This document shows positions 1 through 64,000 of a stretch of 64,000 nucleotides of DNA, in pieces. Numbering within the stretch: the first letter of the stretch is position 1; the number at the start of each line of letters is the position of its first letter. The position numbers and the translations under genes are program-made. The notes beneath the pieces are model-generated. The model was not told the origin of the DNA. It saw only the letters and a program-made list of their open reading frames with translations, and searched no databases. This DNA is from Bacillus sp. REN16 (GTDB lineage Bacteria; Bacillota; Bacilli; Bacillales; Bacillaceae_L): assembly GCF_020731355.1 (NCBI RefSeq), contig NZ_JAJFZK010000006.1, positions 124,001 to 188,000 of the forward strand, written 5' to 3'.

Positions 1-128
1 ATCACAGCTTTCCCATTTATTCGAAGGATTACAACGAATTGAGCTCGTATTTGGAGCTAAACGGACAGTATTTAAAAAGTATGTCTATTTTCGATAAAGC
101 TTGGGAGCTATACCTAAATGAAGATTGA
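1..128 (+). CDS. yozE: YozE family protein, C-terminal part (gene starts before window)
   Basis: Only the last ~42 codons are present, read in the frame beginning at base 3 and ending with TGA at 126-128. The fragment contains HSFP, then SSYLELN and FDKAWELY, which match what I remember of B. subtilis YozE, a ~74-residue protein with a SAM-like helical fold and no known enzymatic role. It is followed at once by an intrinsic terminator and then by yodN, as expected for the yozD/yodN/yozE neighbourhood of B. subtilis. The start, promoter and N-terminus lie outside the window. The family call is from memory of the sequence; no function can be given. Confidence 0.85.
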   Translation, partial: HSFPIYSKDYNELSSYLELNGQYLKSMSIFDKAWELYLNED

Positions 129-135
129 GTGTTCA

Positions 136-166
136 ACCACCGAGATACAGATTCTCGGTGGTTTTT
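136..166 (+). terminator. Intrinsic terminator after yozE
   Basis: A perfect 10-bp stem (136-145 with 153-162) with a 7-nt loop is followed by five T. It closes the yozE transcript. Confidence 0.9.
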
Positions 167-206
167 AAGTTGGATGAAATGATATTTTTAAAATACTGTC
201 GCTGTT

Positions 207-246
207 CAGGATTTACTGCCACTAAACAGGATTTACTGTCACTAAC
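207..246. repeat. Two tandem copies of a 20-bp sequence
   Basis: CAGGATTTACTG(C/T)CACTAA occurs twice head to tail with a 20-bp period in the 258-bp gap before yodN. No gene or other signal is visible in this gap. Significance unknown. Confidence 0.6.
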
Positions 247-424
247 CGAATTGCATGCCCCCTCACGACCTTTAAACCGAACACTCCAATACCCACAAAT
301 TTTAGGCTCGCCCCCCACTAATTTTTCTTATCTCACAAGCCCTATTCCAATGCCGTTTTACATGGGCCTTGCATATACTATCACACACCCTTCAAATCGA
401 CACAAAAGCTAAAGGGATGAGGAT

Positions 425-1117
425 ATGGATGGTAAAAATAAAAAGCCAAAATACAAACTAGGGGATATCGTTGTAGTTACGTTATATGGAACAGTTGGGT
501 CTGTGACTGATATTCGCAAGCTAGATGGGAATTTTCTATATAAAGTTAATAAAGGTGAAGCATTTTATTCGGAAGCTGCATTAACTCTGCTATCTGAATA
601 CAAAGCAATGCCAATCGAAATTGAAAAAATCGAAATTGAATATAAATATTATTTTGGTGACCTTGTCTTTGTTCAAGGCTATGAGAATGATGTGTTTAAA
701 ATTGTCGGGATACACACAGAAATTTGGAGATATAAAGAGGGTGCATGGGAGGATGTGATTTACGAATTAGCGCGAGTGACAGATGGTGAGTGGCTCGAAG
801 CGGGAGAGGATGAGCTGACACTACTTGCAGATTTTGATCAAGCCGAAACATTCCTTCAAAAATATTCGTTGAAGTATTTTGTGAAAAAGAAAAACAAAAA
901 TGTGGGGATGTATGAAAATATGGATATCTATCGTAAATCCGAAAAAGATCATATGCGTATCAAAAAAGAAAAAAAAGAAATCATTGACGGCTTACTTGAT
1001 GTCTACAACGACTACAAGATCCTGTACGATATGTTCCAGGATCAGAAATATAAAGATGTGATGGATTTAGCAATGAAGAATTTACAAAAATTTGAGTCTG
1101 GGAAAGGTAACGATTAA
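425..1117 (+). CDS. yodN: YodN-like conserved protein of unknown function
   Basis: This 230-residue soluble protein has no signal peptide or membrane segment. The first half holds two short beta-rich repeats starting KYKLGDIVVV and YYFGDLVFV, each followed by a stretch naming an aspartate/glutamate-rich strand, suggestive of two SH3/KOW-like barrels. The C-terminal third (about 160-225) is charged and predicted helical. Position between yozE and yozD supports YodN by synteny with B. subtilis; the sequence itself I recognise only weakly. The ATG follows GATGAGG at short spacing. Its stop overlaps by 4 bp, tail to tail, the stop of the small minus-strand gene. Function is unknown. Confidence 0.7.
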   Translation: MDGKNKKPKYKLGDIVVVTLYGTVGSVTDIRKLDGNFLYKVNKGEAFYSEAALTLLSEYKAMPIEIEKIEIEYKYYFGDLVFVQGYENDVFKIVGIHTEIWRYKEGAWEDVIYELARVTDGEWLEAGEDELTLLADFDQAETFLQKYSLKYFVKKKNKNVGMYENMDIYRKSEKDHMRIKKEKKEIIDGLLDVYNDYKILYDMFQDQKYKDVMDLAMKNLQKFESGKGND

Positions 1118-1311
1118 CCCATGAAGAATGCTTGGACTAACACATAAATGAAATAAGGGATCCCTAAAAATAAAATAGCAGAAAATAATCCTTTTGTTAC
1201 TTTTCCTAACACTTTGTCGAACCCATCTCCGTCAATAAATTCAAGGAATTTATTTGTCTCTTTGACTTCTTCTTTAACTGGGAATTTTAGGATAACGGCA
1301 TGCTTTGTCAT
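1114..1311 (-). CDS. Small single-pass membrane protein, unknown
   Basis: This 65-residue protein starts at ATG 1311, chosen because GGAGGGG lies 5 bases upstream; a longer frame to 1338 lacks a ribosome site. Residues 1-40 are polar (ending ...KVLGKVTKGL) and residues ~41-64 form one hydrophobic segment, so a C-terminal tail anchor is likely. It runs opposite to yodN and yozD, which flank it. I do not recognise the family and assign no function. The good ribosome site and the clean N-terminal hydrophilic/C-terminal membrane layout support a real gene. Confidence 0.7.
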   Translation of the reverse strand: MTKHAVILKFPVKEEVKETNKFLEFIDGDGFDKVLGKVTKGLFSAILFLGIPYFIYVLVQAFFMG

Positions 1312-1454
1312 GAGAACCCCTCCATTAGGCTTGTCCACTATTTATATTTCATCCTATGTATGAACCTTTGAATTCATGACTAAAAAATAAAATACATACG
1401 AAAATGACATAGGTGTAGGTTTTAAAACATACATCTTATGTAAAGGGGGCGATC

Positions 1455-1628
1455 ATGCTGAAGGAAATTGAGGTTGTTATTGATACGGAGGAAATTGCGG
1501 AATTTTTCTATAACGAGCTTGTCCAAAGGGGATTTGCCCCAGGCGAGGAAGAGCTAGAGGAGCTAGCAGATATCACCTTTGAATACTTGCTTTATAAATG
1601 CGTAATCGATGAAGAAAATGAAGATTGA
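1455..1628 (+). CDS. yozD: YozD family protein, unknown function
   Basis: A 57-residue acidic protein beginning MLKEIEVVIDTEEIAEFF and continuing with EELEELADITF and ending in an acidic tail. This closely matches remembered B. subtilis YozD. ATG at 1455 follows AAAGGGGG. It is monocistronic, between an opposite-strand small membrane gene and its own terminator. The highly acidic helical composition suggests a protein-protein interaction role, but no function is known. Confidence 0.85.
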   Translation: MLKEIEVVIDTEEIAEFFYNELVQRGFAPGEEELEELADITFEYLLYKCVIDEENED

Positions 1629-1636
1629 GTACATAT

Positions 1637-1662
1637 GACGGCGGAAAACCCGTCGTTTTTTT
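1637..1662 (+). terminator. Terminator after yozD
   Basis: A short GACGG/CCGTC stem with an 8-base loop is followed by seven T. Confidence 0.7.
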
Positions 1663-1766
1663 GTTGGTTAAAAAAATCAATTTTTTAGAAATTCTTTTTG
1701 TGCCTGGACGTATAGTTTTATATCAAGGTGTAAGAGGAATACTCGAAAAAATTTTATTGAATATTA

Positions 1767-1796
1767 AAGGGCATCCAAAATATGGACGCCCTTTTT
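1767..1796. terminator. Bidirectional terminator between yozD and the small minus-strand genes
   Basis: An 11-bp stem with one mismatch (1767-1777 with 1783-1793) has A-rich sequence on the left and T5 on the right, so it can end the leftward small-gene transcript and back up the yozD terminator. Confidence 0.7.
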
Positions 1797-1802
1797 CTTA
1801 TA

Positions 1803-1949
1803 TCATTTATTATGTCCAGGACCGTTTTTTCGGCCGCCTGCCGCGGAAAATTCTTTTCCATGTGCGATTTGTTCTGCTTCGATTGCTTCTGGTGGTACAT
1901 GATTATTCTTCTTTGGTGCACCAGTTCGTGCGCGATTTTTTTTACCCAT
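1803..1949 (-). CDS. Small basic protein (48 aa), possibly spore-associated
   Basis: The protein begins MGKKNRARTGAPKK, contains HVPPEAIEAEQIAHG and ends with the Gly/Asn-rich GGRKNGPGHNK. It is hydrophilic and basic, without signal or membrane segment. ATG 1949 follows GGAGGG at 7-8 bases. It sits just downstream of a second small gene on the same strand and upstream of a terminator, so the pair may be cotranscribed. Composition resembles minor small acid-soluble spore proteins, but I cannot match it to a named Ssp family; that role is only a guess. Confidence 0.65.
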   Translation of the reverse strand: MGKKNRARTGAPKKNNHVPPEAIEAEQIAHGKEFSAAGGRKNGPGHNK

Positions 1950-1963
1950 ATATATCCCTCCGC

Positions 1964-2098
1964 TTATTTAGGCTGGATAAAGCCATCTTTTTCTTTCTTC
2001 GATGTATTTGGTGGATTGCCAACACCTTTTGTTGTGTCGGTAGCATTTGCATATTCAACAGCCTGACGCAATTTTTTGCTCATTCTTTCATTTGCCAC
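1964..2098 (-). CDS. Small polar protein (44 aa), unknown
   Basis: GTG 2098 follows GGAGGG with 9-base spacing and gives a hydrophilic peptide with a short amphipathic N-terminal helix (SKKLRQAVEYANA) and a Gly/Pro/Asn stretch near GVGNPPNTSKKEK. It lies 14 bp upstream of the 48-residue gene, so both are likely in one transcript, divergent from deoD. No family is recognised. The strong ribosome site and shared orientation support a real gene. Confidence 0.6.
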   Translation of the reverse strand: MANERMSKKLRQAVEYANATDTTKGVGNPPNTSKKEKDGFIQPK

Positions 2099-2229
2099 GT
2101 ATGAAAACCCTCCTTCAAAAATGATACACCCATAGCTTTCCCCAGTTTTTTGCGTTCATGACAATTTTTAAGTAGAATGTATATGTGGTAAGATAGGAAA
2201 CATGCAATATTTACATAGGAGGAACATGA

Positions 2230-2934
2230 ATGAGTACACATATTGGTGCAAAGCAAGGGGATATTGCTGAAACAATATTGCTTCCAGGAGACCCATTGCG
2301 TGCAAAATATATTGCAGAAAACTTTTTTGAAAATGTAAATTGTTACAATGAAGTGCGTGGAATGCTTGGTTTTACTGGTACATATAAAGGAAAGCGAGTA
2401 TCTGTACAAGGAACAGGAATGGGTGTTCCATCCATCTCCATCTACATACATGAATTAATGAATGAATATGGTGTCCAAAACTTAATTCGCGTTGGGACTT
2501 GCGGTGCGATTCAGAAAGATGTGAAAGTGCGTGATGTCATTCTAGCGATGACGTCATCAACGAATTCACAGATGAACCGCATCAACTTTGGAACTGTGGA
2601 CTTTGCGCCAACAGCATCATTTGATCTATTGAAAAAAGCGTATGATGCCGGAATTGACAAGGGTTTAAATCTAAAAGTAGGAAATGTCTTCACAAGTGAT
2701 GTATTCTACAATGAAAATGCAGAATTAGAAAAATGGGCTCAATACGGTATACTTGCTGTAGAAATGGAAACAACTGCATTATACACATTAGCAGCGAAGT
2801 TTGGACGAAATGCATTATCTGTTTTAACGGTGAGTGATCATATTTTAACTGGAGAAGAAACAACAGCCGAAGAACGACAAACCACATTTAATGATATGAT
2901 CGAGGTTGCGCTTGAAGCAGCGTTGAAGGAATAA
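2230..2934 (+). CDS. deoD: Purine nucleoside phosphorylase, DeoD type
   Basis: Cytosolic hexameric enzyme of purine salvage: purine (deoxy)nucleoside + phosphate to base + (deoxy)ribose-1-phosphate. The 234-residue length is typical. Visible family features are [14 protein letters not shown] with the phosphate-site [10 protein letters not shown], the [10 protein letters not shown] segment, the ribose/phosphate region [11 protein letters not shown], the MEMETTALY-type segment ([12 protein letters not shown]) and the catalytic [10 protein letters not shown] near the C-terminus. ATG is preceded by AGGAGG. It is monocistronic, with a terminator-like hairpin following, and divergent from the two small genes upstream. 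Very secure call. Confidence 0.97.
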
Positions 2935-2938
2935 TTTG

Positions 2939-2980
2939 AAAGGGGAAAAGATTTCGGGTTTCGAGATTTTTTCCTCTTTT
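2939..2980 (+). terminator. Terminator-like hairpin after deoD
   Basis: A long, A/T-rich imperfect stem (AGGGGAAAAGATTTCG against CGAGATTTTTTCCTCT) is followed by TTTT. Confidence 0.6.
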
Positions 2981-2996
2981 ATTAGGGTGATCAAAT

Positions 2997-5189
2997 ATGG
3001 AAAATCGTTTTGTTAAATATGGTGTAACACTTGTAATCGTGCTAATTGTTCTCTTTTTTGGTTCAAAAATTTTTTCTCCATCGGAAGTCTTTACTGACAC
3101 CGATGAAGCCGTTAAAAGTGAGTTGATTGTAAACGGCTTCAAAATTGACGGGATTACGTTCTATGGAAATCAAGTTCTCGCTATGCTTGAAGAAAAAGGT
3201 GAAAAGAAGCTTTATATTGGAGATAGACAGCAATCCGTTATCGAAAATGTGAAGCCGTGGGTTGATTTTCAGCTTCCGAAGAGTCCGGATAAAACCTATC
3301 AAGGGGTTGAAGTTAATCCAGATTCTCACCTTATGTATTTGTATGGGAAAAAGAAAGATGGCAGTAATTTTATGGAAATCATTAATATTGCAACGAAAGA
3401 AACGGTTTCAGAAATCCCGTTTGAGGATTCAGCTGAAATCAGCAATATTAAGTTCAAGAATGGGTATATGGAAGGAATGCTGTACGCGAGAACCAATCCA
3501 GAAAAGCAAAACGCGGAAATCATTTTTAATACGACCGAATTTAATTCTCATATGGATTTATTAGTCGTTGAGCTGCCATCAAAAAAAGCAAAACTCGACT
3601 GGGTTGATGCCAATCCGGAGCTAGAACAGATTGTCTACACGATCAAAGATGAAGGCAAGGTTTCGGCATATGTTCACGATCTTACAACCAATCAAACGAC
3701 TCAGCTAAAAAAAATAAATGGAGATAAGTTTTTATTCGATGGCGAACAGCTTGTCGGTTTTAAATCAAAGAAAGACAAGCTTGAAATTAAAGTCTACGAA
3801 TACAAGCAATCAGATTCGGCTGTGGAAAAACAGTCTGAAACATATGATATCGTTATTAAAAATGGAATTGTACTTGATCCAGATAAAGAGACTCTAAAAA
3901 TTGGGTATCATGTTGGCATAATCGATGATAAAGTGGCAGCAATCACAAAAACAACTATTAAAGGTAAAACCGAAATTGATGCGTATCAAAAAATTGTAAG
4001 TCCAGGTTTTATTGATATGCTCTCGTTCAATCCAAGTCCGATGGGAGCGAAATTTAAAATTGCTGACGGGGTCACAACGAACCTCTCAATGCACGGGTGT
4101 ACTGTTGATTTTAATGGTTTTTTTAATCAGTACGGTCAATATCCAACATCAGTAAACTACGGTGGTGCCTTGTATGCAGTTCGCCTGCGCTATGAGGCAG
4201 GTCTCGGTAATCATGGCACGCCAACTCAGGAACAAATTGATTATATGGTAAAACGGGCTCGTGAGGAAATTAAAAAAGGTGCACTTTCAGTCGCGTTTAG
4301 TCCTGAGTATTATCCTGGAACCACCCCAGAAGAGATCAAAGCCATCATGAAGGTTGCAAAGGAATATGGGCTTGTTACTCATTTTCATGGCAGACACTCC
4401 AGTCTAACAGGTGAGCACACTAGTATTGATTCTGTTAAAGAAGTCCTGGGCTATGCAAGGGAGCTTGATGCACCGGTTCATTTTATGCATCTCCATAGTA
4501 CAGGAGGGACAGGTGCGATGGATGAGGCACTTGCATTAATTGAAGAAGCTCGCTCTGAAGGTTATCAAGTCACATATGACGTCTATCCATATGATTCATG
4601 GGCGACGAATATTTCATTTGAACGTATGGCAGGAGACTGGCAGTCACGTTTTGGCATCACTTATTCCGATATTCAGGTTGCGGGAACAACCGAGCGATTG
4701 ACAGCAGAAACTTTTCCAAAGTATCGTAAAAAAGGTGGAATCGTCATTGTCTATGCAATGGAGGAGAAAGAGCTCATTCAAGCACTCCAGGTCGAGCATA
4801 GTATGATTGGCAGTGATGCGACAATGGATAATGAATTTAATCATCCTAGGGGAGCGGGAACCTTTTCAAGGTTTATTGGGCGATATATTCGTGACCTTGA
4901 TGTTTTGCCGCTTATGGAAGGGATGAAGAAGATAACAATTCATTCTGCAAGACAGATTGAGGATATTGCACCGGCGATGGCTACACGAGGAAGACTCCAT
5001 GAAGGCGCCACGGCCGATATTACGGTGTTTGACTACAATACAATCATTGATACATCGACAGCTGAAAAACCAGCATCACCTTCAAAAGGAGTCGACTATG
5101 TCATTGTATCTGGGAAAATTACAAAGGATGACACAGGAGTACTAACTCAAGTTAAAAATGGACAACCAATCATTGGAGTATTTAAGTAA
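2997..5189 (+). CDS. Membrane-anchored N-acyl-D-amino-acid deacylase-like amidohydrolase
   Basis: A 730-residue protein. Residues 8-23 form a membrane segment without a lipobox, so it is probably an N-terminally anchored extracytoplasmic protein. Residues ~40-275 are beta-rich and resemble a truncated propeller. From ~283 (YDIVIKNGIVLDP) an amidohydrolase of the D-aminoacylase/N-acyl-D-Glu deacylase group begins. Zinc-site candidates seen are Cys368, His residues in HFHGRH (~462-466) and HFMHLH (~495-500), and Asp607 in IGSD followed by HPRGAGTFSR. The usual PGFIDxHxH motif reads PGFIDMLSFN, so both histidines are missing. Likely substrates are D-amino-acid amides, perhaps from cell wall; this is inference. 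Confidence 0.75.
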   Translation: MENRFVKYGVTLVIVLIVLFFGSKIFSPSEVFTDTDEAVKSELIVNGFKIDGITFYGNQVLAMLEEKGEKKLYIGDRQQSVIENVKPWVDFQLPKSPDKTYQGVEVNPDSHLMYLYGKKKDGSNFMEIINIATKETVSEIPFEDSAEISNIKFKNGYMEGMLYARTNPEKQNAEIIFNTTEFNSHMDLLVVELPSKKAKLDWVDANPELEQIVYTIKDEGKVSAYVHDLTTNQTTQLKKINGDKFLFDGEQLVGFKSKKDKLEIKVYEYKQSDSAVEKQSETYDIVIKNGIVLDPDKETLKIGYHVGIIDDKVAAITKTTIKGKTEIDAYQKIVSPGFIDMLSFNPSPMGAKFKIADGVTTNLSMHGCTVDFNGFFNQYGQYPTSVNYGGALYAVRLRYEAGLGNHGTPTQEQIDYMVKRAREEIKKGALSVAFSPEYYPGTTPEEIKAIMKVAKEYGLVTHFHGRHSSLTGEHTSIDSVKEVLGYARELDAPVHFMHLHSTGGTGAMDEALALIEEARSEGYQVTYDVYPYDSWATNISFERMAGDWQSRFGITYSDIQVAGTTERLTAETFPKYRKKGGIVIVYAMEEKELIQALQVEHSMIGSDATMDNEFNHPRGAGTFSRFIGRYIRDLDVLPLMEGMKKITIHSARQIEDIAPAMATRGRLHEGATADITVFDYNTIIDTSTAEKPASPSKGVDYVIVSGKITKDDTGVLTQVKNGQPIIGVFK

Positions 5190-5271
5190 AAGCACAGCGT
5201 CCGTTTTGGCTCATTTTTACAGCCGTATTCCTCTCTAAAAACGCAAATACTTTTAAAGAGGTGATTTTATC

Positions 5272-5511
5272 ATGAATCATGAGAAAGATTTTGATCGAAA
5301 TCATAACCGTGAGGATGCGCTAACAGATAATGCCTTAAAGGAAATTCTGGAAACAGCCTATTCAGCAGAATCTGAACTGATGCGACGCTATTTGATTACC
5401 TCTGAAAGAATTCATCATGATGTGGAACTAAAGGAAAGACTTGCCAATTTTGCAGAAGGAAATGCGAAACGGACTAAACAACTCCAAAATGAACTTGAAA
5501 AATTACACTAA
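5272..5511 (+). CDS. Small helical protein, unknown
   Basis: A 79-residue hydrophilic protein with ATG preceded by AGAGGTG. After a charged N-terminus (MNHEKDFDRNHNRED) nearly everything is predicted helix, with repeated Glu/Leu/Arg patterns (LKEILETAYSAESELMRRYL and LANFAEGNAKRTKQLQNELE) like one or two helices of a ferritin-like bundle. No cysteine and no membrane segment. It follows the deacylase-like gene by 82 bp and has its own terminator. I do not recognise the family; a resemblance to half of a spore-coat CotF-type bundle is only a guess. Confidence 0.7.
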   Translation: MNHEKDFDRNHNREDALTDNALKEILETAYSAESELMRRYLITSERIHHDVELKERLANFAEGNAKRTKQLQNELEKLH

Positions 5512-5517
5512 ATAATT

Positions 5518-5546
5518 GCCACGGAGGTCTTCTTCGTGGCTTTTTG
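5518..5546 (+). terminator. Terminator after the 79-residue gene
   Basis: GCCACG/CGTGGC stem with an 11-base loop and T5. Confidence 0.8.
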
Positions 5547-5606
5547 TATACATGAAACAATGGTTAATTGCTTAAGCTATATTCAAACAATTATGGAGGT
5601 GTATCG

Positions 5607-6416
5607 ATGCCTGAGTTGCCAGAAATGGAGACCTATAAAAACCTCCTCCAGTTAAAAATAGCAGGATATACGATTAATAGCGTCGAGGTAAATCGTGAAA
5701 AATCGATTAACAGCTCGATTGCAGAGTTTAAAAATGAGCTTATTGGCAATAAAATTACCCGCATCCATCGCAGGGCAAAGCAGTTAATTTTTGATCTATC
5801 AAGTGGTAAAAAACTATTGCTTCACCTCATGTTAGGTGGCTTAATGTACATTGAAACAGATGACGATACTATTACAAGGACAAAACAAGTTATTCTTAGC
5901 TTTGGGTCGCATAGGCTTGTTTTCATGGGTCTTCGATTAGGTTACTTACACCTGCTTACTTCAAAAGAAGTGGAGGAGGAATTTGCTAACCTAGGTCCTG
6001 AGCCACTTCAGCCCAATTTTACACCACAGGTTTTTCAAAAATTAGCCGAACACAAAAAAGGAAAACTGAAAACAACATTAGTAGATCAACAATTTATTGC
6101 CGGAATCGGAAATCGCTACTCGGATGAAATTTGCTTCGCTGCCGAATTACTGCCAACCAGAGCCTTTGATTCCCTCGACAATTCCCAGTTACAAAAACTT
6201 CATTCATCGATTCAAACTGTATTACAGGAAGGAATTAGCCACGGTGGATACATCGATTTGCCTCTATTTAGAGGAGATCAACTAACAGGCGGTTTCGAGG
6301 AAAGATGCAGAGTGTATAATCGAGAAGGTGAGCCATGTGTCCGCTGTGGCTCGGTGATTGTGAAGAAGGAAGTGTCCTCACGCAAGACATTTTTTTGTGC
6401 AAATTGCCAAATCTGA
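5607..6416 (+). CDS. Fpg/Nei-family DNA glycosylase
   Basis: Bifunctional glycosylase/AP lyase for oxidised bases. Start ATG 5607 gives the diagnostic MPELPEMETY, where Pro2 supplies the catalytic amine and Glu3 is essential; GGAGG lies 8 bases upstream. Lys58 in HRRAKQL matches the conserved catalytic lysine region, IAGIGNRYSDEICF is the H2TH-associated DNA-binding segment, and the C-terminus is a zinc finger CxxC-x17-CxxC (CVRC...CANC). At 269 residues it is normal in length. It is not next to polA or coaE, the usual setting of mutM in Bacillus, so it is probably a second family member rather than the main MutM. Confidence 0.88.
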   Translation: MPELPEMETYKNLLQLKIAGYTINSVEVNREKSINSSIAEFKNELIGNKITRIHRRAKQLIFDLSSGKKLLLHLMLGGLMYIETDDDTITRTKQVILSFGSHRLVFMGLRLGYLHLLTSKEVEEEFANLGPEPLQPNFTPQVFQKLAEHKKGKLKTTLVDQQFIAGIGNRYSDEICFAAELLPTRAFDSLDNSQLQKLHSSIQTVLQEGISHGGYIDLPLFRGDQLTGGFEERCRVYNREGEPCVRCGSVIVKKEVSSRKTFFCANCQI

Positions 6417-6489
6417 AAAATTTACTTGATTATCATGGTGTTTCATGGCTATTCTATAAGAGAATGAATATTAGAAAGAGGGAAAAAAC

Positions 6490-6756
6490 ATGGCAGAAAA
6501 AACTTTTACAATTACAAGCGATGCAGGCTTACACGCTAGACCAGCTACGAAGCTCGTACATAAAGCAAGTCAATATCAATCAGAAATTACACTTAGCTTC
6601 AATGGAAAATCTGTTAACCTTAAATCAATCATGGGTGTAATGTCTTTAGGTGTTCCAAAAGGCTCACAAATCGTGATTCAAGCTGAAGGTAATGATGAAG
6701 ATGCTGCATTAGAAGGTATCGGTTCTGTATTAAAAGATGAAAAATTAGGTGAATAA
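6490..6756 (+). CDS. ptsH: HPr, phosphocarrier protein of the PTS
   Basis: An 88-residue HPr. His15 in GLHARPA, phosphorylated by enzyme I, and Ser46 in [11 protein letters not shown], phosphorylated by HPr kinase, are both present; the latter makes it competent for CcpA-mediated catabolite repression. The presence of His15 argues against Crh. It has a good ribosome site (AGAGGG) and its own terminator, with no ptsI or ptsG next to it, unlike the usual ptsHI operon. It could be the only HPr or a paralogue; the window cannot tell. Confidence 0.93.
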
Positions 6757-6764
6757 TTAAAAAT

Positions 6765-6797
6765 AGAAAACAACCATCGATTGGATGGTTGTTTTCT
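6765..6797. terminator. Bidirectional terminator between ptsH and the minus-strand gene
   Basis: A perfect 14-bp stem (6765-6778 with 6784-6797), A-rich on the left arm and T-rich on the right, works in both directions. Confidence 0.9.
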
Positions 6798-6798
6798 A

Positions 6799-7032
6799 TT
6801 ACGCTGTATCTTCTTCTTCGTCCTTTGATAATACCAATGCACCGTGGCGGATTAAGTATTGAAAATGAGAGAGAGGGAAGACCCCTTTTTGTCTTGATTC
6901 AAGCTCTATTCGAACAGATGATTGATTTATTTCAACAACTTTTAATGTTTTTGCTTCACATAAGTTCGGAACGAATTTGGACGTAATGCCAAATTCCATA
7001 TTGTTCACAAGTTCAAGGTTTTCTCTTGCCAA
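6799..7032 (-). CDS. Conserved small protein, unknown
   Basis: A 77-residue soluble protein starting at TTG 7032 behind AAGGTGG. It has alternating hydrophobic strands (KTLKVVEINQSSVRIELES) and the segment GVFPLSHFQYLIRHGALVLS, ending in an acidic tail KDEEEDTA. The strand pattern suggests a small beta barrel. It is convergent with ptsH, sharing the terminator, and divergent from yojF. No family recognised; a regulatory or binding role cannot be claimed. Confidence 0.7.
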   Translation of the reverse strand: MARENLELVNNMEFGITSKFVPNLCEAKTLKVVEINQSSVRIELESRQKGVFPLSHFQYLIRHGALVLSKDEEEDTA

Positions 7033-7206
7033 TTTTGTTCACCACCTTCTTCATATACGTAATATACCCAATACGTAGAAAATCATACCAGAAATACTAG
7101 TTATTACAACTTAATTCATTTCAGTTCACATTATTGGAATTTTATTGATAAAATCGTTAATATTTAAATATGATGATTATTTATTTTCAGTTTGGAGGAT
7201 CCACAT

Positions 7207-7551
7207 TTGAAACCGATTAGTAAGGAAGACGTACAGGAATTAATTAACCGTTTTGCCAACCAAAACGTATATATTCACCTTGAAACAACAAATGGCGCAT
7301 ATGCAGTACATTCAGGTGCCCGAAAAACCTCAGCAGGTGCATTTATTCGAAACGCCCTTGTTTCTTATTCAGAAGGAAAAATTGTCGGAAATGACCCATA
7401 CCGTGTAGGCCTTAAGATGGACATAGGCTGGATTTATGCAGAAGGACTTACAGATTGGGAATTAGACGAGAAAGATCGTTTATTACTTGCCGGACATGAT
7501 GAAGAAGGAAAGCTTGCTGTCGCTCTTCAAATCAGCACAACCCCATTCTAA
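7207..7551 (+). CDS. yojF: YojF family protein
   Basis: A 114-residue protein with TTG start at 7207, 8 bases after GGAGG; an upstream in-frame TTG at 7192 overlaps the ribosome site and is rejected. It contains VYIHLETTNGAYA, the RNALVSYSEG segment and IGWIYAEGLT..W, matching what I recall of B. subtilis YojF (DUF1806). The next gene, 48 bp downstream, is bshB2 (yojG), as in B. subtilis, so the two are likely cotranscribed. YojF itself has no established activity; the pairing suggests a link with bacillithiol metabolism, which is inference. Confidence 0.88.
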   Translation: MKPISKEDVQELINRFANQNVYIHLETTNGAYAVHSGARKTSAGAFIRNALVSYSEGKIVGNDPYRVGLKMDIGWIYAEGLTDWELDEKDRLLLAGHDEEGKLAVALQISTTPF

Positions 7552-7599
7552 GGATTTGGGACAATCATTATGGCATAATTTGAATAAAGGAGTAGTAAA

Positions 7600-8280
7600 A
7601 TGGAACGACATATTTTAATCGTACTACCGCACCCAGATGATGAAGCTTTTGGAGTGTCAGGTCTTATTAGTTTAAACACCCAAAAAGGGGTTCCCGTTAC
7701 ATATGCATGTTTAACCCTTGGTGAAATGGGCAGAAATTTAGGGAATCCATTTTTTGCTAACCGTGAAACCTTACCAGAAATTCGCAAGAAAGAGCTAAGA
7801 GAAGCTTGTAAGGCATGTGGCATTACCGATCTTCGCATGCTAGGCTACCGTGATAAAACATTGGAATTTTTAGATCCTGAAAATATTGCAGATAGCATTG
7901 AAGAAATTATTAAAGAACTAAATCCATCCCTTGTAATCACTTTTTATCCGGGACATGGTGTTCACCCTGACCATGATGCAACAGGCGAAGCAACAGTACG
8001 TGCAGTTAAGCGAATTCCAAAAGAAAACCGGCCCATGGTTTACTGCAAGGCCATCACTCACGACCGTGTCGAAAAAATTGGTGAGCATGATGTTGAATTC
8101 GATGTAAGTGAAGTACTGGACAAAAAAATTGCCACATTAAAAGCACATCGCTCCCAAACTGAGGGACTTATGGGCAATTTACTAGAGAAAATCGATAACA
8201 ATGATAAAGAGGTCTTGGAGTGGCTGCGAACAGAAGTGTATTGGACGTATAAATTTGATGATGAAAGTGCTAGGAGCTAA
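7600..8280 (+). CDS. bshB2: Bacillithiol biosynthesis deacetylase BshB2
   Basis: Zinc-dependent deacetylase of the PIG-L/LmbE family that removes acetyl from GlcNAc-malate (and possibly bacillithiol conjugates). Zinc ligands and base are seen in LPHPDDE (His11, Asp13, Asp14) and in HPDHD (~125-130). The 226-residue length is normal. ATG follows AAAGGAG. In B. subtilis BshB1 is the main enzyme and BshB2 a backup; bshB1 sits elsewhere. The yojF-bshB2 pair implies the organism makes bacillithiol. Confidence 0.93.
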   Translation: MERHILIVLPHPDDEAFGVSGLISLNTQKGVPVTYACLTLGEMGRNLGNPFFANRETLPEIRKKELREACKACGITDLRMLGYRDKTLEFLDPENIADSIEEIIKELNPSLVITFYPGHGVHPDHDATGEATVRAVKRIPKENRPMVYCKAITHDRVEKIGEHDVEFDVSEVLDKKIATLKAHRSQTEGLMGNLLEKIDNNDKEVLEWLRTEVYWTYKFDDESARS

Positions 8281-8323
8281 AAAGCCATTTTAGCTCTTAG
8301 ACATAAAAGGAGCTCTTTAAATC

Positions 8324-8608
8324 ATGGAGAACTATCCCGTTGATTTTGATCGACTTTTAAAAGCATACCAATCTCTTTGGATGAATAGAAGGCTGTGGCA
8401 AAAAGACTTCAGCAGTGAAGACATCCTTCGTGCTACTGTTCGAAGGGACTTGCTTGATGAACTGACTCATCCAAGGTTGCAAAAAACACCATACGAAAAA
8501 TTTTTTATAGCAAGTAAAAGAATCTTTGACTCTAGCTTGCCGATAGAAGATAAACTTAATATACAGCATGTCTACCTTGAAGAAATGGAAAATGTGAAGA
8601 AAATGTAA
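8324..8608 (+). CDS. Conserved small protein, unknown
   Basis: A 94-residue soluble, mostly helical protein: MENYPVDFDRLLKAYQSLW at the N-terminus, then ILRATVRRDLLDELTHPRL and a Lys/Glu-rich C-terminal helix. ATG preceded by AAAGGAG. It lies 43 bp downstream of bshB2 with no terminator between, so it may be in the same transcript. No cysteines, no membrane segment and no recognised domain. Function unknown. Confidence 0.75.
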   Translation: MENYPVDFDRLLKAYQSLWMNRRLWQKDFSSEDILRATVRRDLLDELTHPRLQKTPYEKFFIASKRIFDSSLPIEDKLNIQHVYLEEMENVKKM

Positions 8609-8647
8609 ATAAAATAAGAAAAAATTTACAAATAGTTCAAAGTTCTG

Positions 8648-8676
8648 TTGTACAACCACGGAATTTCCTTTATAAT
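8648..8676 (+). promoter_or_regulatory. SigA-type promoter for the small membrane gene
   Basis: TTGTAC at 8648-8653 and TATAAT at 8671-8676 are separated by 17 bp, about 65 bp before the next start codon. Confidence 0.7.
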
Positions 8677-8742
8677 CGGTGCATATACAAGAAGGGCTCG
8701 TCAAAATATCTCAAGACATCGAGTAATGAAAGGGGTATTTTT

Positions 8743-8928
8743 ATGGAGATGAACATGTATATGGAAATTTCAGTGATCTTATTTTTGATCTTTGCATTTT
8801 CCTTCGCACATTCTATTTTCAAAGGAACTAATAAACGTGTAGCTAAAATAATTACTGCAACGTTTATTAGTTTATGTTCATTTGTTATTGTCTGGAGAGT
8901 AGCAAGTCTATTGTCCTATTTTGATTAA
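8743..8928 (+). CDS. Small two-span membrane protein, unknown
   Basis: A 61-residue hydrophobic protein. ATG follows AAAGGGG. Hydrophobic segments at ~6-23 and ~36-57 are joined by a basic loop (KGTNKRVAK), so a helical hairpin with the loop on the cytoplasmic side is likely. Monocistronic: promoter at 8648-8676 and a strong terminator follow. No family recognised. Confidence 0.75.
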   Translation: MEMNMYMEISVILFLIFAFSFAHSIFKGTNKRVAKIITATFISLCSFVIVWRVASLLSYFD

Positions 8929-8947
8929 TTATAAAGACATAATCAGC

Positions 8948-8978
8948 GAAAAGAGCGATAGGTAACATCGCTCTTTTC
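8948..8978. terminator. Bidirectional terminator
   Basis: A perfect 12-bp stem GAAAAGAGCGAT/ATCGCTCTTTTC with a 7-nt loop ends the small membrane gene and, on the other strand, the 41-residue gene. Confidence 0.9.
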
Positions 8979-9103
8979 TATTGTTCTCCATCTACAATTG
9001 AACCAACTTTCTCGGGTGAAACAATATATAAGCCCATTTCCTCTTCTAATTCCTCAATTGACTTATTTTCAATTGCTTCATCTTTTGATGTAAAATTTTC
9101 CAA
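8978..9103 (-). CDS. Small acidic protein (41 aa), unknown
   Basis: A TTG codon at 9103 follows GAGGTG with 6-base spacing and encodes a very acidic peptide with the helix SIEELEEEMGLYIV and a short polar tail. The longer open frame (to 9196) has no ribosome site and overlaps the divergent endonuclease gene. The reading ends in the shared terminator. The acidic helix resembles leader regions of ribosomally made peptides, but no modifying enzyme is nearby and there is no core-like Cys/Ser/Thr tail, so this is not claimed. Moderate support for a real gene. Confidence 0.45.
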   Translation of the reverse strand: MENFTSKDEAIENKSIEELEEEMGLYIVSPEKVGSIVDGEQ

Positions 9104-9194
9104 TTTCTTCACCTCAAAACTAGTATGCCCATATACGAATAGTTCTTTTCTTGATTGTAAAACTAAGCATATACGCAGAAGAGGAGACGAAATC

Positions 9195-10049
9195 ATGAGA
9201 TTTGGAAGTCATATTAGTATCCGGGATGGATATTTAGGCGCTGCTTATCATGCAGTAAAAATTGGAGCAAAGTCCTTTCAATATTTTCCGAAGAACCCAC
9301 GAAGCTTATCTGTAAAGGAATTTGATTGTCACGATGCAAAGGAATGTGCGAAATTTTGTAATGATCATGATTTGTTGACGATTGCTCATACTCCATATCC
9401 AACCAATTTAGTTGCCGATGAAGATCAAATAAAGCTAGTTATCGATTCGTTATTAAATGATTTGGAGATTGCCAATGAATGTGGTTCGATTGGGGTTGTT
9501 GTTCATTTTGGAGTTTTGAAAAATACAACAAACCCACTTGAAGGCTATCAGCGAATGATCGGAACGCTCAATGAAGTGTTAGCAAGATGGGATGGTGAAG
9601 CACTTATCTTGCTAGAAAATAATGCCGGGAAAAGTGGACCAACTGGTACTATGATAGAAGAACTCGTTCAAGTGAGGCAACTCACTGAGTATCCAGATAA
9701 AATCGGTTTTTGTTTAGATACGTGCCACCTGTTCGCAAGCGGTGTGTGGGATGGCGATAATTGGCATGAGGTTGAGGAAAAAGGGATTGAACTAGGGCTT
9801 TTTGAACATCTAAAAGCCGTGCATTTAAATAATTCTGCTTATCCAACAAGGTCGATGAAGGACCGACACGCCAATATTCCGTCTGGGGAGATAAAAGTCG
9901 AGCAAATCATCGAATTTTTACTGAGCCCAGTGTTTAGAGATATTCCATTTGTGCTCGAAACACCTCATGAGAGAAAATTTTCGCATGAAGATGAGATTAA
10001 GTTTTTGAATGAGATGATGGGTCAGTTTGCTAACGGCCATAAGCCGTAA
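9195..10049 (+). CDS. Endonuclease IV-family AP endonuclease (Nfo-like)
   Basis: Zinc-dependent TIM-barrel endonuclease that cleaves 5' of abasic sites in base-excision repair. Family features: the start MRFGSHISIRDGYLGAAYHA, FQYFPKNPRS, the metal-binding IAHTPYPTNL, VVHFGV, LLENNAG, FCLDTCHLFASG, VHLNNSAYP with DRHANI, and the C-terminal FVLETPHE. Length (284) is normal. ATG preceded by AGAGGAG. It may be a paralogue of the housekeeping nfo (yqfS), which lies elsewhere in Bacillus genomes. Together with the Fpg-like gene and exoA, the window holds three base-excision repair genes. Confidence 0.9.
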   Translation: MRFGSHISIRDGYLGAAYHAVKIGAKSFQYFPKNPRSLSVKEFDCHDAKECAKFCNDHDLLTIAHTPYPTNLVADEDQIKLVIDSLLNDLEIANECGSIGVVVHFGVLKNTTNPLEGYQRMIGTLNEVLARWDGEALILLENNAGKSGPTGTMIEELVQVRQLTEYPDKIGFCLDTCHLFASGVWDGDNWHEVEEKGIELGLFEHLKAVHLNNSAYPTRSMKDRHANIPSGEIKVEQIIEFLLSPVFRDIPFVLETPHERKFSHEDEIKFLNEMMGQFANGHKP

Positions 10050-10059
10050 TTTTAACAAA

Positions 10060-10086
10060 AAACCAGCCCTCAAAAAAGGCTGGTTT
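10060..10086. terminator. Terminator between nfo-like gene and MATE gene
   Basis: AAACCAGCC/GGCTGGTTT 9-bp stem with A and T runs on either side; serves both convergent genes. Confidence 0.9.
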
Positions 10087-10090
10087 CCTA

Positions 10091-11455
10091 TTATTCTGTA
10101 CTCATATCCATCCGTGCAGCTTTCTTCTGCACAATCAGCAATCGTCCAGACAATGTAATAGCACCTGCAGCTAGCCCGACAATTAATCCAATCCAATATC
10201 CAAACGCACCAAGCGACGTATATTGGGCCAGCACATATCCCACCGGCAATCCAATAACCCAATAGGAGATAAGTGTCATTACAAAGGTTGTGTTCACATC
10301 TTTGTAGCCACGAAGTGCTCCTTGAATCGGTGCAGCAATCGCATCTGAAAGCTGGAAGAAGATTGCATAAATTAAAAATTGGGTTGTCAACTCTATAACG
10401 GCTGCATTTGCTGAATACATTTTTGCGATCGGCTCTTGAAAAACAAAAATGATAGTTGCACAGACAAGCGCCATCAACACACCAATACAAACGCCTAGCA
10501 AACTATATTGTTTTGCATCCTTAAATCTTCCTGCTCCTACCTCAAATCCGACAACAATCGTTAATGCCATCGAAATACTTAACGGTATCATGTAAAGTAA
10601 ACTTGAAAAATTGATTGCGACCTGGTGAGCGGCAATCGTAACTGTATTGAATTCACTCATCAGCAACGTTACGGCAGAGAATATGCTCGTTTCAAAAAAG
10701 ATTGCAAACCCGATCGGCAACCCAAGCTTTAAGATTTCACCCCAGCTTGAAAGAGAAATAGGATACAGTTTACGCAATACACGATACTCAACAAAGGGTG
10801 TTCTTGTTAAAACAATCCAAACAGCTATAAGGACGATCAACCAGTACGTAATCGCAGTTGCATATCCAGCACCAGCACCGCCTAACTCAGGAAAGCCAAA
10901 TTTCCCAAAAATCAATAGGTAATTAAACAGGACATTAATCGGTAAAGAAGAAAGAGTGATGATCATCGTTACGCGTGTATGACCAAGCGCATCAATAAAT
11001 GATCTCAAAACCTGATATACAAAAAGAGGTACAATCCCGAATGAAAGTCCGATAATATATTCTTTTGCTATGTCACGTACATCTGACTCAAGATTCATTA
11101 AAGATAAAATCGGATCTAACACAAATCCACCAATAATAGTTACCACTATAGCAATTATGATTGAAATATAGACACCCTGCATCACTGAATATGGCACTTT
11201 ATCCCTTTTTTTGGCTCCTACATACTGCGCGATGATAGGTGTGATTGCAACTAAAATTCCAGATAACCCCGTATACACTGGCACCCAAAGACTCGATCCA
11301 ATCGCAACACCTGCAAGATCGTATGCTCCAGCACGACCCGACATCATTGTATCCACAAAATTGATAAGATTTAGACCAACCTGAGTAACAAGAATGGGGA
11401 AAAGAATATGAAAAAATAATTTATATTTGTCATTAAGACTAAATGTTTGATTCAT
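10091..11455 (-). CDS. norM: MATE-family multidrug/Na+ antiporter (NorM/YojI-like)
   Basis: A 454-residue integral membrane exporter with about 12 hydrophobic segments. ATG 11455 follows AAAAGGAA; the further upstream codon at 11479 lacks a site. MATE features: PILVTQVGLNLINFVDTMM in the first helix, the VPVYTGLSGILVAITPIIAQ segment, and the internal repeat with LPIGFAIFFETSIFS in the second half. It exports cationic drugs in exchange for Na+ or H+. In B. subtilis a norM homologue (yojI) lies in the same yoj region, supporting orthology. Convergent with the nfo-like gene. Confidence 0.9.
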   Translation of the reverse strand: MNQTFSLNDKYKLFFHILFPILVTQVGLNLINFVDTMMSGRAGAYDLAGVAIGSSLWVPVYTGLSGILVAITPIIAQYVGAKKRDKVPYSVMQGVYISIIIAIVVTIIGGFVLDPILSLMNLESDVRDIAKEYIIGLSFGIVPLFVYQVLRSFIDALGHTRVTMIITLSSLPINVLFNYLLIFGKFGFPELGGAGAGYATAITYWLIVLIAVWIVLTRTPFVEYRVLRKLYPISLSSWGEILKLGLPIGFAIFFETSIFSAVTLLMSEFNTVTIAAHQVAINFSSLLYMIPLSISMALTIVVGFEVGAGRFKDAKQYSLLGVCIGVLMALVCATIIFVFQEPIAKMYSANAAVIELTTQFLIYAIFFQLSDAIAAPIQGALRGYKDVNTTFVMTLISYWVIGLPVGYVLAQYTSLGAFGYWIGLIVGLAAGAITLSGRLLIVQKKAARMDMSTE

Positions 11456-11627
11456 AAAAAAATTCCTTTTACCTTCCACATTGATTAATGGATTATATCA
11501 CAAAAATGACAAGATTGAAGGAAAACTAAATGCAAGACTCGTTCTTTTCTCTTTTTTAGTGTAAAGTAGTTAAAGGGTATGAAAATAACCATTGTAATCG
11601 AAACTAGGAGTAAAGGGGGAATCCAAC

Positions 11628-12866
11628 TTGATAAAGTTATTTTCAGATAGTGATTTAGATGGAGTAGGGTGTGGACTTGTTGCCAAGCTAGCATTCGGTG
11701 ATGAGGCCGATGTCTCCTATTGCTCTTATCGAAATTTAAATGAGCGCGTAGAAAAATTTATTGAAAATCCTGAACATCATCAGGCTAAAGTGTACATAAC
11801 AGATCTCGCTGTAAATGACAAAAATGAAAAAGCATTGGAAAAACGTCATAAAGCGGGTCACTACATACAGATGGTTGACCATCATAAAACCGCAATGCAT
11901 TTTAATAAGTATGACTGGGGATTTGTCCTGGCCGAATATGAGTCTGGCAAGAAGACATGCGCAACTTCACTTTACTATGAATTTCTTCTTGAAAAAAATC
12001 TGATTCAAAAGCATGAAGGATTAGAGGAATTTATTGAACTTGTAAGACTCTATGATACATGGGAATGGGAGTCCGAAAATCGTGTCGAGGCAAAGCGCCT
12101 AAATGATCTATTTTTTATCATTGGGATTGAAGAATTTGAGGCAAAAATGCTGGAGAGACTTAAAAACAATCGAAATTCCTTCCAGTTAACGGAGGCTGAA
12201 GAATTCTTATTAGATACAGAGGATAAGAAAATTGAGCGCTATATCAATTCAAAAAATAGGCAAATCGTTCAGACGGTTATCGAAGAATATTGTGTCGGAG
12301 TGGTTCATGCCGAGCAATACATTTCTGAGCTTGGCAATGCACTTGGAAAGCTAAATCCTCATTTAGACTTGATCGCTCTGCTTAATGTGGGTACGAAAAA
12401 GATAGGACTTCGTACAATCCATGATGATGTCGATGTATCAGAATTTGCTAAGCGTTTTGGTGGTGGAGGACATCCAAAGGCATCTGGGTGTTCACTTGGT
12501 GATACGGCTTTTGAGCTTTTTGTAAAAAATACATTCCCGATATATGCAATTCGCCATGATGCACCTGAAAACCAACTCAACCTTAAAGAAAACGAAAATG
12601 GGACTCTCTTTGTGAATAGAAAGGGAGAAAAGTCTTTTGTTTTCAAAAAAGGGGAACATTGGGCTATTCATCACGACAAGGAAACGCTAGATATGAAATT
12701 TACCTCATTTAGCGAAGCCGAACGGTTCGTAAAACGTCAATTTGCTAGTGGCCTAGCCTTTGACAATGAACTCATTTCCTATATTGGTGAGCATCTAAAT
12801 AAAAAAGAAGATGCAATCAAAGCAAACCTTGACGGCGCATTAGTGAGTATAAAGAACCAATTTTAA
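11628..12866 (+). CDS. nrnB: Oligoribonuclease NrnB, DHH/DHHA1 family
   Basis: DHH-family nanoRNase that degrades 2-5-nt RNAs to mononucleotides. Start TTG 11628 is preceded by GGGGG. Motif I DSDLDG (7-12), motif II TDLAV (~59), motif III VDHH (83-86) and the C-terminal DHHA1 substrate motif GGGGHPKASG (~278-288) are all visible. The 412-residue length matches B. subtilis NrnB (YngD, ~399) better than NrnA (~313). Monocistronic. Metal-binding Asp/His residues are intact, so the enzyme should be active. Confidence 0.88.
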   Translation: MIKLFSDSDLDGVGCGLVAKLAFGDEADVSYCSYRNLNERVEKFIENPEHHQAKVYITDLAVNDKNEKALEKRHKAGHYIQMVDHHKTAMHFNKYDWGFVLAEYESGKKTCATSLYYEFLLEKNLIQKHEGLEEFIELVRLYDTWEWESENRVEAKRLNDLFFIIGIEEFEAKMLERLKNNRNSFQLTEAEEFLLDTEDKKIERYINSKNRQIVQTVIEEYCVGVVHAEQYISELGNALGKLNPHLDLIALLNVGTKKIGLRTIHDDVDVSEFAKRFGGGGHPKASGCSLGDTAFELFVKNTFPIYAIRHDAPENQLNLKENENGTLFVNRKGEKSFVFKKGEHWAIHHDKETLDMKFTSFSEAERFVKRQFASGLAFDNELISYIGEHLNKKEDAIKANLDGALVSIKNQF

Positions 12867-12905
12867 GTTTTTGTACAATGAAACGTGTGTTCGTATGGTA
12901 AAATG

Positions 12906-12914
12906 TGCTATAAT
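12906..12914 (+). promoter_or_regulatory. Extended -10 promoter of the toxin gene
   Basis: TGCTATAAT at 12906-12914 is a perfect extended -10; the -35 region is poor. Transcription would start near 12921, 60 bases before the toxin ATG. Confidence 0.6.
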
Positions 12915-12981
12915 TAAATGGCAATAGGTTGTCCATAAGGGTGGTCGGCTAAGCTCCCAAATGAAAGGGGGTGATGCCTAT

Positions 12982-13068
12982 ATGACGATTTTTGAAAGCC
13001 TTGTGATTATGCTTTCTTTCGCGTCGCTTGTTGTTGCGATTTTATCTTTTGACAACAATAAAAAATAG
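12982..13068 (+). CDS. Putative holin-like type I toxin peptide
   Basis: A 28-residue peptide MTIFESLVIMLSFASLVV... consisting of one membrane helix with a short charged tail FDNNKK. ATG follows AAAGGGGGTGATG, so translation should be efficient. This matches the small 'putative holin-like toxin' peptides of Bacillales (TxpA/BsrG-type and relatives) that permeabilise the membrane when an antisense RNA is lost. The gene's 3' end overlaps a hairpin that is also the terminator of a predicted minus-strand antisense RNA, the standard layout of a type I toxin-antitoxin locus. Confidence 0.82.
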   Translation: MTIFESLVIMLSFASLVVAILSFDNNKK

Positions 13069-13104
13069 ACCTCCCTTTTTCCGCTAAAAATCGGGTGAGG
13101 TCTA
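13061..13104. terminator. Shared hairpin/terminator of toxin and antitoxin RNA
   Basis: TAGACCTC (13066-13073) pairs with GAGGTCTA (13097-13104). On the minus strand the stem is followed by T5, so it ends the antisense RNA; both RNAs overlap here. Confidence 0.75.
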
Positions 13105-13199
13105 TTTCATCTTAGGCTGATCCTCTTAGTGGGACCATTCTATTGCTAGGCCGTAGATGCTCGCAACATCTGCGGTCTATTTGTATTTTACGACTATTT
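13066..13199 (-). ncRNA. Antisense antitoxin RNA (RatA-like)
   Basis: A minus-strand promoter at 13206-13235 would start an RNA near 13199 running leftward for ~135 nt to the shared terminator. It contains a 9-bp stem-loop (13151-13159 with 13167-13175, on the plus strand CCGTAGATG/CATCTGCGG) and overlaps the 3' end of the toxin mRNA by base pairing. Position, size and structure fit a type I antitoxin. Ends are estimates. Confidence 0.65.
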
Positions 13200-13205
13200 A
13201 CAATT

Positions 13206-13235
13206 ATCATACCATAACTTAACCAAAAATGTCAC
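13206..13235 (-). promoter_or_regulatory. Promoter of the antitoxin RNA
   Basis: Read on the minus strand: GTGACA (13235-13230), 18-bp spacer, TATGAT (13211-13206). Confidence 0.55.
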
Positions 13236-13311
13236 AAATACTTGAATTCTAAGCTGAATTCATTGCTCCACACTACAAACTTCGGTAAAATACGTGAAGG
13301 TATGAAAGGTT

Positions 13312-13454
13312 GTTCAAAAAGTCCGGTGAATATGACACTACGAATTTCTGCGTTGGCTTGCTTTTCCGTTCCTCACGTATTAACTGCATACGTTCCGGTA
13401 CTCAAAGCTTCGCCGCCTTTAAATTCTTGGTCCTTTTCATCCTCCTTTTTGAAC
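13312..13454. repeat. 143-bp intergenic element with 10-bp terminal inverted repeats
   Basis: GTTCAAAAAG at 13312-13321 is inverted as CTTTTTGAAC at 13445-13454. The interior is richer in G+C than the flanks and carries no believable gene: an 81-codon open frame crosses it without a ribosome site. This looks like a dispersed MITE-like or bcr-like intergenic repeat; I have the impression of similar sequences in other Bacillaceae but cannot verify. It separates the toxin locus from yojN. Confidence 0.55.
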
Positions 13455-13493
13455 TTACATTATTTAGATATGTATGAGAGGATTTGATACTTC

Positions 13494-14378
13494 ATGACAG
13501 TTCAGCTAGAAGATTTGAAGTTACCGACAAATATACAAAATGAAATTTCAAATAGAAAGAACCGAGTATCCGATGATGAGCTTTTAATCGGCCAAGGTGG
13601 CTATACACCTTCAGATATTCATATTATTCGTGACGCAATTATTGCGCTTAGCATTGGCAAAAATGTCCTGCTTAAGGGTCCAACTGGTTCTGGAAAAACA
13701 AAGCTTGCTGAAACGATTTCTCACTTATTCCAGCAGCCTATGTATAGCATAAATTGCTCCGTTGACCTAGATGCGGAAGCCTTACTAGGCTACAAAACCA
13801 TTCAAGAACATGACGGAAAAATGAAAATCGAATTTGTTGCAGGCCCAGTTATCAATGCAATGAAAAAAGGATATCTTCTGTATATTGATGAAATCAATAT
13901 GGCAAAGCCAGAGACGTTACCTATTTTAAACGGGGTACTTGATTATCGAAAAATGATTACTAATCCGTTTACAGCTGAAGTCGTTCGTGCCGAAAATGGA
14001 TTTGGTGTGATTGCTGCGATCAACGAAGGGTACGTTGGAACTGTTCCATTAAATGAAGCATTGAAAAACCGCTTTGTAGTCATTGACGTTCCGTATATTC
14101 AAGGCGATACACTTAAGGAAGTGCTAAAAACACAAACTGCCTTACAGGATGAAAACTTAATTAATAAATTTGTTTACTTATCATTTGATTTAATTACTCA
14201 GGTTCGTGGTGGCATGCTATCCGAGGAAGCTGCGTCCATCCGAGCGCTAATTGATACTTGTGATTTAGCGATGTACATGCCACCATTACGCGCCATTGAA
14301 CGCGGTATTACTGAAAAACTAGAAGATGACCGAGAGAAAGCAGCGGTTAAAAATATAGCAGAAACCCTGTTCGAGTGA
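13494..14378 (+). CDS. yojN: MoxR/NorQ-family AAA+ ATPase YojN
   Basis: A 294-residue AAA+ ATPase. Walker A GPTGSGKT (~62-69), Walker [10 protein letters not shown] (~131-139), sensor 1 VIAAINEGY and arginine-finger region LKNRFVVI are visible. MoxR/CbbQ/NorQ ATPases act with a VWA-domain partner as chaperones that insert cofactors or remodel enzyme complexes. The partner is the next gene, 10 bp downstream, exactly as in B. subtilis yojN-yojO. ATG preceded by AGAGGA. The client enzyme is not known and not evident in this window. Confidence 0.88.
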
Positions 14379-14388
14379 GGTTTTTACA

Positions 14389-16305
14389 ATGAGATTTATT
14401 CAATTTAATGATAAAAAGGTGGACTCCTTTCTCTTCATGGAATTATCTGACCTTGCCAAAACAATCTCGAAAAACCCTGAACTTGAAATTGAGCTAGGAT
14501 ACAAATCTTACCTCGATCCCATTCAACAAAAAGTTATTATTAGTCATTTTTGGGACAATCGCCCTACGGCTGACAAGCGAAATGGATTATTAAGTGATGT
14601 CTTTTTACGAACAATTGGAAGCCTAAGATACACGAATTTTAAAGAAATCGAACGCTATTTAAAATTCTGTCGAAAAAGCAATCTTTCAAGCTTCGCGAAG
14701 CAGATGTTCATGCTTTTTGAAGATTTTCGTTTAGAGGAACTTTGTATAAAAGAACGTCCAGGTACACGAAAAACTTTTGCTGATAGACGAAGAATTTATC
14801 GTAAATATTATGAGGACCAGCTCCATGTGAATATGGTTAAAAGTGTTCCAACGGATGCTCTGTTTAATACTTTATTTTTACTTTTAACAGCTGAATCCCC
14901 ACTTGAGGAGATTCCAAGTATTCAAGATAAAATTGATCTGGTTATTCCGTTTCTACGAAGTCAAATTGCAAAGGTCTTTGATGCGAAATCAACAAAAGAC
15001 ATCATTAAGTTTTGTGAAGAAATCATCGATGTGTTAGAGGATGTACTTGACGAAGATATGTTAAACACCTATTTTCACCTACCAGAACTTGATTATGAAA
15101 CATTAGAGGATGGCCTGACAATCGATGATTTAAAACGTAAGGATAAGCTTAAAAACAATGATGTGCTAGATGATGCGAAAAAAGGGGATGAGGATATCCA
15201 TGAAGAGAAGTTCGAAACCTGGCATCGAGAAACTAGCACACCAACCAAAAGCTTTTTACAATTTGATTTAGAACAGGGATCCAGAACAAATCTTATGGGT
15301 GAAGGGGCAAGAGAAGGTGAAGAGGGTGACCTGGCGTTGGGGATTGCCCAAGGCTCATCTCGACAAAGTAAAAACAAAGATTACTCCAAAATAGAAGCAA
15401 TGGAAATGGTTCATTCTGAGAAAGAAGGTTCATTAGAATCCGAATTTGGAAAAGAAAACCGTTTTGCATATCCGGTCTTTGAGAAAGCTCGAAAGCCTTC
15501 AGAGGATGAAATGATCCAATATGAGAAAAATAAAGCTACTATCGCACCATATCAGAAAAAGCTAAAGCAAATGATCCTCAAAACATTAGAGCATAAAAAG
15601 AATCTTCCAAGAGGGGACTTGCATTTTGGACGATTAAATAAAAAGCTGATTCGTATTTTTACGGATGACAATCCAAGATTATTTTATAAAAAAGAACAGC
15701 CTTCCCATCAAATAGATGCGGTGTTCTCGCTATTAGTTGATTGTTCCGCTTCGATGTTTGATAAAATGGATCAAACCAAGCTTGGGATTGCGCTGTTTCA
15801 TGAGGCCTTAAAATCTGTTCAGGTTCCACATGATGTGACAGGCTTCTGGGAGGATACCAATGATGCAGATAGTATGAAGCAACCGAACTATCTACAAACC
15901 GTAATTGATTTTGATTCCAGTCTAAAACGAAGCTATGGTGGGGAAATCATGCAGCTTGAACCAGAGGAAGACAATCGAGACGGATTTTCGATTCGAATGC
16001 AAACGAAGAAGCTATTACAGCGTACTGAAAAACAAAAATTCCTGCTTGTATTCTCTGACGGAGAGCCGGCCGCATTTGATTATGAGCAAAATGGGATAAT
16101 TGATACACACGAAGCTGTTTTAAAAGCACGAAAACATGGCATCGAGGTTATTAATGTCTTTTTATCAAATGGAGAGATTGATGAAGGTCAGCAAACAACG
16201 ATTCAAAATATTTATGGAAAGTATAGTATTTTAGTTCCTAACATTGACCAATTGCCTGATGTCTTGTTCCCGTTACTGAAAAAGCTGCTATATAAGAGTA
16301 TTTAA
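14389..16305 (+). CDS. yojO: VWA-domain protein YojO, partner of YojN
   Basis: A 638-residue soluble protein. Residues 1-230 are helical; ~235-400 are a charged, low-complexity linker (EDLDDGLTIDDLKRKDK-type, GEGAREGEEGD); the C-terminal domain (~440-635) is a von Willebrand A fold with a MIDAS: DCSAS (~450, DxSxS) and later FSDGEPAAFDY. It resembles NorD/CobT-type partners of MoxR ATPases. Spacing of 10 bp to yojN indicates one operon, ending at the terminator 16318-16345. Role: substrate recognition for the ATPase, inferred from family. Confidence 0.86.
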   Translation: MRFIQFNDKKVDSFLFMELSDLAKTISKNPELEIELGYKSYLDPIQQKVIISHFWDNRPTADKRNGLLSDVFLRTIGSLRYTNFKEIERYLKFCRKSNLSSFAKQMFMLFEDFRLEELCIKERPGTRKTFADRRRIYRKYYEDQLHVNMVKSVPTDALFNTLFLLLTAESPLEEIPSIQDKIDLVIPFLRSQIAKVFDAKSTKDIIKFCEEIIDVLEDVLDEDMLNTYFHLPELDYETLEDGLTIDDLKRKDKLKNNDVLDDAKKGDEDIHEEKFETWHRETSTPTKSFLQFDLEQGSRTNLMGEGAREGEEGDLALGIAQGSSRQSKNKDYSKIEAMEMVHSEKEGSLESEFGKENRFAYPVFEKARKPSEDEMIQYEKNKATIAPYQKKLKQMILKTLEHKKNLPRGDLHFGRLNKKLIRIFTDDNPRLFYKKEQPSHQIDAVFSLLVDCSASMFDKMDQTKLGIALFHEALKSVQVPHDVTGFWEDTNDADSMKQPNYLQTVIDFDSSLKRSYGGEIMQLEPEEDNRDGFSIRMQTKKLLQRTEKQKFLLVFSDGEPAAFDYEQNGIIDTHEAVLKARKHGIEVINVFLSNGEIDEGQQTTIQNIYGKYSILVPNIDQLPDVLFPLLKKLLYKSI

Positions 16306-16317
16306 GATCAAAAGGTA

Positions 16318-16345
16318 AATCCAGCTAATTTTGCTGGATTTTTTC
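16318..16345 (+). terminator. Terminator of the yojN-yojO operon
   Basis: AATCCAGC/GCTGGATT 8-bp stem, 7-nt loop, T6. Confidence 0.9.
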
Positions 16346-16410
16346 TGTTAAAGAATTTTATGCTCACCCCATACATATGATGAAGTAACAAGTAAATAGG
16401 GGTGATGATT

Positions 16411-16809
16411 GTGCAGGATTCCAAGCATTTTACGCAACTTCCTGAAGAGCTAATATCAAAGTACTTCACGTTAAGTGAAAAGGCGAAGGAAATTGAAAAA
16501 GAATTAAAAGAATTAAAGAAGGTCCTGAATGTATATTTTGATGAAACAGTCGGTAAGCATGAAAAAGGGGAGTCGATCGTAGGAGATTACAAGATTCAAC
16601 GACAAATACGTACGTCCGAAAGCTACCATGATGTGAAGACGGTAAAGCGTCTAGAAGACTTAAATCTAATGGATTGCATCCAAATTGTTAAGCAGCCGGA
16701 TCAGCAGAAGATTGAAGCAGCAATTACGCTTGGTCTGCTTGGACAAGCTGACATTGAGGACTGTATTGTAAAGAAATCAACAAACGCTATTACGGTACGT
16801 AAAATATAA
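16411..16809 (+). CDS. Conserved protein with N-terminal coiled coil, unknown
   Basis: A 132-residue protein. GTG 16411 is preferred because AGGGGTGA is 6-7 bases upstream; the in-frame GTG at 16402 sits inside that site. Residues ~18-45 form a coiled coil (SEKAKEIEKELKELKKVL), and the rest is a mixed domain with KIQRQIRTSESYHDVKTVKRL and a C-terminal strand TNAITVRKI. The layout resembles small phage-type Gam/Gp157 nuclease-modulating proteins, but the similarity is weak and no phage genes are near. Monocistronic with its own terminator. Function unknown. Confidence 0.72.
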   Translation: MQDSKHFTQLPEELISKYFTLSEKAKEIEKELKELKKVLNVYFDETVGKHEKGESIVGDYKIQRQIRTSESYHDVKTVKRLEDLNLMDCIQIVKQPDQQKIEAAITLGLLGQADIEDCIVKKSTNAITVRKI

Positions 16810-16810
16810 A

Positions 16811-16840
16811 AAACAGGAGAGGCGATTTCTCCTGTTTTTC
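16811..16840. terminator. Bidirectional terminator
   Basis: AAACAGGAGA/TCTCCTGTTT 10-bp stem with T5; shared with the convergent cupredoxin gene. Confidence 0.9.
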
Positions 16841-16842
16841 TT

Positions 16843-17289
16843 TTAATCTACAACTATATAGCCTATCATCGGACCGTTGTTATTTTTGTCAGAGTGATTT
16901 AAACAAATGATGCGGTACATGCCTTCCTCTTTAAAGTTAGCAGTAAGCGTAATTTCCTCACCTTTTTTGACTGTGCCTTTAATATCAGTCCCTTCGATAT
17001 AGAAAGAATGCTCCTTGCCATTTACCCCATAAATATTGAAGGTTACTTCCTTGCCTTGAGGAACATATACAGTTCCTGGATTCCAGAAATAGGACTCGAT
17101 TTCTTTGCCATCATCAGTTGTTGATTTTAGTTCTCCGGTTGTAATATGTATCACAACATCGTTTTTAGCAGCCTGTGGGGCAATCGTAGGAATGATTTCG
17201 GGCTGTAGCCATACCCATCCTCCAACCATTACCACTGCAGCAACAAAAGCGGCAACAATCCAGCTCCTTTTTATTACTACAAATCTCAT
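16843..17289 (-). CDS. Membrane-anchored cupredoxin-domain protein
   Basis: A 148-residue protein; ATG 17289 follows AGGAGG at 6 bases. Residues ~9-28 are a membrane anchor (signal-anchor, no lipobox); ~40-148 form a cupredoxin fold like cytochrome oxidase subunit II or plastocyanin. Probable type I copper ligands are His in KEHSF, and Cys, His and Met in CLNHSDKNNNGPM. The additional residues allow either a mononuclear blue-copper site or a CuA-like remnant. It would act outside the membrane in electron transfer or copper handling. Not next to other respiratory genes; the partner is unknown. Confidence 0.82.
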   Translation of the reverse strand: MRFVVIKRSWIVAAFVAAVVMVGGWVWLQPEIIPTIAPQAAKNDVVIHITTGELKSTTDDGKEIESYFWNPGTVYVPQGKEVTFNIYGVNGKEHSFYIEGTDIKGTVKKGEEITLTANFKEEGMYRIICLNHSDKNNNGPMIGYIVVD

Positions 17290-17459
17290 AATCAACCCTC
17301 CTATAGTTTGTCTCCTTCTAATGTATGCTTGACCCACTATAAAACTTGTCTACTATTTTAATTTTTTTAAAATTCAAAAAGGGATTTTGTGAAATATGTA
17401 GAATAAATACATATTATTGCTTTTATGCCTAAAATGATTTTTGAAAGGACTTGACCGGA

Positions 17460-18572
17460 ATGAATCCTGTGTTTGGAGAACTAGTATATTACCTCGAGAG
17501 TAATTTATCGTTTTTTTTGAAATCATGGCAAGAAAAAACTGTAATGTCTGAAACTGATGTTCATAAAGAGAAGTTAGTATTAAACGGTTTAACAATGTTT
17601 GAAATCATCAAAAACTCACTTCTCAATCCAATCGATGAAGAAAAGCTAAAATTGTTCGCTAATAAACTAGCGAAAGAGCGTGTTGAGGCGAATATTAATA
17701 TTGGAGAATTCGTCTATAACGTAAACCTTGGTAGAAGTGAAATTTTAAAATATATCTATAAATCCAACATTGATCATGATCGATTAGAGCCTGTTTTTGA
17801 AGAGGTAAATCGAATCTTTGACCTGTTTTCATATCATGCTGTTTCCAAATACACAGAGATGAAGGAAAAACAGCTTCAGGAAAAAATTCAATACATTGAT
17901 CAAAGCCACCAGGAGCGCCTTACCATTTTGGGACAAATGGCATCGACTTTTGTCCATGAGTTCCGTAATCCTCTAACGGCTGTTATCGGTTTTGTTAAAT
18001 TAATAGGTAATGACAATCCAGACATAAAGTATTTAGATATTATCAGCCATGAATTAAATCAGCTAAACTATAAAATCTCACAGTTCTTGCATGTTTCTAA
18101 GAAGGAATTAATAGAGAAAAGTGAAAATGAAGTATCGTTACTTGATCTATTTACCGAAATAACAGAGTTTATTTATGCTAGTATTTTAGATAGCGATGTA
18201 AAAGTACATACCGATATTAAATCCAACATACATATAACCGTGAATGAGGATGAAATTAGACAGGTCTTGTTAAATATTTTAATGAACTCAATTGATGCTT
18301 TAAAACAAAGGGATTCAGACCGCAACATCTGGATTAATGGGCAACATATAGATAACCAGATTGTTGTTTCAATCGTAAACAATGGACCATCTATTCCCAA
18401 GGAATCATTAGATACAATCTTTGAGCCATTTTATACAACAAAAGAATTCGGTACAGGAATTGGATTGTTTGTATGTAAAAAAATTATTGAAAAACATGGT
18501 GGCACAATTGAATGTACGTCAAACACAGATGTAACTGAATTCAAAATCGCCTTACCTGTTCACGACCTGTAA
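17460..18572 (+). CDS. Soluble sporulation-type sensor histidine kinase
   Basis: A 370-residue kinase. ATG 17460 is chosen over TTG 17451, which abuts the ribosome site GAAAGGA. Residues 1-140 are a helical sensor (HisK_N/RsbR-like), with no membrane segment. The H-box is FVHEFRNPLT with His166; N-box NILMNSIDA; G boxes around EPFYTTKEFGTGIGLFV. The kinase core and the VHEFRNPLTA style match KinA-KinE-type orphan kinases that feed the Spo0A phosphorelay. No response regulator is adjacent, consistent with an orphan kinase. The signal sensed is unknown. Confidence 0.82.
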   Translation: MNPVFGELVYYLESNLSFFLKSWQEKTVMSETDVHKEKLVLNGLTMFEIIKNSLLNPIDEEKLKLFANKLAKERVEANINIGEFVYNVNLGRSEILKYIYKSNIDHDRLEPVFEEVNRIFDLFSYHAVSKYTEMKEKQLQEKIQYIDQSHQERLTILGQMASTFVHEFRNPLTAVIGFVKLIGNDNPDIKYLDIISHELNQLNYKISQFLHVSKKELIEKSENEVSLLDLFTEITEFIYASILDSDVKVHTDIKSNIHITVNEDEIRQVLLNILMNSIDALKQRDSDRNIWINGQHIDNQIVVSIVNNGPSIPKESLDTIFEPFYTTKEFGTGIGLFVCKKIIEKHGGTIECTSNTDVTEFKIALPVHDL

Positions 18573-18573
18573 A

Positions 18574-18600
18574 ACTCGGCATCCTGACCGGGTTTTTTTT
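18574..18600 (+). terminator. Terminator after the histidine kinase
   Basis: ACTCGG/CCGGGT 6-bp stem (one G-T pair), 8-nt loop, T8. Confidence 0.8.
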
Positions 18601-18679
18601 ATGTCTAGCTTCAGCATTACAATTTATGCCTTATTATAGGATTCGTGTATAATTAGAAGAGTGAATTGGAGGAATTGAA

Positions 18680-20851
18680 ATGAAATCACTTGTTCTTGCA
18701 GAAAAACCTTCTGTTGGAAGAGACATTGCCCGTGTTCTAAACTGTCATAAAAAGGGCAACGGCTTTTTCGAAGGGGATAAATATATCGTGACATGGGCGT
18801 TGGGCCATTTAGTCACATTAGCAGACCCTGAAAAATATGGAGACCAGTATAAATCATGGAAGTTAGAGGATCTGCCCATTATTCCGAATCCTTTAAGCCT
18901 TGTTGTCATTAAACAAACAGGGAAGCAGTATAGTGCTGTTAAAACACAAATGCATCGCAAGGATGTCAATGAAATTATTATCGCGACAGATGCTGGCCGG
19001 GAAGGGGAGCTTGTTGCAAGATGGATCATTGAGAAATCAAACACCCGAAAGCCAATCAAACGTTTGTGGATCTCATCAGTTACGGATAAAGCGATTAAAC
19101 AAGGCTTTGCCACATTAAAAAACGGCAAAGAATACGAAAATTTATATTCATCCGCGGTTGCACGTGCGGAAAGCGATTGGTTGGTTGGTATTAATGCAAC
19201 AAGAGCATTAACAACCAAGTTTAATGCGCAGCTATCATGTGGGCGAGTACAGACTCCGACCGTAGCGATTATTGCACAACGTGAGGAAGAAATTAAGAAC
19301 TTTAAGCCTATACCTTATTATGAAATAAAAGCAATAACGGATAGCCTAACTCTTAAGTGGCAGCATGAAAAAACAAAGGAGCAGCGCATTTTCAAAAAGG
19401 ATGTATCTTCATCCATTGTTCGATCTCTTCAAGGGCAGGAAGCAACAATTATTGATGTGCAAACCTCACAAAAGAAAAGCTATGCACCACAGCTTTATGA
19501 TTTGACAGAGCTTCAGCGTGATGCAAATAAAAGGTTTGGTTTTTCTGCAAAGGAGACATTAAACGTTCTCCAAAAATTATATGAACAGCATAAGCTTGTC
19601 ACATATCCTCGAACTGACTCAAAGTATCTTTCAACAGATATCATTGATACGCTTAGGGATCGGATTGAAGGATGTATGGTGCAGCCTTACGCAAAACTTG
19701 GCGCGAAAATCTTAAAAAATGGAATCAAAACAAATAAGTCGTTTGTTGATAATAGTAAGGTGACCGATCACCACGCGATTATCCCAACTGAGGAGCGTCC
19801 AAACCTACAAGCCTTATCAGCGAAGGAAGAAAAGATTTATGATTTAATCGTAAAACGATTCTTAGCCGTTTTCCTTCCTCCATATACGTACGAACAAAAG
19901 ACTGTTCAAGCACGTATTGGCAAGGAACTATTCGTGGCAAAAGGTATCACGGTCACTTCATTAGGTTGGAAAGAAGTCATCACTTCGAACGACGAGAATG
20001 AAGATGAAGGTCAGATACCAGTATCCATTCAACCAGGAATGAATCTTAATGTTTCATCCGTCAAAGAAATCGAAAAAGAAACCCAGCCACCAAAGCCATT
20101 CAATGAAGGAACCTTACTTTCAGCAATGGAAAATCCAGCAAAATACATGGCAGGGGAAAGCAAGGATCTAATTGAAACGATTGGTAAAACAGGTGGACTT
20201 GGAACAGTAGCAACACGTGCGGATATCATTGATAAATTATTCAATACATTTTTAATTGAAAAAAAAGGGCAAGACATCCACATCACAAATAAGGGAAAAC
20301 AGCTATTAGAGCTTGTTCCAGATGATTTGAAATCTCCAGTGTTATCAGCTGAATGGGAACAAAAGCTTGAACAAATTGCCAAAGGCCGTTTGAAAAAGAA
20401 TGCGTTCATCTCAGATATCAAGCAGTACACGAAGGAAGTAGTTTCTGACATAAAAACTAGCGACTCAAAGTTCAAGCATGACAATATCACAGGCACAAAA
20501 TGTCCGGATTGCGGAAAATTGATGCTTGAGGTCAATGGAAAAAAAGGAAAAATGCTTGTCTGTCAGGACCGCGAGTGTGGTCACCGTAAAAACATTGCCA
20601 AATTGACAAATGCTAGATGTCCAAACTGTCATAAGAAGCTGGAATTGCGTGGAGAAGGGGAAGGACAATTATTCGTATGTAAATGTGGACATCGAGAAAA
20701 ACTTTCTGCCTTTAACGAACGTCGCAAAAAGAATCAATCAGGAAAACTATCCAAAAAAGAAGTATCCAACTACATGAAAAAACAACAAAAAGAAGAACCA
20801 ATCAACACCGCGTTAGCTGATGCATTGGCAAAGCTAAAGCTGGATAAATAA
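18680..20851 (+). CDS. topB: DNA topoisomerase III
   Basis: Type IA topoisomerase of 723 residues that decatenates and relaxes negatively supercoiled DNA. The Toprim domain starts the protein (SLVLAEKPSVGRDIARVL) with ATDAGREGELVAR; the catalytic tyrosine is in TYPRTDSKYLS (~310); the DHHAIIPT motif follows. The C-terminus carries two zinc-finger modules, CPDC...C...C and CPNC...CKC, typical of Bacillus TopB. ATG preceded by TGGAGGA. Monocistronic. Confidence 0.96.
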   Translation: MKSLVLAEKPSVGRDIARVLNCHKKGNGFFEGDKYIVTWALGHLVTLADPEKYGDQYKSWKLEDLPIIPNPLSLVVIKQTGKQYSAVKTQMHRKDVNEIIIATDAGREGELVARWIIEKSNTRKPIKRLWISSVTDKAIKQGFATLKNGKEYENLYSSAVARAESDWLVGINATRALTTKFNAQLSCGRVQTPTVAIIAQREEEIKNFKPIPYYEIKAITDSLTLKWQHEKTKEQRIFKKDVSSSIVRSLQGQEATIIDVQTSQKKSYAPQLYDLTELQRDANKRFGFSAKETLNVLQKLYEQHKLVTYPRTDSKYLSTDIIDTLRDRIEGCMVQPYAKLGAKILKNGIKTNKSFVDNSKVTDHHAIIPTEERPNLQALSAKEEKIYDLIVKRFLAVFLPPYTYEQKTVQARIGKELFVAKGITVTSLGWKEVITSNDENEDEGQIPVSIQPGMNLNVSSVKEIEKETQPPKPFNEGTLLSAMENPAKYMAGESKDLIETIGKTGGLGTVATRADIIDKLFNTFLIEKKGQDIHITNKGKQLLELVPDDLKSPVLSAEWEQKLEQIAKGRLKKNAFISDIKQYTKEVVSDIKTSDSKFKHDNITGTKCPDCGKLMLEVNGKKGKMLVCQDRECGHRKNIAKLTNARCPNCHKKLELRGEGEGQLFVCKCGHREKLSAFNERRKKNQSGKLSKKEVSNYMKKQQKEEPINTALADALAKLKLDK

Positions 20852-20887
20852 TACTATGGTGACAGTTCCTTTCGGTTACAAAATAAC

Positions 20888-20920
20888 AGAAACCTGAGTC
20901 AAATTTAGTCTCAGGTTTCT
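20888..20920. terminator. Bidirectional terminator
   Basis: AGAAACCTGAG/CTCAGGTTTCT 11-bp stem between topB and the convergent protease gene. Confidence 0.9.
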
Positions 20921-20926
20921 TCATGT

Positions 20927-22756
20927 TTATTTTTTCTTACCTTCATTCGTGCTGTAATAGTATTTTGCTGTGATAGAACCATCTTCATTTTCTACAATAT
21001 CTGTAACATGGATTCCAGAATCAGCAGGGGTTGAGCCATAGCCTTTCCAGAAGTAATAAGACCCAGTATGAACATTGCCTGAAACAGGTGTAATTTTATC
21101 TCCAGTTTTGAAGAAATCACCTGCGTCCCCACGGTTTACATTTTTCTCTAAATCATATAATCCATCAGCTTGTAGGACGGACAATCCATAATGTGTAACA
21201 GCTGTCCCATCACTAGCTGTTTGAGATTGGTTGTATTGGAATCTCTTATTCTTCCAGTTTGCGACATTATTTGGTCGAAAACCAGCAGTTTGATATAAAT
21301 TGATAATATTTTCATCAACATGCCATGCAACTAATCCATGCGCATCATCACCTTGTCGGATTAAGCCTTGGTTAAATCCGCTTTGTTGCACATTTTCAAA
21401 TAAGAAATATTCAGTACCGTTTGAACCAGGAACCTCCATTTTTACAATACCGTTGTTGTCATCTGCTCTATCAATAGAAGGTAACGTAATTTCTTGCATT
21501 CCATCTTGTGGGGTTACTTCAAGTGGATTCACCCAGCCTAAGAAAATCTTGGAGAATGGATCGAAATGTGTAGGTGAGTTACCATTATACTGAAGAGCAT
21601 CAGGGTAACGCATCCAAGATCCGCCCGACATCATTGAATAGTTACCAGTACCTTCTGAGTTATAGACTGTATCATAGAAATCAGGTAATCCTAACGCATG
21701 ACCGAATTCATGGGCATATACTCCGACTTGAGCAGGATATGGGCCTGTAACAGATGCGTCATCATATCCACCGGTTGCCGCGTTAAACCCTGCCACATTT
21801 CCTCCAATTGCTGGTTGGATGTTATAATTGTTTACGATTACACCATCATAAGTCATATCTTCTTTTTGGGTTTTTGTAATCCATTCACCTTGACTCATTC
21901 CTGCATGAACATCTGCTGGTATACCTGTTTCATAGTATTTACCATAGTATAGTGCACTTAAAAGATTCCATTTGTGTGACCAGAATTGTGCTGGGTCTCT
22001 GCTCCATTCAGCCCCAGTCCCTTCGTGAACAACAAATACGTTTGGAACCTCTCCATTTTCGGCATATTTTGAGAAATCAATTTGGTCATCAGCAGCCTTT
22101 AATAGGTCACGTACAAACTCACCAGTATGAGCATCACCATTAATGTTACCAAGTACATACTCTCCATTTTCAGCATATGTACCTTCTTGATCCAGGTAAT
22201 AAGATGCCCCTTTTGGCAGCTCTATCCAAGCAAAATCTGTATTTTCATTACGTACAAGATTTACTTTTCCGTAACTTGATTCTTTATAAGCATTTTGCAT
22301 AGTGCGATCTTTTGGTACATTTGGACCGTCATATTCTTTAAAAGCTTCTAATTCATAAGGATTGTATTCGTCTCCAAAAATAAGGTCTTCATAATAATGG
22401 GCAGGAACCTGTCCAGGTAAATCGCCTTTTGGTTCATCTCCATCCTTATACTTAGCCAAAATAACTAATACCGGTACGTCTCCAGTTGCTGCTTTGTAGG
22501 CAACATGGTTATCGCCAGCCTGTTGAAATTTCTTTCCGTTGTTTGCGATTTTTTCAGCAGGGTCTGCTTTGGAAACATTAAATCCTTGCTCTTTTGCCTT
22601 GTCTGCCAGTTCAGGAGTCGCAGCGACATATTGCGCAAGACTCAAGTCATATTTGCTAGAACTTTTTGTAGGGGACTCATTCAATTGAAATCCTGAAAGC
22701 ATCACACCACCAGCCAAAGCAAGGGTTAAACCAGTTTTCGAAAGAACTTTTAACAA
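20927..22756 (-). CDS. Secreted M6-family metalloprotease (immune inhibitor A-like)
   Basis: A ~609-residue secreted zinc protease. TTG 22756 lies 8 bases after AAGGAG; two upstream in-frame GTG codons overlap the site. The N-terminus is a signal peptide (MLKVLSKTGLTLALAGGVML...). The zinc motif HEFGHALGLPDFYD is at about residue 349-362, followed by YSMMSGGSWM, the M6/metzincin-like Met region. InhA proteases of B. cereus are longer (~790 residues); this one lacks much of the C-terminal region and is nearer to shorter M6 proteins. It probably degrades extracellular or host proteins. Monocistronic, minus strand. Confidence 0.9.
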   Translation of the reverse strand: MLKVLSKTGLTLALAGGVMLSGFQLNESPTKSSSKYDLSLAQYVAATPELADKAKEQGFNVSKADPAEKIANNGKKFQQAGDNHVAYKAATGDVPVLVILAKYKDGDEPKGDLPGQVPAHYYEDLIFGDEYNPYELEAFKEYDGPNVPKDRTMQNAYKESSYGKVNLVRNENTDFAWIELPKGASYYLDQEGTYAENGEYVLGNINGDAHTGEFVRDLLKAADDQIDFSKYAENGEVPNVFVVHEGTGAEWSRDPAQFWSHKWNLLSALYYGKYYETGIPADVHAGMSQGEWITKTQKEDMTYDGVIVNNYNIQPAIGGNVAGFNAATGGYDDASVTGPYPAQVGVYAHEFGHALGLPDFYDTVYNSEGTGNYSMMSGGSWMRYPDALQYNGNSPTHFDPFSKIFLGWVNPLEVTPQDGMQEITLPSIDRADDNNGIVKMEVPGSNGTEYFLFENVQQSGFNQGLIRQGDDAHGLVAWHVDENIINLYQTAGFRPNNVANWKNKRFQYNQSQTASDGTAVTHYGLSVLQADGLYDLEKNVNRGDAGDFFKTGDKITPVSGNVHTGSYYFWKGYGSTPADSGIHVTDIVENEDGSITAKYYYSTNEGKKK

Positions 22757-23004
22757 AAACACCACTCCTTTATGTATGATAGGAAAAATATAACAGAATA
22801 TTCCGAAACCTGTAAGAATCCTTCGTCCTATCTAACTATATGACCTAGTTCCTATCTTTTTTATTTAGATAAAAAGTCATATGAATCTAGTAATAAAGAA
22901 ATAGGGTTTTGGTCTATGTCTTTGTAACATTTATTAAAAAATAAAGGTGAATACATTGTAAGAATAGAAGTAAATAGTACACATTAAAAGCAAGGAGTAA
23001 TTTA

Positions 23005-23889
23005 ATGAGAACTGAACAAGAAATGATGGAATTAATTATGGATGTTGCAAGGAAAGACGAACGAATACGAGCGGTGTATATGAATGGCTCAAGAACAAAC
23101 CCGACTGTTCCTAAAGACATTTTTCAAGATTACGATATTGTATATGTAGTTACGGAAACGGAATCTTTTATTAAGGATGAGGGATGGATACATATTTTTG
23201 GTGATTTACTTATAGCACAGGAACCTGATAGAAGGGATCAACAATTTTTTGATGACAAATCAGATAGTTTTCAATCGTATGGGTATTTAATGCTTTTCAC
23301 TGATGGAAATCGAATCGATCTACATATTGATACTATAGATAAGATGCTTAAGGATTATGGAAAAGACAAACTCACTATTCCATTATTTGATAAAGACAAT
23401 ATTTTACCTTTGATTCCTGCCCCAACAGATAATGATTATCATGTAAAAAAGCCAACTGAATTCATGTATTATAGTTGTTGTAATGATTTTTGGTGGTGTT
23501 TGCAGAATGTAGCAAAAGGAATTTGGCGTGATGAGCTACCATATGCGAAACAAATGTTTGAAGTTGTGATCAGGGAACGTTTAGATGAAATGATTTCATG
23601 GTGGATTGGCTGTGAGACTGATTTCAAAATCTCTGTAGGAAAAATGGGAAAGTATTTTAAAAAGTATCTACCTGAAACCTATTGGAAGATGTATAAAAAA
23701 ACGTATTCAGATCATGATTATGATCATTTTTGGAACTCTATATTTATCACGTGTGGTTTATTTAGCACCATAGCAAAAGAAGTTGCGGATCACTTATCGT
23801 TTACTTATACAGGTGAAGATGACCATAACATGTCCGAATATTTAATCCACGTTAGAAATTTACCATCGGATGCCAATGAAATATATTAA
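23005..23889 (+). CDS. aadK: Aminoglycoside 6-adenylyltransferase (AadK-like)
   Basis: A 294-residue nucleotidyltransferase of the ANT(6) group that adenylates streptomycin at O-6. The catalytic motif is MNGSRTNP followed by DYDIVYVV (GSxxN...DxD), and the typical SYGYLMLFTDGNRIDLHI and NDFWWCLQNVAKGI segments follow. Length matches chromosomal AadK of B. subtilis (~284). ATG follows AAGGAG. The isoprenoid synthase gene starts 69 bp downstream on the same strand with no terminator between, so cotranscription is possible. Resistance is predicted from family only. Confidence 0.9.
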   Translation: MRTEQEMMELIMDVARKDERIRAVYMNGSRTNPTVPKDIFQDYDIVYVVTETESFIKDEGWIHIFGDLLIAQEPDRRDQQFFDDKSDSFQSYGYLMLFTDGNRIDLHIDTIDKMLKDYGKDKLTIPLFDKDNILPLIPAPTDNDYHVKKPTEFMYYSCCNDFWWCLQNVAKGIWRDELPYAKQMFEVVIRERLDEMISWWIGCETDFKISVGKMGKYFKKYLPETYWKMYKKTYSDHDYDHFWNSIFITCGLFSTIAKEVADHLSFTYTGEDDHNMSEYLIHVRNLPSDANEIY

Positions 23890-23958
23890 GAAGAACGTTA
23901 TGAATCCAATATAAGGCATATATATTTGGTAATGAAGAAAAGTTGAGGTATCTACAAT

Positions 23959-26322
23959 ATGAATGTTGGATTAAGAATGACTGCCGAAAAAAGTTATCAG
24001 TTAGCTGAAAAGAAGGCAACTCAGTATTTTCAAGTACTGTATAAAAATGTCAAGGACAAGAGTTATGTTCAAAGCCTTACGCAGGACATCGGCTCTTGGA
24101 AGCAACAGCATATTCATCGATCACTACTTCCAATACGTAACAGTGCGAATAGAAAAAACGATTATAATAGTTATATCAGATGGCTGAATTATACCGGAAG
24201 ATTAGATCGATACTTAGATCGTAGTATCTCATATATTTTTATGAGAGACATGGGTAAAGACATCAATGCCATCGAAACACAAACAAGAATTGCCAACGTG
24301 GTTACTAGTTTGAAGAACCACCTACTCAAAACAACTTCTAAAGGCAAGAGCGAAGAATCGGAAATAAGTACTATGGCAGGATTGTATAAGTGGGGTAAAA
24401 GGGAAGGTATTGAATCCACCATTATTTGGCTGATGGATAGACTAATTTCTGTATCTAGAAATATACCGGAGGGAATGGATGCAACACATGCAAGAAGAAA
24501 ATTAATAAAAATCATCGCTGGTGTTGTCATCAATGAGATGGAAAAAATGGAAGAAAACCTCTCGTTAAAAAGTCGTACAAACAAACTAGATATAGCTATC
24601 CGACTAGGCTATGCTTACGGGCTCACTTATCCTTTTATTGATGACCTTTTAGATGCCAATGTTTTATCTGATGCGGAAAAGAAGAAATATTCAAATTTAA
24701 TACGCACAACTCTGTTAACCGAGTCTGTACCACCATTGGGGGAATGGCCGGGTGAGAACAAGAAATTACTAGAATTTGTTCATTCGGAACTTACAGAAGC
24801 CTTCCATTTCATAAAGGAACAACAGTCCGAAGAGACCATACATACCTTTTTCGAACAATCCTACGTATTTTTTCATTCACAAGAAGTAGACAGGGACAAA
24901 GAACTTTCGAATAAAACATATACGAATGAAGAGTTATATATACCCATAATAATTAAATCAGCTTCTTCTCGTCTAATTGTTCGGTCATTAATTCGTGCCA
25001 CCGAAGATGAAGATATTGACAATCGGACTTTCTATTATGGAATCTACAATCAGCTTGCAGATGATTTTGCAGATCTATCCTCCGACATGGAGGAGGGTGC
25101 AGTAACCCCATATACGTATTATTTAAAACATCACAAGAAACGATCGGATTTAGTAAACCCTTATGAACTATATTGGGCTGTCATTTCTTATTTGATCCAT
25201 AACGTGTATGATTCCGATCCAAAAGCCTGTGAAATCATCTTGGACCGAGCTATTAACGGCTTGAAACGATTTAAAAAACGGGTCGGAAGTAAAGTGTATG
25301 ATGAGGTAATGGAGACTTTTGCGAAAGGGAATCCAACCTTTAATCGTTTGATTCAGAAAATGGTTCAAAAAGCAGATGATGTTGATTTCTTTGATAAACT
25401 TTTGCGTGATCATATGGTTACCAATTTGAAAAATGAACGCAAAGACCAGGAAGATTTTTCTGAGTTGATTGATGAGGTGCGGACAAAGATAAATGATCTT
25501 TTACATCTTAATAATAAAGATAAGGATATTTCATCGATAACAGATGCAGTAAATTACAGCCTTGAGGGAGACGGGAAGAGGCTGAGACCTATCGTGGCTT
25601 GGATAATGACTGTTAAGGAATATGGAATAGATGAAAAATGGATCGCGCCACTTTTGAAGTCAATCGAGTACATGCATACAGCATCATTAATCTATGACGA
25701 TTTGCCTTCACAGGATAATGCAGCGTTTCGACGCGGGCAAGAAACCGTCCATCAGGTATATAACGTTGCTGTTGCTGAATTAACAGGGCTTTATCTAACT
25801 CAAAAAGCGATTTTAGAGCAAGCCTCACTTTCTCATTTCAATACGGAAATAGTACTTAAGTTAATCCAATACACAGCTGCGTGCACGATGGATATGTGCA
25901 AAGGTCAAGCGCTGGATTTAGAGTCCAAAGGAAAACAATTATCCTTAGAACAACTAAACCAGATGTGCTTTTTAAAAACGGGTAAGGGTTTTGAGGCTGC
26001 GCTCATTATGCCTTCCATTCTCGCAAATGCGGATAGAATAGAAATCGAAGCTTTAAAAAAGTTTGCGTATCACGCGGGAATTGCCTTTCAAATTAAGGAT
26101 GATTTATTAGATGTGGAAGGCACAATAGATGTACTTGGAAAATCGGTTGGTAAAGATATGGAAAACAATCATTCTACGTTTGTTTCCATCCTCGGAATCG
26201 ATGATGCCAAAAAAGAGATGTGGGAACATTATTGTTTCGCGACAGAGGCATTACAAGAGATTAAACCAAAAACTTCATTCTTATATCAAATATTGAATTA
26301 TTTTGTTCATAGAGTACATTGA
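23959..26322 (+). CDS. Two-domain class I isoprenoid synthase (prenyltransferase fused to a second isoprenoid-synthase-like domain)
   Basis: A 787-residue all-helical cytosolic protein. The C-terminal half (~500-787) is a full trans-polyprenyl synthase: GDGKRLRP (538-545), first Asp-rich motif DDLPSQD (580-586) with RRG after it, KTG (673-675) and second Asp-rich motif KDDLLD (713-718). The N-terminal half (~1-490) has no clear family match by eye but carries FIDDLLD (227-232) and LADDFAD (366-372), 140 residues apart, almost the spacing in the C-terminal half (134). That suggests a second class I isoprenoid fold, either a cyclase or a degenerate partner. Single-domain bacterial synthases are ~300 residues. 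It may make and then use a prenyl diphosphate; product unknown. Confidence 0.8.
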   Translation: MNVGLRMTAEKSYQLAEKKATQYFQVLYKNVKDKSYVQSLTQDIGSWKQQHIHRSLLPIRNSANRKNDYNSYIRWLNYTGRLDRYLDRSISYIFMRDMGKDINAIETQTRIANVVTSLKNHLLKTTSKGKSEESEISTMAGLYKWGKREGIESTIIWLMDRLISVSRNIPEGMDATHARRKLIKIIAGVVINEMEKMEENLSLKSRTNKLDIAIRLGYAYGLTYPFIDDLLDANVLSDAEKKKYSNLIRTTLLTESVPPLGEWPGENKKLLEFVHSELTEAFHFIKEQQSEETIHTFFEQSYVFFHSQEVDRDKELSNKTYTNEELYIPIIIKSASSRLIVRSLIRATEDEDIDNRTFYYGIYNQLADDFADLSSDMEEGAVTPYTYYLKHHKKRSDLVNPYELYWAVISYLIHNVYDSDPKACEIILDRAINGLKRFKKRVGSKVYDEVMETFAKGNPTFNRLIQKMVQKADDVDFFDKLLRDHMVTNLKNERKDQEDFSELIDEVRTKINDLLHLNNKDKDISSITDAVNYSLEGDGKRLRPIVAWIMTVKEYGIDEKWIAPLLKSIEYMHTASLIYDDLPSQDNAAFRRGQETVHQVYNVAVAELTGLYLTQKAILEQASLSHFNTEIVLKLIQYTAACTMDMCKGQALDLESKGKQLSLEQLNQMCFLKTGKGFEAALIMPSILANADRIEIEALKKFAYHAGIAFQIKDDLLDVEGTIDVLGKSVGKDMENNHSTFVSILGIDDAKKEMWEHYCFATEALQEIKPKTSFLYQILNYFVHRVH

Positions 26323-26328
26323 AAAATG

Positions 26329-26358
26329 GCCTGCCCAAGATTAGGGCGGGTATTTTTT
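26329..26358 (+). terminator. Terminator after the isoprenoid synthase
   Basis: GCCTGCCC/GGGCGGGT 8-bp stem with G-T pairs, 7-nt loop, T7. Confidence 0.85.
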
Positions 26359-26467
26359 TGATTCTCCCCATTTCCTAGGTAAAAGCACATTTTATAGGTA
26401 CAAGTTGAAAGGCGTAAGCCTAAAGAATAGGATGCTAGTAGCCTATGAATAAGGAGTGATTTTAAAG

Positions 26468-26905
26468 ATGTATTATTACGATCCTAACGCATATTACACA
26501 GATAACGATTATTATGACGAATATGAAAGACAAATGGGGTCATTTTTCCCGCCATTTGGAGGAGGCCCTATGGGTCCACCATTTGGACCGCCAAGTCAAG
26601 GACCAGGAGGAGGGCCGCCATTTGGATCACCAGGTCAAGGACAAGGAGGAGGACCACCAACAGCACCGCCACCATCGTTTGTTCCCACACAATCTCAACA
26701 AGCACAAGCCTTCGCAGTTGATCCTGGAAGTATTCGAGGTTGCTTATTCAGATATACCTATGTCTGGTTAAGAGGTCGTGAGCAGTTCTGGTTCTATCCA
26801 ACATTTGTCGGGAGAAGGTCTGTCTCCGGGTATAGATGGAATGGCTTTAGATGGGTTTATTTCGGAATAAGCCTACGCCAAATCCAATCGTTTACTTGTT
26901 TTTAA
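26468..26905 (+). CDS. Tyr-rich, Gly/Pro-rich protein with conserved C-terminal domain
   Basis: A 145-residue protein; ATG 26468 follows AAGGAG. It starts with a Tyr/Asp cluster (MYYYDPNAYYTDNDYYDEY), continues with a low-complexity Gly/Pro/Gln tract containing repeated GPPFG and GQGGGPP units (~24-70), and ends in a compact aromatic/basic domain (~90-145: RYTYVWLRGREQFWFYP, VGRRSVSGYRW) with one Cys at each end (RGCLF and SFTCF). No signal peptide. Such composition is seen in spore-coat or surface proteins of Bacillus; the C-terminal domain is one I do not recognise. Monocistronic. Confidence 0.78.
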   Translation: MYYYDPNAYYTDNDYYDEYERQMGSFFPPFGGGPMGPPFGPPSQGPGGGPPFGSPGQGQGGGPPTAPPPSFVPTQSQQAQAFAVDPGSIRGCLFRYTYVWLRGREQFWFYPTFVGRRSVSGYRWNGFRWVYFGISLRQIQSFTCF

Positions 26906-26918
26906 AGGGGAAAAAATG

Positions 26919-26963
26919 GAGGAGAGTAAAGGGATTTCAAAAAATTTCTTTACTCTCCTCTTT
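26919..26963 (+). terminator. Strong terminator
   Basis: Perfect 13-bp stem (26919-26931 with 26948-26960), 16-nt loop, followed by TTT. Confidence 0.85.
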
Positions 26964-27088
26964 GCAGTATAGAAAAGCCGTTAAGTTAATAATTCTATTA
27001 TTGGGTTAATTTCCTTTGTATTTATAAAGGAATTTATCAATATTTGTAGAATGTAGGTTTTGTAAGCTTTAGATATGAGGTGGTAAAT

Positions 27089-27823
27089 TTGGCGAGTAAC
27101 CATAAAAAGAGAGCCTTAGAAGCAGCCCAACTTTTTATTCGAAAAAATTATCCGAATTGTCATGCAGCCCTTTTAGCAGGAAGTGTAACAAGAAGAGAAG
27201 CAACAGAAACATCTGATCTTGATATCGTTGTTTTTGATAAGAATATTCACTCTTCTTATAGAGAATCCTTAATTGAATTCGGATGGCCTATCGAGGTTTT
27301 TGTACATAATGAAATATCGTATAAGAAGTTTTTTGAAGCGGATAAAAAACGAGCAAGGCCATCAATGCCAAGAATGATTTACGAAGGCATTGTTCTTAAG
27401 GATGATGGAATACTTGATTCAATAAAGAATGAAGCTAAGGAAATTTTAAGCAATGGACCGGATGAATGGACAAGAGAAACAATAGATTTGAAAAGATATT
27501 TAATAACGGACACTCTCGATGATTTCATTGGCTCTGAACGAAGAGAAGAAGGAATATTTATCGCCAACAGTCTTGCAGAAATGACTAGCGAATTTGTCTT
27601 AAGAACAAATCGTAAATGGGTCGGGTCCTCAAAATGGGTATATCGATCCCTAAAAGAATTTGACGAAGGGTTCGCAAGTCATTTTGTTTCTGCATTTAAC
27701 TCTTACTATATAAGCGAAGATAAATCCAATGTTATTCAATTAGTTGATGATATTTTACAACCGTATGGTGGGCGTTTATTTGAGGGATTTTCACTTGGAA
27801 AAACTAATGATGGGGGTAGTTGA
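27089..27823 (+). CDS. Nucleotidyltransferase-domain protein
   Basis: A 244-residue protein of the Pol-beta-like nucleotidyltransferase superfamily. TTG 27089 follows GAGGTGG; the GTG at 27080 is inside that site. The active site is LLAGSVTRREATETSDLDIVVF (split: GS at ~30, then DLD), with a third Asp likely later. The rest is helical. It is first of four same-strand genes (methyltransferase, HAD, VOC) with gaps of 1-17 bp, so an operon. Related proteins include aminoglycoside-type adenylyltransferases and minimal NTases; the substrate here is unknown. Confidence 0.85.
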   Translation: MASNHKKRALEAAQLFIRKNYPNCHAALLAGSVTRREATETSDLDIVVFDKNIHSSYRESLIEFGWPIEVFVHNEISYKKFFEADKKRARPSMPRMIYEGIVLKDDGILDSIKNEAKEILSNGPDEWTRETIDLKRYLITDTLDDFIGSERREEGIFIANSLAEMTSEFVLRTNRKWVGSSKWVYRSLKEFDEGFASHFVSAFNSYYISEDKSNVIQLVDDILQPYGGRLFEGFSLGKTNDGGS

Positions 27824-27824
27824 T

Positions 27825-28580
27825 ATGGCAAATGATATCTTGAAAAACAACAAAAAGAGCTGGGACATAGTGGCACATCATTTTAATGGGAAGGACGCAC
27901 TTCCAAGTTATGGTCCGTTTACACAAACTGAGGATGAGTTGGGCCTGTTTGAGAATTTATCACTTAAGAGAGTACTTGATATAGGTTGAGGGAGCGGGCA
28001 TTCATTAAAATACATGGCAGAAAAAGGAGCGGATGAATTATGGGGAGTAGATTTGTCACAAAATCAAATTGCTACCGCGAAAGAAACATTAAAAGGGTTA
28101 AAACCTAAATTGTTTTGCGCACCAATGGAGGATGATATTGGCATAACGAAGAAACATTTTGATTTAGTCTATTCCATTTATGCGATTGGTTGGACAACGA
28201 ATCTATTTGCAACCTTTAAGCTCATCCATTCATATTTGAAGTCAGGTGGCTATTTCATATTCAGTTGGGATCACCCATTATATCCTCACCTAAAAAGCGA
28301 AAGTGGACGCATTTATTTGGACGGCTCATATCAACAAGAAAAAGCGATGACTTACAACAAGTTCAAGGGTGAAAATGCACCGATGTTCATTCCAACACGA
28401 AAAATGAGTACATATATCAATGAATTAATAAAAGTTGGTTTTACAATTGAAAAGGTAATTGAAAGTGATGTATCTGAGTCCTTTGATTTAATTGACGATG
28501 AGGTTTCTGATCGTTATTATTCTTTATACAAAGCAAGAAGATTTCCAACAACAATGATTATTAAAGCTCGTAAACTTTAA
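27825..28580 (+). pseudogene. SAM-dependent methyltransferase gene interrupted by an in-frame TGA
   Basis: ATG 27825 follows GGGGGTAG and starts 2 bases after the preceding stop. The frame reads ...VLDIG, then TGA (27987-27989, codon 55), then GSGHSLKYMAEKG..., which is the SAM-binding motif I of class I methyltransferases with the expected Cys (usual LDIGCGSG) replaced by stop. Downstream the frame is open for another 197 codons with intact features (WGVDLSQNQI, FDLVYSIYAIGW, SGGYFIFSWDHP). A single base change of TGC/TGT explains it. It is probably nonfunctional unless read through; a sequencing error is possible. A fragment from ATG 28014 lacks motif I. Confidence 0.85.
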
Positions 28581-28597
28581 GAATGGCAGGTATACAC

Positions 28598-29266
28598 ATG
28601 ATAAAAGCCGCTATTTTTGATCTAGATGGTACTTTATTAGACAGAGATGAATCTGTAAAAAAGTTTATAACCAGCCAGTATGATAGGTTAATTGAATTTA
28701 TCGCCCATATTCCAAAAGAAACCTATATAAAACGATTTATAGAATTAGATCAGCGTGGGTATGTATGGAAAGACAAAGTGTATCAACAATTAGTTGAAGA
28801 ATTTCGAATAGAGGGAATCACCTGGAAAGAACTGTTGGAGGATTATACCACAATGTTTAAAAGGAATTGTGTACCATTTCCAAATCTTATATCGATGTTA
28901 GAAGATCTAAAAGGGGTTGGGCTTCAATTGGGAATTATCACAAACGGAATAGGACAATTTCAGTTAGATAATATTAGAGCGCTAGGTATTGAAAAATATT
29001 TTGATACTATTTTAGTTTCCGAGTGGGAAGGAATTAAAAAGCCAGATCACCGAATCTTTATGAAGGCAATGGCACAATTAAACCTGCATCCAAATCAATG
29101 TATATTTGTAGGCGACCACCCTGAAAATGATGTAAAAGCTGCACGCAGTATTGGAATGATAGGAATTTGGAAAAAGGATGAGCAATGGAACCATGTGGAT
29201 GCAGATTATATAAATGATGATTTAGCAGAAATACCATCGATTATAAAACGGATAAATCAAATTTAA
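28598..29266 (+). CDS. HAD-family hydrolase
   Basis: A 222-residue phosphatase-like protein. ATG 28598 gives the canonical MIKAAIFDLDGTLLD with nucleophile Asp8 and acid/base Asp10; an in-frame ATG at 28583 is possible but less natural. Motif II ITNG, motif III Lys in IKKPD, and motif IV GDHPENDV are present, and the cap is a helical C1 type as in phosphoglycolate phosphatase-like HADs. It is third in the operon after the broken methyltransferase. Substrate unknown. Confidence 0.9.
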   Translation: MIKAAIFDLDGTLLDRDESVKKFITSQYDRLIEFIAHIPKETYIKRFIELDQRGYVWKDKVYQQLVEEFRIEGITWKELLEDYTTMFKRNCVPFPNLISMLEDLKGVGLQLGIITNGIGQFQLDNIRALGIEKYFDTILVSEWEGIKKPDHRIFMKAMAQLNLHPNQCIFVGDHPENDVKAARSIGMIGIWKKDEQWNHVDADYINDDLAEIPSIIKRINQI

Positions 29267-29278
29267 GGATGTGTAGTA

Positions 29279-29668
29279 ATGAAAAAAATTAAACAAACCC
29301 CAATCCAAAATACAATGGGAGGAATCTTCATTCACGTTTCAGATTTAAAAAGATCAGTTGAATGGTACAGCAACATTTTAGGTTTTGAGCCAGATTTAAA
29401 TACTGTTCAATCGCCTGTATATAATATTCCGGTTACTGGAACAACGAGTTTAACTTTAGATGACCATGCCTTTGATCCTACTTTCAGCCATCAGCCTTCA
29501 CGTAATCCAATCTTTAATTTTCTAGTTGATGATATTGATGCTGCCTACGATTTTATTAAATCGAAGGATATCGACATCGTAAGAGAAATTGAAAGGGTCG
29601 GAGATAACTTTGCTTGGTTTAATTTTAAGGATCCAGACGGAAATGTAGTTATGGCTTGTACTTGTTAA
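29279..29668 (+). CDS. VOC-superfamily (glyoxalase/bleomycin-resistance-like) protein
   Basis: A 129-residue protein with one pair of beta-alpha-beta-beta-beta modules: FIHVSDLKRSVEWYSNILGF in the first and FLVDDIDAAYDFIKSKDI plus FNFKDPDGNVVMACTC in the second. A His near the start (IHVS) and the C-terminal metal-ligand position (usually Glu) partly match; the Glu is replaced by Met/Ala in NVVMACTC. It is the last gene of the nucleotidyltransferase operon. Possible small-molecule binding, lyase or resistance role; specificity unknown. Confidence 0.85.
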   Translation: MKKIKQTPIQNTMGGIFIHVSDLKRSVEWYSNILGFEPDLNTVQSPVYNIPVTGTTSLTLDDHAFDPTFSHQPSRNPIFNFLVDDIDAAYDFIKSKDIDIVREIERVGDNFAWFNFKDPDGNVVMACTC

Positions 29669-29718
29669 ATCGATTTTGCTTATGTCTTTGTAAGTTTTGC
29701 TTAAAGAAAAATGGGGCT

Positions 29719-30140
29719 ATCCAAATACGGGTGCCATTTGGACTATGAAAGTGAGAAACTACTGAAATAAGTCCAAATACCGATGTAATTTAGACAATAA
29801 ACGAGAATACAAGAGTGTTAATGTCCGAATGACTGCTTCGTTTAGACAGATAAAAGCCCAAAATGCAGAAATAAGTCCAAATGTGGGTGTCATTAAGACA
29901 ATAAATGAGAACACAAGAGTGATAAAGTCCGAATGATTGCTTCGTTTAGACAGATAGAAGTACAAAATACAAAAATAAGTCCAAATGCGGGTGTCATTTG
30001 GACAAGATATAGAATAATAGTATGATAGAGAGTCCAAATAATAGCTTCATTTGGACTGACAGAACCGAGTGTTTTGGAAATCAGACCAAATACCGGTGTT
30101 GGACTAAAAGAACCCAATAATGTGGAAATGAGTCCAAATC
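29719..30140. repeat. Tandem array of about nine 52-bp hairpin-forming units
   Basis: Units start at 29719, 29771, 29823, 29875, 29927, 29979, 30032, 30084 and 30132: spacing 52 bp, with one of 53 and a last of 48. Each begins with GTCCAAAT (or GTCCGAAT, ATCCAAAT, GACCAAAT) and most have ATTTGGAC or a variant ~17 bp later, giving an ~8-bp stem with a 9-bp loop. Alternate units are more alike, so a 104-bp higher-order unit exists. It fills the 547-bp gap between the VOC gene and pepF. No gene is credible here. Confidence 0.85.
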
Positions 30141-30141
30141 A

Positions 30142-30178
30142 AAACCCAAGAATATTGATATTCATCATTCTTGGGTTT
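30142..30178. terminator. Hairpin at the pepF end of the repeat array
   Basis: A perfect 12-bp stem AAACCCAAGAAT/ATTCTTGGGTTT with a 13-nt loop lies 38 bp past the pepF stop; T-richness is weak, but A and T flank the stem. Likely terminator for pepF on the minus strand. Confidence 0.6.
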
Positions 30179-30215
30179 AACTTTTACTTATTTTTCAGAC
30201 AGATTCACTCTAGTC

Positions 30216-32030
30216 TTACTCGTAAAGACCTTCTAATTCCTCAATTAAATCACCTACATATGCAACTGCCTTACGAATTGCATCTGGCTTAGACATGTCA
30301 ACACCAGCATATTTCATTAATTCAAGTGGTTTCATGGTGCCGCCAGCTTTTAATACATCAATCCAACGATCGACGACAGGTTGACCTTCTTCTTTGATTA
30401 ACTGTGCCACTGCAGTAGATGCTGTTAATCCAGCAGAGTACGTATATGGATATAAGCCCATATAATAATGTGGCTGACGCATCCAAGTTAAGCTTGCAGC
30501 ATCATCGATTTCCACTGCATCTCCCCAGAAGGATTTCAATACTTCACCTTTAATTGAACTTAATGCAGGTGCAGTGACTGGTTTTCCGCTTTCTGCTAAT
30601 GCATATACACGACGTTGATATTCTCCCTCGAGCAAGTGAGTCACAAAGTTATGATAGTACGTTCCTAGTAACTGTAGAATGACCCAACGCTTCATTCTCT
30701 TGTCGTCTGTTTTTGATAAAAGATGTTCAGCAAGTAATAACTCGTTCATAGTTGAAGGAGCTTCGATAAAATAGGTGGATGGACGTGTATTTCCAACTCG
30801 CTGATTTCCATTCGCATAATAAAAATGACCCGCATGACCAAGCTCGTGAGCTAAAATAAACGCTCCACGCATTGTGTCAGTCCAAGTAATTAAGATAAAT
30901 GGATGGGCACCATATGGACTTGAACAGAAAGCACCCGTTGATTTACCAACGTTTGCAGGGAGGTCAACCCAGCGCTCTGTAAGACCTTTTTCCATGATTG
31001 CACTATATTCTGGTCCCATTACTTGTAAAGCTTCAAGAATTGTTTTTGAAGCCTCTTCATATGTAGTTTTCGGATTGAAGTCAGGGTCTAATGGTGCTTT
31101 TAAATCACTAAAATGCAATTTTTCCAAACCGAGAACGCGTTGCTTAAGCTTTGCAAATTTGCGCATATGTGGTGCAAGTTCAGTTTGAATAATATCTAAC
31201 TGATTATTGTACATTTCTAACGTAACCTGCTGCGGATGTAAAAGCATATGTGTAACAGATTCGTAGTTACGTAACTTTGAAAGTGTCACTTGTTTTGTTA
31301 CTTCTGTTGCATATGCAGCAGCAAATGTATTTTGATATTTTTTCAACGTATCAGAAAAAGCATTAAATGCATTGCGTCTAATTGTTGGATCTTCAGAGAG
31401 TTCATAACGATCTTCAAATAACGCAAAAGAGAGTGGAAGCTCATTACCTTCTTCATCTGTAAATGATGGGAATGTCATATCTGATGCTTTGCTTCGTTGA
31501 TAAATCATATATGGTGCACTATGGACCTCACCAAGAGCAGCTAGGGCTTCTTCCGTCTCAGGTAATAAGGTATGTGGCTTTTTCTCCAAAATTAGATTTA
31601 TATTATTCTGAAATACTTCCAATTCTTTTTCTTCTTTTATGTATTGTTCAATTTTCTCTTGCGGTAAAGCAAGTATTTCTGCTTCGATAAATGACAGTGC
31701 TGCACCAATCCCAGAAAAAATAGAAGATACTCTTGCTGCATTTCCTTGATTTTCCGGATTTGTTGCATCCTCATTGAATCGTAGACTTGCATATGTACCA
31801 ACTAAAATCATTCGTTTATGAAGTGCTTCCTCAGCAAGTAAACATTGTAAAAATGTCTTTGCATCATTACCTAATTGCCCTTTGTATTTTGTAACGGTTG
31901 ATACATCAGCCTCAATAGCAGCCAGTTCTTGTTCCCATGCCTCAACGGTTGTAAACAAGTCCTCAAGCTTCCAAGTTTGTTCAACAGGTACCTCAGCACG
32001 AGTTAATAGCTTATCTTTAACCTTTGTCAT
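30216..32030 (-). CDS. pepF: Oligoendopeptidase F, M3B family
   Basis: A 604-residue cytosolic zinc metallopeptidase that cleaves oligopeptides of roughly 7-17 residues. ATG 32030 follows AGGGGG. The zinc site HELGHAGHFYY and the downstream Glu in TYFIEAPSTMNELLL are present, with the C-terminal YPYTYSAGL motif typical of PepF. Length is normal. It is monocistronic between the repeat array and corA. Confidence 0.95.
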   Translation of the reverse strand: MTKVKDKLLTRAEVPVEQTWKLEDLFTTVEAWEQELAAIEADVSTVTKYKGQLGNDAKTFLQCLLAEEALHKRMILVGTYASLRFNEDATNPENQGNAARVSSIFSGIGAALSFIEAEILALPQEKIEQYIKEEKELEVFQNNINLILEKKPHTLLPETEEALAALGEVHSAPYMIYQRSKASDMTFPSFTDEEGNELPLSFALFEDRYELSEDPTIRRNAFNAFSDTLKKYQNTFAAAYATEVTKQVTLSKLRNYESVTHMLLHPQQVTLEMYNNQLDIIQTELAPHMRKFAKLKQRVLGLEKLHFSDLKAPLDPDFNPKTTYEEASKTILEALQVMGPEYSAIMEKGLTERWVDLPANVGKSTGAFCSSPYGAHPFILITWTDTMRGAFILAHELGHAGHFYYANGNQRVGNTRPSTYFIEAPSTMNELLLAEHLLSKTDDKRMKRWVILQLLGTYYHNFVTHLLEGEYQRRVYALAESGKPVTAPALSSIKGEVLKSFWGDAVEIDDAASLTWMRQPHYYMGLYPYTYSAGLTASTAVAQLIKEEGQPVVDRWIDVLKAGGTMKPLELMKYAGVDMSKPDAIRKAVAYVGDLIEELEGLYE

Positions 32031-32141
32031 GATTTTACCCCCTAAAATATTTCGATACTCTAACAATTTTTATTATACCGAAACAAGAGTAAAGTTAATA
32101 GTATTTTCAGATAGCTCTTATGTGAAATTTTATAAATCCTA

Positions 32142-32171
32142 TGAGCCGGCCATATTCTTTGGGTCGGCTCA
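32142..32171 (-). terminator. Possible terminator of corA
   Basis: A 10-bp stem TGAGCCGGCC/GGGTCGGCTCA lies 28 bp past the corA stop; the following T-tract on the minus strand is poor, so this is tentative. Confidence 0.4.
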
Positions 32172-32198
32172 ATGCATTCTTACATTATCAATAATCGT

Positions 32199-33149
32199 TT
32201 ACCGAAACCATCCTTTTTGCTTAAACCACAAAAACATTCCAATTCCAATCACAATCATCATACCTTGAATCACAAAATACCCATATTTATAAGTGAGTTC
32301 AGGCATATGAGCGAAATTCATGCCATAAATCCCGGCTATGAAAGTAAGTGGCATGAAGATGGTCGTGATGACGGTCAGAATCCGCATCACTTTATTTGTT
32401 TGATGGGAGTTTAAAGATAAATAACTATCCCGAATATCTGCAGTTAATTCACGGCTCGCATCTATTTTTTCTGTTAGTCTTAGAAGGTGATCATGGATAT
32501 CATGAAAATATTCAATCCGATGCTGCAACAAATCAAGCCGATGAGAATTGATAATCCGATACACCAAATCCCGCATAGGTGTTACAGTATGTCTTAGTGT
32601 AAGCAAATTATGTCTAGTATCAAACAGTTCATCAAGCAGTTCTTCCATTGATTTTTCATTTGAATTGTCCTCAATTTCCTTTAAAGTATCTTCAAGCTGG
32701 TAAACAATCGGAAAATAATTATCTACCAGCTTATCGATAATGTGATATAACACCAGGGAAGGATCCCATTTTTCAACCATGTCAGTCACTAATAGACGGT
32801 TCCAAACATCATTCACTTCACTTGATTCCAGTAAATGAAAGGTCACAATATATCCTTCACCATGAAATATGTTAATTTCTTCCTTTTCGAGCGTTTCCGG
32901 ATGAAGGCTATGTGAAACAAAAAAGGTATTCGATTCATAAAAATCCAATTTTGGCCGTTGCAACACATGAATGCAATCTTCAATAGCGAGTGGGTGGAAA
33001 TGTAGAGTTTTTGATAATTCTTCAATCTCCGCTTCAGTCGGGTGATTAAAATCAATCCAATACCAATTCCATTCTTTATTTTTCAAGTCTGAAATAGGGA
33101 CATCTGTCATCCGTTCATTGTTGTGTGTAATTGCCGTAATGCGAATCAT
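32199..33149 (-). CDS. corA: CorA-family divalent cation transporter
   Basis: A 316-residue CorA-type channel for Mg2+ (sometimes Co2+/Ni2+). The long N-terminal cytoplasmic alpha/beta domain and stalk helix are followed by two C-terminal membrane helices, the first ending in the signature YGMNF (~276-280) and the second near the C-terminus, then a short basic tail (KQKGWFR). ATG 33149 follows GAGGT. Similar to B. subtilis YfjQ. Monocistronic; no Mg riboswitch is seen upstream. Confidence 0.93.
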   Translation of the reverse strand: MIRITAITHNNERMTDVPISDLKNKEWNWYWIDFNHPTEAEIEELSKTLHFHPLAIEDCIHVLQRPKLDFYESNTFFVSHSLHPETLEKEEINIFHGEGYIVTFHLLESSEVNDVWNRLLVTDMVEKWDPSLVLYHIIDKLVDNYFPIVYQLEDTLKEIEDNSNEKSMEELLDELFDTRHNLLTLRHTVTPMRDLVYRIINSHRLDLLQHRIEYFHDIHDHLLRLTEKIDASRELTADIRDSYLSLNSHQTNKVMRILTVITTIFMPLTFIAGIYGMNFAHMPELTYKYGYFVIQGMMIVIGIGMFLWFKQKGWFR

Positions 33150-33263
33150 AATATAACCTCATTTTTCTTGTTTTGCATGGAATTTTTTTAATAAACAGGT
33201 ATCTTTTCTTTTCCATTATCTGTAGTATAATAGAGTAATTCTAGGTTAAAAGGGGAAGACAAA

Positions 33264-34598
33264 ATGAAATCAAAACCATTTGTTTTAGTAAGTATTGTGC
33301 TTGCAATGCTTATTAGTGCTATGGATACGACAATCCTTCAGACAACAGCTCCAACGATTGCAGAAACGCTTGGCGGATATAAATTTTATGGATGGATGTT
33401 TGCCATATATGTATTATTTTCTACTGTTTCCTTACCAATATTCGGGAAACTTGCAGATATTTATGGAAGGAAAAAGGTTTTTAGCATTTCTATTATTCTT
33501 TTTACAATTGGATCTTTACTGTGCGGATTAGCAGATTCTATGTTGGAATTAATCGTATACCGCGGAATTCAAGGACTTGGGGCAGGTGGAGTTTCACCAT
33601 TAACGATGATCATAGCTGGTGACCTTTACTCAATCGAAAAGCGCGGGAAAATCCAAGGATTCTTTTCAGCGATGTGGGGAGTGTCTGCCGTCATTGCACC
33701 GTTAATTGGTGGCTTCTTCGTCGAAACTATGTCATGGCGGTGGATTTTCTTTATCAATATTCCAATCGGGATTATCGTTCTTTTATGTTTAATTCCATAT
33801 AAAGAAAACATTACAAAAGATAATAATCCACTAAATTATCTAAGTGCATTTTTTTTCACAGGGAGTATGCTTGCCTTTTTAATGAACACCATTACAACTC
33901 AAAACCTTGTAATCTATAATTTAATAGGCATAATCTTTTTAGCCGCATTTATCTTCAGTGAGAAAAAATCGGATAAACGCTTTATTCCTATTGAAATTTT
34001 AAAGAATAAAAATATCTCGTGGCTTAATATTAACGGCGTGTTGATTTTCTTAAGTATTTTTGCCTTTCAAAATTATGTTCCTTTATTTATGCAAGAGGTA
34101 CAGGGGATTTCAATTATCGTGAGTGGACTCGTATTGTTCGGAATGAGTGCTGCTTGGATGTTTGCATCTGTGCCGTCTGGAAATTTGATTTTAAAATATG
34201 GCTATCGGAATACGATTTTCTTCGGAAATGGTCTTCTTGTGCTATCTGCGATTCTTGCACTCTTCTTGAATAAAGACACAAGCTTCTGGTATATCTTTGC
34301 GATTTTAACCATTCAAGGTTTTGCGTTTGGTATTGTTGTTACGATTGGAACAATTGGCTCACAGGAAATGGCTGAAGCTCATCAAAAAGGAATGTCGACT
34401 AGTCTTCATTTCTTTGCAAGAAACATCGGTACCACATTCGGAGCAAGTATCATGGGGATGCTTATCACAAGTCAGGTTGATGTTGCTAAAGGAATGCATA
34501 ATTTGATTTGGTTTATGCTAATTGCAGTAGCAGCTGCGACCATCATTAGCTTTTTTGCCAGTCAAAAATTATATTCACATACTCTACAAAACCAGTAA
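33264..34598 (+). CDS. MFS exporter of the DHA2/QacA-EmrB type
   Basis: A 444-residue MFS transporter. N-terminal helix with DTTILQTTAPTIAE (motif D1 of drug antiporters), loop 2-3 motif GKLADIYGRKK, motif C-like segments in the fifth helix (VSAVIAPLIGGFF). About 12-13 hydrophobic segments; DHA2 members with 14 helices are ~480-520, so this is at the short end. ATG follows AAAAGGGG. Likely exports drugs or toxic amphipathic compounds by proton antiport. Monocistronic, with a terminator after. Confidence 0.88.
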   Translation: MKSKPFVLVSIVLAMLISAMDTTILQTTAPTIAETLGGYKFYGWMFAIYVLFSTVSLPIFGKLADIYGRKKVFSISIILFTIGSLLCGLADSMLELIVYRGIQGLGAGGVSPLTMIIAGDLYSIEKRGKIQGFFSAMWGVSAVIAPLIGGFFVETMSWRWIFFINIPIGIIVLLCLIPYKENITKDNNPLNYLSAFFFTGSMLAFLMNTITTQNLVIYNLIGIIFLAAFIFSEKKSDKRFIPIEILKNKNISWLNINGVLIFLSIFAFQNYVPLFMQEVQGISIIVSGLVLFGMSAAWMFASVPSGNLILKYGYRNTIFFGNGLLVLSAILALFLNKDTSFWYIFAILTIQGFAFGIVVTIGTIGSQEMAEAHQKGMSTSLHFFARNIGTTFGASIMGMLITSQVDVAKGMHNLIWFMLIAVAAATIISFFASQKLYSHTLQNQ

Positions 34599-34600
34599 AA

Positions 34601-34632
34601 CATCAAAAGCTCTTGCTTTTGGTGTTTTTTTT
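34601..34632 (+). terminator. Terminator after the MFS gene
   Basis: CATCAAAAGC/GCTTTTGGTG 10-bp stem with one G-T pair, 4-nt loop, T8. Confidence 0.9.
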
Positions 34633-34714
34633 ATATAATAAAAGTAAATTATAAGGTATGATTAACATTATTCAGAAAATAGCAGAAATGTTGGTTCATA
34701 TTTTGGAGGCACAA

Positions 34715-36463
34715 ATGTTTAGAATATTATCGTATTTAAAATCGTATCGATTAGCCATTTCAATCGCTCTTTTTTTGACATTTATTGAACTTGCGGTAGA
34801 ACTTTTGCAACCGCTTTTAATTGCAAAGGTGATTGACGATGGTATTTTACAAAAAGATCTTTCTGTGGTCATGAAGTGGGGCGGAATTATGATTGGAATT
34901 TCACTTCTAGCCTTTATCTCGGGACTCACGAATTCCTTTTTTGCATCACATACAAGCCAAAGCTTTGCTTATGACGTAAGAAAAGAATTGTTTGGTAAAA
35001 TTCAATCCTTTTCCTTTGCCAATCTTCAAAAATTCGATACAGCATCATTGATTACGAGAATGACGAATGACGTAACTCAATTACAAAATACTGTGTTTAT
35101 GAGTTTGCGTATCGCCATTCGCGCACCGATGCTCATCATTTTTGGAATGCTTATGGCCTTCCTCGTAAATGTCAAGCTTGCAATGATGCTTATCATTACT
35201 ACTCCATTTTTAATTTTGTTTCTCATTTTCGTCATGACAAAAGCAAGAAGACTGTTTCAATCTGTCCAACAGAGATTGGATACAGTGAACGGTGTAATGC
35301 GGGAAAACCTGTCTGGGATGAGATTAATAAAAGCATTTGTACGATGGGAACACGAAACAAAACGATTTTTACAAGCAAATGAGAACTTAAAAGAAAAGAC
35401 GATCTCTTCCCTTCGACTCATCGAATTGACAATGCCAGTTCTATTACTTTTAATGAACGGAAGTATTATCGCCATTCTTTGGTTTGGCAGGATTGATGTA
35501 AGCTCAGGAAACGTCAAGGTTGGGGAAGTTGTTGCGGTTATTAATTACACAACCCGGATTACTGGGGCACTCGGTGTTTTTTCTTGGATCATCATGCATT
35601 TCTCCCGAGCAAAAGCTTCATCAGACCGTCTTGTTGATGTATTAGATACCGAGGTAGATTTAGTTGAATCTGCTTCGAGTTTAAAAACTGTCACACAATC
35701 AGCAGGAAGTATCACCTTTTCAAATGTTAAATTTAAGTATCCAGGAACAGATGCATCGGTTTTACAAGATATTACGTTTTCGATTCAAGCGGGAGAGACT
35801 GTTGCGATTTTGGGTGCAACAGGCTCGGGTAAATCGTCTGTATTTCAGTTGATTCCACGTCTATATGATGCTGTACAAGGTAGTGTGCAGATTGACGGAA
35901 TCAATGTAAAGGATCGAAAGCTGGATGAATTACGTAAGCAAATCGGCTATGTTCCACAGGAAGCGCTATTGTTTACGGGAACGATTAAAGATAATATCCG
36001 CTGGGGTAAGCAAGATGCGACTATGGAAGAAATCATCGATTCTGCAAAGCGAGCCCAAATTCATGAAACAATTGAAAGGCTTCCATTACAATACGATACT
36101 GTTATCGGACAAAAGGGAGTTAACTTATCCGGTGGGCAAAAACAACGGATTTCAATTGCCAGAGCGCTTGTTCGCAACCCTAAAATTTTATTACTGGACG
36201 ATAGTACAAGCGCCCTTGATTTAAAAACAGAAGCAAAGCTATTAGCTGACTTGAAAGATTACACTTGCACAACTTTAATCATTACTTCAAAAATATACAC
36301 AGCCATGGCAACCGATACAATTTTACTTATGGAAGATGGAAAATTACTTGCTTCGGGAAGTCATGAAGAGCTTCTGCAATCCTCGCCTTTTTATCAAAAG
36401 GTCTATGATACACAGTTCGGAGAGGGGGCCAAAGCTCATGTCAACGCGAATGAATCGTGCTAA
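34715..36463 (+). CDS. ABC exporter half-transporter with degenerate ATP site (YfiB-like)
   Basis: A 582-residue subunit: six membrane helices (~1-300) and one nucleotide-binding domain. ATG 34715 follows TGGAGG. Walker A GATGSGKS (~367), signature LSGGQKQR, Walker B ILLLDD followed by STSALD: the catalytic Glu is Asp, and the H-loop His is missing (ITSKIYT instead of AHR). Such a defect is typical of one half of heterodimeric exporters. The partner gene overlaps by 26 bp. The pair resembles B. subtilis YfiBC or BmrCD; substrates are probably drugs or lipophilic compounds. Confidence 0.88.
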   Translation: MFRILSYLKSYRLAISIALFLTFIELAVELLQPLLIAKVIDDGILQKDLSVVMKWGGIMIGISLLAFISGLTNSFFASHTSQSFAYDVRKELFGKIQSFSFANLQKFDTASLITRMTNDVTQLQNTVFMSLRIAIRAPMLIIFGMLMAFLVNVKLAMMLIITTPFLILFLIFVMTKARRLFQSVQQRLDTVNGVMRENLSGMRLIKAFVRWEHETKRFLQANENLKEKTISSLRLIELTMPVLLLLMNGSIIAILWFGRIDVSSGNVKVGEVVAVINYTTRITGALGVFSWIIMHFSRAKASSDRLVDVLDTEVDLVESASSLKTVTQSAGSITFSNVKFKYPGTDASVLQDITFSIQAGETVAILGATGSGKSSVFQLIPRLYDAVQGSVQIDGINVKDRKLDELRKQIGYVPQEALLFTGTIKDNIRWGKQDATMEEIIDSAKRAQIHETIERLPLQYDTVIGQKGVNLSGGQKQRISIARALVRNPKILLLDDSTSALDLKTEAKLLADLKDYTCTTLIITSKIYTAMATDTILLMEDGKLLASGSHEELLQSSPFYQKVYDTQFGEGAKAHVNANESC

Positions 36464-38234
36464 ACAAAATTACGGAAACAAACCAACGCAGGCAAAAGAT
36501 CGAATTGGCACTGTTAAAAGAATCTGGTCCTATCTTGCAGTCAATCATAAATTATTAATGGCTGTCCTAGCGATGGTCGTAGCGAGCTCAGGCCTTGGTC
36601 TGTTAAGTCCTTATCTTTTAGGAAGAGGGATCGATAAATATATTGTTACACAAGATCATAATGGAATCCTCATTCTTTTACTTGTATTAGGCTTTGTGTA
36701 TATTCTCCATTCCTTATCATTATGGTATCAAAACTATTGGATGGTTGGTATTGCACAAAACACTGTATTCTCAATGAGGACGGAGCTTTTTGAACAGCTG
36801 CATCGGTTGCCCATTCATTTTTTTGAGAAAAGGCAACATGGGGAGCTTATGAGTCGAATTACAAACGATATTGAAAATGTCAGCTCCACCTTAAATACAT
36901 CAGTTATTCAAATTTTTTCAAGCCTTCTAACCTTAATTGGTACAGTGGCAATCATGCTTTGGCTAAGCCCACTTTTAACTTTAATCACTATGATTATTAT
37001 TCCTATCATGTTTTTTGGGATAAAGTGGATCACGAAACGGACAGGGAAGCTCTTTAAAGAACAGCAACGCTATTTAGGAGAACTAAATGGATACATTGAA
37101 GAAACAATTTCAGGACAACGAATTGTTAAAACCTTTTCACAAGAAGAAACGGTTATGAACGAATTCTTAGAAAAGAGTGAGAAGCTTAAGAAGGCGGGTT
37201 ATTTTGCCCAGGCATATTCTGGGTTTATTCCGAAGCTTATGAATGTATTGAATAACTTAAGTTTTGCAATTATTGCCGGAGTTGGCGGGGTTCTTGCTTT
37301 GAATGGACATATTACGATCGGAACGATTGTCATTTTTGCTGAGTACTCAAGACAATTTACCCGTCCGCTCAATGACTTGGCCAACCAATTTAATACTTTA
37401 CTTTCTGCAATTGCGGGTGCCGAGCGTGTATTTGATATTTTAGATGAAGAAGTTGAAGCGAATGATGAAAGCAAAGCGAAAAAAATTAGTCGAATCCTTG
37501 GAAATGTGGAATTTAATCATGTCTTTTTTTCCTATGAAAAGGATGGAAACACGATTAATGATGTGACATTTGATGTAAAAGCTGGACAATCAGTGGCATT
37601 TGTCGGACCAACTGGAGCAGGCAAAACAACGATTATTAATTTATTGTCCCGATTTTACGAGCCAAATTCAGGTTCTATTTTAATTGATGGGGTAGATACG
37701 TCATCCATGACAAGGGAAAGTCTTCGTCAAAATATGGGTTTTGTGTTACAGGATACTTATTTATTCCAGGCTTCGATTATGGACAATATTCGCTATGGAA
37801 GACTTGATGCATCGGATGAAGAAGTCATTGAAGCGGCAAAATTAGCAAATGCGCATACATTTATCATGAAGCTTCCTAATCAATATAAGACAATTTTAAA
37901 ACAGGATGGCAGTGGCATTAGCCAAGGACAAAGGCAGCTTCTTTCAATTGCAAGAGCAATGCTTGCAAATCCGTCAATTCTTATTCTTGATGAGGCAACG
38001 AGCAGCATTGATACAGTTACAGAAATGAAAATTCAAGAAGCACTTCAACGGTTAATGAAGGGAAAAACGAGCTTTATTATTGCTCATCGTTTGAATACCA
38101 TTGAAAGAGCCGACCAAATCATCGTTTTAAGTGAAGGGGAAATTGTGGAAAAGGGTAACCATGAATCCTTGATACAGCAAAAAGGATATTATCATAATCT
38201 ATTTACGAGCCAGTTGAAAAAGCAAGTAATGTAG
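36438..38234 (+). CDS. ABC exporter half-transporter, catalytically intact (YfiC-like)
   Basis: A 598-residue partner of the preceding subunit. ATG 36438 follows GAGAGGGGG inside the upstream gene, so the two are translationally coupled. Six membrane helices, then Walker A GPTGAGKT (~390), a modified signature GISQGQRQ (Gln for Gly), intact Walker B ILILDEAT with catalytic Glu, and H-loop AHRLNT. So the dimer has one canonical site formed from this Walker A/B plus the partner's LSGGQ, and one degenerate site. Ends at a terminator. Confidence 0.9.
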   Translation: MSTRMNRAKQNYGNKPTQAKDRIGTVKRIWSYLAVNHKLLMAVLAMVVASSGLGLLSPYLLGRGIDKYIVTQDHNGILILLLVLGFVYILHSLSLWYQNYWMVGIAQNTVFSMRTELFEQLHRLPIHFFEKRQHGELMSRITNDIENVSSTLNTSVIQIFSSLLTLIGTVAIMLWLSPLLTLITMIIIPIMFFGIKWITKRTGKLFKEQQRYLGELNGYIEETISGQRIVKTFSQEETVMNEFLEKSEKLKKAGYFAQAYSGFIPKLMNVLNNLSFAIIAGVGGVLALNGHITIGTIVIFAEYSRQFTRPLNDLANQFNTLLSAIAGAERVFDILDEEVEANDESKAKKISRILGNVEFNHVFFSYEKDGNTINDVTFDVKAGQSVAFVGPTGAGKTTIINLLSRFYEPNSGSILIDGVDTSSMTRESLRQNMGFVLQDTYLFQASIMDNIRYGRLDASDEEVIEAAKLANAHTFIMKLPNQYKTILKQDGSGISQGQRQLLSIARAMLANPSILILDEATSSIDTVTEMKIQEALQRLMKGKTSFIIAHRLNTIERADQIIVLSEGEIVEKGNHESLIQQKGYYHNLFTSQLKKQVM

Positions 38235-38262
38235 AACTCCTTCTCATGGGGTTCTTTTTTTG
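38233..38262 (+). terminator. Terminator of the ABC exporter operon
   Basis: AGAACTCC/GGGGTTCT 8-bp stem, 7-nt loop, T7; starts within the stop codon. Confidence 0.9.
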
Positions 38263-38337
38263 GATATAAGCAGGATTCATAAAATAAATGTTGAATATTG
38301 AAGAAAGAAATGGTTTAACCGGGGGGAGACATAAATT

Positions 38338-40320
38338 GTGATCATTGCGGAAACGGATCCCGTTATAATAAAAATGATACGTGAAAAGGACATGGGGGCA
38401 ATTGTTAATTGGTTTGACATAAGGAAAGATAGCTTTTATAAACTCGCTTGGACATATTTGGAAAATGTAACAGACATTCAAGATGTTTTATATGATGTCA
38501 TAATAAAAGTACAATCAAACATTCGAAAACAAAGAAAGGATGTAGAACTTGAAAAATGGGTAATTTTCCTCATCATGGAGGAATGTAAAAAGAAGAGATT
38601 AAAAGAAGATCTTGATGATGCTCTTATCTTAACCTACGTACAAGGGTATTCACAGCAGGATGTTGCCGAAATTCTAGAAATCTCAGTTGAATCAGTTAGG
38701 AACCAACTTTATAAAGGAATTCAGAGATTAACCGGCTTTAAGGAAGGTCACCACCAGGAAAAATTTATTGATTATTTAAGTCGCACATTAGACCGACTAG
38801 AAAAAATTGAATTTGAAATACATTTACATACATGTCAGGCCTGTCAAAACGGCCTAGCAGCCATACAGGATACCATATTCACTCTCATAGATGATGTAAA
38901 AACGATTGAAGTCCAAGAGGATTTTTTTAATGATGTAATCACAAGATTAAAGAGAATAGATGAGGTAAAAAGGAAAAAGAAAAAGAAACGTACAACCATT
39001 GGCATTGGAATTGCTTCTTCGCTCTTTTTACTACTATTAATTGGTTATGCGACAAACGCATTTAGCTATGTGTATTATTCATGGCTAGACTGGCAAGGTA
39101 AGGAGGATGAGCAGTTAATCGCTTATTTAAAGAGTGGTATTGGTGAGCCGCTCAATCTTGTCCAGGAAAACAATGGTGTAAAGGTTACTATTAAAAGTGC
39201 GATTGCTGATGACTACCAAACCCTCATTTATTATGAGGTTGAAAGTATTGAACAGGAGGAACACTATGGCATAAATTTTTGGAATGGCGTTTCAATAGAA
39301 AATGAGGGAGAAATTTTAGAAAATCTGTCCTATCCAATAAATCAACTACCTGTTCAACCAGTAAAAAGTGGAGAAAATGTGGTAAAAGGAACATTCAGCT
39401 TATTACCTATTAAAAAGGAAGACGAAACAATAAAACTAAATATTTCAAAGCTACAAAAAGTTGGAAGAAGCGCTTCAATTGATGATTGGCTTGATCCTTA
39501 TGACGAGAGTACGTTTATAAGAGGGACTTGGAAATTTGAAATCCCTGTTATTAAACAACCATCAATTGAGCATACTTTGGTTGAGAAAGCTACGATTGAT
39601 GGCATACCATTTGAGTTTAAGAAGCTCATCTTTGCCCCAACTGTAACCTTGCTAAAATATACAACAGAATCGGGAAATAATAAAAAATTTATACATGAAA
39701 TAAATATTGCAGAAATTGAAACGGAGAAAAAAACAGTAAAACCAGATCCATTTTCGGGAAATGTTCAACTTTTCGAAACAGGGGATGGGATATCTTTCTT
39801 AACAAGATTTGATTCCCTGTATTTTGAAAATGCGAAAGAATTTAGCATTCATTTTAGCTCCTTTTCTTATTATGTCAGTGATTCTTTTCAAGTGGATATT
39901 GACATGACTCAACCGTTTCCTCAAACCTTTGAATATCTTGGCAGTGATATTTCGGTCGACAAGGTGGAGCTTGGAATGCCTACAAAAATTGAAATAACAG
40001 CCCCAATGCATGAAGGACGAAAATTTGAATCAATTCATTTTAATATTGTTAGTCCAAATAACACTTCAGCAATGTCAATGGGAATTACAGATATTCAGGG
40101 TGTATTAGTCGATCGAAAAGGAAAAATCTATAACAGAGATGAATATAGCTTTAATGCTAACATGGACGTAATTGATAGGCCACGCCATTATGAAACAAAG
40201 GTATTGATTGAGATTCATAATGATGTTTCGGAAGAAGAAATTATTCCTGGTTGGCTGCAAATACAAGGATATCAGGGCACAACATATTTGGATGAAGTGA
40301 TTAACTTAGAAATAAAATAA
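38338..40320 (+). CDS. ECF sigma factor fused to zinc anti-sigma motif, membrane helix and extracytoplasmic domain
   Basis: A 660-residue protein with GTG start behind GGGGGGAG. Residues ~15-85 resemble a weak sigma region 2 (ends EKWVIFLIMEECKKKRL); ~92-133 is a clear region 4 helix-turn-helix (DALILTYVQGYSQQDVAEI, VESVRNQLYKGIQRL). Residues 155-170 carry the anti-sigma zinc motif HLHTCQAC (His162-x3-Cys166-x2-Cys169). A basic stretch (KRKKKKKR) precedes a membrane helix (~219-239); the remaining ~420 residues are extracytoplasmic, beta-rich and like DUF4179/DUF5643 domains. Usually sigma and anti-sigma are separate genes. It may be a tethered, signal-released sigma or a membrane-bound regulator. 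Monocistronic. Confidence 0.85.
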   Translation: MIIAETDPVIIKMIREKDMGAIVNWFDIRKDSFYKLAWTYLENVTDIQDVLYDVIIKVQSNIRKQRKDVELEKWVIFLIMEECKKKRLKEDLDDALILTYVQGYSQQDVAEILEISVESVRNQLYKGIQRLTGFKEGHHQEKFIDYLSRTLDRLEKIEFEIHLHTCQACQNGLAAIQDTIFTLIDDVKTIEVQEDFFNDVITRLKRIDEVKRKKKKKRTTIGIGIASSLFLLLLIGYATNAFSYVYYSWLDWQGKEDEQLIAYLKSGIGEPLNLVQENNGVKVTIKSAIADDYQTLIYYEVESIEQEEHYGINFWNGVSIENEGEILENLSYPINQLPVQPVKSGENVVKGTFSLLPIKKEDETIKLNISKLQKVGRSASIDDWLDPYDESTFIRGTWKFEIPVIKQPSIEHTLVEKATIDGIPFEFKKLIFAPTVTLLKYTTESGNNKKFIHEINIAEIETEKKTVKPDPFSGNVQLFETGDGISFLTRFDSLYFENAKEFSIHFSSFSYYVSDSFQVDIDMTQPFPQTFEYLGSDISVDKVELGMPTKIEITAPMHEGRKFESIHFNIVSPNNTSAMSMGITDIQGVLVDRKGKIYNRDEYSFNANMDVIDRPRHYETKVLIEIHNDVSEEEIIPGWLQIQGYQGTTYLDEVINLEIK

Positions 40321-40346
40321 AAAAGCTCAGTTCTGAGCTTTTTTAC
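40321..40346. terminator. Bidirectional terminator
   Basis: AAAAGCTCAG/CTGAGCTTTT 10-bp stem and T6; ends the sigma-fusion gene and mntR. Confidence 0.9.
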
Positions 40347-40765
40347 ATTTTTTCGTTACGAAATTGTAGATACTGCTTTTTAGCTGAAGGATTCTCTTCA
40401 AAAAAGTCAATCAAGGTCGACAAACAAAGAGAAGTCTCTTTGCTGATATAATGCTCGAGTTTTTCTACTTCTTCATAAATATTTTTATCCTGTACGCCAA
40501 TCATTTTTAAAAAGTCTTCAAGCATTTCATGTTTTTCAACTAGTTTTTTCGCAACTGTTGTTCCTTTATCAGTAAGCACAAAGCCTCTGTATTTTTCATA
40601 TATTCCAAAGCCTTCTTCATCCAATTTTTGCATCATCTTTGTGACGGAAGAAGGGAGGACATTTAAAGAAGAAGCAATATCTACGCTTCGGGCGTAGCCT
40701 TTTTGCTGAATGGATAAATAAATTTTTTCTAAATAATCTTCCATACTCGGTGTCGGAATCGTCAT
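40343..40765 (-). CDS. mntR: Manganese-responsive transcriptional repressor MntR
   Basis: A 140-residue DtxR/MntR-family regulator that, with Mn2+, represses manganese uptake genes. The N-terminal winged helix contains PSMEDYLEKIY and VLPSSVTKMMQKLDEEG. Metal ligands of B. subtilis MntR are conserved at Asp10, Glu13, His79, Glu101, Glu104 and His105. ATG 40765 follows AAAGGCGG at short spacing. No mntABCD or mntH is beside it. The leader upstream (to ~40915) is unusually structured. Confidence 0.93.
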   Translation of the reverse strand: MTIPTPSMEDYLEKIYLSIQQKGYARSVDIASSLNVLPSSVTKMMQKLDEEGFGIYEKYRGFVLTDKGTTVAKKLVEKHEMLEDFLKMIGVQDKNIYEEVEKLEHYISKETSLCLSTLIDFFEENPSAKKQYLQFRNEKM

Positions 40766-40780
40766 TACCGCCTTTCAATC

Positions 40781-40909
40781 AAATACGCCTTGGCGTATTT
40801 GCGCCCAGATTTTTTTCGACCTGCTCGAAAAAATTCCTTTGAAAAATCTGAGGCATCCGCCGGAGGCTAGAACTTTATTCAGTAGAACCCTCTACAGAAT
40901 AAAGTTCTA
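40781..40909 (-). other. Highly structured intergenic element in the mntR leader
   Basis: Three hairpins in 130 bp: AAATACGCC/GGCGTATTT (40781-40800), TTTTTTCGA/TCGAAAAAA (40811-40833, with outer CAGATTTTT/AAAAATCTG arms at 40805-40813 and 40842-40850), and an 18-bp interrupted stem at 40868-40909. With the putative promoter at 40922-40951 the whole lies in the mntR 5' UTR. It may be a dispersed repeat or a cis-regulatory RNA. No known manganese riboswitch (yybP-ykoY) consensus was recognised. Confidence 0.6.
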
Positions 40910-40921
40910 CATCATGTCTTT

Positions 40922-40951
40922 ATTATATAATGAAATGCGGTTAATTTTCTA
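40922..40951 (-). promoter_or_regulatory. Possible mntR promoter
   Basis: On the minus strand TAGAAA (40951-40946), 18-bp spacer, TATAAT (40927-40922). The -35 is weak. It overlaps the 3' end of the upstream peptidase gene. Confidence 0.4.
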
Positions 40952-41909
40952 TTAAATCCTCTAAATGCAGTCGGATTTTATCTGTCATATAACCAATGGA
41001 TGTGTTTAAATCAAGAACATCCAGAGAAACAACAGCATTCTCTAGTAAATCTATATTTGAAAAGGTGATTAGCCCACTTTGGTCATCCGTAATTTCATAT
41101 AATTCATCGTCTGCAAGATTCAACCGGTATGCAACATCTTTCTTTTTTTCCACAGTAAATGTCAAGCTGTTATCAGTAACCATTGATAATTCTGGCGTTT
41201 CCAATTTGCGATCGTGGTCAATCTTTATACCAGTTTCTTGCTCAATAAATTGTTGTAATTCCTTATTGCCAAGTACATTTTCTAGCTTCTGATTTTCATG
41301 CTGTATTCGCTTATAGAATGCTTCGTTTGTATAGACATCGTCCCGATCTACCTCATTAGTAACTCCATATAACAGCACATAGTCATCCGCGAATATTTCC
41401 TGTGGATACCACTCATGTGCGGAAATGGAGTAATTTAAAAATGCATTCCAGTGAACAGGCATATCATCTAATCCTCTTAGCTTTGCCCATTTTGAAAACG
41501 GGAAATGGTGAGTAGGAAAATAATAATAGCCAAAATGGTGCCCATATTCATGTGACAAAGTATCCCGGTATTCACTAGCACTTGTATACTCGTTTCCTTT
41601 ATAGAGGGTAATGCTACTAATAAAAGGATGATAGATTCCAGTAATCATACTATTTGAAGGCGACAAACCAGCCATTACTCTGACCTCTTGTAAAAGGTTG
41701 ATCTCTTCAGCATGTTTATTTTTTATTAATTCTTTATATAAATCTTCCAATTGTGGTTCATTCCAGTTTTTTGAGTAGCTTAGAAACAGAATCCCTTCTG
41801 GAGATTCATATTTGGCATGATACGATGAGTCATATGTTGCTGGGTCTAAGCTTAAAAGAATTGGAAGACTGCATAACAAAAATAGAAAGACAATCACTTT
41901 TTTTCCCAT
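40941..41909 (-). CDS. Secreted or anchored HExxH metallopeptidase-like protein
   Basis: A 322-residue protein; ATG 41909 follows GGGAGTGA. Residues ~3-22 form a signal peptide or anchor (KKVIVFLFLLCSLPILLSL). The zinc motif SHEYGHHFGYY is near residue 125 and a candidate third ligand lies in YPQEIFADDYVLLYG (Glu), as in gluzincins. The C-terminal ~90 residues look like a beta-sandwich. I do not recognise the exact family. It probably acts outside the membrane on peptides or proteins. Upstream of mntR on the same strand, but separated from it by a promoter-like sequence. Confidence 0.75.
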   Translation of the reverse strand: MGKKVIVFLFLLCSLPILLSLDPATYDSSYHAKYESPEGILFLSYSKNWNEPQLEDLYKELIKNKHAEEINLLQEVRVMAGLSPSNSMITGIYHPFISSITLYKGNEYTSASEYRDTLSHEYGHHFGYYYFPTHHFPFSKWAKLRGLDDMPVHWNAFLNYSISAHEWYPQEIFADDYVLLYGVTNEVDRDDVYTNEAFYKRIQHENQKLENVLGNKELQQFIEQETGIKIDHDRKLETPELSMVTDNSLTFTVEKKKDVAYRLNLADDELYEITDDQSGLITFSNIDLLENAVVSLDVLDLNTSIGYMTDKIRLHLEDLIEN

Positions 41910-42041
41910 GTTCGTTCTCACTCCCATAAGTCATTTTAGCATTCTTAGAATATCTAAATCTCTGTTTTATTTTGCCAGATTGGATTCGTAGATTATAATG
42001 GGAAAAGAAGAATTGAACTTAAATTATAGGTGGGTGAAAAA

Positions 42042-42776
42042 ATGACTCGTGTTGTGATTGTGACAGGAGCAGCAAATGGGATTGGGATAGGAATCGCAAA
42101 GGCTTATGCAGAAACTGGTGCAAAAGTTGTTTTAGCAGATATAAATGCCGAAGCTGGAATTACGCATTCAAGAGAACTTAACGAACAGGGTGCGGAAACT
42201 ATTTTTATCAAGACAGATGTAAGAAACGAACAGGATATCCTCCAATTAGTAAACCAAACCTTCCAAGTTTATGGTAAAATTGATATTTTAATAAACAATG
42301 CTGGGAAAAATCTATTCAAGTCACCATTCGATGTATCCATTGAAGAATGGGATGATGTGATCAATACAAATTTGAGAAGTGTGTTTTTATGTTCGAGAGC
42401 AGCCGCGAAATATATGAAAAAATCAGGTGGCTCTATCGTCAATATTGCATCAACGAGAGCAATAATGTCTGAGCCTTATTCGGAAGGTTATGCAGCAACA
42501 AAGGGCGGAATTGTTGCGATTACTCATGCTCTTGCTGCATCATTTTCTGAATATCAGATTACAGTAAATGCAATTTCACCAGGTTGGATTGAAACAGGTA
42601 GCTATGAGGATCTTCGTAAAACTGATCACGAACAGCATTTTTCAAAACGAGTCGGAAAACCAGAAGATATTGCAAATGCATGTCTCTACTTGACTGATTC
42701 AAAGAATAATTTTGTTACCGGAATTAATCTTGTCGTGGACGGTGGGATGACAAGAAAAATGATATATGAGGAGTAA
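42042..42776 (+). CDS. Short-chain dehydrogenase/reductase
   Basis: A 244-residue classical SDR. ATG 42042 is preceded by AGGTGGGTG. Cofactor motif TGAANGIGIG (~8-17) with Asp after strand 2 (VVLADIN) indicating NAD(H) preference, NNAGKN, catalytic Ser in NIASTRA, and Tyr-x3-Lys in GYAATKGG; PGWIETG and the C-terminal VVDGGMTRKM are typical. Substrate unknown; glucose/3-oxoacyl-reductase-like. exoA starts 23 bp later, so cotranscription is likely. Confidence 0.92.
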   Translation: MTRVVIVTGAANGIGIGIAKAYAETGAKVVLADINAEAGITHSRELNEQGAETIFIKTDVRNEQDILQLVNQTFQVYGKIDILINNAGKNLFKSPFDVSIEEWDDVINTNLRSVFLCSRAAAKYMKKSGGSIVNIASTRAIMSEPYSEGYAATKGGIVAITHALAASFSEYQITVNAISPGWIETGSYEDLRKTDHEQHFSKRVGKPEDIANACLYLTDSKNNFVTGINLVVDGGMTRKMIYEE

Positions 42777-42799
42777 CATAGAGAGGAAGCTTTAAGATT

Positions 42800-43567
42800 A
42801 TGAAACTTGTATCTTGGAATGTAAATGGATTGCGTGCTTGTGTTAAGAAAGGATTTTTAGATTATTTTCACGAAATGGATGCTGATATCTTTTGTGTCCA
42901 GGAAACAAAGCTTCAAGAAGGTCAAATCGAACTAGACCTTGAGGGCTATCATCAATATTGGAACTATGCGCTAAAAAAAGGTTATTCTGGCACGGCTGTT
43001 TTTACAAAGGAAAAGCCACTTTCCGTCTCTTATGGAGTTGGGGATGAGAATGAAGAGGCTGAAGGCAGAATCCTTACAATAGAATTTGAAGACTTTTACT
43101 TAATTAATGTTTACACACCGAATTCACAAAGGGATCTGGCACGGCTTGGATTCCGGCTAAGCTGGGAGGACAGAATCCGTGATTATCTCATTCATTTAAA
43201 TGAGAAGAAGCCAATTGTCCTATGTGGTGATTTGAATGTCGCTCATACTGATATAGATTTAAAGAATGCAAAATCCAATCGAGGAAATTCTGGCTTTACC
43301 GATGAAGAGCGCGGAAAAATGACAGATTTGCTTGGCTCTGGTTTTCTTGACTCATTCAGACATTTCTATCCGGACTTACCAGATAAATATACTTGGTGGA
43401 GTTACATGAGGAATGTTCGCGAAAAGAACATAGGATGGAGAATTGATTATTTTATTGTTTCTCAAACATTACAGGACCGCTTAAAGGATTCTCAAATCCA
43501 TTCACATGTAATGGGCAGCGACCATTGTCCAGTTGTTTTGGAATTACACGATTCGGAAAAATTTTAA
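42800..43567 (+). CDS. exoA: Exodeoxyribonuclease III / AP endonuclease ExoA
   Basis: A 255-residue Mg2+-dependent AP endonuclease and 3'-5' exonuclease of the Xth family. KLVSWNVNGLRAC at the start, catalytic Glu in CVQETKL, Asp/Asn in GDLNVAHTDID, and the final GSDHCPV with catalytic His are all present. Works with DNA glycosylases in base-excision repair; spore DNA repair in Bacillus uses ExoA and Nfo, both represented in this window. Confidence 0.95.
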   Translation: MKLVSWNVNGLRACVKKGFLDYFHEMDADIFCVQETKLQEGQIELDLEGYHQYWNYALKKGYSGTAVFTKEKPLSVSYGVGDENEEAEGRILTIEFEDFYLINVYTPNSQRDLARLGFRLSWEDRIRDYLIHLNEKKPIVLCGDLNVAHTDIDLKNAKSNRGNSGFTDEERGKMTDLLGSGFLDSFRHFYPDLPDKYTWWSYMRNVREKNIGWRIDYFIVSQTLQDRLKDSQIHSHVMGSDHCPVVLELHDSEKF

Positions 43568-43650
43568 GGAATACTTTAAAGTCGGACAAACATAGATTAC
43601 AATAAGTATGCTTATCGATTTAGTGAATAGCAACTTATTTGGAGGTTAAC

Positions 43651-44265
43651 ATGCAAAACTGGATAACGGAATTTATGGATCAATTTGGGTATATAGGGAT
43701 TTTTCTATTAATTGCTTTAGAAAACATCTTCCCACCCATTCCATCGGAGGTTATTTTAACTGCTGGTGGATTTATGACGACAAAAACGTCGTTAACAGTG
43801 ACAGGGGTAATTATAGCTGCAACATTCGGTTCAGTAGTAGGTGCGATTATTCTCTATGGAATTGGTCGCTTACTTGATGTAGAACGCTTGGAGAAAATTG
43901 TTGACCGCTTTGGTCGGATTTTACGGGTAACAAAGGAGGATATCCATAAAGCAGATGCTTGGTTTGATAAATATGGATACTGGACAGTCTTTTTCTGCCG
44001 TATGGTTCCTTTAATTAGAAGCTTGATCTCCATTCCAGCCGGGATGTCCAATATGAATTTTGGGATGTTTATCTTATTTACAACACTTGGAACATTAATT
44101 TGGAATGTGATTCTGGTGATGCTAGGGGCTGCCTTTGGTGAATCTTGGGATGTCATTGTTCATTATATGGACATCTATTCCAATATTACCTATGCACTTA
44201 TTGCATTAGCGGGAATTGGATTTCTTGTTATATTTTTCTCGAAGCGACGATCAAAAACAAGATAA
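43651..44265 (+). CDS. DedA-family membrane protein
   Basis: A 204-residue integral membrane protein with ~5 hydrophobic segments. ATG 43651 follows GGAGG. Conserved DedA features: ENIFPPIPSEVILTAGGF near the N-terminus and the second amphipathic motif FFCRMVPLIRSLISIPAGM (with the essential Arg and Pro-rich region). Recent work links DedA proteins to flipping of undecaprenyl phosphate and other lipids. It lies 61 bp before uppP, which fits a role in C55 lipid carrier recycling. Confidence 0.92.
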   Translation: MQNWITEFMDQFGYIGIFLLIALENIFPPIPSEVILTAGGFMTTKTSLTVTGVIIAATFGSVVGAIILYGIGRLLDVERLEKIVDRFGRILRVTKEDIHKADAWFDKYGYWTVFFCRMVPLIRSLISIPAGMSNMNFGMFILFTTLGTLIWNVILVMLGAAFGESWDVIVHYMDIYSNITYALIALAGIGFLVIFFSKRRSKTR

Positions 44266-44326
44266 TTAGAAAAGCGAAAAGCGCCTGGAGATAGACATCA
44301 ATAAAAAAAGGAGTACATTATATCTG

Positions 44327-45157
44327 ATGGAAATTATTGAAATTATTAAAGCTATAATTTTAGGAATGGTTGAGGGACTTACTGAATTTGCACCAGTTTC
44401 CTCAACAGGTCACATGATCATTGTCGACGATATGTGGCTAAAAACAAAGGAATTTCTTGGGAAGTACCCAGCAAACACGTTTAAAGTCGTCATTCAACTT
44501 GGCTCTATTTTAGCGGTTCTCGTTGTTTTTAAAGACAGGTTTATCGATTTATTAGGACTTAATCGAAAAAATAAAATTGTACCAGTTGGGGCAAAGCATT
44601 TACGTTTGACACATATCATTGTTGGTTTAATTCCAGCAGGTGTTTTAGGTGTATTATTTGAGGATACAATTGATACTTATTTATTTGATACAAAATATGT
44701 ATTAATCGGTTTGGTTGTTGGCGCATTTCTTATGATTGCCGCTGACCGCTATAGTGCAAGCCACCCAAATACACAAACAGTCGACGAAATTACGTACAAG
44801 CAAGCGTTAACCGTAGGACTTATTCAATGTTTGTCACTATGGCCAGGATTTTCACGTTCAGGTTCAACCATTTCAGGTGGTGTACTTGTGGGATTAAGTC
44901 ATAGAGCAGCAGCAGATTTTACCTTTATCATGGCTGTGCCAATTATGGCAGGAGCAAGTGGAATCTCACTTCTCAAAAATTTAGAGTATTTTTCAATGGA
45001 CTTACTGCCTATCTTTATCGCAGGATTTATAAGTGCATTCGTATTCGCGCTTATTTCGATTCGATTCTTCTTACGCTTAATCGATAAAATCAAGCTATTA
45101 CCATTTGCGATTTACCGTATTGTACTTGCGGCTGTCATTTATTTTGTATTTTTATAA
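44327..45157 (+). CDS. uppP: Undecaprenyl-diphosphate phosphatase (BacA/UppP)
   Basis: A 276-residue integral membrane phosphatase that removes one phosphate from undecaprenyl diphosphate to regenerate the cell-wall lipid carrier; also gives bacitracin tolerance. Conserved motifs: GMVEGLTEFAPVSSTGH (the first, catalytic), and PGFSRSGSTISGG (second) are intact. Next to a DedA gene, forming a likely lipid-carrier recycling pair. The ribosome site AAGGAG is followed by an ATG at 44327 at long spacing (~11 bases). Confidence 0.95.
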   Translation: MEIIEIIKAIILGMVEGLTEFAPVSSTGHMIIVDDMWLKTKEFLGKYPANTFKVVIQLGSILAVLVVFKDRFIDLLGLNRKNKIVPVGAKHLRLTHIIVGLIPAGVLGVLFEDTIDTYLFDTKYVLIGLVVGAFLMIAADRYSASHPNTQTVDEITYKQALTVGLIQCLSLWPGFSRSGSTISGGVLVGLSHRAAADFTFIMAVPIMAGASGISLLKNLEYFSMDLLPIFIAGFISAFVFALISIRFFLRLIDKIKLLPFAIYRIVLAAVIYFVFL

Positions 45158-45160
45158 TCA

Positions 45161-45189
45161 AAAGCATCCTTATCGGATGCTTTTTTTCG
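45161..45189 (+). terminator. Terminator after uppP
   Basis: AAAGCATCC/GGATGCTTT 9-bp stem, 5-nt loop, T7. Confidence 0.9.
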
Positions 45190-45292
45190 TGCATAATTTT
45201 CCGATCGCTCTTCATAATACGTTCTATTTTGTATAAAATATGGTAATAGTTCCAAACTTGTACAAAAGTACTAGAAGAGGAGGAGACCAGTT

Positions 45293-46774
45293 ATTAGATC
45301 TCGTAAATATGTAACATTCGCTATTCTACTGCTCTTAATCACTATCATGCCATCCATCCACCCAAAACAAGAACAAGCAAGTGCTAATGCAGCTCAAAAT
45401 CAAGTGCTCGAGCATTTAAATCAGCTTGTCATGAATGAACCCAACTTGAAAGGAGCCATTGCCGGTATTAGTATTAGGTCTGCAAAAAGCGGAGAAATCC
45501 TGTATCAACACGCTGGTGATGTCAGATTACGACCGGCATCCAATTTAAAGCTAATAACGGCGGCAACAGCTTTATCAGCACTTGGTCAAAACTATCAGTT
45601 TTCAACGGAAATTCTCACGGACGGTAAGCTCGAAGGAAACAAACTATCCGGAAATCTTTATTTAAAGGGAAAAGGAGACCCTACGCTGCTCCAGGAAGAC
45701 TTGGATATCCTGGCGAAAAAAATTAAGAAATCAGGGGTCGATGTGATTTTCGGAAATATCATTGCGGATGATAGCTGGTATGATGATGAACGCTTTTCAA
45801 TCGATTTAACCTGGAGCGATGAAACCTATTATTATGGTGCAGCTGTTTCGGGATTAACTTCATCCCCGAATAAGGATTATGATTCAGGGACAATAATTGT
45901 AAAGGTATCTCCTGGAAAGAAAGTGGGAAGCAAAGCTGAAATTTCTTTATACCCAGCAAACAATTACGTAAAAATAATCAATCAGACAAAAACGGTTCAA
46001 AAAGAAGAAAAGAATGACATTGGTATTACTCGTGAACATGGGGAGAATGTTATCACGATTGAGGGATCGATCCCAGTTACTGCGAAACCTATTCAAGAAT
46101 GGATGACTGTATGGGAGCCGACTGGTTTTACGCTGGACTTATTCAAACAATCTTTAGCCAAACAAGGAATTCATGTGATTGGAACGGAAGGGGTAGGGAA
46201 AACACCGGATGCCGCTGCATTACTTGCAACAGACACATCCATTCCATTAAGTGAGCTTCTTGTTCCTTTTATGAAGCTAAGTAATAATGGTCATGGGGAA
46301 ACATTGGTAAAGGAGATGGGGCGTGTCCGTTATGGAGAGGGCAGCTGGGAAAAAGGGATTACGGTTGTAAAAGAAGAGCTTCGAAAAATCGGTGTAGACC
46401 CTAGTAGTATGGTTATTAGAGACGGTTCTGGAATTTCACATGTGAACTTGATATCTGCTAACGACATCTCAAATCTTCTCTATTCCGCTCAATCTCAAGC
46501 TTGGTTTCCTACGTTTTTACACTCTTTACCGGTTGCGGGAAATAGTGAGCGTCTTATTGGTGGCTCATTAAGAAATCGTTTGAAAAATCCGGAAATGGCA
46601 GGGAAGATTAAAGCAAAAACAGGAACGATCACAACGGTAAGCTCTTTATCAGGCTATATAAAATCAAGAAGTGGGGAAGAGCTTATATTTTCAATCCTCT
46701 TGAATAATCTAATGAACGATGCACATGGAAAACCAATTGAGAATAAAATTGTTTCATTATTATACGAATATTAA
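45293..46774 (+). CDS. dacC: D-alanyl-D-alanine carboxypeptidase/endopeptidase, S13 family (DacC/PBP4a-like), apparent ATT start
   Basis: Penicillin-binding protein of ~493 residues trimming peptidoglycan stem peptides. Catalytic SxxK is SNLK (Ser83, Lys86), SxN is SNN in MKLSNNGHGE, and KTG is in IKAKTGT. A complete signal peptide (RSRKYVTFAILLLLITIMPS) is encoded in frame upstream of the first ATG (45347), and the only reasonable initiator is ATT at 45293, 9 bases after AGGAGG. Starting at 45347 would lose the basic and hydrophobic part of the signal. So either a rare ATT start, as in infC, or a mutated/misread ATG. Terminator follows. Confidence 0.85.
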   Translation: MRSRKYVTFAILLLLITIMPSIHPKQEQASANAAQNQVLEHLNQLVMNEPNLKGAIAGISIRSAKSGEILYQHAGDVRLRPASNLKLITAATALSALGQNYQFSTEILTDGKLEGNKLSGNLYLKGKGDPTLLQEDLDILAKKIKKSGVDVIFGNIIADDSWYDDERFSIDLTWSDETYYYGAAVSGLTSSPNKDYDSGTIIVKVSPGKKVGSKAEISLYPANNYVKIINQTKTVQKEEKNDIGITREHGENVITIEGSIPVTAKPIQEWMTVWEPTGFTLDLFKQSLAKQGIHVIGTEGVGKTPDAAALLATDTSIPLSELLVPFMKLSNNGHGETLVKEMGRVRYGEGSWEKGITVVKEELRKIGVDPSSMVIRDGSGISHVNLISANDISNLLYSAQSQAWFPTFLHSLPVAGNSERLIGGSLRNRLKNPEMAGKIKAKTGTITTVSSLSGYIKSRSGEELIFSILLNNLMNDAHGKPIENKIVSLLYEY

Positions 46775-46803
46775 AAAGCAGGCACAAAGCCTGCTTTTTC
46801 CAT
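46775..46803. terminator. Bidirectional terminator between dacC-like and yceI genes
   Basis: AAAAAGCAGGC/GCCTGCTTTTT 11-bp stem with a 5-nt loop. Confidence 0.9.
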
Positions 46804-46807
46804 TGTG

Positions 46808-47341
46808 TTATTCAGCTTTTCCAGCTTCAATTTCGATTGAAATTTTTACTTGGTCTCCAACTAGAACCCCACCAGTTTCAAGTGCAGCATTCCATACTAA
46901 ACCATAGTCACTACGATTTAGGCTTCCAGATGCACTAAAGCCAGCTTTTTCATTTCCCCAAGGATCCTTACCAGCACCTTCAAATACAACCTTGAATGTT
47001 TCCTTTTTTGTCGTACCACGAATTGTTAAATCACCAGTTAGATCGTATTCACCATCATCAGTTTTTACAATCGAAGTTGATTTGAACGTCATCGAAGGAT
47101 GATTTTCTACATCAAAGAAATCAGCAGAACGAAGGTGGTTGTCACGATCTGCATTTTTTGTATTAATACTAGTAAGATCTACTTTAAATACGATATTCGC
47201 TGTTGTAAGGTCAGTCGGATCTGCTTCAATCGTAGCTTCAAAGTTTTCAAAAGATCCTTTTACCTTTGCAATCATCATGTGTTTTACTGAAAAATCAATA
47301 CTGCTGTGTGATGCGTCTACTGCCCATTTTGTGTTTGCCAT
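46808..47341 (-). CDS. YceI-family lipid-binding protein
   Basis: A 177-residue YceI-like protein, a lipocalin-type barrel that binds polyisoprenoid chains. ATG 47341 follows TTTGGAGG. Motifs: TKWAVDASHSSIDFSVKHMM at the start, HLRSADFFDVENHP, GDLTIRGTTK, and AGFSASGSLNRSDYGLVWN. No signal peptide, so cytosolic here. Transcribed from a consensus promoter with two overlapping TATCTT-AAGATA operators, so probably induced through a MarR-type redox or quinone sensor. Confidence 0.93.
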   Translation of the reverse strand: MANTKWAVDASHSSIDFSVKHMMIAKVKGSFENFEATIEADPTDLTTANIVFKVDLTSINTKNADRDNHLRSADFFDVENHPSMTFKSTSIVKTDDGEYDLTGDLTIRGTTKKETFKVVFEGAGKDPWGNEKAGFSASGSLNRSDYGLVWNAALETGGVLVGDQVKISIEIEAGKAE

Positions 47342-47377
47342 TCTAATTTCCTCCAAAAATATTATTTTAACATCAAT

Positions 47378-47440
47378 TATCTTAAATTCAAGATATCTTG
47401 CTCTAAGATAAATTATAGTGCCGGCTAATCGTATTGTCAA
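47378..47440 (-). promoter_or_regulatory. Consensus promoter and tandem operator of yceI
   Basis: Minus strand: TTGACA (47440-47435), 17-bp spacer, TATAAT (47417-47412). Just downstream lie two inverted repeats, TATCTT-N5-AAGATA (47394-47410) and TATCTT-N6-AAGATA (47378-47395), overlapping by 2 bp. They cover the transcription start and leader, the position expected for a repressor; the sequence resembles operators of the MhqR/MarR group. Confidence 0.8.
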
Positions 47441-47575
47441 TATATATTTTGGAAAATTTGAAGCATTATAATATACCTCCAATTGTATCTCATAGTAAAA
47501 TAAGCATAATGCTTATAAGAGAAGGGGAATTTAATAAATAGCGATTTGTTTTTTTATTCTTTGGAGGTAAATAAT

Positions 47576-48913
47576 ATGGTTGTTGAAATTTTAATCCTTG
47601 TCGTTCTGATCTTACTAAATTCATTTTTTGCGGCTTCTGAAATGGCATTGGTTTCATTAAATGATAATAAAGTAAAAATGATGGCAGACAGCGGAGACAA
47701 AAAAGCGATTTTGGTACATAAACTTCTTTCAAACCCAAGTGGTTTTTTAGCCACAATTCAAATTGGAATCACATTAGCAGGATTTTTAGCAAGTGCCTTT
47801 GCGGCTGGAAGCTTTGCAACTTATTTAACAGCTTGGTTAACGGATATTGGTGTTCCTATCGCACCAGCTCTTCTGGACACTATTTCCGTAATTGTGATAA
47901 CACTCATTTTATCCTACTTCACATTAGTTATTGGTGAACTTGTACCGAAAAGATTGGCATTACAAAAAGCAGAAGAAATCTCATTAATAGCAGCTAGACC
48001 ATTAACCATGCTTTCGAAGGTAACACTCCCTTTTGTTAAGCTGTTAACTCTGTCAACGAATGGACTTGTACGGTTATTCGGAGTCGATCCAAATGCAGAA
48101 GATGAAAATGTTACTGAAGAAGAAATTCGGATGATGGTTGATGTAGGTAAGGAACGAGGAACCATCCAAGAATCAGAAAAAATCATGATTAATAATATTT
48201 TTGAATTTGATAATAAAACGGTATCAGACATCATGACACATCGGACAAATATTATTGGGATACCTCTTGATTACACGTTAAAGGAAATCATTCATCTCGT
48301 AACTGTTGAAAAATATACACGCTTCCCAGTTTATGATGATAGCATAGATCAGATTGTTGGGATCTTACATTCAAAAGAACTGATAAAATTTGTTGATGAC
48401 TGTAATGACACTTCCTTTAATTTGAAGAACCTACTGAGAGATCCATATTTTGTTTTAGAATCTAAGCATACGAATGAATTGTTTAAAGAATTGCAAAAAA
48501 ATAATATTCATATGGCCATTGTGATTGATGAATATGGGGGGACAGACGGGATTGTCACAATTGAGGACTTAATCGAAGAAATCGTCGGAAATATTTTTGA
48601 TGAATATGATGAATATACAATTGATGATGAAGAATATATTCAGCTTGATGAAAATACTTACTCTATGGCTGGTACAATCAATTTGTATGAGGTTGAAGAC
48701 CTTCTAAAGATTGATCTTCCAATCGATGAATACGACACATTAAGCGGCTTTGTGATTGGGCAATTAGGCTATATTCCTACCGGCGATGTGCATCCAGAAA
48801 TTAATTATGAAAATCACACATTTAGAGTCGTTGAAATGGATGAAAAACGAATTATGAGAATACATGTTATTAAAAATTCTGATCCAACAGAAAACGAAGA
48901 CGAAAAAGATTAA
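47576..48913 (+). CDS. CNNM/CBS-domain protein with CorC-HlyC domain (hemolysin family)
   Basis: A 445-residue membrane protein. ATG 47576 follows TTTGGAGG. N-terminal DUF21/CNNM domain with ~4 hydrophobic segments (ILLNSFFAASEMALVSLN, YFTLVIGELVPKRLALQ), a pair of CBS domains (~205-330: VSDIMTHRTNI, IHMAIVIDEYGGTDGIVTIED), and a C-terminal CorC/HlyC transporter-associated domain (~360-430, TLSGFVIGQLGYIP). Homologues export or control Mg2+ (MpfA, YhdP, YrkA); hemolysin is a historical name. ATP or Mg2+ sensing through CBS is inferred. Monocistronic. Confidence 0.92.
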   Translation: MVVEILILVVLILLNSFFAASEMALVSLNDNKVKMMADSGDKKAILVHKLLSNPSGFLATIQIGITLAGFLASAFAAGSFATYLTAWLTDIGVPIAPALLDTISVIVITLILSYFTLVIGELVPKRLALQKAEEISLIAARPLTMLSKVTLPFVKLLTLSTNGLVRLFGVDPNAEDENVTEEEIRMMVDVGKERGTIQESEKIMINNIFEFDNKTVSDIMTHRTNIIGIPLDYTLKEIIHLVTVEKYTRFPVYDDSIDQIVGILHSKELIKFVDDCNDTSFNLKNLLRDPYFVLESKHTNELFKELQKNNIHMAIVIDEYGGTDGIVTIEDLIEEIVGNIFDEYDEYTIDDEEYIQLDENTYSMAGTINLYEVEDLLKIDLPIDEYDTLSGFVIGQLGYIPTGDVHPEINYENHTFRVVEMDEKRIMRIHVIKNSDPTENEDEKD

Positions 48914-48914
48914 A

Positions 48915-48947
48915 GGGTGTTCCAGTAAAACTGGAATGCCCTTTTTT
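48915..48947 (+). terminator. Terminator
   Basis: GGGTGTTCCAG/CTGGAATGCCC stem with one mismatch, 5-nt loop, T6. Confidence 0.9.
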
Positions 48948-49063
48948 AATGGTGACAAAATTATCCAGAAAGTCGATAACGTATTATTACAGGAAAACAA
49001 AAAATTGGATTTTTGCTTTACGAAAAAAATGTTACTTGAAATTGTAAAATGTTCAGAAAATAA

Positions 49064-49092
49064 TTGACGCAAAACGCTTGGAATGGTAATAT
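49064..49092 (+). promoter_or_regulatory. Promoter of the ABC importer operon
   Basis: TTGACG, 17-bp spacer, TAATAT. About 140 nt of leader follow before the lipoprotein gene; no T-box or riboswitch fold was recognised in it. Confidence 0.55.
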
Positions 49093-49230
49093 AACGATTA
49101 AACAATGACATACATTAACGCTTTTTCGCTTTAATTCAGCAAAACATAAATGTATGAAATTATTATTCTAGTAAAATAATTGAATGCTAGGATAAACAAA
49201 AAGAGAAAAGGATATTAAGGGGGATTATGC

Positions 49231-50244
49231 ATGAAAGGTTCAAGTAAATTAGTAGGAGTGTTATTAGCTGGCTTCCTAGCTTTGGCAGGCTGTGGTACTT
49301 CAGATAACACTTCAGGTGATGCTGGAGATAGCACTGAAAAAGAGCAATTTGTAGTAGGTATTTCACAGTATGCACCACATACATCGTTAGATGCTGCTAC
49401 TGAAGGTTTCATTAAAGCATTGGAAGATGAAGGCTTTAATGAAGGCGACAACTTAAAAATTGACTCTCAAAATGCACAAGGTGAGCAAAGTAACACAGCA
49501 ACAATTGCACAAAACCTTGTTGGTAACAAAGTAGACCTAATCTTTGCAAATGCTACACCAAGTGCAATGGCTGCACTAAATGCAACAAGCGAAATTCCAA
49601 TTATTTTCACATCTGTAACTGACCCAGTAGGTGCTGGATTAGTAGAAGCTTTTGATAAGCCAGGTGATAATATTACCGGTACAACGGATAACCACCCGGA
49701 TGCTACAAAAACAACAATTAACTTTATCACGAAGGAAATGGGTGCAAAGAAAATCGGTGTTATCTATAACTCTGGTGAGCAAAACTCTGTTGTACAGGTA
49801 GAGCAAGTAAAAGAATTTGCAGAACAAGAAGGTGCGGAATTAGTTGAGGTTTCTGTTTCTACAACGGCTGAAGTAAAACAAGCTGCTGAAAGCTTAGTTG
49901 ATCGTGTGGATGCCATCTATATTCCAACGGATAATACAGCAGTTCAAGCTTTAGATTCTATTATTGCAGTCGCAAATGATAAGGATATTCCACTTTTCGT
50001 TGGTGAACTAGATTCAATGAAAGCTGGTGGATTTGCAGCAAGCGGATTTGAATACTATGATATTGGATACCAATCCGGACTAATGGCTGCTGCGATTCTA
50101 AAAGGTGAAAAGAAAGCTTCTGAAATTCCAGTTGAACTTCCAAACAGTCTACAGCTTTTCATTAACAAAAAAGCTGCGGAAGAACAAGGTATTGAAATTA
50201 AACCTGAATGGGAAAAAATTGCTGACATCTACGAAGGCGAATAA
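49231..50244 (+). CDS. ABC importer substrate-binding lipoprotein (TrpX-like)
   Basis: A 337-residue lipoprotein with signal peptide and lipobox LAGC (Cys21), then a polar linker and a two-lobed periplasmic-binding fold of the ABC_sub_bind/DUF534 type: VVGISQYAPHTSLDAATEGF, DLIFANATPSAMAA, PIIFTSVTDPVGAG, and GVIYNSGEQNS. Family relatives bind aromatic amino acids (TrpX/LivJ-like) in streptococci. Followed by permease (18 bp) and ATPase genes, so a complete importer. Substrate inferred as an amino acid, possibly tryptophan or tyrosine. Confidence 0.88.
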   Translation: MKGSSKLVGVLLAGFLALAGCGTSDNTSGDAGDSTEKEQFVVGISQYAPHTSLDAATEGFIKALEDEGFNEGDNLKIDSQNAQGEQSNTATIAQNLVGNKVDLIFANATPSAMAALNATSEIPIIFTSVTDPVGAGLVEAFDKPGDNITGTTDNHPDATKTTINFITKEMGAKKIGVIYNSGEQNSVVQVEQVKEFAEQEGAELVEVSVSTTAEVKQAAESLVDRVDAIYIPTDNTAVQALDSIIAVANDKDIPLFVGELDSMKAGGFAASGFEYYDIGYQSGLMAAAILKGEKKASEIPVELPNSLQLFINKKAAEEQGIEIKPEWEKIADIYEGE

Positions 50245-50262
50245 AAGAAAGGATGATTCAAC

Positions 50263-51294
50263 ATGTTTACAGCTTTATTTGGGGCATTTGAATCAGGAAT
50301 CATCTATGCAATCATGGCAATTGGTGTATACCTGTCCTTCCGGATCCTAGATTTTCCAGATTTGACGGTTGACGGCAGCTTCGTTACAGGAGCTGCTGTT
50401 TCCGCCATTTTGATCACAAATGGGGTACATCCTTTTATCGCAACACTTCTAGCACTAGTGGCTGGATTTATTGCCGGTAGTATCACAGGATTACTACACA
50501 CGGTTGGAAAAATCAATGCATTATTATCTGGTATTTTGATGATGATCGCCCTTTATTCTATCAATCTAAGAATTATGGGTAAATCAAATGTTTCATTATT
50601 AAATATTGACACAACCTTTACAAATGTATCCGGTGCATCTGCTTCAACAGGAATAGACTCATTTTTCAATTCGATTTTGGCAGCAATCGGTTTAGGTGAT
50701 AGCCTGCCCAAAACATGGGGCATCCTGCTGTTCATGATTGTTGTTACATTTGTAATAAAATTATTAATTGACCTTTTTCTCCGAACAGAAATTGGTCTTG
50801 CAGTGAGAGCGACTGGAGATAACAAAAAAATGATTTCCAGCTTTTCTGCTAACACAAACCTTATGACAATCCTTGGATTAGGACTTTCCAATGCCCTTGT
50901 AGCATTTTCAGGATCTCTCATTGCGCAACAGGGTGGATTCGCCGATGTCGGAATGGGAATTGGAATGATTGTAATTGGCTTAGCATCCGTTATAATTGGT
51001 GAAGCTTTATTTGGTGCCAAAACGATTGCAAGAGCAACAATAGCAGTTATTTTCGGAGCAATTATTTATCGTATCGTCGTTTCACTTGCATTACGTGTAG
51101 AATTCTTACAGCCGGGAGATATGAAATTAATTACCGCAATCATCGTAATTATAGCGTTAGTCCTTCCTAAAATTCTTGAAGGTACAAAAGAGAAAAGCAG
51201 AAGAGCAAAACGACAACAACAACTTCTTAAAATGAAGAGTGCACCTTCAGAAAGAAAGGGTGACGTGAGTGCTACACTTAAATCAAATTCATAA
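50263..51294 (+). CDS. ABC importer permease (TrpY/LivH-like)
   Basis: A 343-residue membrane subunit with ~8-9 hydrophobic segments of the branched-chain-amino-acid-type permease family: ILDFPDLTVDGSF near the N-terminus, TGLLHTVGKINALLSGILMM, and the cytoplasmic coupling loop region ATGDNKKMISSFSANTN. The C-terminal ~30 residues are basic. ATG behind AAAGGATG. Its last 26 bp overlap the ATPase gene, indicating coupled translation. Confidence 0.9.
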   Translation: MFTALFGAFESGIIYAIMAIGVYLSFRILDFPDLTVDGSFVTGAAVSAILITNGVHPFIATLLALVAGFIAGSITGLLHTVGKINALLSGILMMIALYSINLRIMGKSNVSLLNIDTTFTNVSGASASTGIDSFFNSILAAIGLGDSLPKTWGILLFMIVVTFVIKLLIDLFLRTEIGLAVRATGDNKKMISSFSANTNLMTILGLGLSNALVAFSGSLIAQQGGFADVGMGIGMIVIGLASVIIGEALFGAKTIARATIAVIFGAIIYRIVVSLALRVEFLQPGDMKLITAIIVIIALVLPKILEGTKEKSRRAKRQQQLLKMKSAPSERKGDVSATLKSNS

Positions 51295-52063
51295 AATCTT
51301 TAATGAAGGCACGCCAGATGAAAAGATAGCTCTTGATTGGACTAATTTGCAGTTAAAAGAAGGCGATTTTGTTACTGTTATCGGAAGTAATGGTGCGGGT
51401 AAATCAACATTAATGAATATGATTTCCGGTGTGCTCATTCCTGATGCTGGATCAGTAGAAATTACGGGTAAGGATGTTACGTTCCTGCCTGAACATAAAC
51501 GGTCAAAGCTTATTGGACGCGTATTCCAGGATCCAATGGCAGGGACAGCACCGAATATGACGATTGAAGAAAACCTTGCAATGGCATACTCACGAAATAA
51601 AACAAGATCACTTCGTAAAGGGGTCACTAAGAAACGAAAGGACTACTTCAGAGAAGTTCTTGAATCTCTTAATTTAGGGCTGGAAAATCGCTTATCTGCT
51701 AAAGTTGGTTTGTTATCTGGAGGAGAACGGCAGGCATTATCACTTTTAATGGCGACTTTTACAGAGCCATCGATTTTATTACTCGATGAACATACTGCAG
51801 CACTTGATCCAGCTCGTGCAGAATTAATTACAAACTTAACAAAAGAGATTGTAAAGAAATACAAGCTTACAACTTTAATGGTCACACATAATATGCAGCA
51901 AGCTCTTGATCTTGGTAACCGTTTGATTATGATGGATAAGGGACAAATTATTTTAGAGGTTGATGAACAGGAAAAAGAGAATTTGACTATTGATCAATTG
52001 CTAAATGAGTTCCAACGAATCAGAGGAGCGCAGATGACAAATGATCGCGCATTACTTTCATAA
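51269..52063 (+). CDS. ABC importer ATPase (TrpZ-like)
   Basis: A 264-residue ABC ATPase. GTG 51269 follows AAAGGGTGA inside the permease gene. Walker A GSNGAGKST (~40-48), Q-loop VFQDP, signature LLSGGERQALS, Walker B ILLLDEHTAALD (with HTA for the usual ATS) and H-loop VTHNMQQ are all present. It would energise the importer with the two upstream proteins. Confidence 0.93.
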   Translation: MLHLNQIHKIFNEGTPDEKIALDWTNLQLKEGDFVTVIGSNGAGKSTLMNMISGVLIPDAGSVEITGKDVTFLPEHKRSKLIGRVFQDPMAGTAPNMTIEENLAMAYSRNKTRSLRKGVTKKRKDYFREVLESLNLGLENRLSAKVGLLSGGERQALSLLMATFTEPSILLLDEHTAALDPARAELITNLTKEIVKKYKLTTLMVTHNMQQALDLGNRLIMMDKGQIILEVDEQEKENLTIDQLLNEFQRIRGAQMTNDRALLS

Positions 52064-52070
52064 ATAGAAA

Positions 52071-52104
52071 AACGGCCGCTTTTATCACGAAGCGGTCGTT
52101 TTTT
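52071..52104. terminator. Terminator of the ABC importer operon
   Basis: AACGGCCGCTT/AAGCGGTCGTT 11-bp stem with one G-T pair, 8-nt loop, T6. Confidence 0.9.
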
Positions 52105-52303
52105 ACGCTGTGGATTTATTTTGGACAAATTGCTGCTTATCTCTTTCCAATTCCATCGCTGATACAATATAGGCAAAGCCATTTAACATGAAAATAACGA
52201 CATTCGACTGGACTCGTTCCGTTTCCCCCAAATACGTATTCATTAAGATGATACCGGAGTATATGATCACAAAAAACAATGCAATTTTATTCATTATTAT
52301 CAT
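52103..52303 (-). CDS. Small two-span membrane protein, unknown
   Basis: A 66-residue protein starting MIIMNKIALFF behind GGAG (10 bases); an in-frame ATG at 52294 is an alternative. Hydrophobic segments at ~5-21 and ~35-50 flank a polar loop (YLGETERVQSN); the C-terminus is charged (LERDKQQFVQNKSTA). Convergent with the ABC operon and divergent from the TnpB element. No family recognised. Confidence 0.65.
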   Translation of the reverse strand: MIIMNKIALFFVIIYSGIILMNTYLGETERVQSNVVIFMLNGFAYIVSAMELERDKQQFVQNKSTA

Positions 52304-52556
52304 TCGACTACAACTCCTTTTCCAATGTCATGTATTATTATTCTATTTATCCATAGGAAGTCCTATGTGTTAAAATGTGTACGAATCATTATTTCGGTCG
52401 GAATCAGGAAATTTTTCACCATAACAAACCGAAGGAAGCCCCTGCTTTTAAGTATGGGGAGGAATTCGGTTTTTTATATTTTTTTGAGGTTTTAATAGAA
52501 ATAGTATGAAAAGTTTGGTAAATTATAATTAGAACAAGCGTTTGGAGGTTTGGAAG

Positions 52557-54107
52557 ATGTCAAAAAAAGACGAGCCTTGTTTCGTGCTATCTTTGCCAAT
52601 GATTACAACCCAATTTGATGCAAGGCATTTCGATAAAGTATTTGAAGTTTCTCGAAAAATCCAAAATGCGTGTTTAGGTGAAATTTTAAAAAGAGATCGA
52701 TTAGTCCAAGACAACAAACAATATAGAAAAAATTGTCGTTGTATAAAAGCGGTTCGTCGAAAAATTCAACATTCAAAGGATGAAAAAAAGGTAAAAAAAT
52801 TTGAAAAAGAGCTTCGTTCTTTGTATACCAAACAAAAGGAAATTGAAGTCCGGTTTGGATTAACAGAATATGCTATTCATAATTTCGTCGTACCTATGAA
52901 ACATCATTTTAATGGCTTATTAGATATTAATACAGCTCAGAAACTAGCAAGTCGGGCTTGGAAATCATATGAAAAGAAACGTTATGGAGATGGGCGAAAA
53001 GTACATTTTAAAAAATACGGAGCTATGACTTCAATTGAAGGAAAGACAAATAAATCCGGTATTACCCTTCGAGAAGGAAAAGGCAAATACGTAGTAAATG
53101 TAATAGGAATAAAAGTCCCTGTTAAAGTAAAAGAAACAGATATCTATGCAAAAGAAGCACTAATGAACTTTAAACAGATAAAATACTGTCGCATTGTGAG
53201 AAAAATGATACGTGGAAAAATGAGATACTTTGTTCAACTGGTGATCAAGGGAATTCCACCAGCTAAACGGGATAAAGATACTGGTTTATTTAAGGTAAGA
53301 TTAGGCAAAGGTAGGACTGGCATTGACCCTGGAACCCAAACAATGGCTATTGTTTCTGATGGAGTAGCCTTGCTGCGTGAATTAGCGCCGGATGTAGATA
53401 AACTAGAAAAAGTGAAACGTTTACTATTACGTAAAATGGACCGTTCCAAACGTGCAACTAACCCTAATAAATTCAATTCTGATGGAACATTTAAAAATAA
53501 AAATAAAGTTCGATGGGTGTTTTCAAATAATTACATCAAGCTTCGGGATCAATTACAAGATATAGGGCGGAATCAGGTAGAGAAACGTAGGCAATCTCAT
53601 TGTAGGTTAGCGAATGTTGTTTTACGTACTGGAGATGAATTTTATGTAGAAACCATGAACTATCAAGCAGTTCAAAAACGTGCAAAAGAGACAAAAATTA
53701 GTGAAAAAACTGGTAAGTTTCAACGTAAAAAACGATATGGAAAATCAATCGCGAATAAGGCGCCTGCTCTTTTCGTTTCCATTTTAGAATACAAATGCAA
53801 GTACCTAGGTGCAAAATTCAGGAAAATAAACACTTGGACAGCTAAAGCTAGCCAATATAACCATAAGACGAATGATTATCAAAAGAAAAACCTTCATCAA
53901 CGCTGGAATCAAGTTGCAGATTTTACTGTTCAAAGGGATTTATATTCGGCTTTTTTAATAAAAAATATTGATAATACTTTGGAGAAAATCGATAAAGATC
54001 TTTGCGATAAAACTTTTGGAAATTTAATCATTAAACACGATCTAGAAATTCAGCGATTAAAAATATTGATGCCTTCCATTTCAAGTATAGGCATAATAAT
54101 GTCTTGA
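52557..54107 (+). CDS. tnpB: TnpB-family RNA-guided nuclease/transposon protein without zinc ribbon
   Basis: A 516-residue protein; ATG 52557 follows TTTGGAGG. The N-terminal part is helical and basic; the RuvC-like nuclease has Asp257 in GIDPGTQTMAIV, Glu365 in FYVETMNYQAV and a last Asp461 in VQRDLYSAFLI (usual DRDxNAAxNI). The two CxxC pairs that normally precede the last Asp are absent: the interval TAKASQYNHKTNDYQ...HQRWNQ has no cysteine. At 516 residues it is longer than typical TnpB (~400). Its probable guide RNA overlaps or follows its 3' end. Nuclease residues look intact. Confidence 0.85.
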   Translation: MSKKDEPCFVLSLPMITTQFDARHFDKVFEVSRKIQNACLGEILKRDRLVQDNKQYRKNCRCIKAVRRKIQHSKDEKKVKKFEKELRSLYTKQKEIEVRFGLTEYAIHNFVVPMKHHFNGLLDINTAQKLASRAWKSYEKKRYGDGRKVHFKKYGAMTSIEGKTNKSGITLREGKGKYVVNVIGIKVPVKVKETDIYAKEALMNFKQIKYCRIVRKMIRGKMRYFVQLVIKGIPPAKRDKDTGLFKVRLGKGRTGIDPGTQTMAIVSDGVALLRELAPDVDKLEKVKRLLLRKMDRSKRATNPNKFNSDGTFKNKNKVRWVFSNNYIKLRDQLQDIGRNQVEKRRQSHCRLANVVLRTGDEFYVETMNYQAVQKRAKETKISEKTGKFQRKKRYGKSIANKAPALFVSILEYKCKYLGAKFRKINTWTAKASQYNHKTNDYQKKNLHQRWNQVADFTVQRDLYSAFLIKNIDNTLEKIDKDLCDKTFGNLIIKHDLEIQRLKILMPSISSIGIIMS

Positions 54108-54300
54108 TTGTTATAATAGGGTGTGACCTACCTACCGAACGCAAAACAACCGTTGGGCTGTTTGTTCGAGAAAGGTTCTATGAACTAAACCAGTGACTTA
54201 TTGTGTACTTAGGCATTCTTTTCGAATGGCGCTAGGGAGAAATAAGAAGAAGTTTGGATAATAGAACCCGCCACATTTATATGTGCGGAGTGTCAGTTGT
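54108..54300 (+). ncRNA. Candidate omega/reRNA downstream of tnpB
   Basis: The 254-bp gap after tnpB has no gene but is structured: CGAAC/GTTCG (54136-54140 with 54164-54168) around an extended stem, and a terminal CCGC-CACAT/ATGTG-CGG hairpin (54268-54288) followed by GAGTGTCAGTT. In IS605-family elements this is where the guide RNA scaffold lies, with the guide read from the flanking DNA (here starting near 54300). Confidence 0.55.
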
Positions 54301-54361
54301 AAGGAAAGAATGTATATAATAAGTACCGAGTTAATCATATTCGAAGGGTGGAAATGCAGCA

Positions 54362-54655
54362 ATGAACATTATCGGATACTCAGTAGAAAAATTAAAGGAT
54401 CCAACCGGAATTTTAGAAGGCGACCGCTACGAGTTCTTTTTGGATATCGAGGTTCCAGAAGATGATGAATTATATTCCGAAAATGGTATTGAACTTAAAG
54501 TGATTTTTGCGGTAGATAGTAAGGGTGAGCGAATTGCTCAATATTATTTTTATGAAAAAGGTGCAGAAAAAGTTCTAGAATTTGAGCTTGAAGAAGAAGA
54601 AGAAATCACTATTAATGAATTTTGTAAATCGCATTTAGACGAAGAAAATGAATAA
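54362..54655 (+). CDS. DUF6509-like conserved protein
   Basis: A 97-residue soluble protein: NIIGYSVEKLKDPTGILEGDRYEFFLDIEV at the start (split: SVEKLKDPTGILEGDRYEFF), then LYSENGIELKVIFAVD, RIAQYYFYEKG and an acidic C-terminus (EFELEEEEEITI). I associate this pattern with small Bacillus proteins annotated DUF6509; no function known. GTGGAAATGCAGCA precedes ATG, a modest ribosome site. Just downstream of the TnpB element. Confidence 0.8.
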   Translation: MNIIGYSVEKLKDPTGILEGDRYEFFLDIEVPEDDELYSENGIELKVIFAVDSKGERIAQYYFYEKGAEKVLEFELEEEEEITINEFCKSHLDEENE

Positions 54656-54744
54656 AAATGTCCAAAAATCTTTATAGATAACAAATGTTTGTGTAAAATG
54701 AGAGAGTACATCATACATATTAAGCAATAAGGAGTTATAAAAAA

Positions 54745-55677
54745 ATGGAAAAAGTACTTGTTTTTGGTCATAAGAACCCAGATACTGATACAATTTGCTC
54801 AAGCATTGCATATGCTGAGCTAAAAAAGAAGCTCGGTCTTGATGCGGAAGCCGTTCGCTTAGGTGAAGTGAACAGTGAAACACAATATGCTTTAAATTAT
54901 TTCAATGCCCAAGCACCTCGACTTGTGGAAAACGTAGCAAATGAAGTTCAATCCGTTATTTTAGTGGACCACAATGAGCGTCAACAAAGTGCTGATGGAC
55001 TTGAAAATGTAAAAATCAAAGAAGTCATCGATCATCACCGTGTAGCAAATTTCGAAACTAGTGATCCTTTGTATTTTCGTGTAGAGCCTGTTGGTTGTAC
55101 TGCAACGATTCTTAACAAGCTTTATAAAGAAAACAATGTAGTAATTACTAAAGAGGTTGCAGGCTTAATGCTTTCAGCAATCATCTCTGACTCACTATTG
55201 TTCAAGTCACCAACTTGCACGGAAGAAGACGTTAAAGCTGCTCGCGAATTAGCTGAAATTGCCGGTGTAGACGCTGATAGCTATGGTCTGGAAATGTTAA
55301 AAGCAGGTGCTAATGTCAGTGATAAAACTGCTGAACAGTTGGTATCATTAGATTCTAAAGAATTCTCAATGAATGGAAATAAAGTTCAAATTGCTCAAGT
55401 TAATGTTGTTGACCCACAGGATGTGCTTACAAGACAAGGTGAGCTTGAAGACGTAATGAATCAACAGATCAGTGACAACGGACTGGATTTATTCTTATTG
55501 GTAATTACAGACATTTTAAATAATGATTCTGTAGGACTTGCTATTGGTCAAAAAACAGCCGCAGTAGAAAAAGCATTTAATGTTACACTTGAAAATAAAA
55601 CAGCAGAATTAAAAGGTGTTGTTTCACGTAAGAAACAAGTTGTTCCAGTACTAACAGACGCATTTAACAGTCTCTAA
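54745..55677 (+). CDS. ppaC: Manganese-dependent inorganic pyrophosphatase
   Basis: A 310-residue family II pyrophosphatase (DHH/DHHA2), hydrolysing PPi to phosphate. [19 protein letters not shown] (metal ligands His, Asp), VDHNE and IDHHRVANF (DHH motif) and the C-terminal DHHA2 domain with [12 protein letters not shown] follows AAGGAG. Length matches B. subtilis PpaC (YybQ, 309). Activity needs Mn2+; note mntR in the same window. Confidence 0.97.
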
Positions 55678-55688
55678 TATTGGATAGA

Positions 55689-55728
55689 AAGCCCCGATAG
55701 GTTTAAAAAACCTTCGGGGCTTATTTTT
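55689..55728. terminator. Terminator between ppaC and the GK-like gene
   Basis: AAGCCCCGA/TCGGGGCTT 9-bp stem and T-rich flank; serves both convergent genes. Confidence 0.9.
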
Positions 55729-56318
55729 TAATAATCATCTGCAATTAACTGTCTATCTAAATATGTTTCAATCATTTCACTTATCTGATATGAGACCTGA
55801 GGCAGATCATAGTTTTCATAGACATGCTCACAGGAAGTTTTATAGTCCATTGTTTCATCATAATGGTTCATATGACGTTTGATATCCTCTGGACCATCCC
55901 CGCGCGTCTTCTGACGTTCATGTACCGTTTCACGATCTGCATAAACAAAGATTCGGATCGCCTTGTCTCCATACATTTGTTTCAACAGGTCAGCACCCTC
56001 TGGGTTAAGTGTTAAGTACACCACCTTATGCTTCTTGAAGATATTGACGATGTCAATTTCACGTATTCCATAAAAATGTCCATCAATTTCGACACTCTCC
56101 AGAAATTCATTTTGCTGCATCATTTGCTGAAAGGTTTCTTTACTTACAAAGTGGTAATCTTCTCCGTTGTTTTCAAAAGGGCGGGGGCTTCGAGTTGTGA
56201 ATGAGGGAACAGTTTGCATATCAAATGCTGTACTAACCATTTTGCCTAAGGTTTTCCTACCTGATCCATCTGGACCGGTATAAATAAATATCCTCTGTTT
56301 ATCCTTTAATTTGTACAT
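55728..56318 (-). CDS. Guanylate-kinase-like protein with atypical P-loop
   Basis: A 196-residue GK-fold protein; ATG 56318 follows AAGGAGG. P-loop region YTGPDGSGRKTL (15-23) has Arg where the catalytic Lys of GxSGxGK normally sits; Lys is shifted by one. The GMP-binding motif SFTTRSPRPFENNGEDYHFV and the LID/NMP helices with LESVEIDGHFYG are kept. The same Lys-to-Arg exchange is seen in MAGUK guanylate-kinase domains that do not phosphorylate GMP. So it may bind nucleotides or peptides rather than act as Gmk; the housekeeping gmk is elsewhere. Confidence 0.82.
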   Translation of the reverse strand: MYKLKDKQRIFIYTGPDGSGRKTLGKMVSTAFDMQTVPSFTTRSPRPFENNGEDYHFVSKETFQQMMQQNEFLESVEIDGHFYGIREIDIVNIFKKHKVVYLTLNPEGADLLKQMYGDKAIRIFVYADRETVHERQKTRGDGPEDIKRHMNHYDETMDYKTSCEHVYENYDLPQVSYQISEMIETYLDRQLIADDY

Positions 56319-56459
56319 AGATTTCCTCCTTCTAAATAAAAAAATTTTACATACGAGTACTAGTTGAAATATTCTGTTTTTTAAGTATAGCATAAATGTG
56401 AACAATCGTCCCTAATAGAATGTTAATTTTTTGTGTATTTAGAATTTTCGATGGCGAAT

Positions 56460-56523
56460 ATGACATTTATCATATATTGCACATGACACCTATGTCTAGT
56501 GCAAACCGTTTTTCTCCTATAAC
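56460..56523 (+). promoter_or_regulatory. Candidate des promoter with two DesR-like sites
   Basis: Two imperfect palindromes, ATGACATTTATCAT (56460-56473) and ATGACACCTATGTCTA (56483-56498), lie -32 to -70 from a start expected after TATAAC (56518-56523). B. subtilis DesR is known to bind about -28 to -77 of des. The -35 is poor, as expected for an activated promoter. Confidence 0.5.
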
Positions 56524-56624
56524 ATAAAAAGCGTAGTGAATTGTTTGCAACTTTTCAGCAATTCTCTTATTAAATTTTAAAATCTGATTAAAATATGATT
56601 GAGAATGAAGAAAGGAACGATTAC

Positions 56625-57662
56625 ATGAACAAATTAGATCAACGAAGCTTACGAAAACAAGTAGCTCCATTTGAAAAATCAAACTTTAAAGCTAGTCTGT
56701 TTCAACTTTTCAACACATTAATACCGTATCTTGGATTATGGGTTTTGGCTTATTATTCATTAAACATTTCCTATATATTGACATTAGTGATTGGTGTGAT
56801 TGCAGCAGGCTTTCTCGTTCGGATTTTTATTATTTTCCATGATTGTTGTCATCACTCTTTCTTTAAAAATCGTAAGGCAAATAAAATCATTGGAACCATT
56901 TTTGGAATCTTAACATTGTTTCCTTATGGTAAATGGGGACACGAACATTCAGTCCACCATGCAACTAGTTCAAACTTAGATAAACGTGGAACAGGTGATA
57001 TCTGGGTAATGACGGTAGAAGAATATATGGAAGCATCCGCTTGGAAACGTCTATGCTACAGAGTATATCGAAATCCATTTGTAATGTTTATTTTAGGACC
57101 CATTTTCGTATTCCTAATTGAAAATCGTTTTAACAGAAAGAAAGCAAGAAAAAATGAACGTCTCAACACATATATAACCAATCTTGGGATCGTAGGTCTC
57201 GCCGCTATTTTATGTTGGGCAATTGGCTGGCAGTCATTTTTAATTGTTCAAGGTACCATTTTTATGGTTTCAGGGATTGCTGGTGTTTGGTTGTTCTATG
57301 TTCAGCACACCTTTGAAGATTCTTATTTTGAGGAAGATGAGAACTGGGAATATGTTAAAGCTGCTGTTGAGGGAAGTTCGTTCTATAAGCTTCCGAAGCC
57401 ATTACAGTGGTTAACAGGAAATATTGGTTATCATCATGTCCATCACTTAAGTCCAAGAGTACCTAACTATAAGCTTGAAGAGGTTCATAATCAAACAGCG
57501 CCACTTCAGCATGTACCAACTATTACTTTGAAAACTAGTTTAAAATCACTAAATTTCCGCCTTTGGGACGAAGATGAAAAAGTGTTTGTAGGCTATGGAA
57601 AAATAAAAGAAATGGTTGCTAACCAAAAAGATGTCAAAAAGATTCCCAGCTTAGAAAAATAA
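56625..57662 (+). CDS. des: Delta5 acyl-lipid desaturase Des
   Basis: A 345-residue membrane di-iron desaturase that introduces a cis double bond in membrane phospholipid acyl chains at low temperature. Histidine boxes HDCCHH, HEHSVHH and HHVHH and ~5-6 hydrophobic segments are present. ATG 56625 follows GAAAGGA at long spacing. The following desK and desR genes and the palindromes upstream show cold-induced control by the DesKR system. Its terminator overlaps the stop codon. Confidence 0.94.
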   Translation: MNKLDQRSLRKQVAPFEKSNFKASLFQLFNTLIPYLGLWVLAYYSLNISYILTLVIGVIAAGFLVRIFIIFHDCCHHSFFKNRKANKIIGTIFGILTLFPYGKWGHEHSVHHATSSNLDKRGTGDIWVMTVEEYMEASAWKRLCYRVYRNPFVMFILGPIFVFLIENRFNRKKARKNERLNTYITNLGIVGLAAILCWAIGWQSFLIVQGTIFMVSGIAGVWLFYVQHTFEDSYFEEDENWEYVKAAVEGSSFYKLPKPLQWLTGNIGYHHVHHLSPRVPNYKLEEVHNQTAPLQHVPTITLKTSLKSLNFRLWDEDEKVFVGYGKIKEMVANQKDVKKIPSLEK

Positions 57663-57672
57663 GCTGGGTTTT
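57645..57672 (+). terminator. Terminator overlapping the end of des
   Basis: CCCAGCTT/AAGCTGGG 8-bp stem (includes the stop codon) and TTTT; it would limit readthrough into desK. Confidence 0.8.
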
Positions 57673-57725
57673 CCTCTATTATGATATGATACAGACTAAA
57701 CACATTTAAAAATGAGGGTAAACCT

Positions 57726-58865
57726 ATGAAGAAATATTCACTGTTTCAGAAATGGTCGGGAATCTCGCCATATATTTGGGCAGTTATGAGTATCCTGCCG
57801 TTTTATTTTATCTTTCAATCGTCATCGACTACTGAAATAATTGTTGGACTCATTTTAACAGTCTTCTTTTTCATTTCATTACGATTTGCTTTTATCTCAA
57901 AAAGATGGCCAGTTTATTTGTGGACCTCAATCTTAATCGGGATTTCATTAACCATGTCGATTCTGTTCGCTTTTATTTATTTTGCTTTCTATATTGCGTA
58001 TTACAATGGAAACATCAAGAACCGCGTTGCTTTTTTAACCCTATATATTATCCATCTAGTTGCCACAACATTTTCGATTAATTATAATCTCGTAATACAG
58101 CACGAGGTGTTTTTAACCCAATTACCATTCAACATTATCGTATGGATCAGCGTTATTTTATTGCCATTTAATATTTATAATAAAAAGAAACAAGAGAAAC
58201 TTGAAGAGCAACTTGAGGATGCGAATAAACGAATTGCTGAGTTGGTAAAACAGGAAGAACGTCAAAGAATCGCTAGGGACCTCCATGATACTTTAGGACA
58301 AAAGCTTTCTATGATTGGCTTAAAAAGTGATTTAGCCAGGAAACTGATACATAAAGATCCGGAAAAAGCACGTCATGAATTAAAGGATGTGCAGCAAACA
58401 GCAAGAACTGCATTGAATGAAGTTCGAAAAATGGTGTCCCAAATGCGCGGAATTCGGATTAAAGAAGAAATTGCCCGTGTTAAAGAAATTTTGCGTGCAG
58501 CTAATATCGAATTTGAGTATATTCAAGAGGGATCATTAAAAGAGGTTTCATTATTTTACGAAAATATTATCAGCATGTTAATAAAAGAAGCCATAAATAA
58601 TGTTGTGAAACATAGTAAAGCAACCTGTTGTACAATTGAAATTTTACAATCTGATGAAGAACTAACGTTAAGGATTAAAGACAACGGAATTGGCACGAGA
58701 CCAGATAAAGATAAAGATCTTGTAAATGGACATGGATTACAAGGGATGAGAGAGCGTTTAGAATTTGTAAATGGAAGTCTAGAAATTATAGCTGAGGATG
58801 GAACAACTTTACACATCAATATTCCAAATGTTCGTAGACAGGTTGAAGTGGAGGGACTTTTATGA
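57726..58865 (+). CDS. desK: Membrane thermosensor histidine kinase DesK
   Basis: A 379-residue HisKA_3 kinase/phosphatase. Residues ~15-150 form 5 membrane segments that sense membrane thickness/fluidity in B. subtilis DesK; a coiled-coil linker (KKQEKLEEQLEDANKRIAEL, ~154-175) follows, then the catalytic core with His187 in RDLHDTLGQ and the ATP-binding domain with DNGIGTRPD and GLQGMRERL. At cold it phosphorylates DesR. Followed by desR with a 4-bp ATGA overlap. Confidence 0.94.
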   Translation: MKKYSLFQKWSGISPYIWAVMSILPFYFIFQSSSTTEIIVGLILTVFFFISLRFAFISKRWPVYLWTSILIGISLTMSILFAFIYFAFYIAYYNGNIKNRVAFLTLYIIHLVATTFSINYNLVIQHEVFLTQLPFNIIVWISVILLPFNIYNKKKQEKLEEQLEDANKRIAELVKQEERQRIARDLHDTLGQKLSMIGLKSDLARKLIHKDPEKARHELKDVQQTARTALNEVRKMVSQMRGIRIKEEIARVKEILRAANIEFEYIQEGSLKEVSLFYENIISMLIKEAINNVVKHSKATCCTIEILQSDEELTLRIKDNGIGTRPDKDKDLVNGHGLQGMRERLEFVNGSLEIIAEDGTTLHINIPNVRRQVEVEGLL

Positions 58866-59461
58866 TTCGAATCGTAATTATTGAAGACCAAAAAATGGTC
58901 CTTGGGGCATTAGGTTCACTCTTAAATTTAGAGGATGATATGGAAGTAGTTGGAATGGCTGCTAACGGAAAAGATGCAATTTCACTTGTAAAGGAATTAC
59001 AGCCAGATATTTGCCTGATGGATATTGAGATGCCATTAAAAACAGGACTTGAAGCAGCCGAGGAACTAAAAGAAACAGATTGCAAATTGATTATTCTAAC
59101 TACCTTTGCCCGTACAGGATATTTCCAACGTGCTTTAAAAGCAGGTGTGAAGGGCTACCTTTTAAAAGATAGCCCGAGCGACGAATTAGCTGATTCTATA
59201 CGCAGTGTTATGAGTGGAAAACGTGTCTATGCCCCAGAATTAATGGATGATTTGTACTCAGATGAAAATCCATTAACTGACCGTGAACGTGAGGTACTTG
59301 AATTAGTTGCTGACGGAAAAAACACGAAGGAAATAGCGGATGAACTTAGAATTAAGACAGGAACGGTCCGTAACTATATTTCAACTATTTTAGATAAACT
59401 TGAGGTAAAAAACAGGATTGAAGCGATCACGCAGTCAAAAGAAAAAGGCTGGTTTAAGTAA
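58862..59461 (+). CDS. desR: NarL-type response regulator DesR
   Basis: A 199-residue regulator: receiver with phosphorylatable Asp54 in LMDIEMP, and LuxR/NarL helix-turn-helix (~137-195, LTDREREVLELVADGKNTKEI). It activates des on phosphorylation by DesK; candidate sites lie upstream of des. Translationally coupled to desK by 4 bp. Confidence 0.95.
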   Translation: MIRIVIIEDQKMVLGALGSLLNLEDDMEVVGMAANGKDAISLVKELQPDICLMDIEMPLKTGLEAAEELKETDCKLIILTTFARTGYFQRALKAGVKGYLLKDSPSDELADSIRSVMSGKRVYAPELMDDLYSDENPLTDREREVLELVADGKNTKEIADELRIKTGTVRNYISTILDKLEVKNRIEAITQSKEKGWFK

Positions 59462-59540
59462 ATTGAAAAAAATATTGAATTATTGCAGGTGCAGGAATAA
59501 AATAAGGATGCAATACATTTCGTTTTAGGGTGGAATAATC

Positions 59541-59714
59541 ATGGGGAACCTTGGTTTTGGTGAAATATTGTTAATTGTCTTTTTTGCATTAATTGTATTC
59601 GGACCTAAAAAGCTTCCTGAGCTAGGAAAAGCAGCAGGAACAACACTTCGAGAATTTAAAAAGGCAACAAAAGGTATCCTTGATGATGAGGATATTGAAA
59701 CTAAATCAAAATAA
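59541..59714 (+). CDS. tatA: Twin-arginine translocase subunit TatA
   Basis: A 57-residue TatA: short N-terminus (MGNLGFGE), one membrane helix ([12 protein letters not shown]), the hinge [12 protein letters not shown] and an amphipathic helix ([15 protein letters not shown]), acidic tail. Start ATG follows AGGGTGG. No tatC is next to it, so it could be like the orphan TatAc of B. subtilis. It lies 79 bp after desR with no terminator between, but its own terminator follows. Confidence 0.9.
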
Positions 59715-59726
59715 GAAATGGAATTG

Positions 59727-59749
59727 GAGAGGGTGCACCTCTCTTTTTT
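59727..59749 (+). terminator. Terminator after tatA
   Basis: GAGAGG/CCTCTC 6-bp stem, 5-nt loop, T6. Confidence 0.8.
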
Positions 59750-59836
59750 ATTTGAATCCAATCTTCTTATTTGAAAATTGCATTTACGTGTGAGAAACTA
59801 ATAATGGTAAATCTTTCAATTCTAAGGAGGATATAA

Positions 59837-60676
59837 ATGGTAAAAAGACTTCAAGATACAACAACTTTACATAACGGAGTAAAAATGCCATGGTTCGGAT
59901 TGGGCGTATTTAAGGTACAACAAGGACAAGAAGTTATTGATTCCGTAAAATGGGCCATCAAGCATGGTTATAAAAGCATCGACACTGCTGCTGTCTATAA
60001 AAACGAAGAAGGGGTAGGACAAGCAATTCGTGAATCTGGCATCAATCGGGAAGAATTGTTTGTTACATCGAAGGTTTGGAACACTGACCAAGGTTACGAA
60101 TCAACACTACAAGCTTTCGAAACAAGCCTCCAAAAACTAGGTCTAGACTACTTAGATTTATACCTTATTCACTGGCCAGGTAAGGACAAATATATTGAAA
60201 CTTGGCATGCGCTTGAAAAACTTTATAAAGATGGACGTGTACGTGCTATTGGAGTAAGTAATTTCAATGTGCATCATCTCGAAAATCTCATCAAAAATTC
60301 AGAAATCAAGCCAATGGTAAACCAAGTTGAATACCATCCGCATCTTACACAAACAGAATTGCATGAATTCTGTAAAAAGGAAGGTATTCAGTTAGAAGCT
60401 TGGTCACCACTTAAGCGCGGAGAATTATTGAATGATCCAACCCTTTTAGAAATTAGCAAAAAATATAACAAATCCGTAGCACAGGTTATTTTACGTTGGG
60501 ATCTTCAAAACGGCGTTATAACGATTCCAAAATCCATCAAAGAAAACCGTATCCAGGAAAATGCCAATGTTTTTGACTTTGAGCTTTCACAGGAGGATAT
60601 GGAGAGAATTAGTGCACTTAACCAAAATGATCGAATTGGATCAGACCCAGACACAAATATGACAGGATTTGAATGA
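59837..60676 (+). CDS. Aldo/keto reductase (YvgN/YtbE-like)
   Basis: A 279-residue NADPH-dependent TIM-barrel reductase. Catalytic tetrad: Asp in [10 protein letters not shown], Tyr in AVYKNE, Lys in VTSKVW and His in LIHWPG. Cofactor-binding [13 protein letters not shown] is canonical AKR. Strong AAGGAGG site. It likely reduces methylglyoxal or other aldehydes, as B. subtilis YvgN does. Monocistronic. Confidence 0.95.
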
Positions 60677-60686
60677 TTACAAAACT

Positions 60687-60717
60687 AACCGCACGGAATC
60701 TCCGTGTGGTTTTTTGA
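60687..60717 (+). terminator. Terminator after the aldo/keto reductase gene
   Basis: AACCGCACGGA/TCCGTGTGGTT 11-bp stem with one G-T pair, 3-nt loop, T6. Confidence 0.9.
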
Positions 60718-60791
60718 ATAAAAAAGATGTTTTAATCACTTCACTATGGTAGATTACTACTATATTAATATACTAAAATTTTCCAAATGCA

Positions 60792-60821
60792 TTGACAATT
60801 GGAATGGCTCACTAATACAAT
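60792..60821 (+). promoter_or_regulatory. Promoter of the hut operon
   Basis: TTGACA (60792-60797), 18-bp spacer, TACAAT (60816-60821), 52 bp before hutP. Confidence 0.75.
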
Positions 60822-60873
60822 AGTAGATAGTTAATAGATAATAGGAAAATTCAGAAATTAGAGGTTCTTAGTT

Positions 60874-61311
60874 ATGAGTCAAAAAATAGCCATTGGCAAA
60901 ATTGCTGTACTGCTTGCAACCTTAACAGAAGATGAAATGACATTTTTTACTCCTTTATTACAGAATGTTAAATACTGTCAAGGAAAAGTCGGTTCTATGA
61001 ACATGCAGAAGGTTATAGCTGCGGTTGAGACAACCGCAAAACGCCATGGTCTTATCCATGAGTCACAATACCGTGAAACACATGCTTTATACCACGCGAT
61101 TATAGAAGGAATTGAAGGTGTAACAAGAGGGCAAACGGCAATCGGTGAAATCAGTCGAACTGTTGGTCTTCGATTTGCAATTGTTCGGGGAACTCCATAT
61201 ACGAATGAAGAAGAAGGCGAATGGATTGCGGTAGCGTTTTACGGAACAATTGGGGCGCCAATCAAAGGCCTTGAACATGAAACAATCGGTCTCGGAATCA
61301 ATCATATTTAA
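60874..61311 (+). CDS. hutP: Hut operon antiterminator HutP
   Basis: A 145-residue RNA-binding protein that, with L-histidine and Mg2+, binds UAG/NAG repeats and prevents termination ahead of hutH. Matches the family along its length: [32 protein letters not shown], and [12 protein letters not shown]. HisL-binding residues were not checked singly. Good ribosome site (AGAGG). The terminator it controls follows at 61355-61400. Confidence 0.95.
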
Positions 61312-61336
61312 AAAAATACAATGTTTACATTGCCTA

Positions 61337-61400
61337 TAGTCCTTTAGTCAATAGGAGGCGATGATGGTATCTCTATGCCATTATCGCCTCTTTACTTTTT
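61337..61400 (+). promoter_or_regulatory. HutP-dependent terminator/antiterminator before hutH
   Basis: Three TAG triplets at 61337, 61345 and 61352, separated by 5 and 4 nt, lie just before a terminator hairpin (GAGGCGAT...ATCGCCTC, stem at 61355-61390) and a T-rich tail. This is the layout of the B. subtilis hut regulatory site: HutP bound with histidine stops the hairpin forming. Confidence 0.85.
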
Positions 61401-61458
61401 GGAAGACTCATTACTAGAACATGCCACAATTTCATAAATATTTAGGAGGATGATGTTT

Positions 61459-63021
61459 ATGGTTGAGTTAACAGGAAAGTCGTTAACTTTAGAAAAAGTC
61501 AAACAGATCTGCTATGACGATGAACAAGTAACGATTAGCAAAGAATCGCTTCGAAAAGTAGAACAAAGCCGGAATGCCGTGGAAAAAATTGTGGCTGATA
61601 AGAAGACGATCTACGGAATTAATACTGGCTTCGGTAAATTTAGTGATGTCATCATTGCCGATGAGGATGTAAATGACTTACAGCTCAATTTAATTCGCTC
61701 CCATGCCTGTGGTGTCGGCGATCCATTCCCTGAAGTTGTTTCACGAGCCATGGTTTTACTTCGGTTGAATGCACTTCTTAAAGGTTATTCCGGGATTCGT
61801 CCAGTCATTGCGGAAAGACTTGTAACTTTATTAAATATGAAAATACATCCAGTTATTCCACAGCAGGGTTCACTGGGGGCATCCGGAGATTTAGCACCAC
61901 TCTCACATTTAGCTCTTGTCCTGCTTGGGGATGGAAAAGTGTATTACAAGGGGCAGATATTCCCGACCAGGCAGGTTTTTGAAATAGAAGGCATTCAGCC
62001 AGTTGTCCTGCAGGCTAAAGAGGGTCTGGCACTGATTAACGGTACCCAAGCAATGACTGCAATGGGTGTTGTCAATTGGTTGGAAGCATCGCAACTTGCC
62101 TTACAAAGTGAAATGATTGCTGCCCTTACGCTTGAAGGACTTGAAGGAATCATTGATGCTTTCCATCCTGCTATACATGAGGTACGTGGATATCAACAGC
62201 AAATTGATGTGGCAAAACGGATTCGCGGGCTGCTATCTGGCAGCAAATTGATTACAAACCAAGGAGAAAAGCGGGTTCAGGATGCCTACTCCCTGCGTTG
62301 TATTCCCCAGGTACACGGTGCATCCTGGCAGGCATTAGACTATGTGAAGGAAAAACTAGAAATTGAGATAAACGCAGCCACTGATAATCCGTTAATTTTT
62401 GAAGATGGAAATTTGGTTATTTCAGGCGGAAATTTCCATGGGCAACCGATTGCCATTGCGATGGATTTTATGAAAATTGCCGTTGCTGAGTTTGGAAGTA
62501 TTTCCGAGCGTCGCATCGAAAGACTTGTGAACCCTCAGCTCAATGATTTGCCACCATTTTTAAGTGCCCAGCCAGGTTTACAATCTGGGGCAATGATTAT
62601 GCAATATGTTGCAGCATCACTCGTATCCGAAAATAAAACACTTGCGCATCCTGCAAGTGTAGACTCAATTCCGTCATCTGCCAACCAGGAGGACCATGTG
62701 AGTATGGGGACAATCGGCGCACGCCATGCCTACCAAATAATCCAAAATGTCCGAAGAGTTTTAGCGATTGAATGTATTTGTGCTTTGCAGGCAGTTGAAT
62801 ACCGTGGCACCGAAAAAATGGCGCATGCAACTCATGTGTTTTACGAGGAAGCAAGAAAAACAGTGCCTTCTATCATAGCGGATCGCGTGTTCTCTGAGGA
62901 TATTGAGAGGGTGACGGAATGGCTTAAAAAAAATAATCTAGTGTGGACAGCCAATCTATCGGATATAAATCTAGAAAAGGGGAATGAACCATGTCAATTC
63001 AAAACCGTGTCGATCATGTAA
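61459..63021 (+). CDS. hutH: Histidine ammonia-lyase
   Basis: A 520-residue enzyme converting L-histidine to urocanate and ammonia, first step of histidine use. ATG 61459 is 9 bases after AGGAGG; two earlier ATG codons (61450, 61453) are too near. The self-forming MIO cofactor comes from Ala141-Ser142-Gly143 in [22 protein letters not shown] and the C-terminal QEDHVSMG are present. The stop overlaps hutU by 31 bp. Length is close to B. subtilis HutH (~508). Confidence 0.97.
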
Positions 63022-64000
63022 AAAAAGGTTTGGAGCTTGAGTGTAAAGGGTGGGAGCAGGAAGCCGCATTACGAATGTTATATAACAATTTAGATCCTGA
63101 GGTTGCGGAAAAACCAGAAGAGCTGGTCGTGTATGGAGGAATCGGAAAAGCTGCAAGGAATTGGGAAGCATTTGATGCCATCGTATCTACCCTGCGTCGT
63201 TTGGAAAATGATGAAACAATGCTAATTCAGTCTGGCAAACCCGTCGCAGTGTTTAAGACCCAAAGGGCGCACCACGTGTATTACTTTCAAATTCTGTTCT
63301 AGTTCCAAAATGGGCAAACTGGGAGCATTTTCATGAATTAGATAAGAAGGGCTTAATGATGTATGGCCAAATGACAGCAGGAAGCTGGATTTACATTGGT
63401 TCCCAAGGAATTTTACAAGGTACTTATGAAACATTTGCTGAAGTTGCACGTCAACATTTTGGCGGCTCATTAAAGGGAACAATTACCCTTACTGCTGGAT
63501 TAGGTGGAATGGGGGGCGCACAGACACTTGCTGTTACCATGAATGGTGGCGTATGTATAGCTGTGGATGTTGACAAATCCCGCATTCAAAAACGAATCGA
63601 AACAAAATATTGTGATAGAATGACAGATTCATTGGATGAAGCCATCAAATGGGCATTGGAAGCAAAACACAATGGTGTAGCCTTGTCGATTGGATTAATT
63701 GGAAATGCAGCGGAGATACATCATGAACTTTTATCCCGGAATATACAAATTGATGTGATGACTGATCAAACTTCCTCGCATGACCCGTTAAATGGATATG
63801 TGCCAGAAGGTTTTTCCATCGAAGAGGCAAACAAATTGCGTGTCAACGATCCGAAAAAATATGTTGAATTATCGACAGTATCAATGGCAAATCATGTTCG
63901 GGCAATGCTTGAATTCCAACGCAGAGGAACGGTGACTTTTGATTATGGAAACAATATTCGCCAAGTTGCAAAGGACGAAGGTGTCGATAATGCGTTCGAT
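62991..64000 (+). pseudogene. hutU: Urocanate hydratase, frameshifted and cut by the window end
   Basis: ATG 62991 after AAAGGGG begins a normal HutU ([34 protein letters not shown]). At about 63262 one base is missing: the read-out [13 protein letters not shown] stops at 63302, whereas the frame starting [16 protein letters not shown] (63266 onward) carries on, open and well conserved ([27 protein letters not shown]), to base 64000. Conversion of urocanate to imidazolone propionate would be lost if the shift is real; a sequencing error is as likely since the rest is intact. Confidence 0.85.

Follow-up and report, generated by a model that had tools for sequence, protein, structure and literature searches.

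A single gene in the 64,000-nucleotide stretch of Bacillus sp. REN16 DNA analysed here (the window) appears to encode a bacterial terpene synthase that supplies its own substrate. The gene (23959..26322, + strand) is one uninterrupted frame of 787 codons with an ATG start, in which an N-terminal domain with the predicted fold of a class I terpene synthase is joined to a C-terminal trans-prenyltransferase, as judged from Pfam, AF2 models and fold matches. We consider it likely that the C-terminal half makes a prenyl diphosphate of more than 15 carbons, with C20 or C25 as the most probable lengths, and that the N-terminal half ionises this diphosphate to release a terpene that is probably cyclic. 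In such a mechanism the C-terminal domain would add IPP units to an allylic starter to give an all-trans C20-C25 diphosphate, which would pass between the domains; the N-terminal domain would then bind it via Mg2+ held by D228/D229/D232 and D368/D369/D372/D376, ionise it and let go of the product. A sequence-only reading of the window had placed a fused prenyltransferase and cyclase in this same frame, and our analysis supports that interpretation, in which cyclisation by the N-terminal half is presumed.

The N-terminal domain spans residues 1-490 (23959..25428, +; delimited by AF2 model and fold matches) and the C-terminal domain residues 491-787 (25429..26319, +; PF00348, NF045485 and the full-length model). 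The segment that joins them, residues 478-515 (25390..25503, +), is predicted by the full-length AF2 model to be a single helix, and D479, K480, L481, R483 and D484 near its start are invariant in a 44-row alignment. For conservation counts we assembled 63 distinct family members, namely the window protein, 43 loci from a genome-contig search (L031-L073) and 19 further sequences from L005-L030, with identical sequences dropped. Across this set 72 of 490 positions are invariant in the N-terminal half and 53 of 297 in the C-terminal half.

The C-terminal half has the features of a trans-isoprenyl diphosphate synthase (trans-IDS). The PF00348 profile aligns to residues 527-759 and scores 174.3 bits (Pfam cut-off 27; whole-protein E 3.5e-51), the best NCBIfam model is that of farnesyl diphosphate synthase (FPPsyn, NF045485; 227.1 bits, below its cut-off of 275), and the predicted full-length structure matches FPP and other prenyl diphosphate synthases with TMt up to 0.92. 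Besides a profile score above cut-off, the half holds both Asp-rich motifs, GKxxRP, RRG, KT and GQxxD. The motifs named in the sequence-only reading lie where it put them: GDGKRLRP at 537-544, with the IPP-binding element GKRLRP at 539-544 (25573..25590, +; GKxxRP by pattern in 60/63); the first Asp-rich motif DDLPSQD at 580-586 (25696..25716, +), followed by RRG at 591-593; and KDDLLD at 713-718, with the second Asp-rich motif DDLLD at 714-718 (26098..26112, +). Both Asp-rich motifs, RRG and KT are present in all 63 members, and the less strictly kept GQxxDL and GKxxGxD in 62 and 57. With these motifs intact, the half looks active.

The chain length of its product is suggested by A575, the fifth residue before the first Asp-rich motif (25681..25683, +), which is Ala in 63/63. 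The corresponding position is presumably the one that limits chain length in Bacillus FPP synthase, where we take small residues to lengthen the product, and the invariant Ala therefore points to a C20 to C25 diphosphate. The same genome carries two further PF00348 genes; the position is Tyr in one (L002, IspA-like by motif) and Ala in the other (L001). Residue 579 (25693-25695), immediately before the first Asp-rich motif, is Phe or Tyr in all 63 fusions. When 31 single-domain enzymes were searched at that position for H/S/Y/F/N, 29 fitted the pattern, all of them with His.

The fusion is stable across relatives. Queried with the N-terminal half, 27 of 100 genomes (the source genome included) gave matches, in each case within an open frame of 776-859 residues. 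The genome-contig search returned 43 loci, each matching at least residues 16-785, from Bacillus, Fredinandcohnia, Neobacillus, Metabacillus, Lysinibacillus, Ureibacillus, Aquibacillus, Oceanobacillus, Gracilibacillus and Paenibacillus, together with records named only to a rank above genus. The earlier expectation that such a protein would be unusual in bacteria thus does not hold among these relatives. A profile of the N-terminal domain run against 398 genomes of the phylum matched nine: the source genome, seven other genomes with fusions in frames of 797-841 residues, of which G223 belongs to a different class, and a single fragment of a different type. In those seven, the second N-domain motif and the three prenyltransferase motifs checked are all kept, and the first N-domain motif reads DDLLD in six and DDILD in one (L080). 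Over the 63 distinct sequences the pairwise identities of the two halves (means 59% and 64%) correlate at 0.92. A tree of the window protein and the 43 loci unites the 18 Paenibacillus rows in one starred group and places the window protein with those of Bacillus timonensis AF060A6 and Bacillus sp. HNG. A plasmid search gave 348 records at E <= 1e-5, of which not one spans 80% of the query; among the matches listed (20 of 348), the alignments run only from residue 479 on, that is, over the prenyltransferase half.

Two putative metal-binding motifs mark the N-terminal half, D228-D229-L-L-D232 (24640..24654, +) and D368-D369-x-x-D372-x-x-x-D376 (25060..25086, +), and all seven of their Asp residues are identical in 63/63 members. 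The sequence-only reading had noted both motifs and had staked its proposal on their conservation in orthologues, which is borne out; LADDFAD lies at 366-372 as it stated, and FIDDLLD occupies 226-232 rather than 227-232. Its comparison of spacings, first Asp to first Asp, is also correct, at 140 residues (228 to 368) against 134 in the C-terminal half (580 to 714). Unlike the motif residues, 23 of the 33 Asp in the window's N-terminal half vary across the family, and by a chance estimate two or more DDxxD motifs arose in 15 of 2000 shuffles of this half. GKxxRP and RRG were found by pattern search in 0/63 N-terminal halves. In lacking these IPP-binding motifs the half fits a class I synthase, with some doubt left by a cluster of basic residues on the helix that precedes the first Asp motif, RKLIK at 180-184 (24496..24510, +), whose R180, K181 and K184 are invariant in the 63. 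The second motif departs from the class I form (N/D)Dxx(S/T)xxx(E/D): it is DDxxDxxxD in 63/63, with an Asp (D372) at the S/T position, and the canonical NSE pattern matches 1/63 N-terminal halves, counted irrespective of its place in the protein.

The predicted structure of this half (pLDDT 85.7, pTM 0.86) is a class I isoprenoid-synthase alpha fold, whose nearest matches in fold comparison are terpene synthases. Residues ~88-490 of the model match these folds, and residues 1-87 form extra helices. The nearest is the bacterial class I ent-kaurene synthase BjKS (4xlx), at ~9% identity, with which the model shares the alpha-domain fold and, by interpolation from the aligned ranges, the place of the first Asp motif, D228 falling at BjKS residues 74-78, beside D75. 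Unlike BjKS, the protein has a fused prenyltransferase and additional N-terminal helices and lacks an NSE triad. The sequence-only reading had proposed modelling and profile searches of residues 1-490, and would have been undone by an unrelated fold. The model instead has the class I fold, and the profile search fell short: residues 1-490 alone match PF00348 at 17.6 bits, under the cut-off of 27 (E 0.0024, residues 279-378), with one further Pfam family at chance level and no NCBIfam match at E <= 10. Among PDB sequences, the N-domain profile gave six matches up to E 10, of which five are unrelated and one is a heptaprenyl synthase at E 2.3.

We considered whether the N-terminal domain, instead of cyclising, might carry out a further prenyl transfer, with coupling (irregular or head-to-head) of the chain from the C-terminal domain to a different acceptor or a second prenyl diphosphate, and we regard this as unlikely. 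In its favour are the IDS-type second motif, the invariant basic residues of the RKLIK cluster, and PF00348 matches to 20 of 44 N-terminal halves at E <= 1 (best 1.5e-4). Two further segments bear on it: Q308-E-V-D-R312-D-K314 (24880..24900, +), with Q308 invariant both in the 44-row alignment and across all rows of a 65-row alignment, and R312 and K314 in 63 rows; and K333-S334-x-x-S337-R338 (24955..24972, +), of the pattern KSxxSR in 63/63. On visual inspection, Q308-D311 is similar to the GQxxD of the prenyltransferase half and K333-S334 to its KT, in a register that the profile comparisons did not establish. Judged as a trans-IDS, the N-terminal half falls short in its sub-threshold profile and in the missing GKxxRP and RRG. 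An origin by duplication of the prenyltransferase was rejected, since a profile comparison of the two halves gave a probability of 0.4 over 20 columns. An hhalign comparison with 36 prenyltransferase rows, made up of 31 single-domain enzymes and five C-terminal halves of the family, gave a probability of 5.6 and paired the first motif of the N-terminal half with the second of the prenyltransferases. With the same 36 rows, hmmsearch scored the best N-terminal half at 8.5 bits and that of the window at 4.7, and 17 of 63 lay above the best of 630 shuffles (5.3 bits). A sequence kinship between the N-terminal half and prenyltransferases is thus suggestive only.

The same anatomy could also belong to a prenyl diphosphate lyase that ionises its substrate and yields only linear terpene alcohols or alkenes. 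Although the lack of an NSE triad and of a tailoring cluster would suit such an enzyme, we think it rather improbable: the number of invariant N-domain residues fits a shaped pocket, a feature by which sequence cannot separate lyase from cyclase.

Relatives of the N-terminal domain also occur by themselves. L083 (genome G194) is a complete 411-residue frame and P0002 (G450, L081) a 397-residue fragment running to a contig end; both align to the N-terminal domain and are without a prenyltransferase half, so that the family of the N-terminal domain includes stand-alone members. The last 32 residues of P0002 recur on a second contig, which, provided that the gene is the same one, adds 19 more before a stop. 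These relatives share with the fusions a common Asp/Gln set (D228, D232, Q308, Q365, D368, D369, D372 and D376, identical in 65/65 rows, 63 fusions plus the two) and differ from them in the missing prenyltransferase half and in D229, which is Asn in both (YTDNxxDD). Neither matched an NCBIfam model, and P0002 had no Pfam match; a profile built from the two gave five matches in PDB sequences, one of them a geranyltranstransferase at E 0.81. In a search for more such proteins, 7 of 299 genomes matched, two with the stand-alone type and five with fusions; within the class of G194, the only match among 13 genomes was G194 itself. That the N-terminal domain is a non-catalytic partner setting chain length or assembly of the C-terminal domain, like the non-catalytic subunits of two-component prenyltransferases, would accord with its fusion to an active-looking prenyltransferase through a predicted helix with conserved residues, but a scaffold would not need the seven invariant motif Asp, the two relatives exist apart from any prenyltransferase half, and we consider this very improbable. 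By eye, L083 (1477-2712 of its contig, - strand) is flanked by two transposase-like ORFs, which suggests mobility of this stand-alone relative.

In fungal chimeric terpene synthases (PTTS) the terpene synthase comes first and the trans-prenyltransferase last. The self-supplying synthase proposed here has the same order in one chain, its N-terminal half being placed by predicted fold, and resembles proteins such as the fusicoccadiene synthase PaFS. Its 787 residues are also similar to the ~700 aa at which PTTS were chosen in PMC8307374, which used DDXXD/E and NSE/DTE motifs as synthase criteria. The first of these motifs is present in 63/63; unlike PTTS, the family has DDxxDxxxD in place of NSE/DTE, an N-terminal half without an above-cut-off match in Pfam or NCBIfam, and a bacterial host with kin in Bacillota (fungal proteins were compared through Pfam and PDB). 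A predicted helix connects the two domains, unlike in PaFS, for which PMC8190136 describes a flexible linker of ~70 residues (345-413), with prenyltransferase density from 414. Because it differs in NSE/DTE and in origin, we do not file the fusion as a fungal PTTS, although the two may work alike. Terpene synthases with IDS-like features are known from insects and fungi: according to PMC7484799, MliILTPS1 has a prenyltransferase-type second Asp motif and keeps a conserved SARM, yet behaves like other synthases studied, and according to PMC10962984 insect enzymes that became synthases did so along with substitutions in their IPP-binding motifs. The N-terminal half is like these in its second Asp motif and altered IPP-binding motifs; those enzymes, however, are close sequence relatives of prenyltransferases, whereas this half does not reach the PF00348 cut-off and has a prenyltransferase as its fusion partner.

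Bacillus hosts of this kind also have large terpene synthases of another sort, the YtpB / DUF2600 proteins. The fusion protein differs from them in having no PF10776 match in Pfam at E <= 10, and the single PF10776 gene of this genome is separate, on another contig. Among the papers listed in searches of the open PMC literature, no bacterial prenyltransferase-synthase chimera appeared; PMC11574762 concerns the fusion of a synthase with a truncated HMBPP reductase.

These comparisons raise a broader reading, for and against which we find the case evenly balanced: that this is a new bacterial lineage of chimeric terpene synthases with an origin independent of the fungal lineage, in which a new class I family (DDxxD plus DDxxDxxxD, also found alone) was fused in Bacillota to a prenyltransferase making C20-C25 chains, so that in spore-formers one protein, with no need of a gene cluster, would turn C5 units into di- or sesterterpenes. 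A conserved bacterial chimera would stand against the description of PTTS as occurring only in fungi (PMC8307374, 2021). It would also point to terpene chemistry in Bacillus and Paenibacillus that family-based genome mining can miss, and would provide a separate example in which to ask what is gained by uniting both steps in one protein. The predicted metal site of the N-terminal half lies between those of prenyltransferases and classical synthases, and the helix-joined layout is a possible test object for substrate passing.

The local genomic context was described earlier as an accessory stretch beside an M6 protease and an aadK homologue. Both neighbours are as named (M6 peptidase, PF05547, 1.5e-13; aadK-type adenylyltransferase, PF04439, 4.3e-117), and the context itself says little, because no other gene family is common to more than 10 of 44 loci within ~6 kb of the fusion gene. 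A gene-cluster reading was rejected on the same count, for which families were clustered at 1e-8 (divergent genes could escape) and contig ends shorten some loci. A reading as ComQ-type prenyl modification, which calls for a small ComX-like precursor gene next to the fusion gene, gained no support in a weak test: the largest cluster of short ORFs covered 5/44 loci, all close kin, and such precursors may be too variable to be grouped. A terminator-like hairpin and T-run follow the stop codon (26329..26351, +); two were found in the scanned stretch against 1.7 expected from shuffles, so the signal is weak on its own. Taken with the lack of common neighbours, it makes the gene look like a pathway in itself, and the product may be used as it is, with no tailoring step.

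Several other features of the flanks were observed. Two different nucleotidyltransferase genes flank the fusion, the aadK-type gene at 23005-23889 and a Polbeta-like gene, below its Pfam cut-off, at 27080-27823. A Pro/Gly-rich ORF of 149 residues with an aromatic C-terminal part (26456-26905) has no Pfam match, and its family occurs at 7/44 loci, all close kin. A methyltransferase that in relatives such as L031 is one ORF of ~251 residues is, by eye, split here over two ORFs in different frames (27744-27989 and 28014-28577), and the window copy therefore looks broken. Finally, a gene for the protein adenylyltransferase SelO lies in the flank of 6/44 loci (L038, L039, L044, L045, L065 and L067; PF02696 tested on the L038 copy) and directly adjoins the fusion gene in four of them (L044, L045, L065 and L067); whether it lies upstream or downstream differs between loci.
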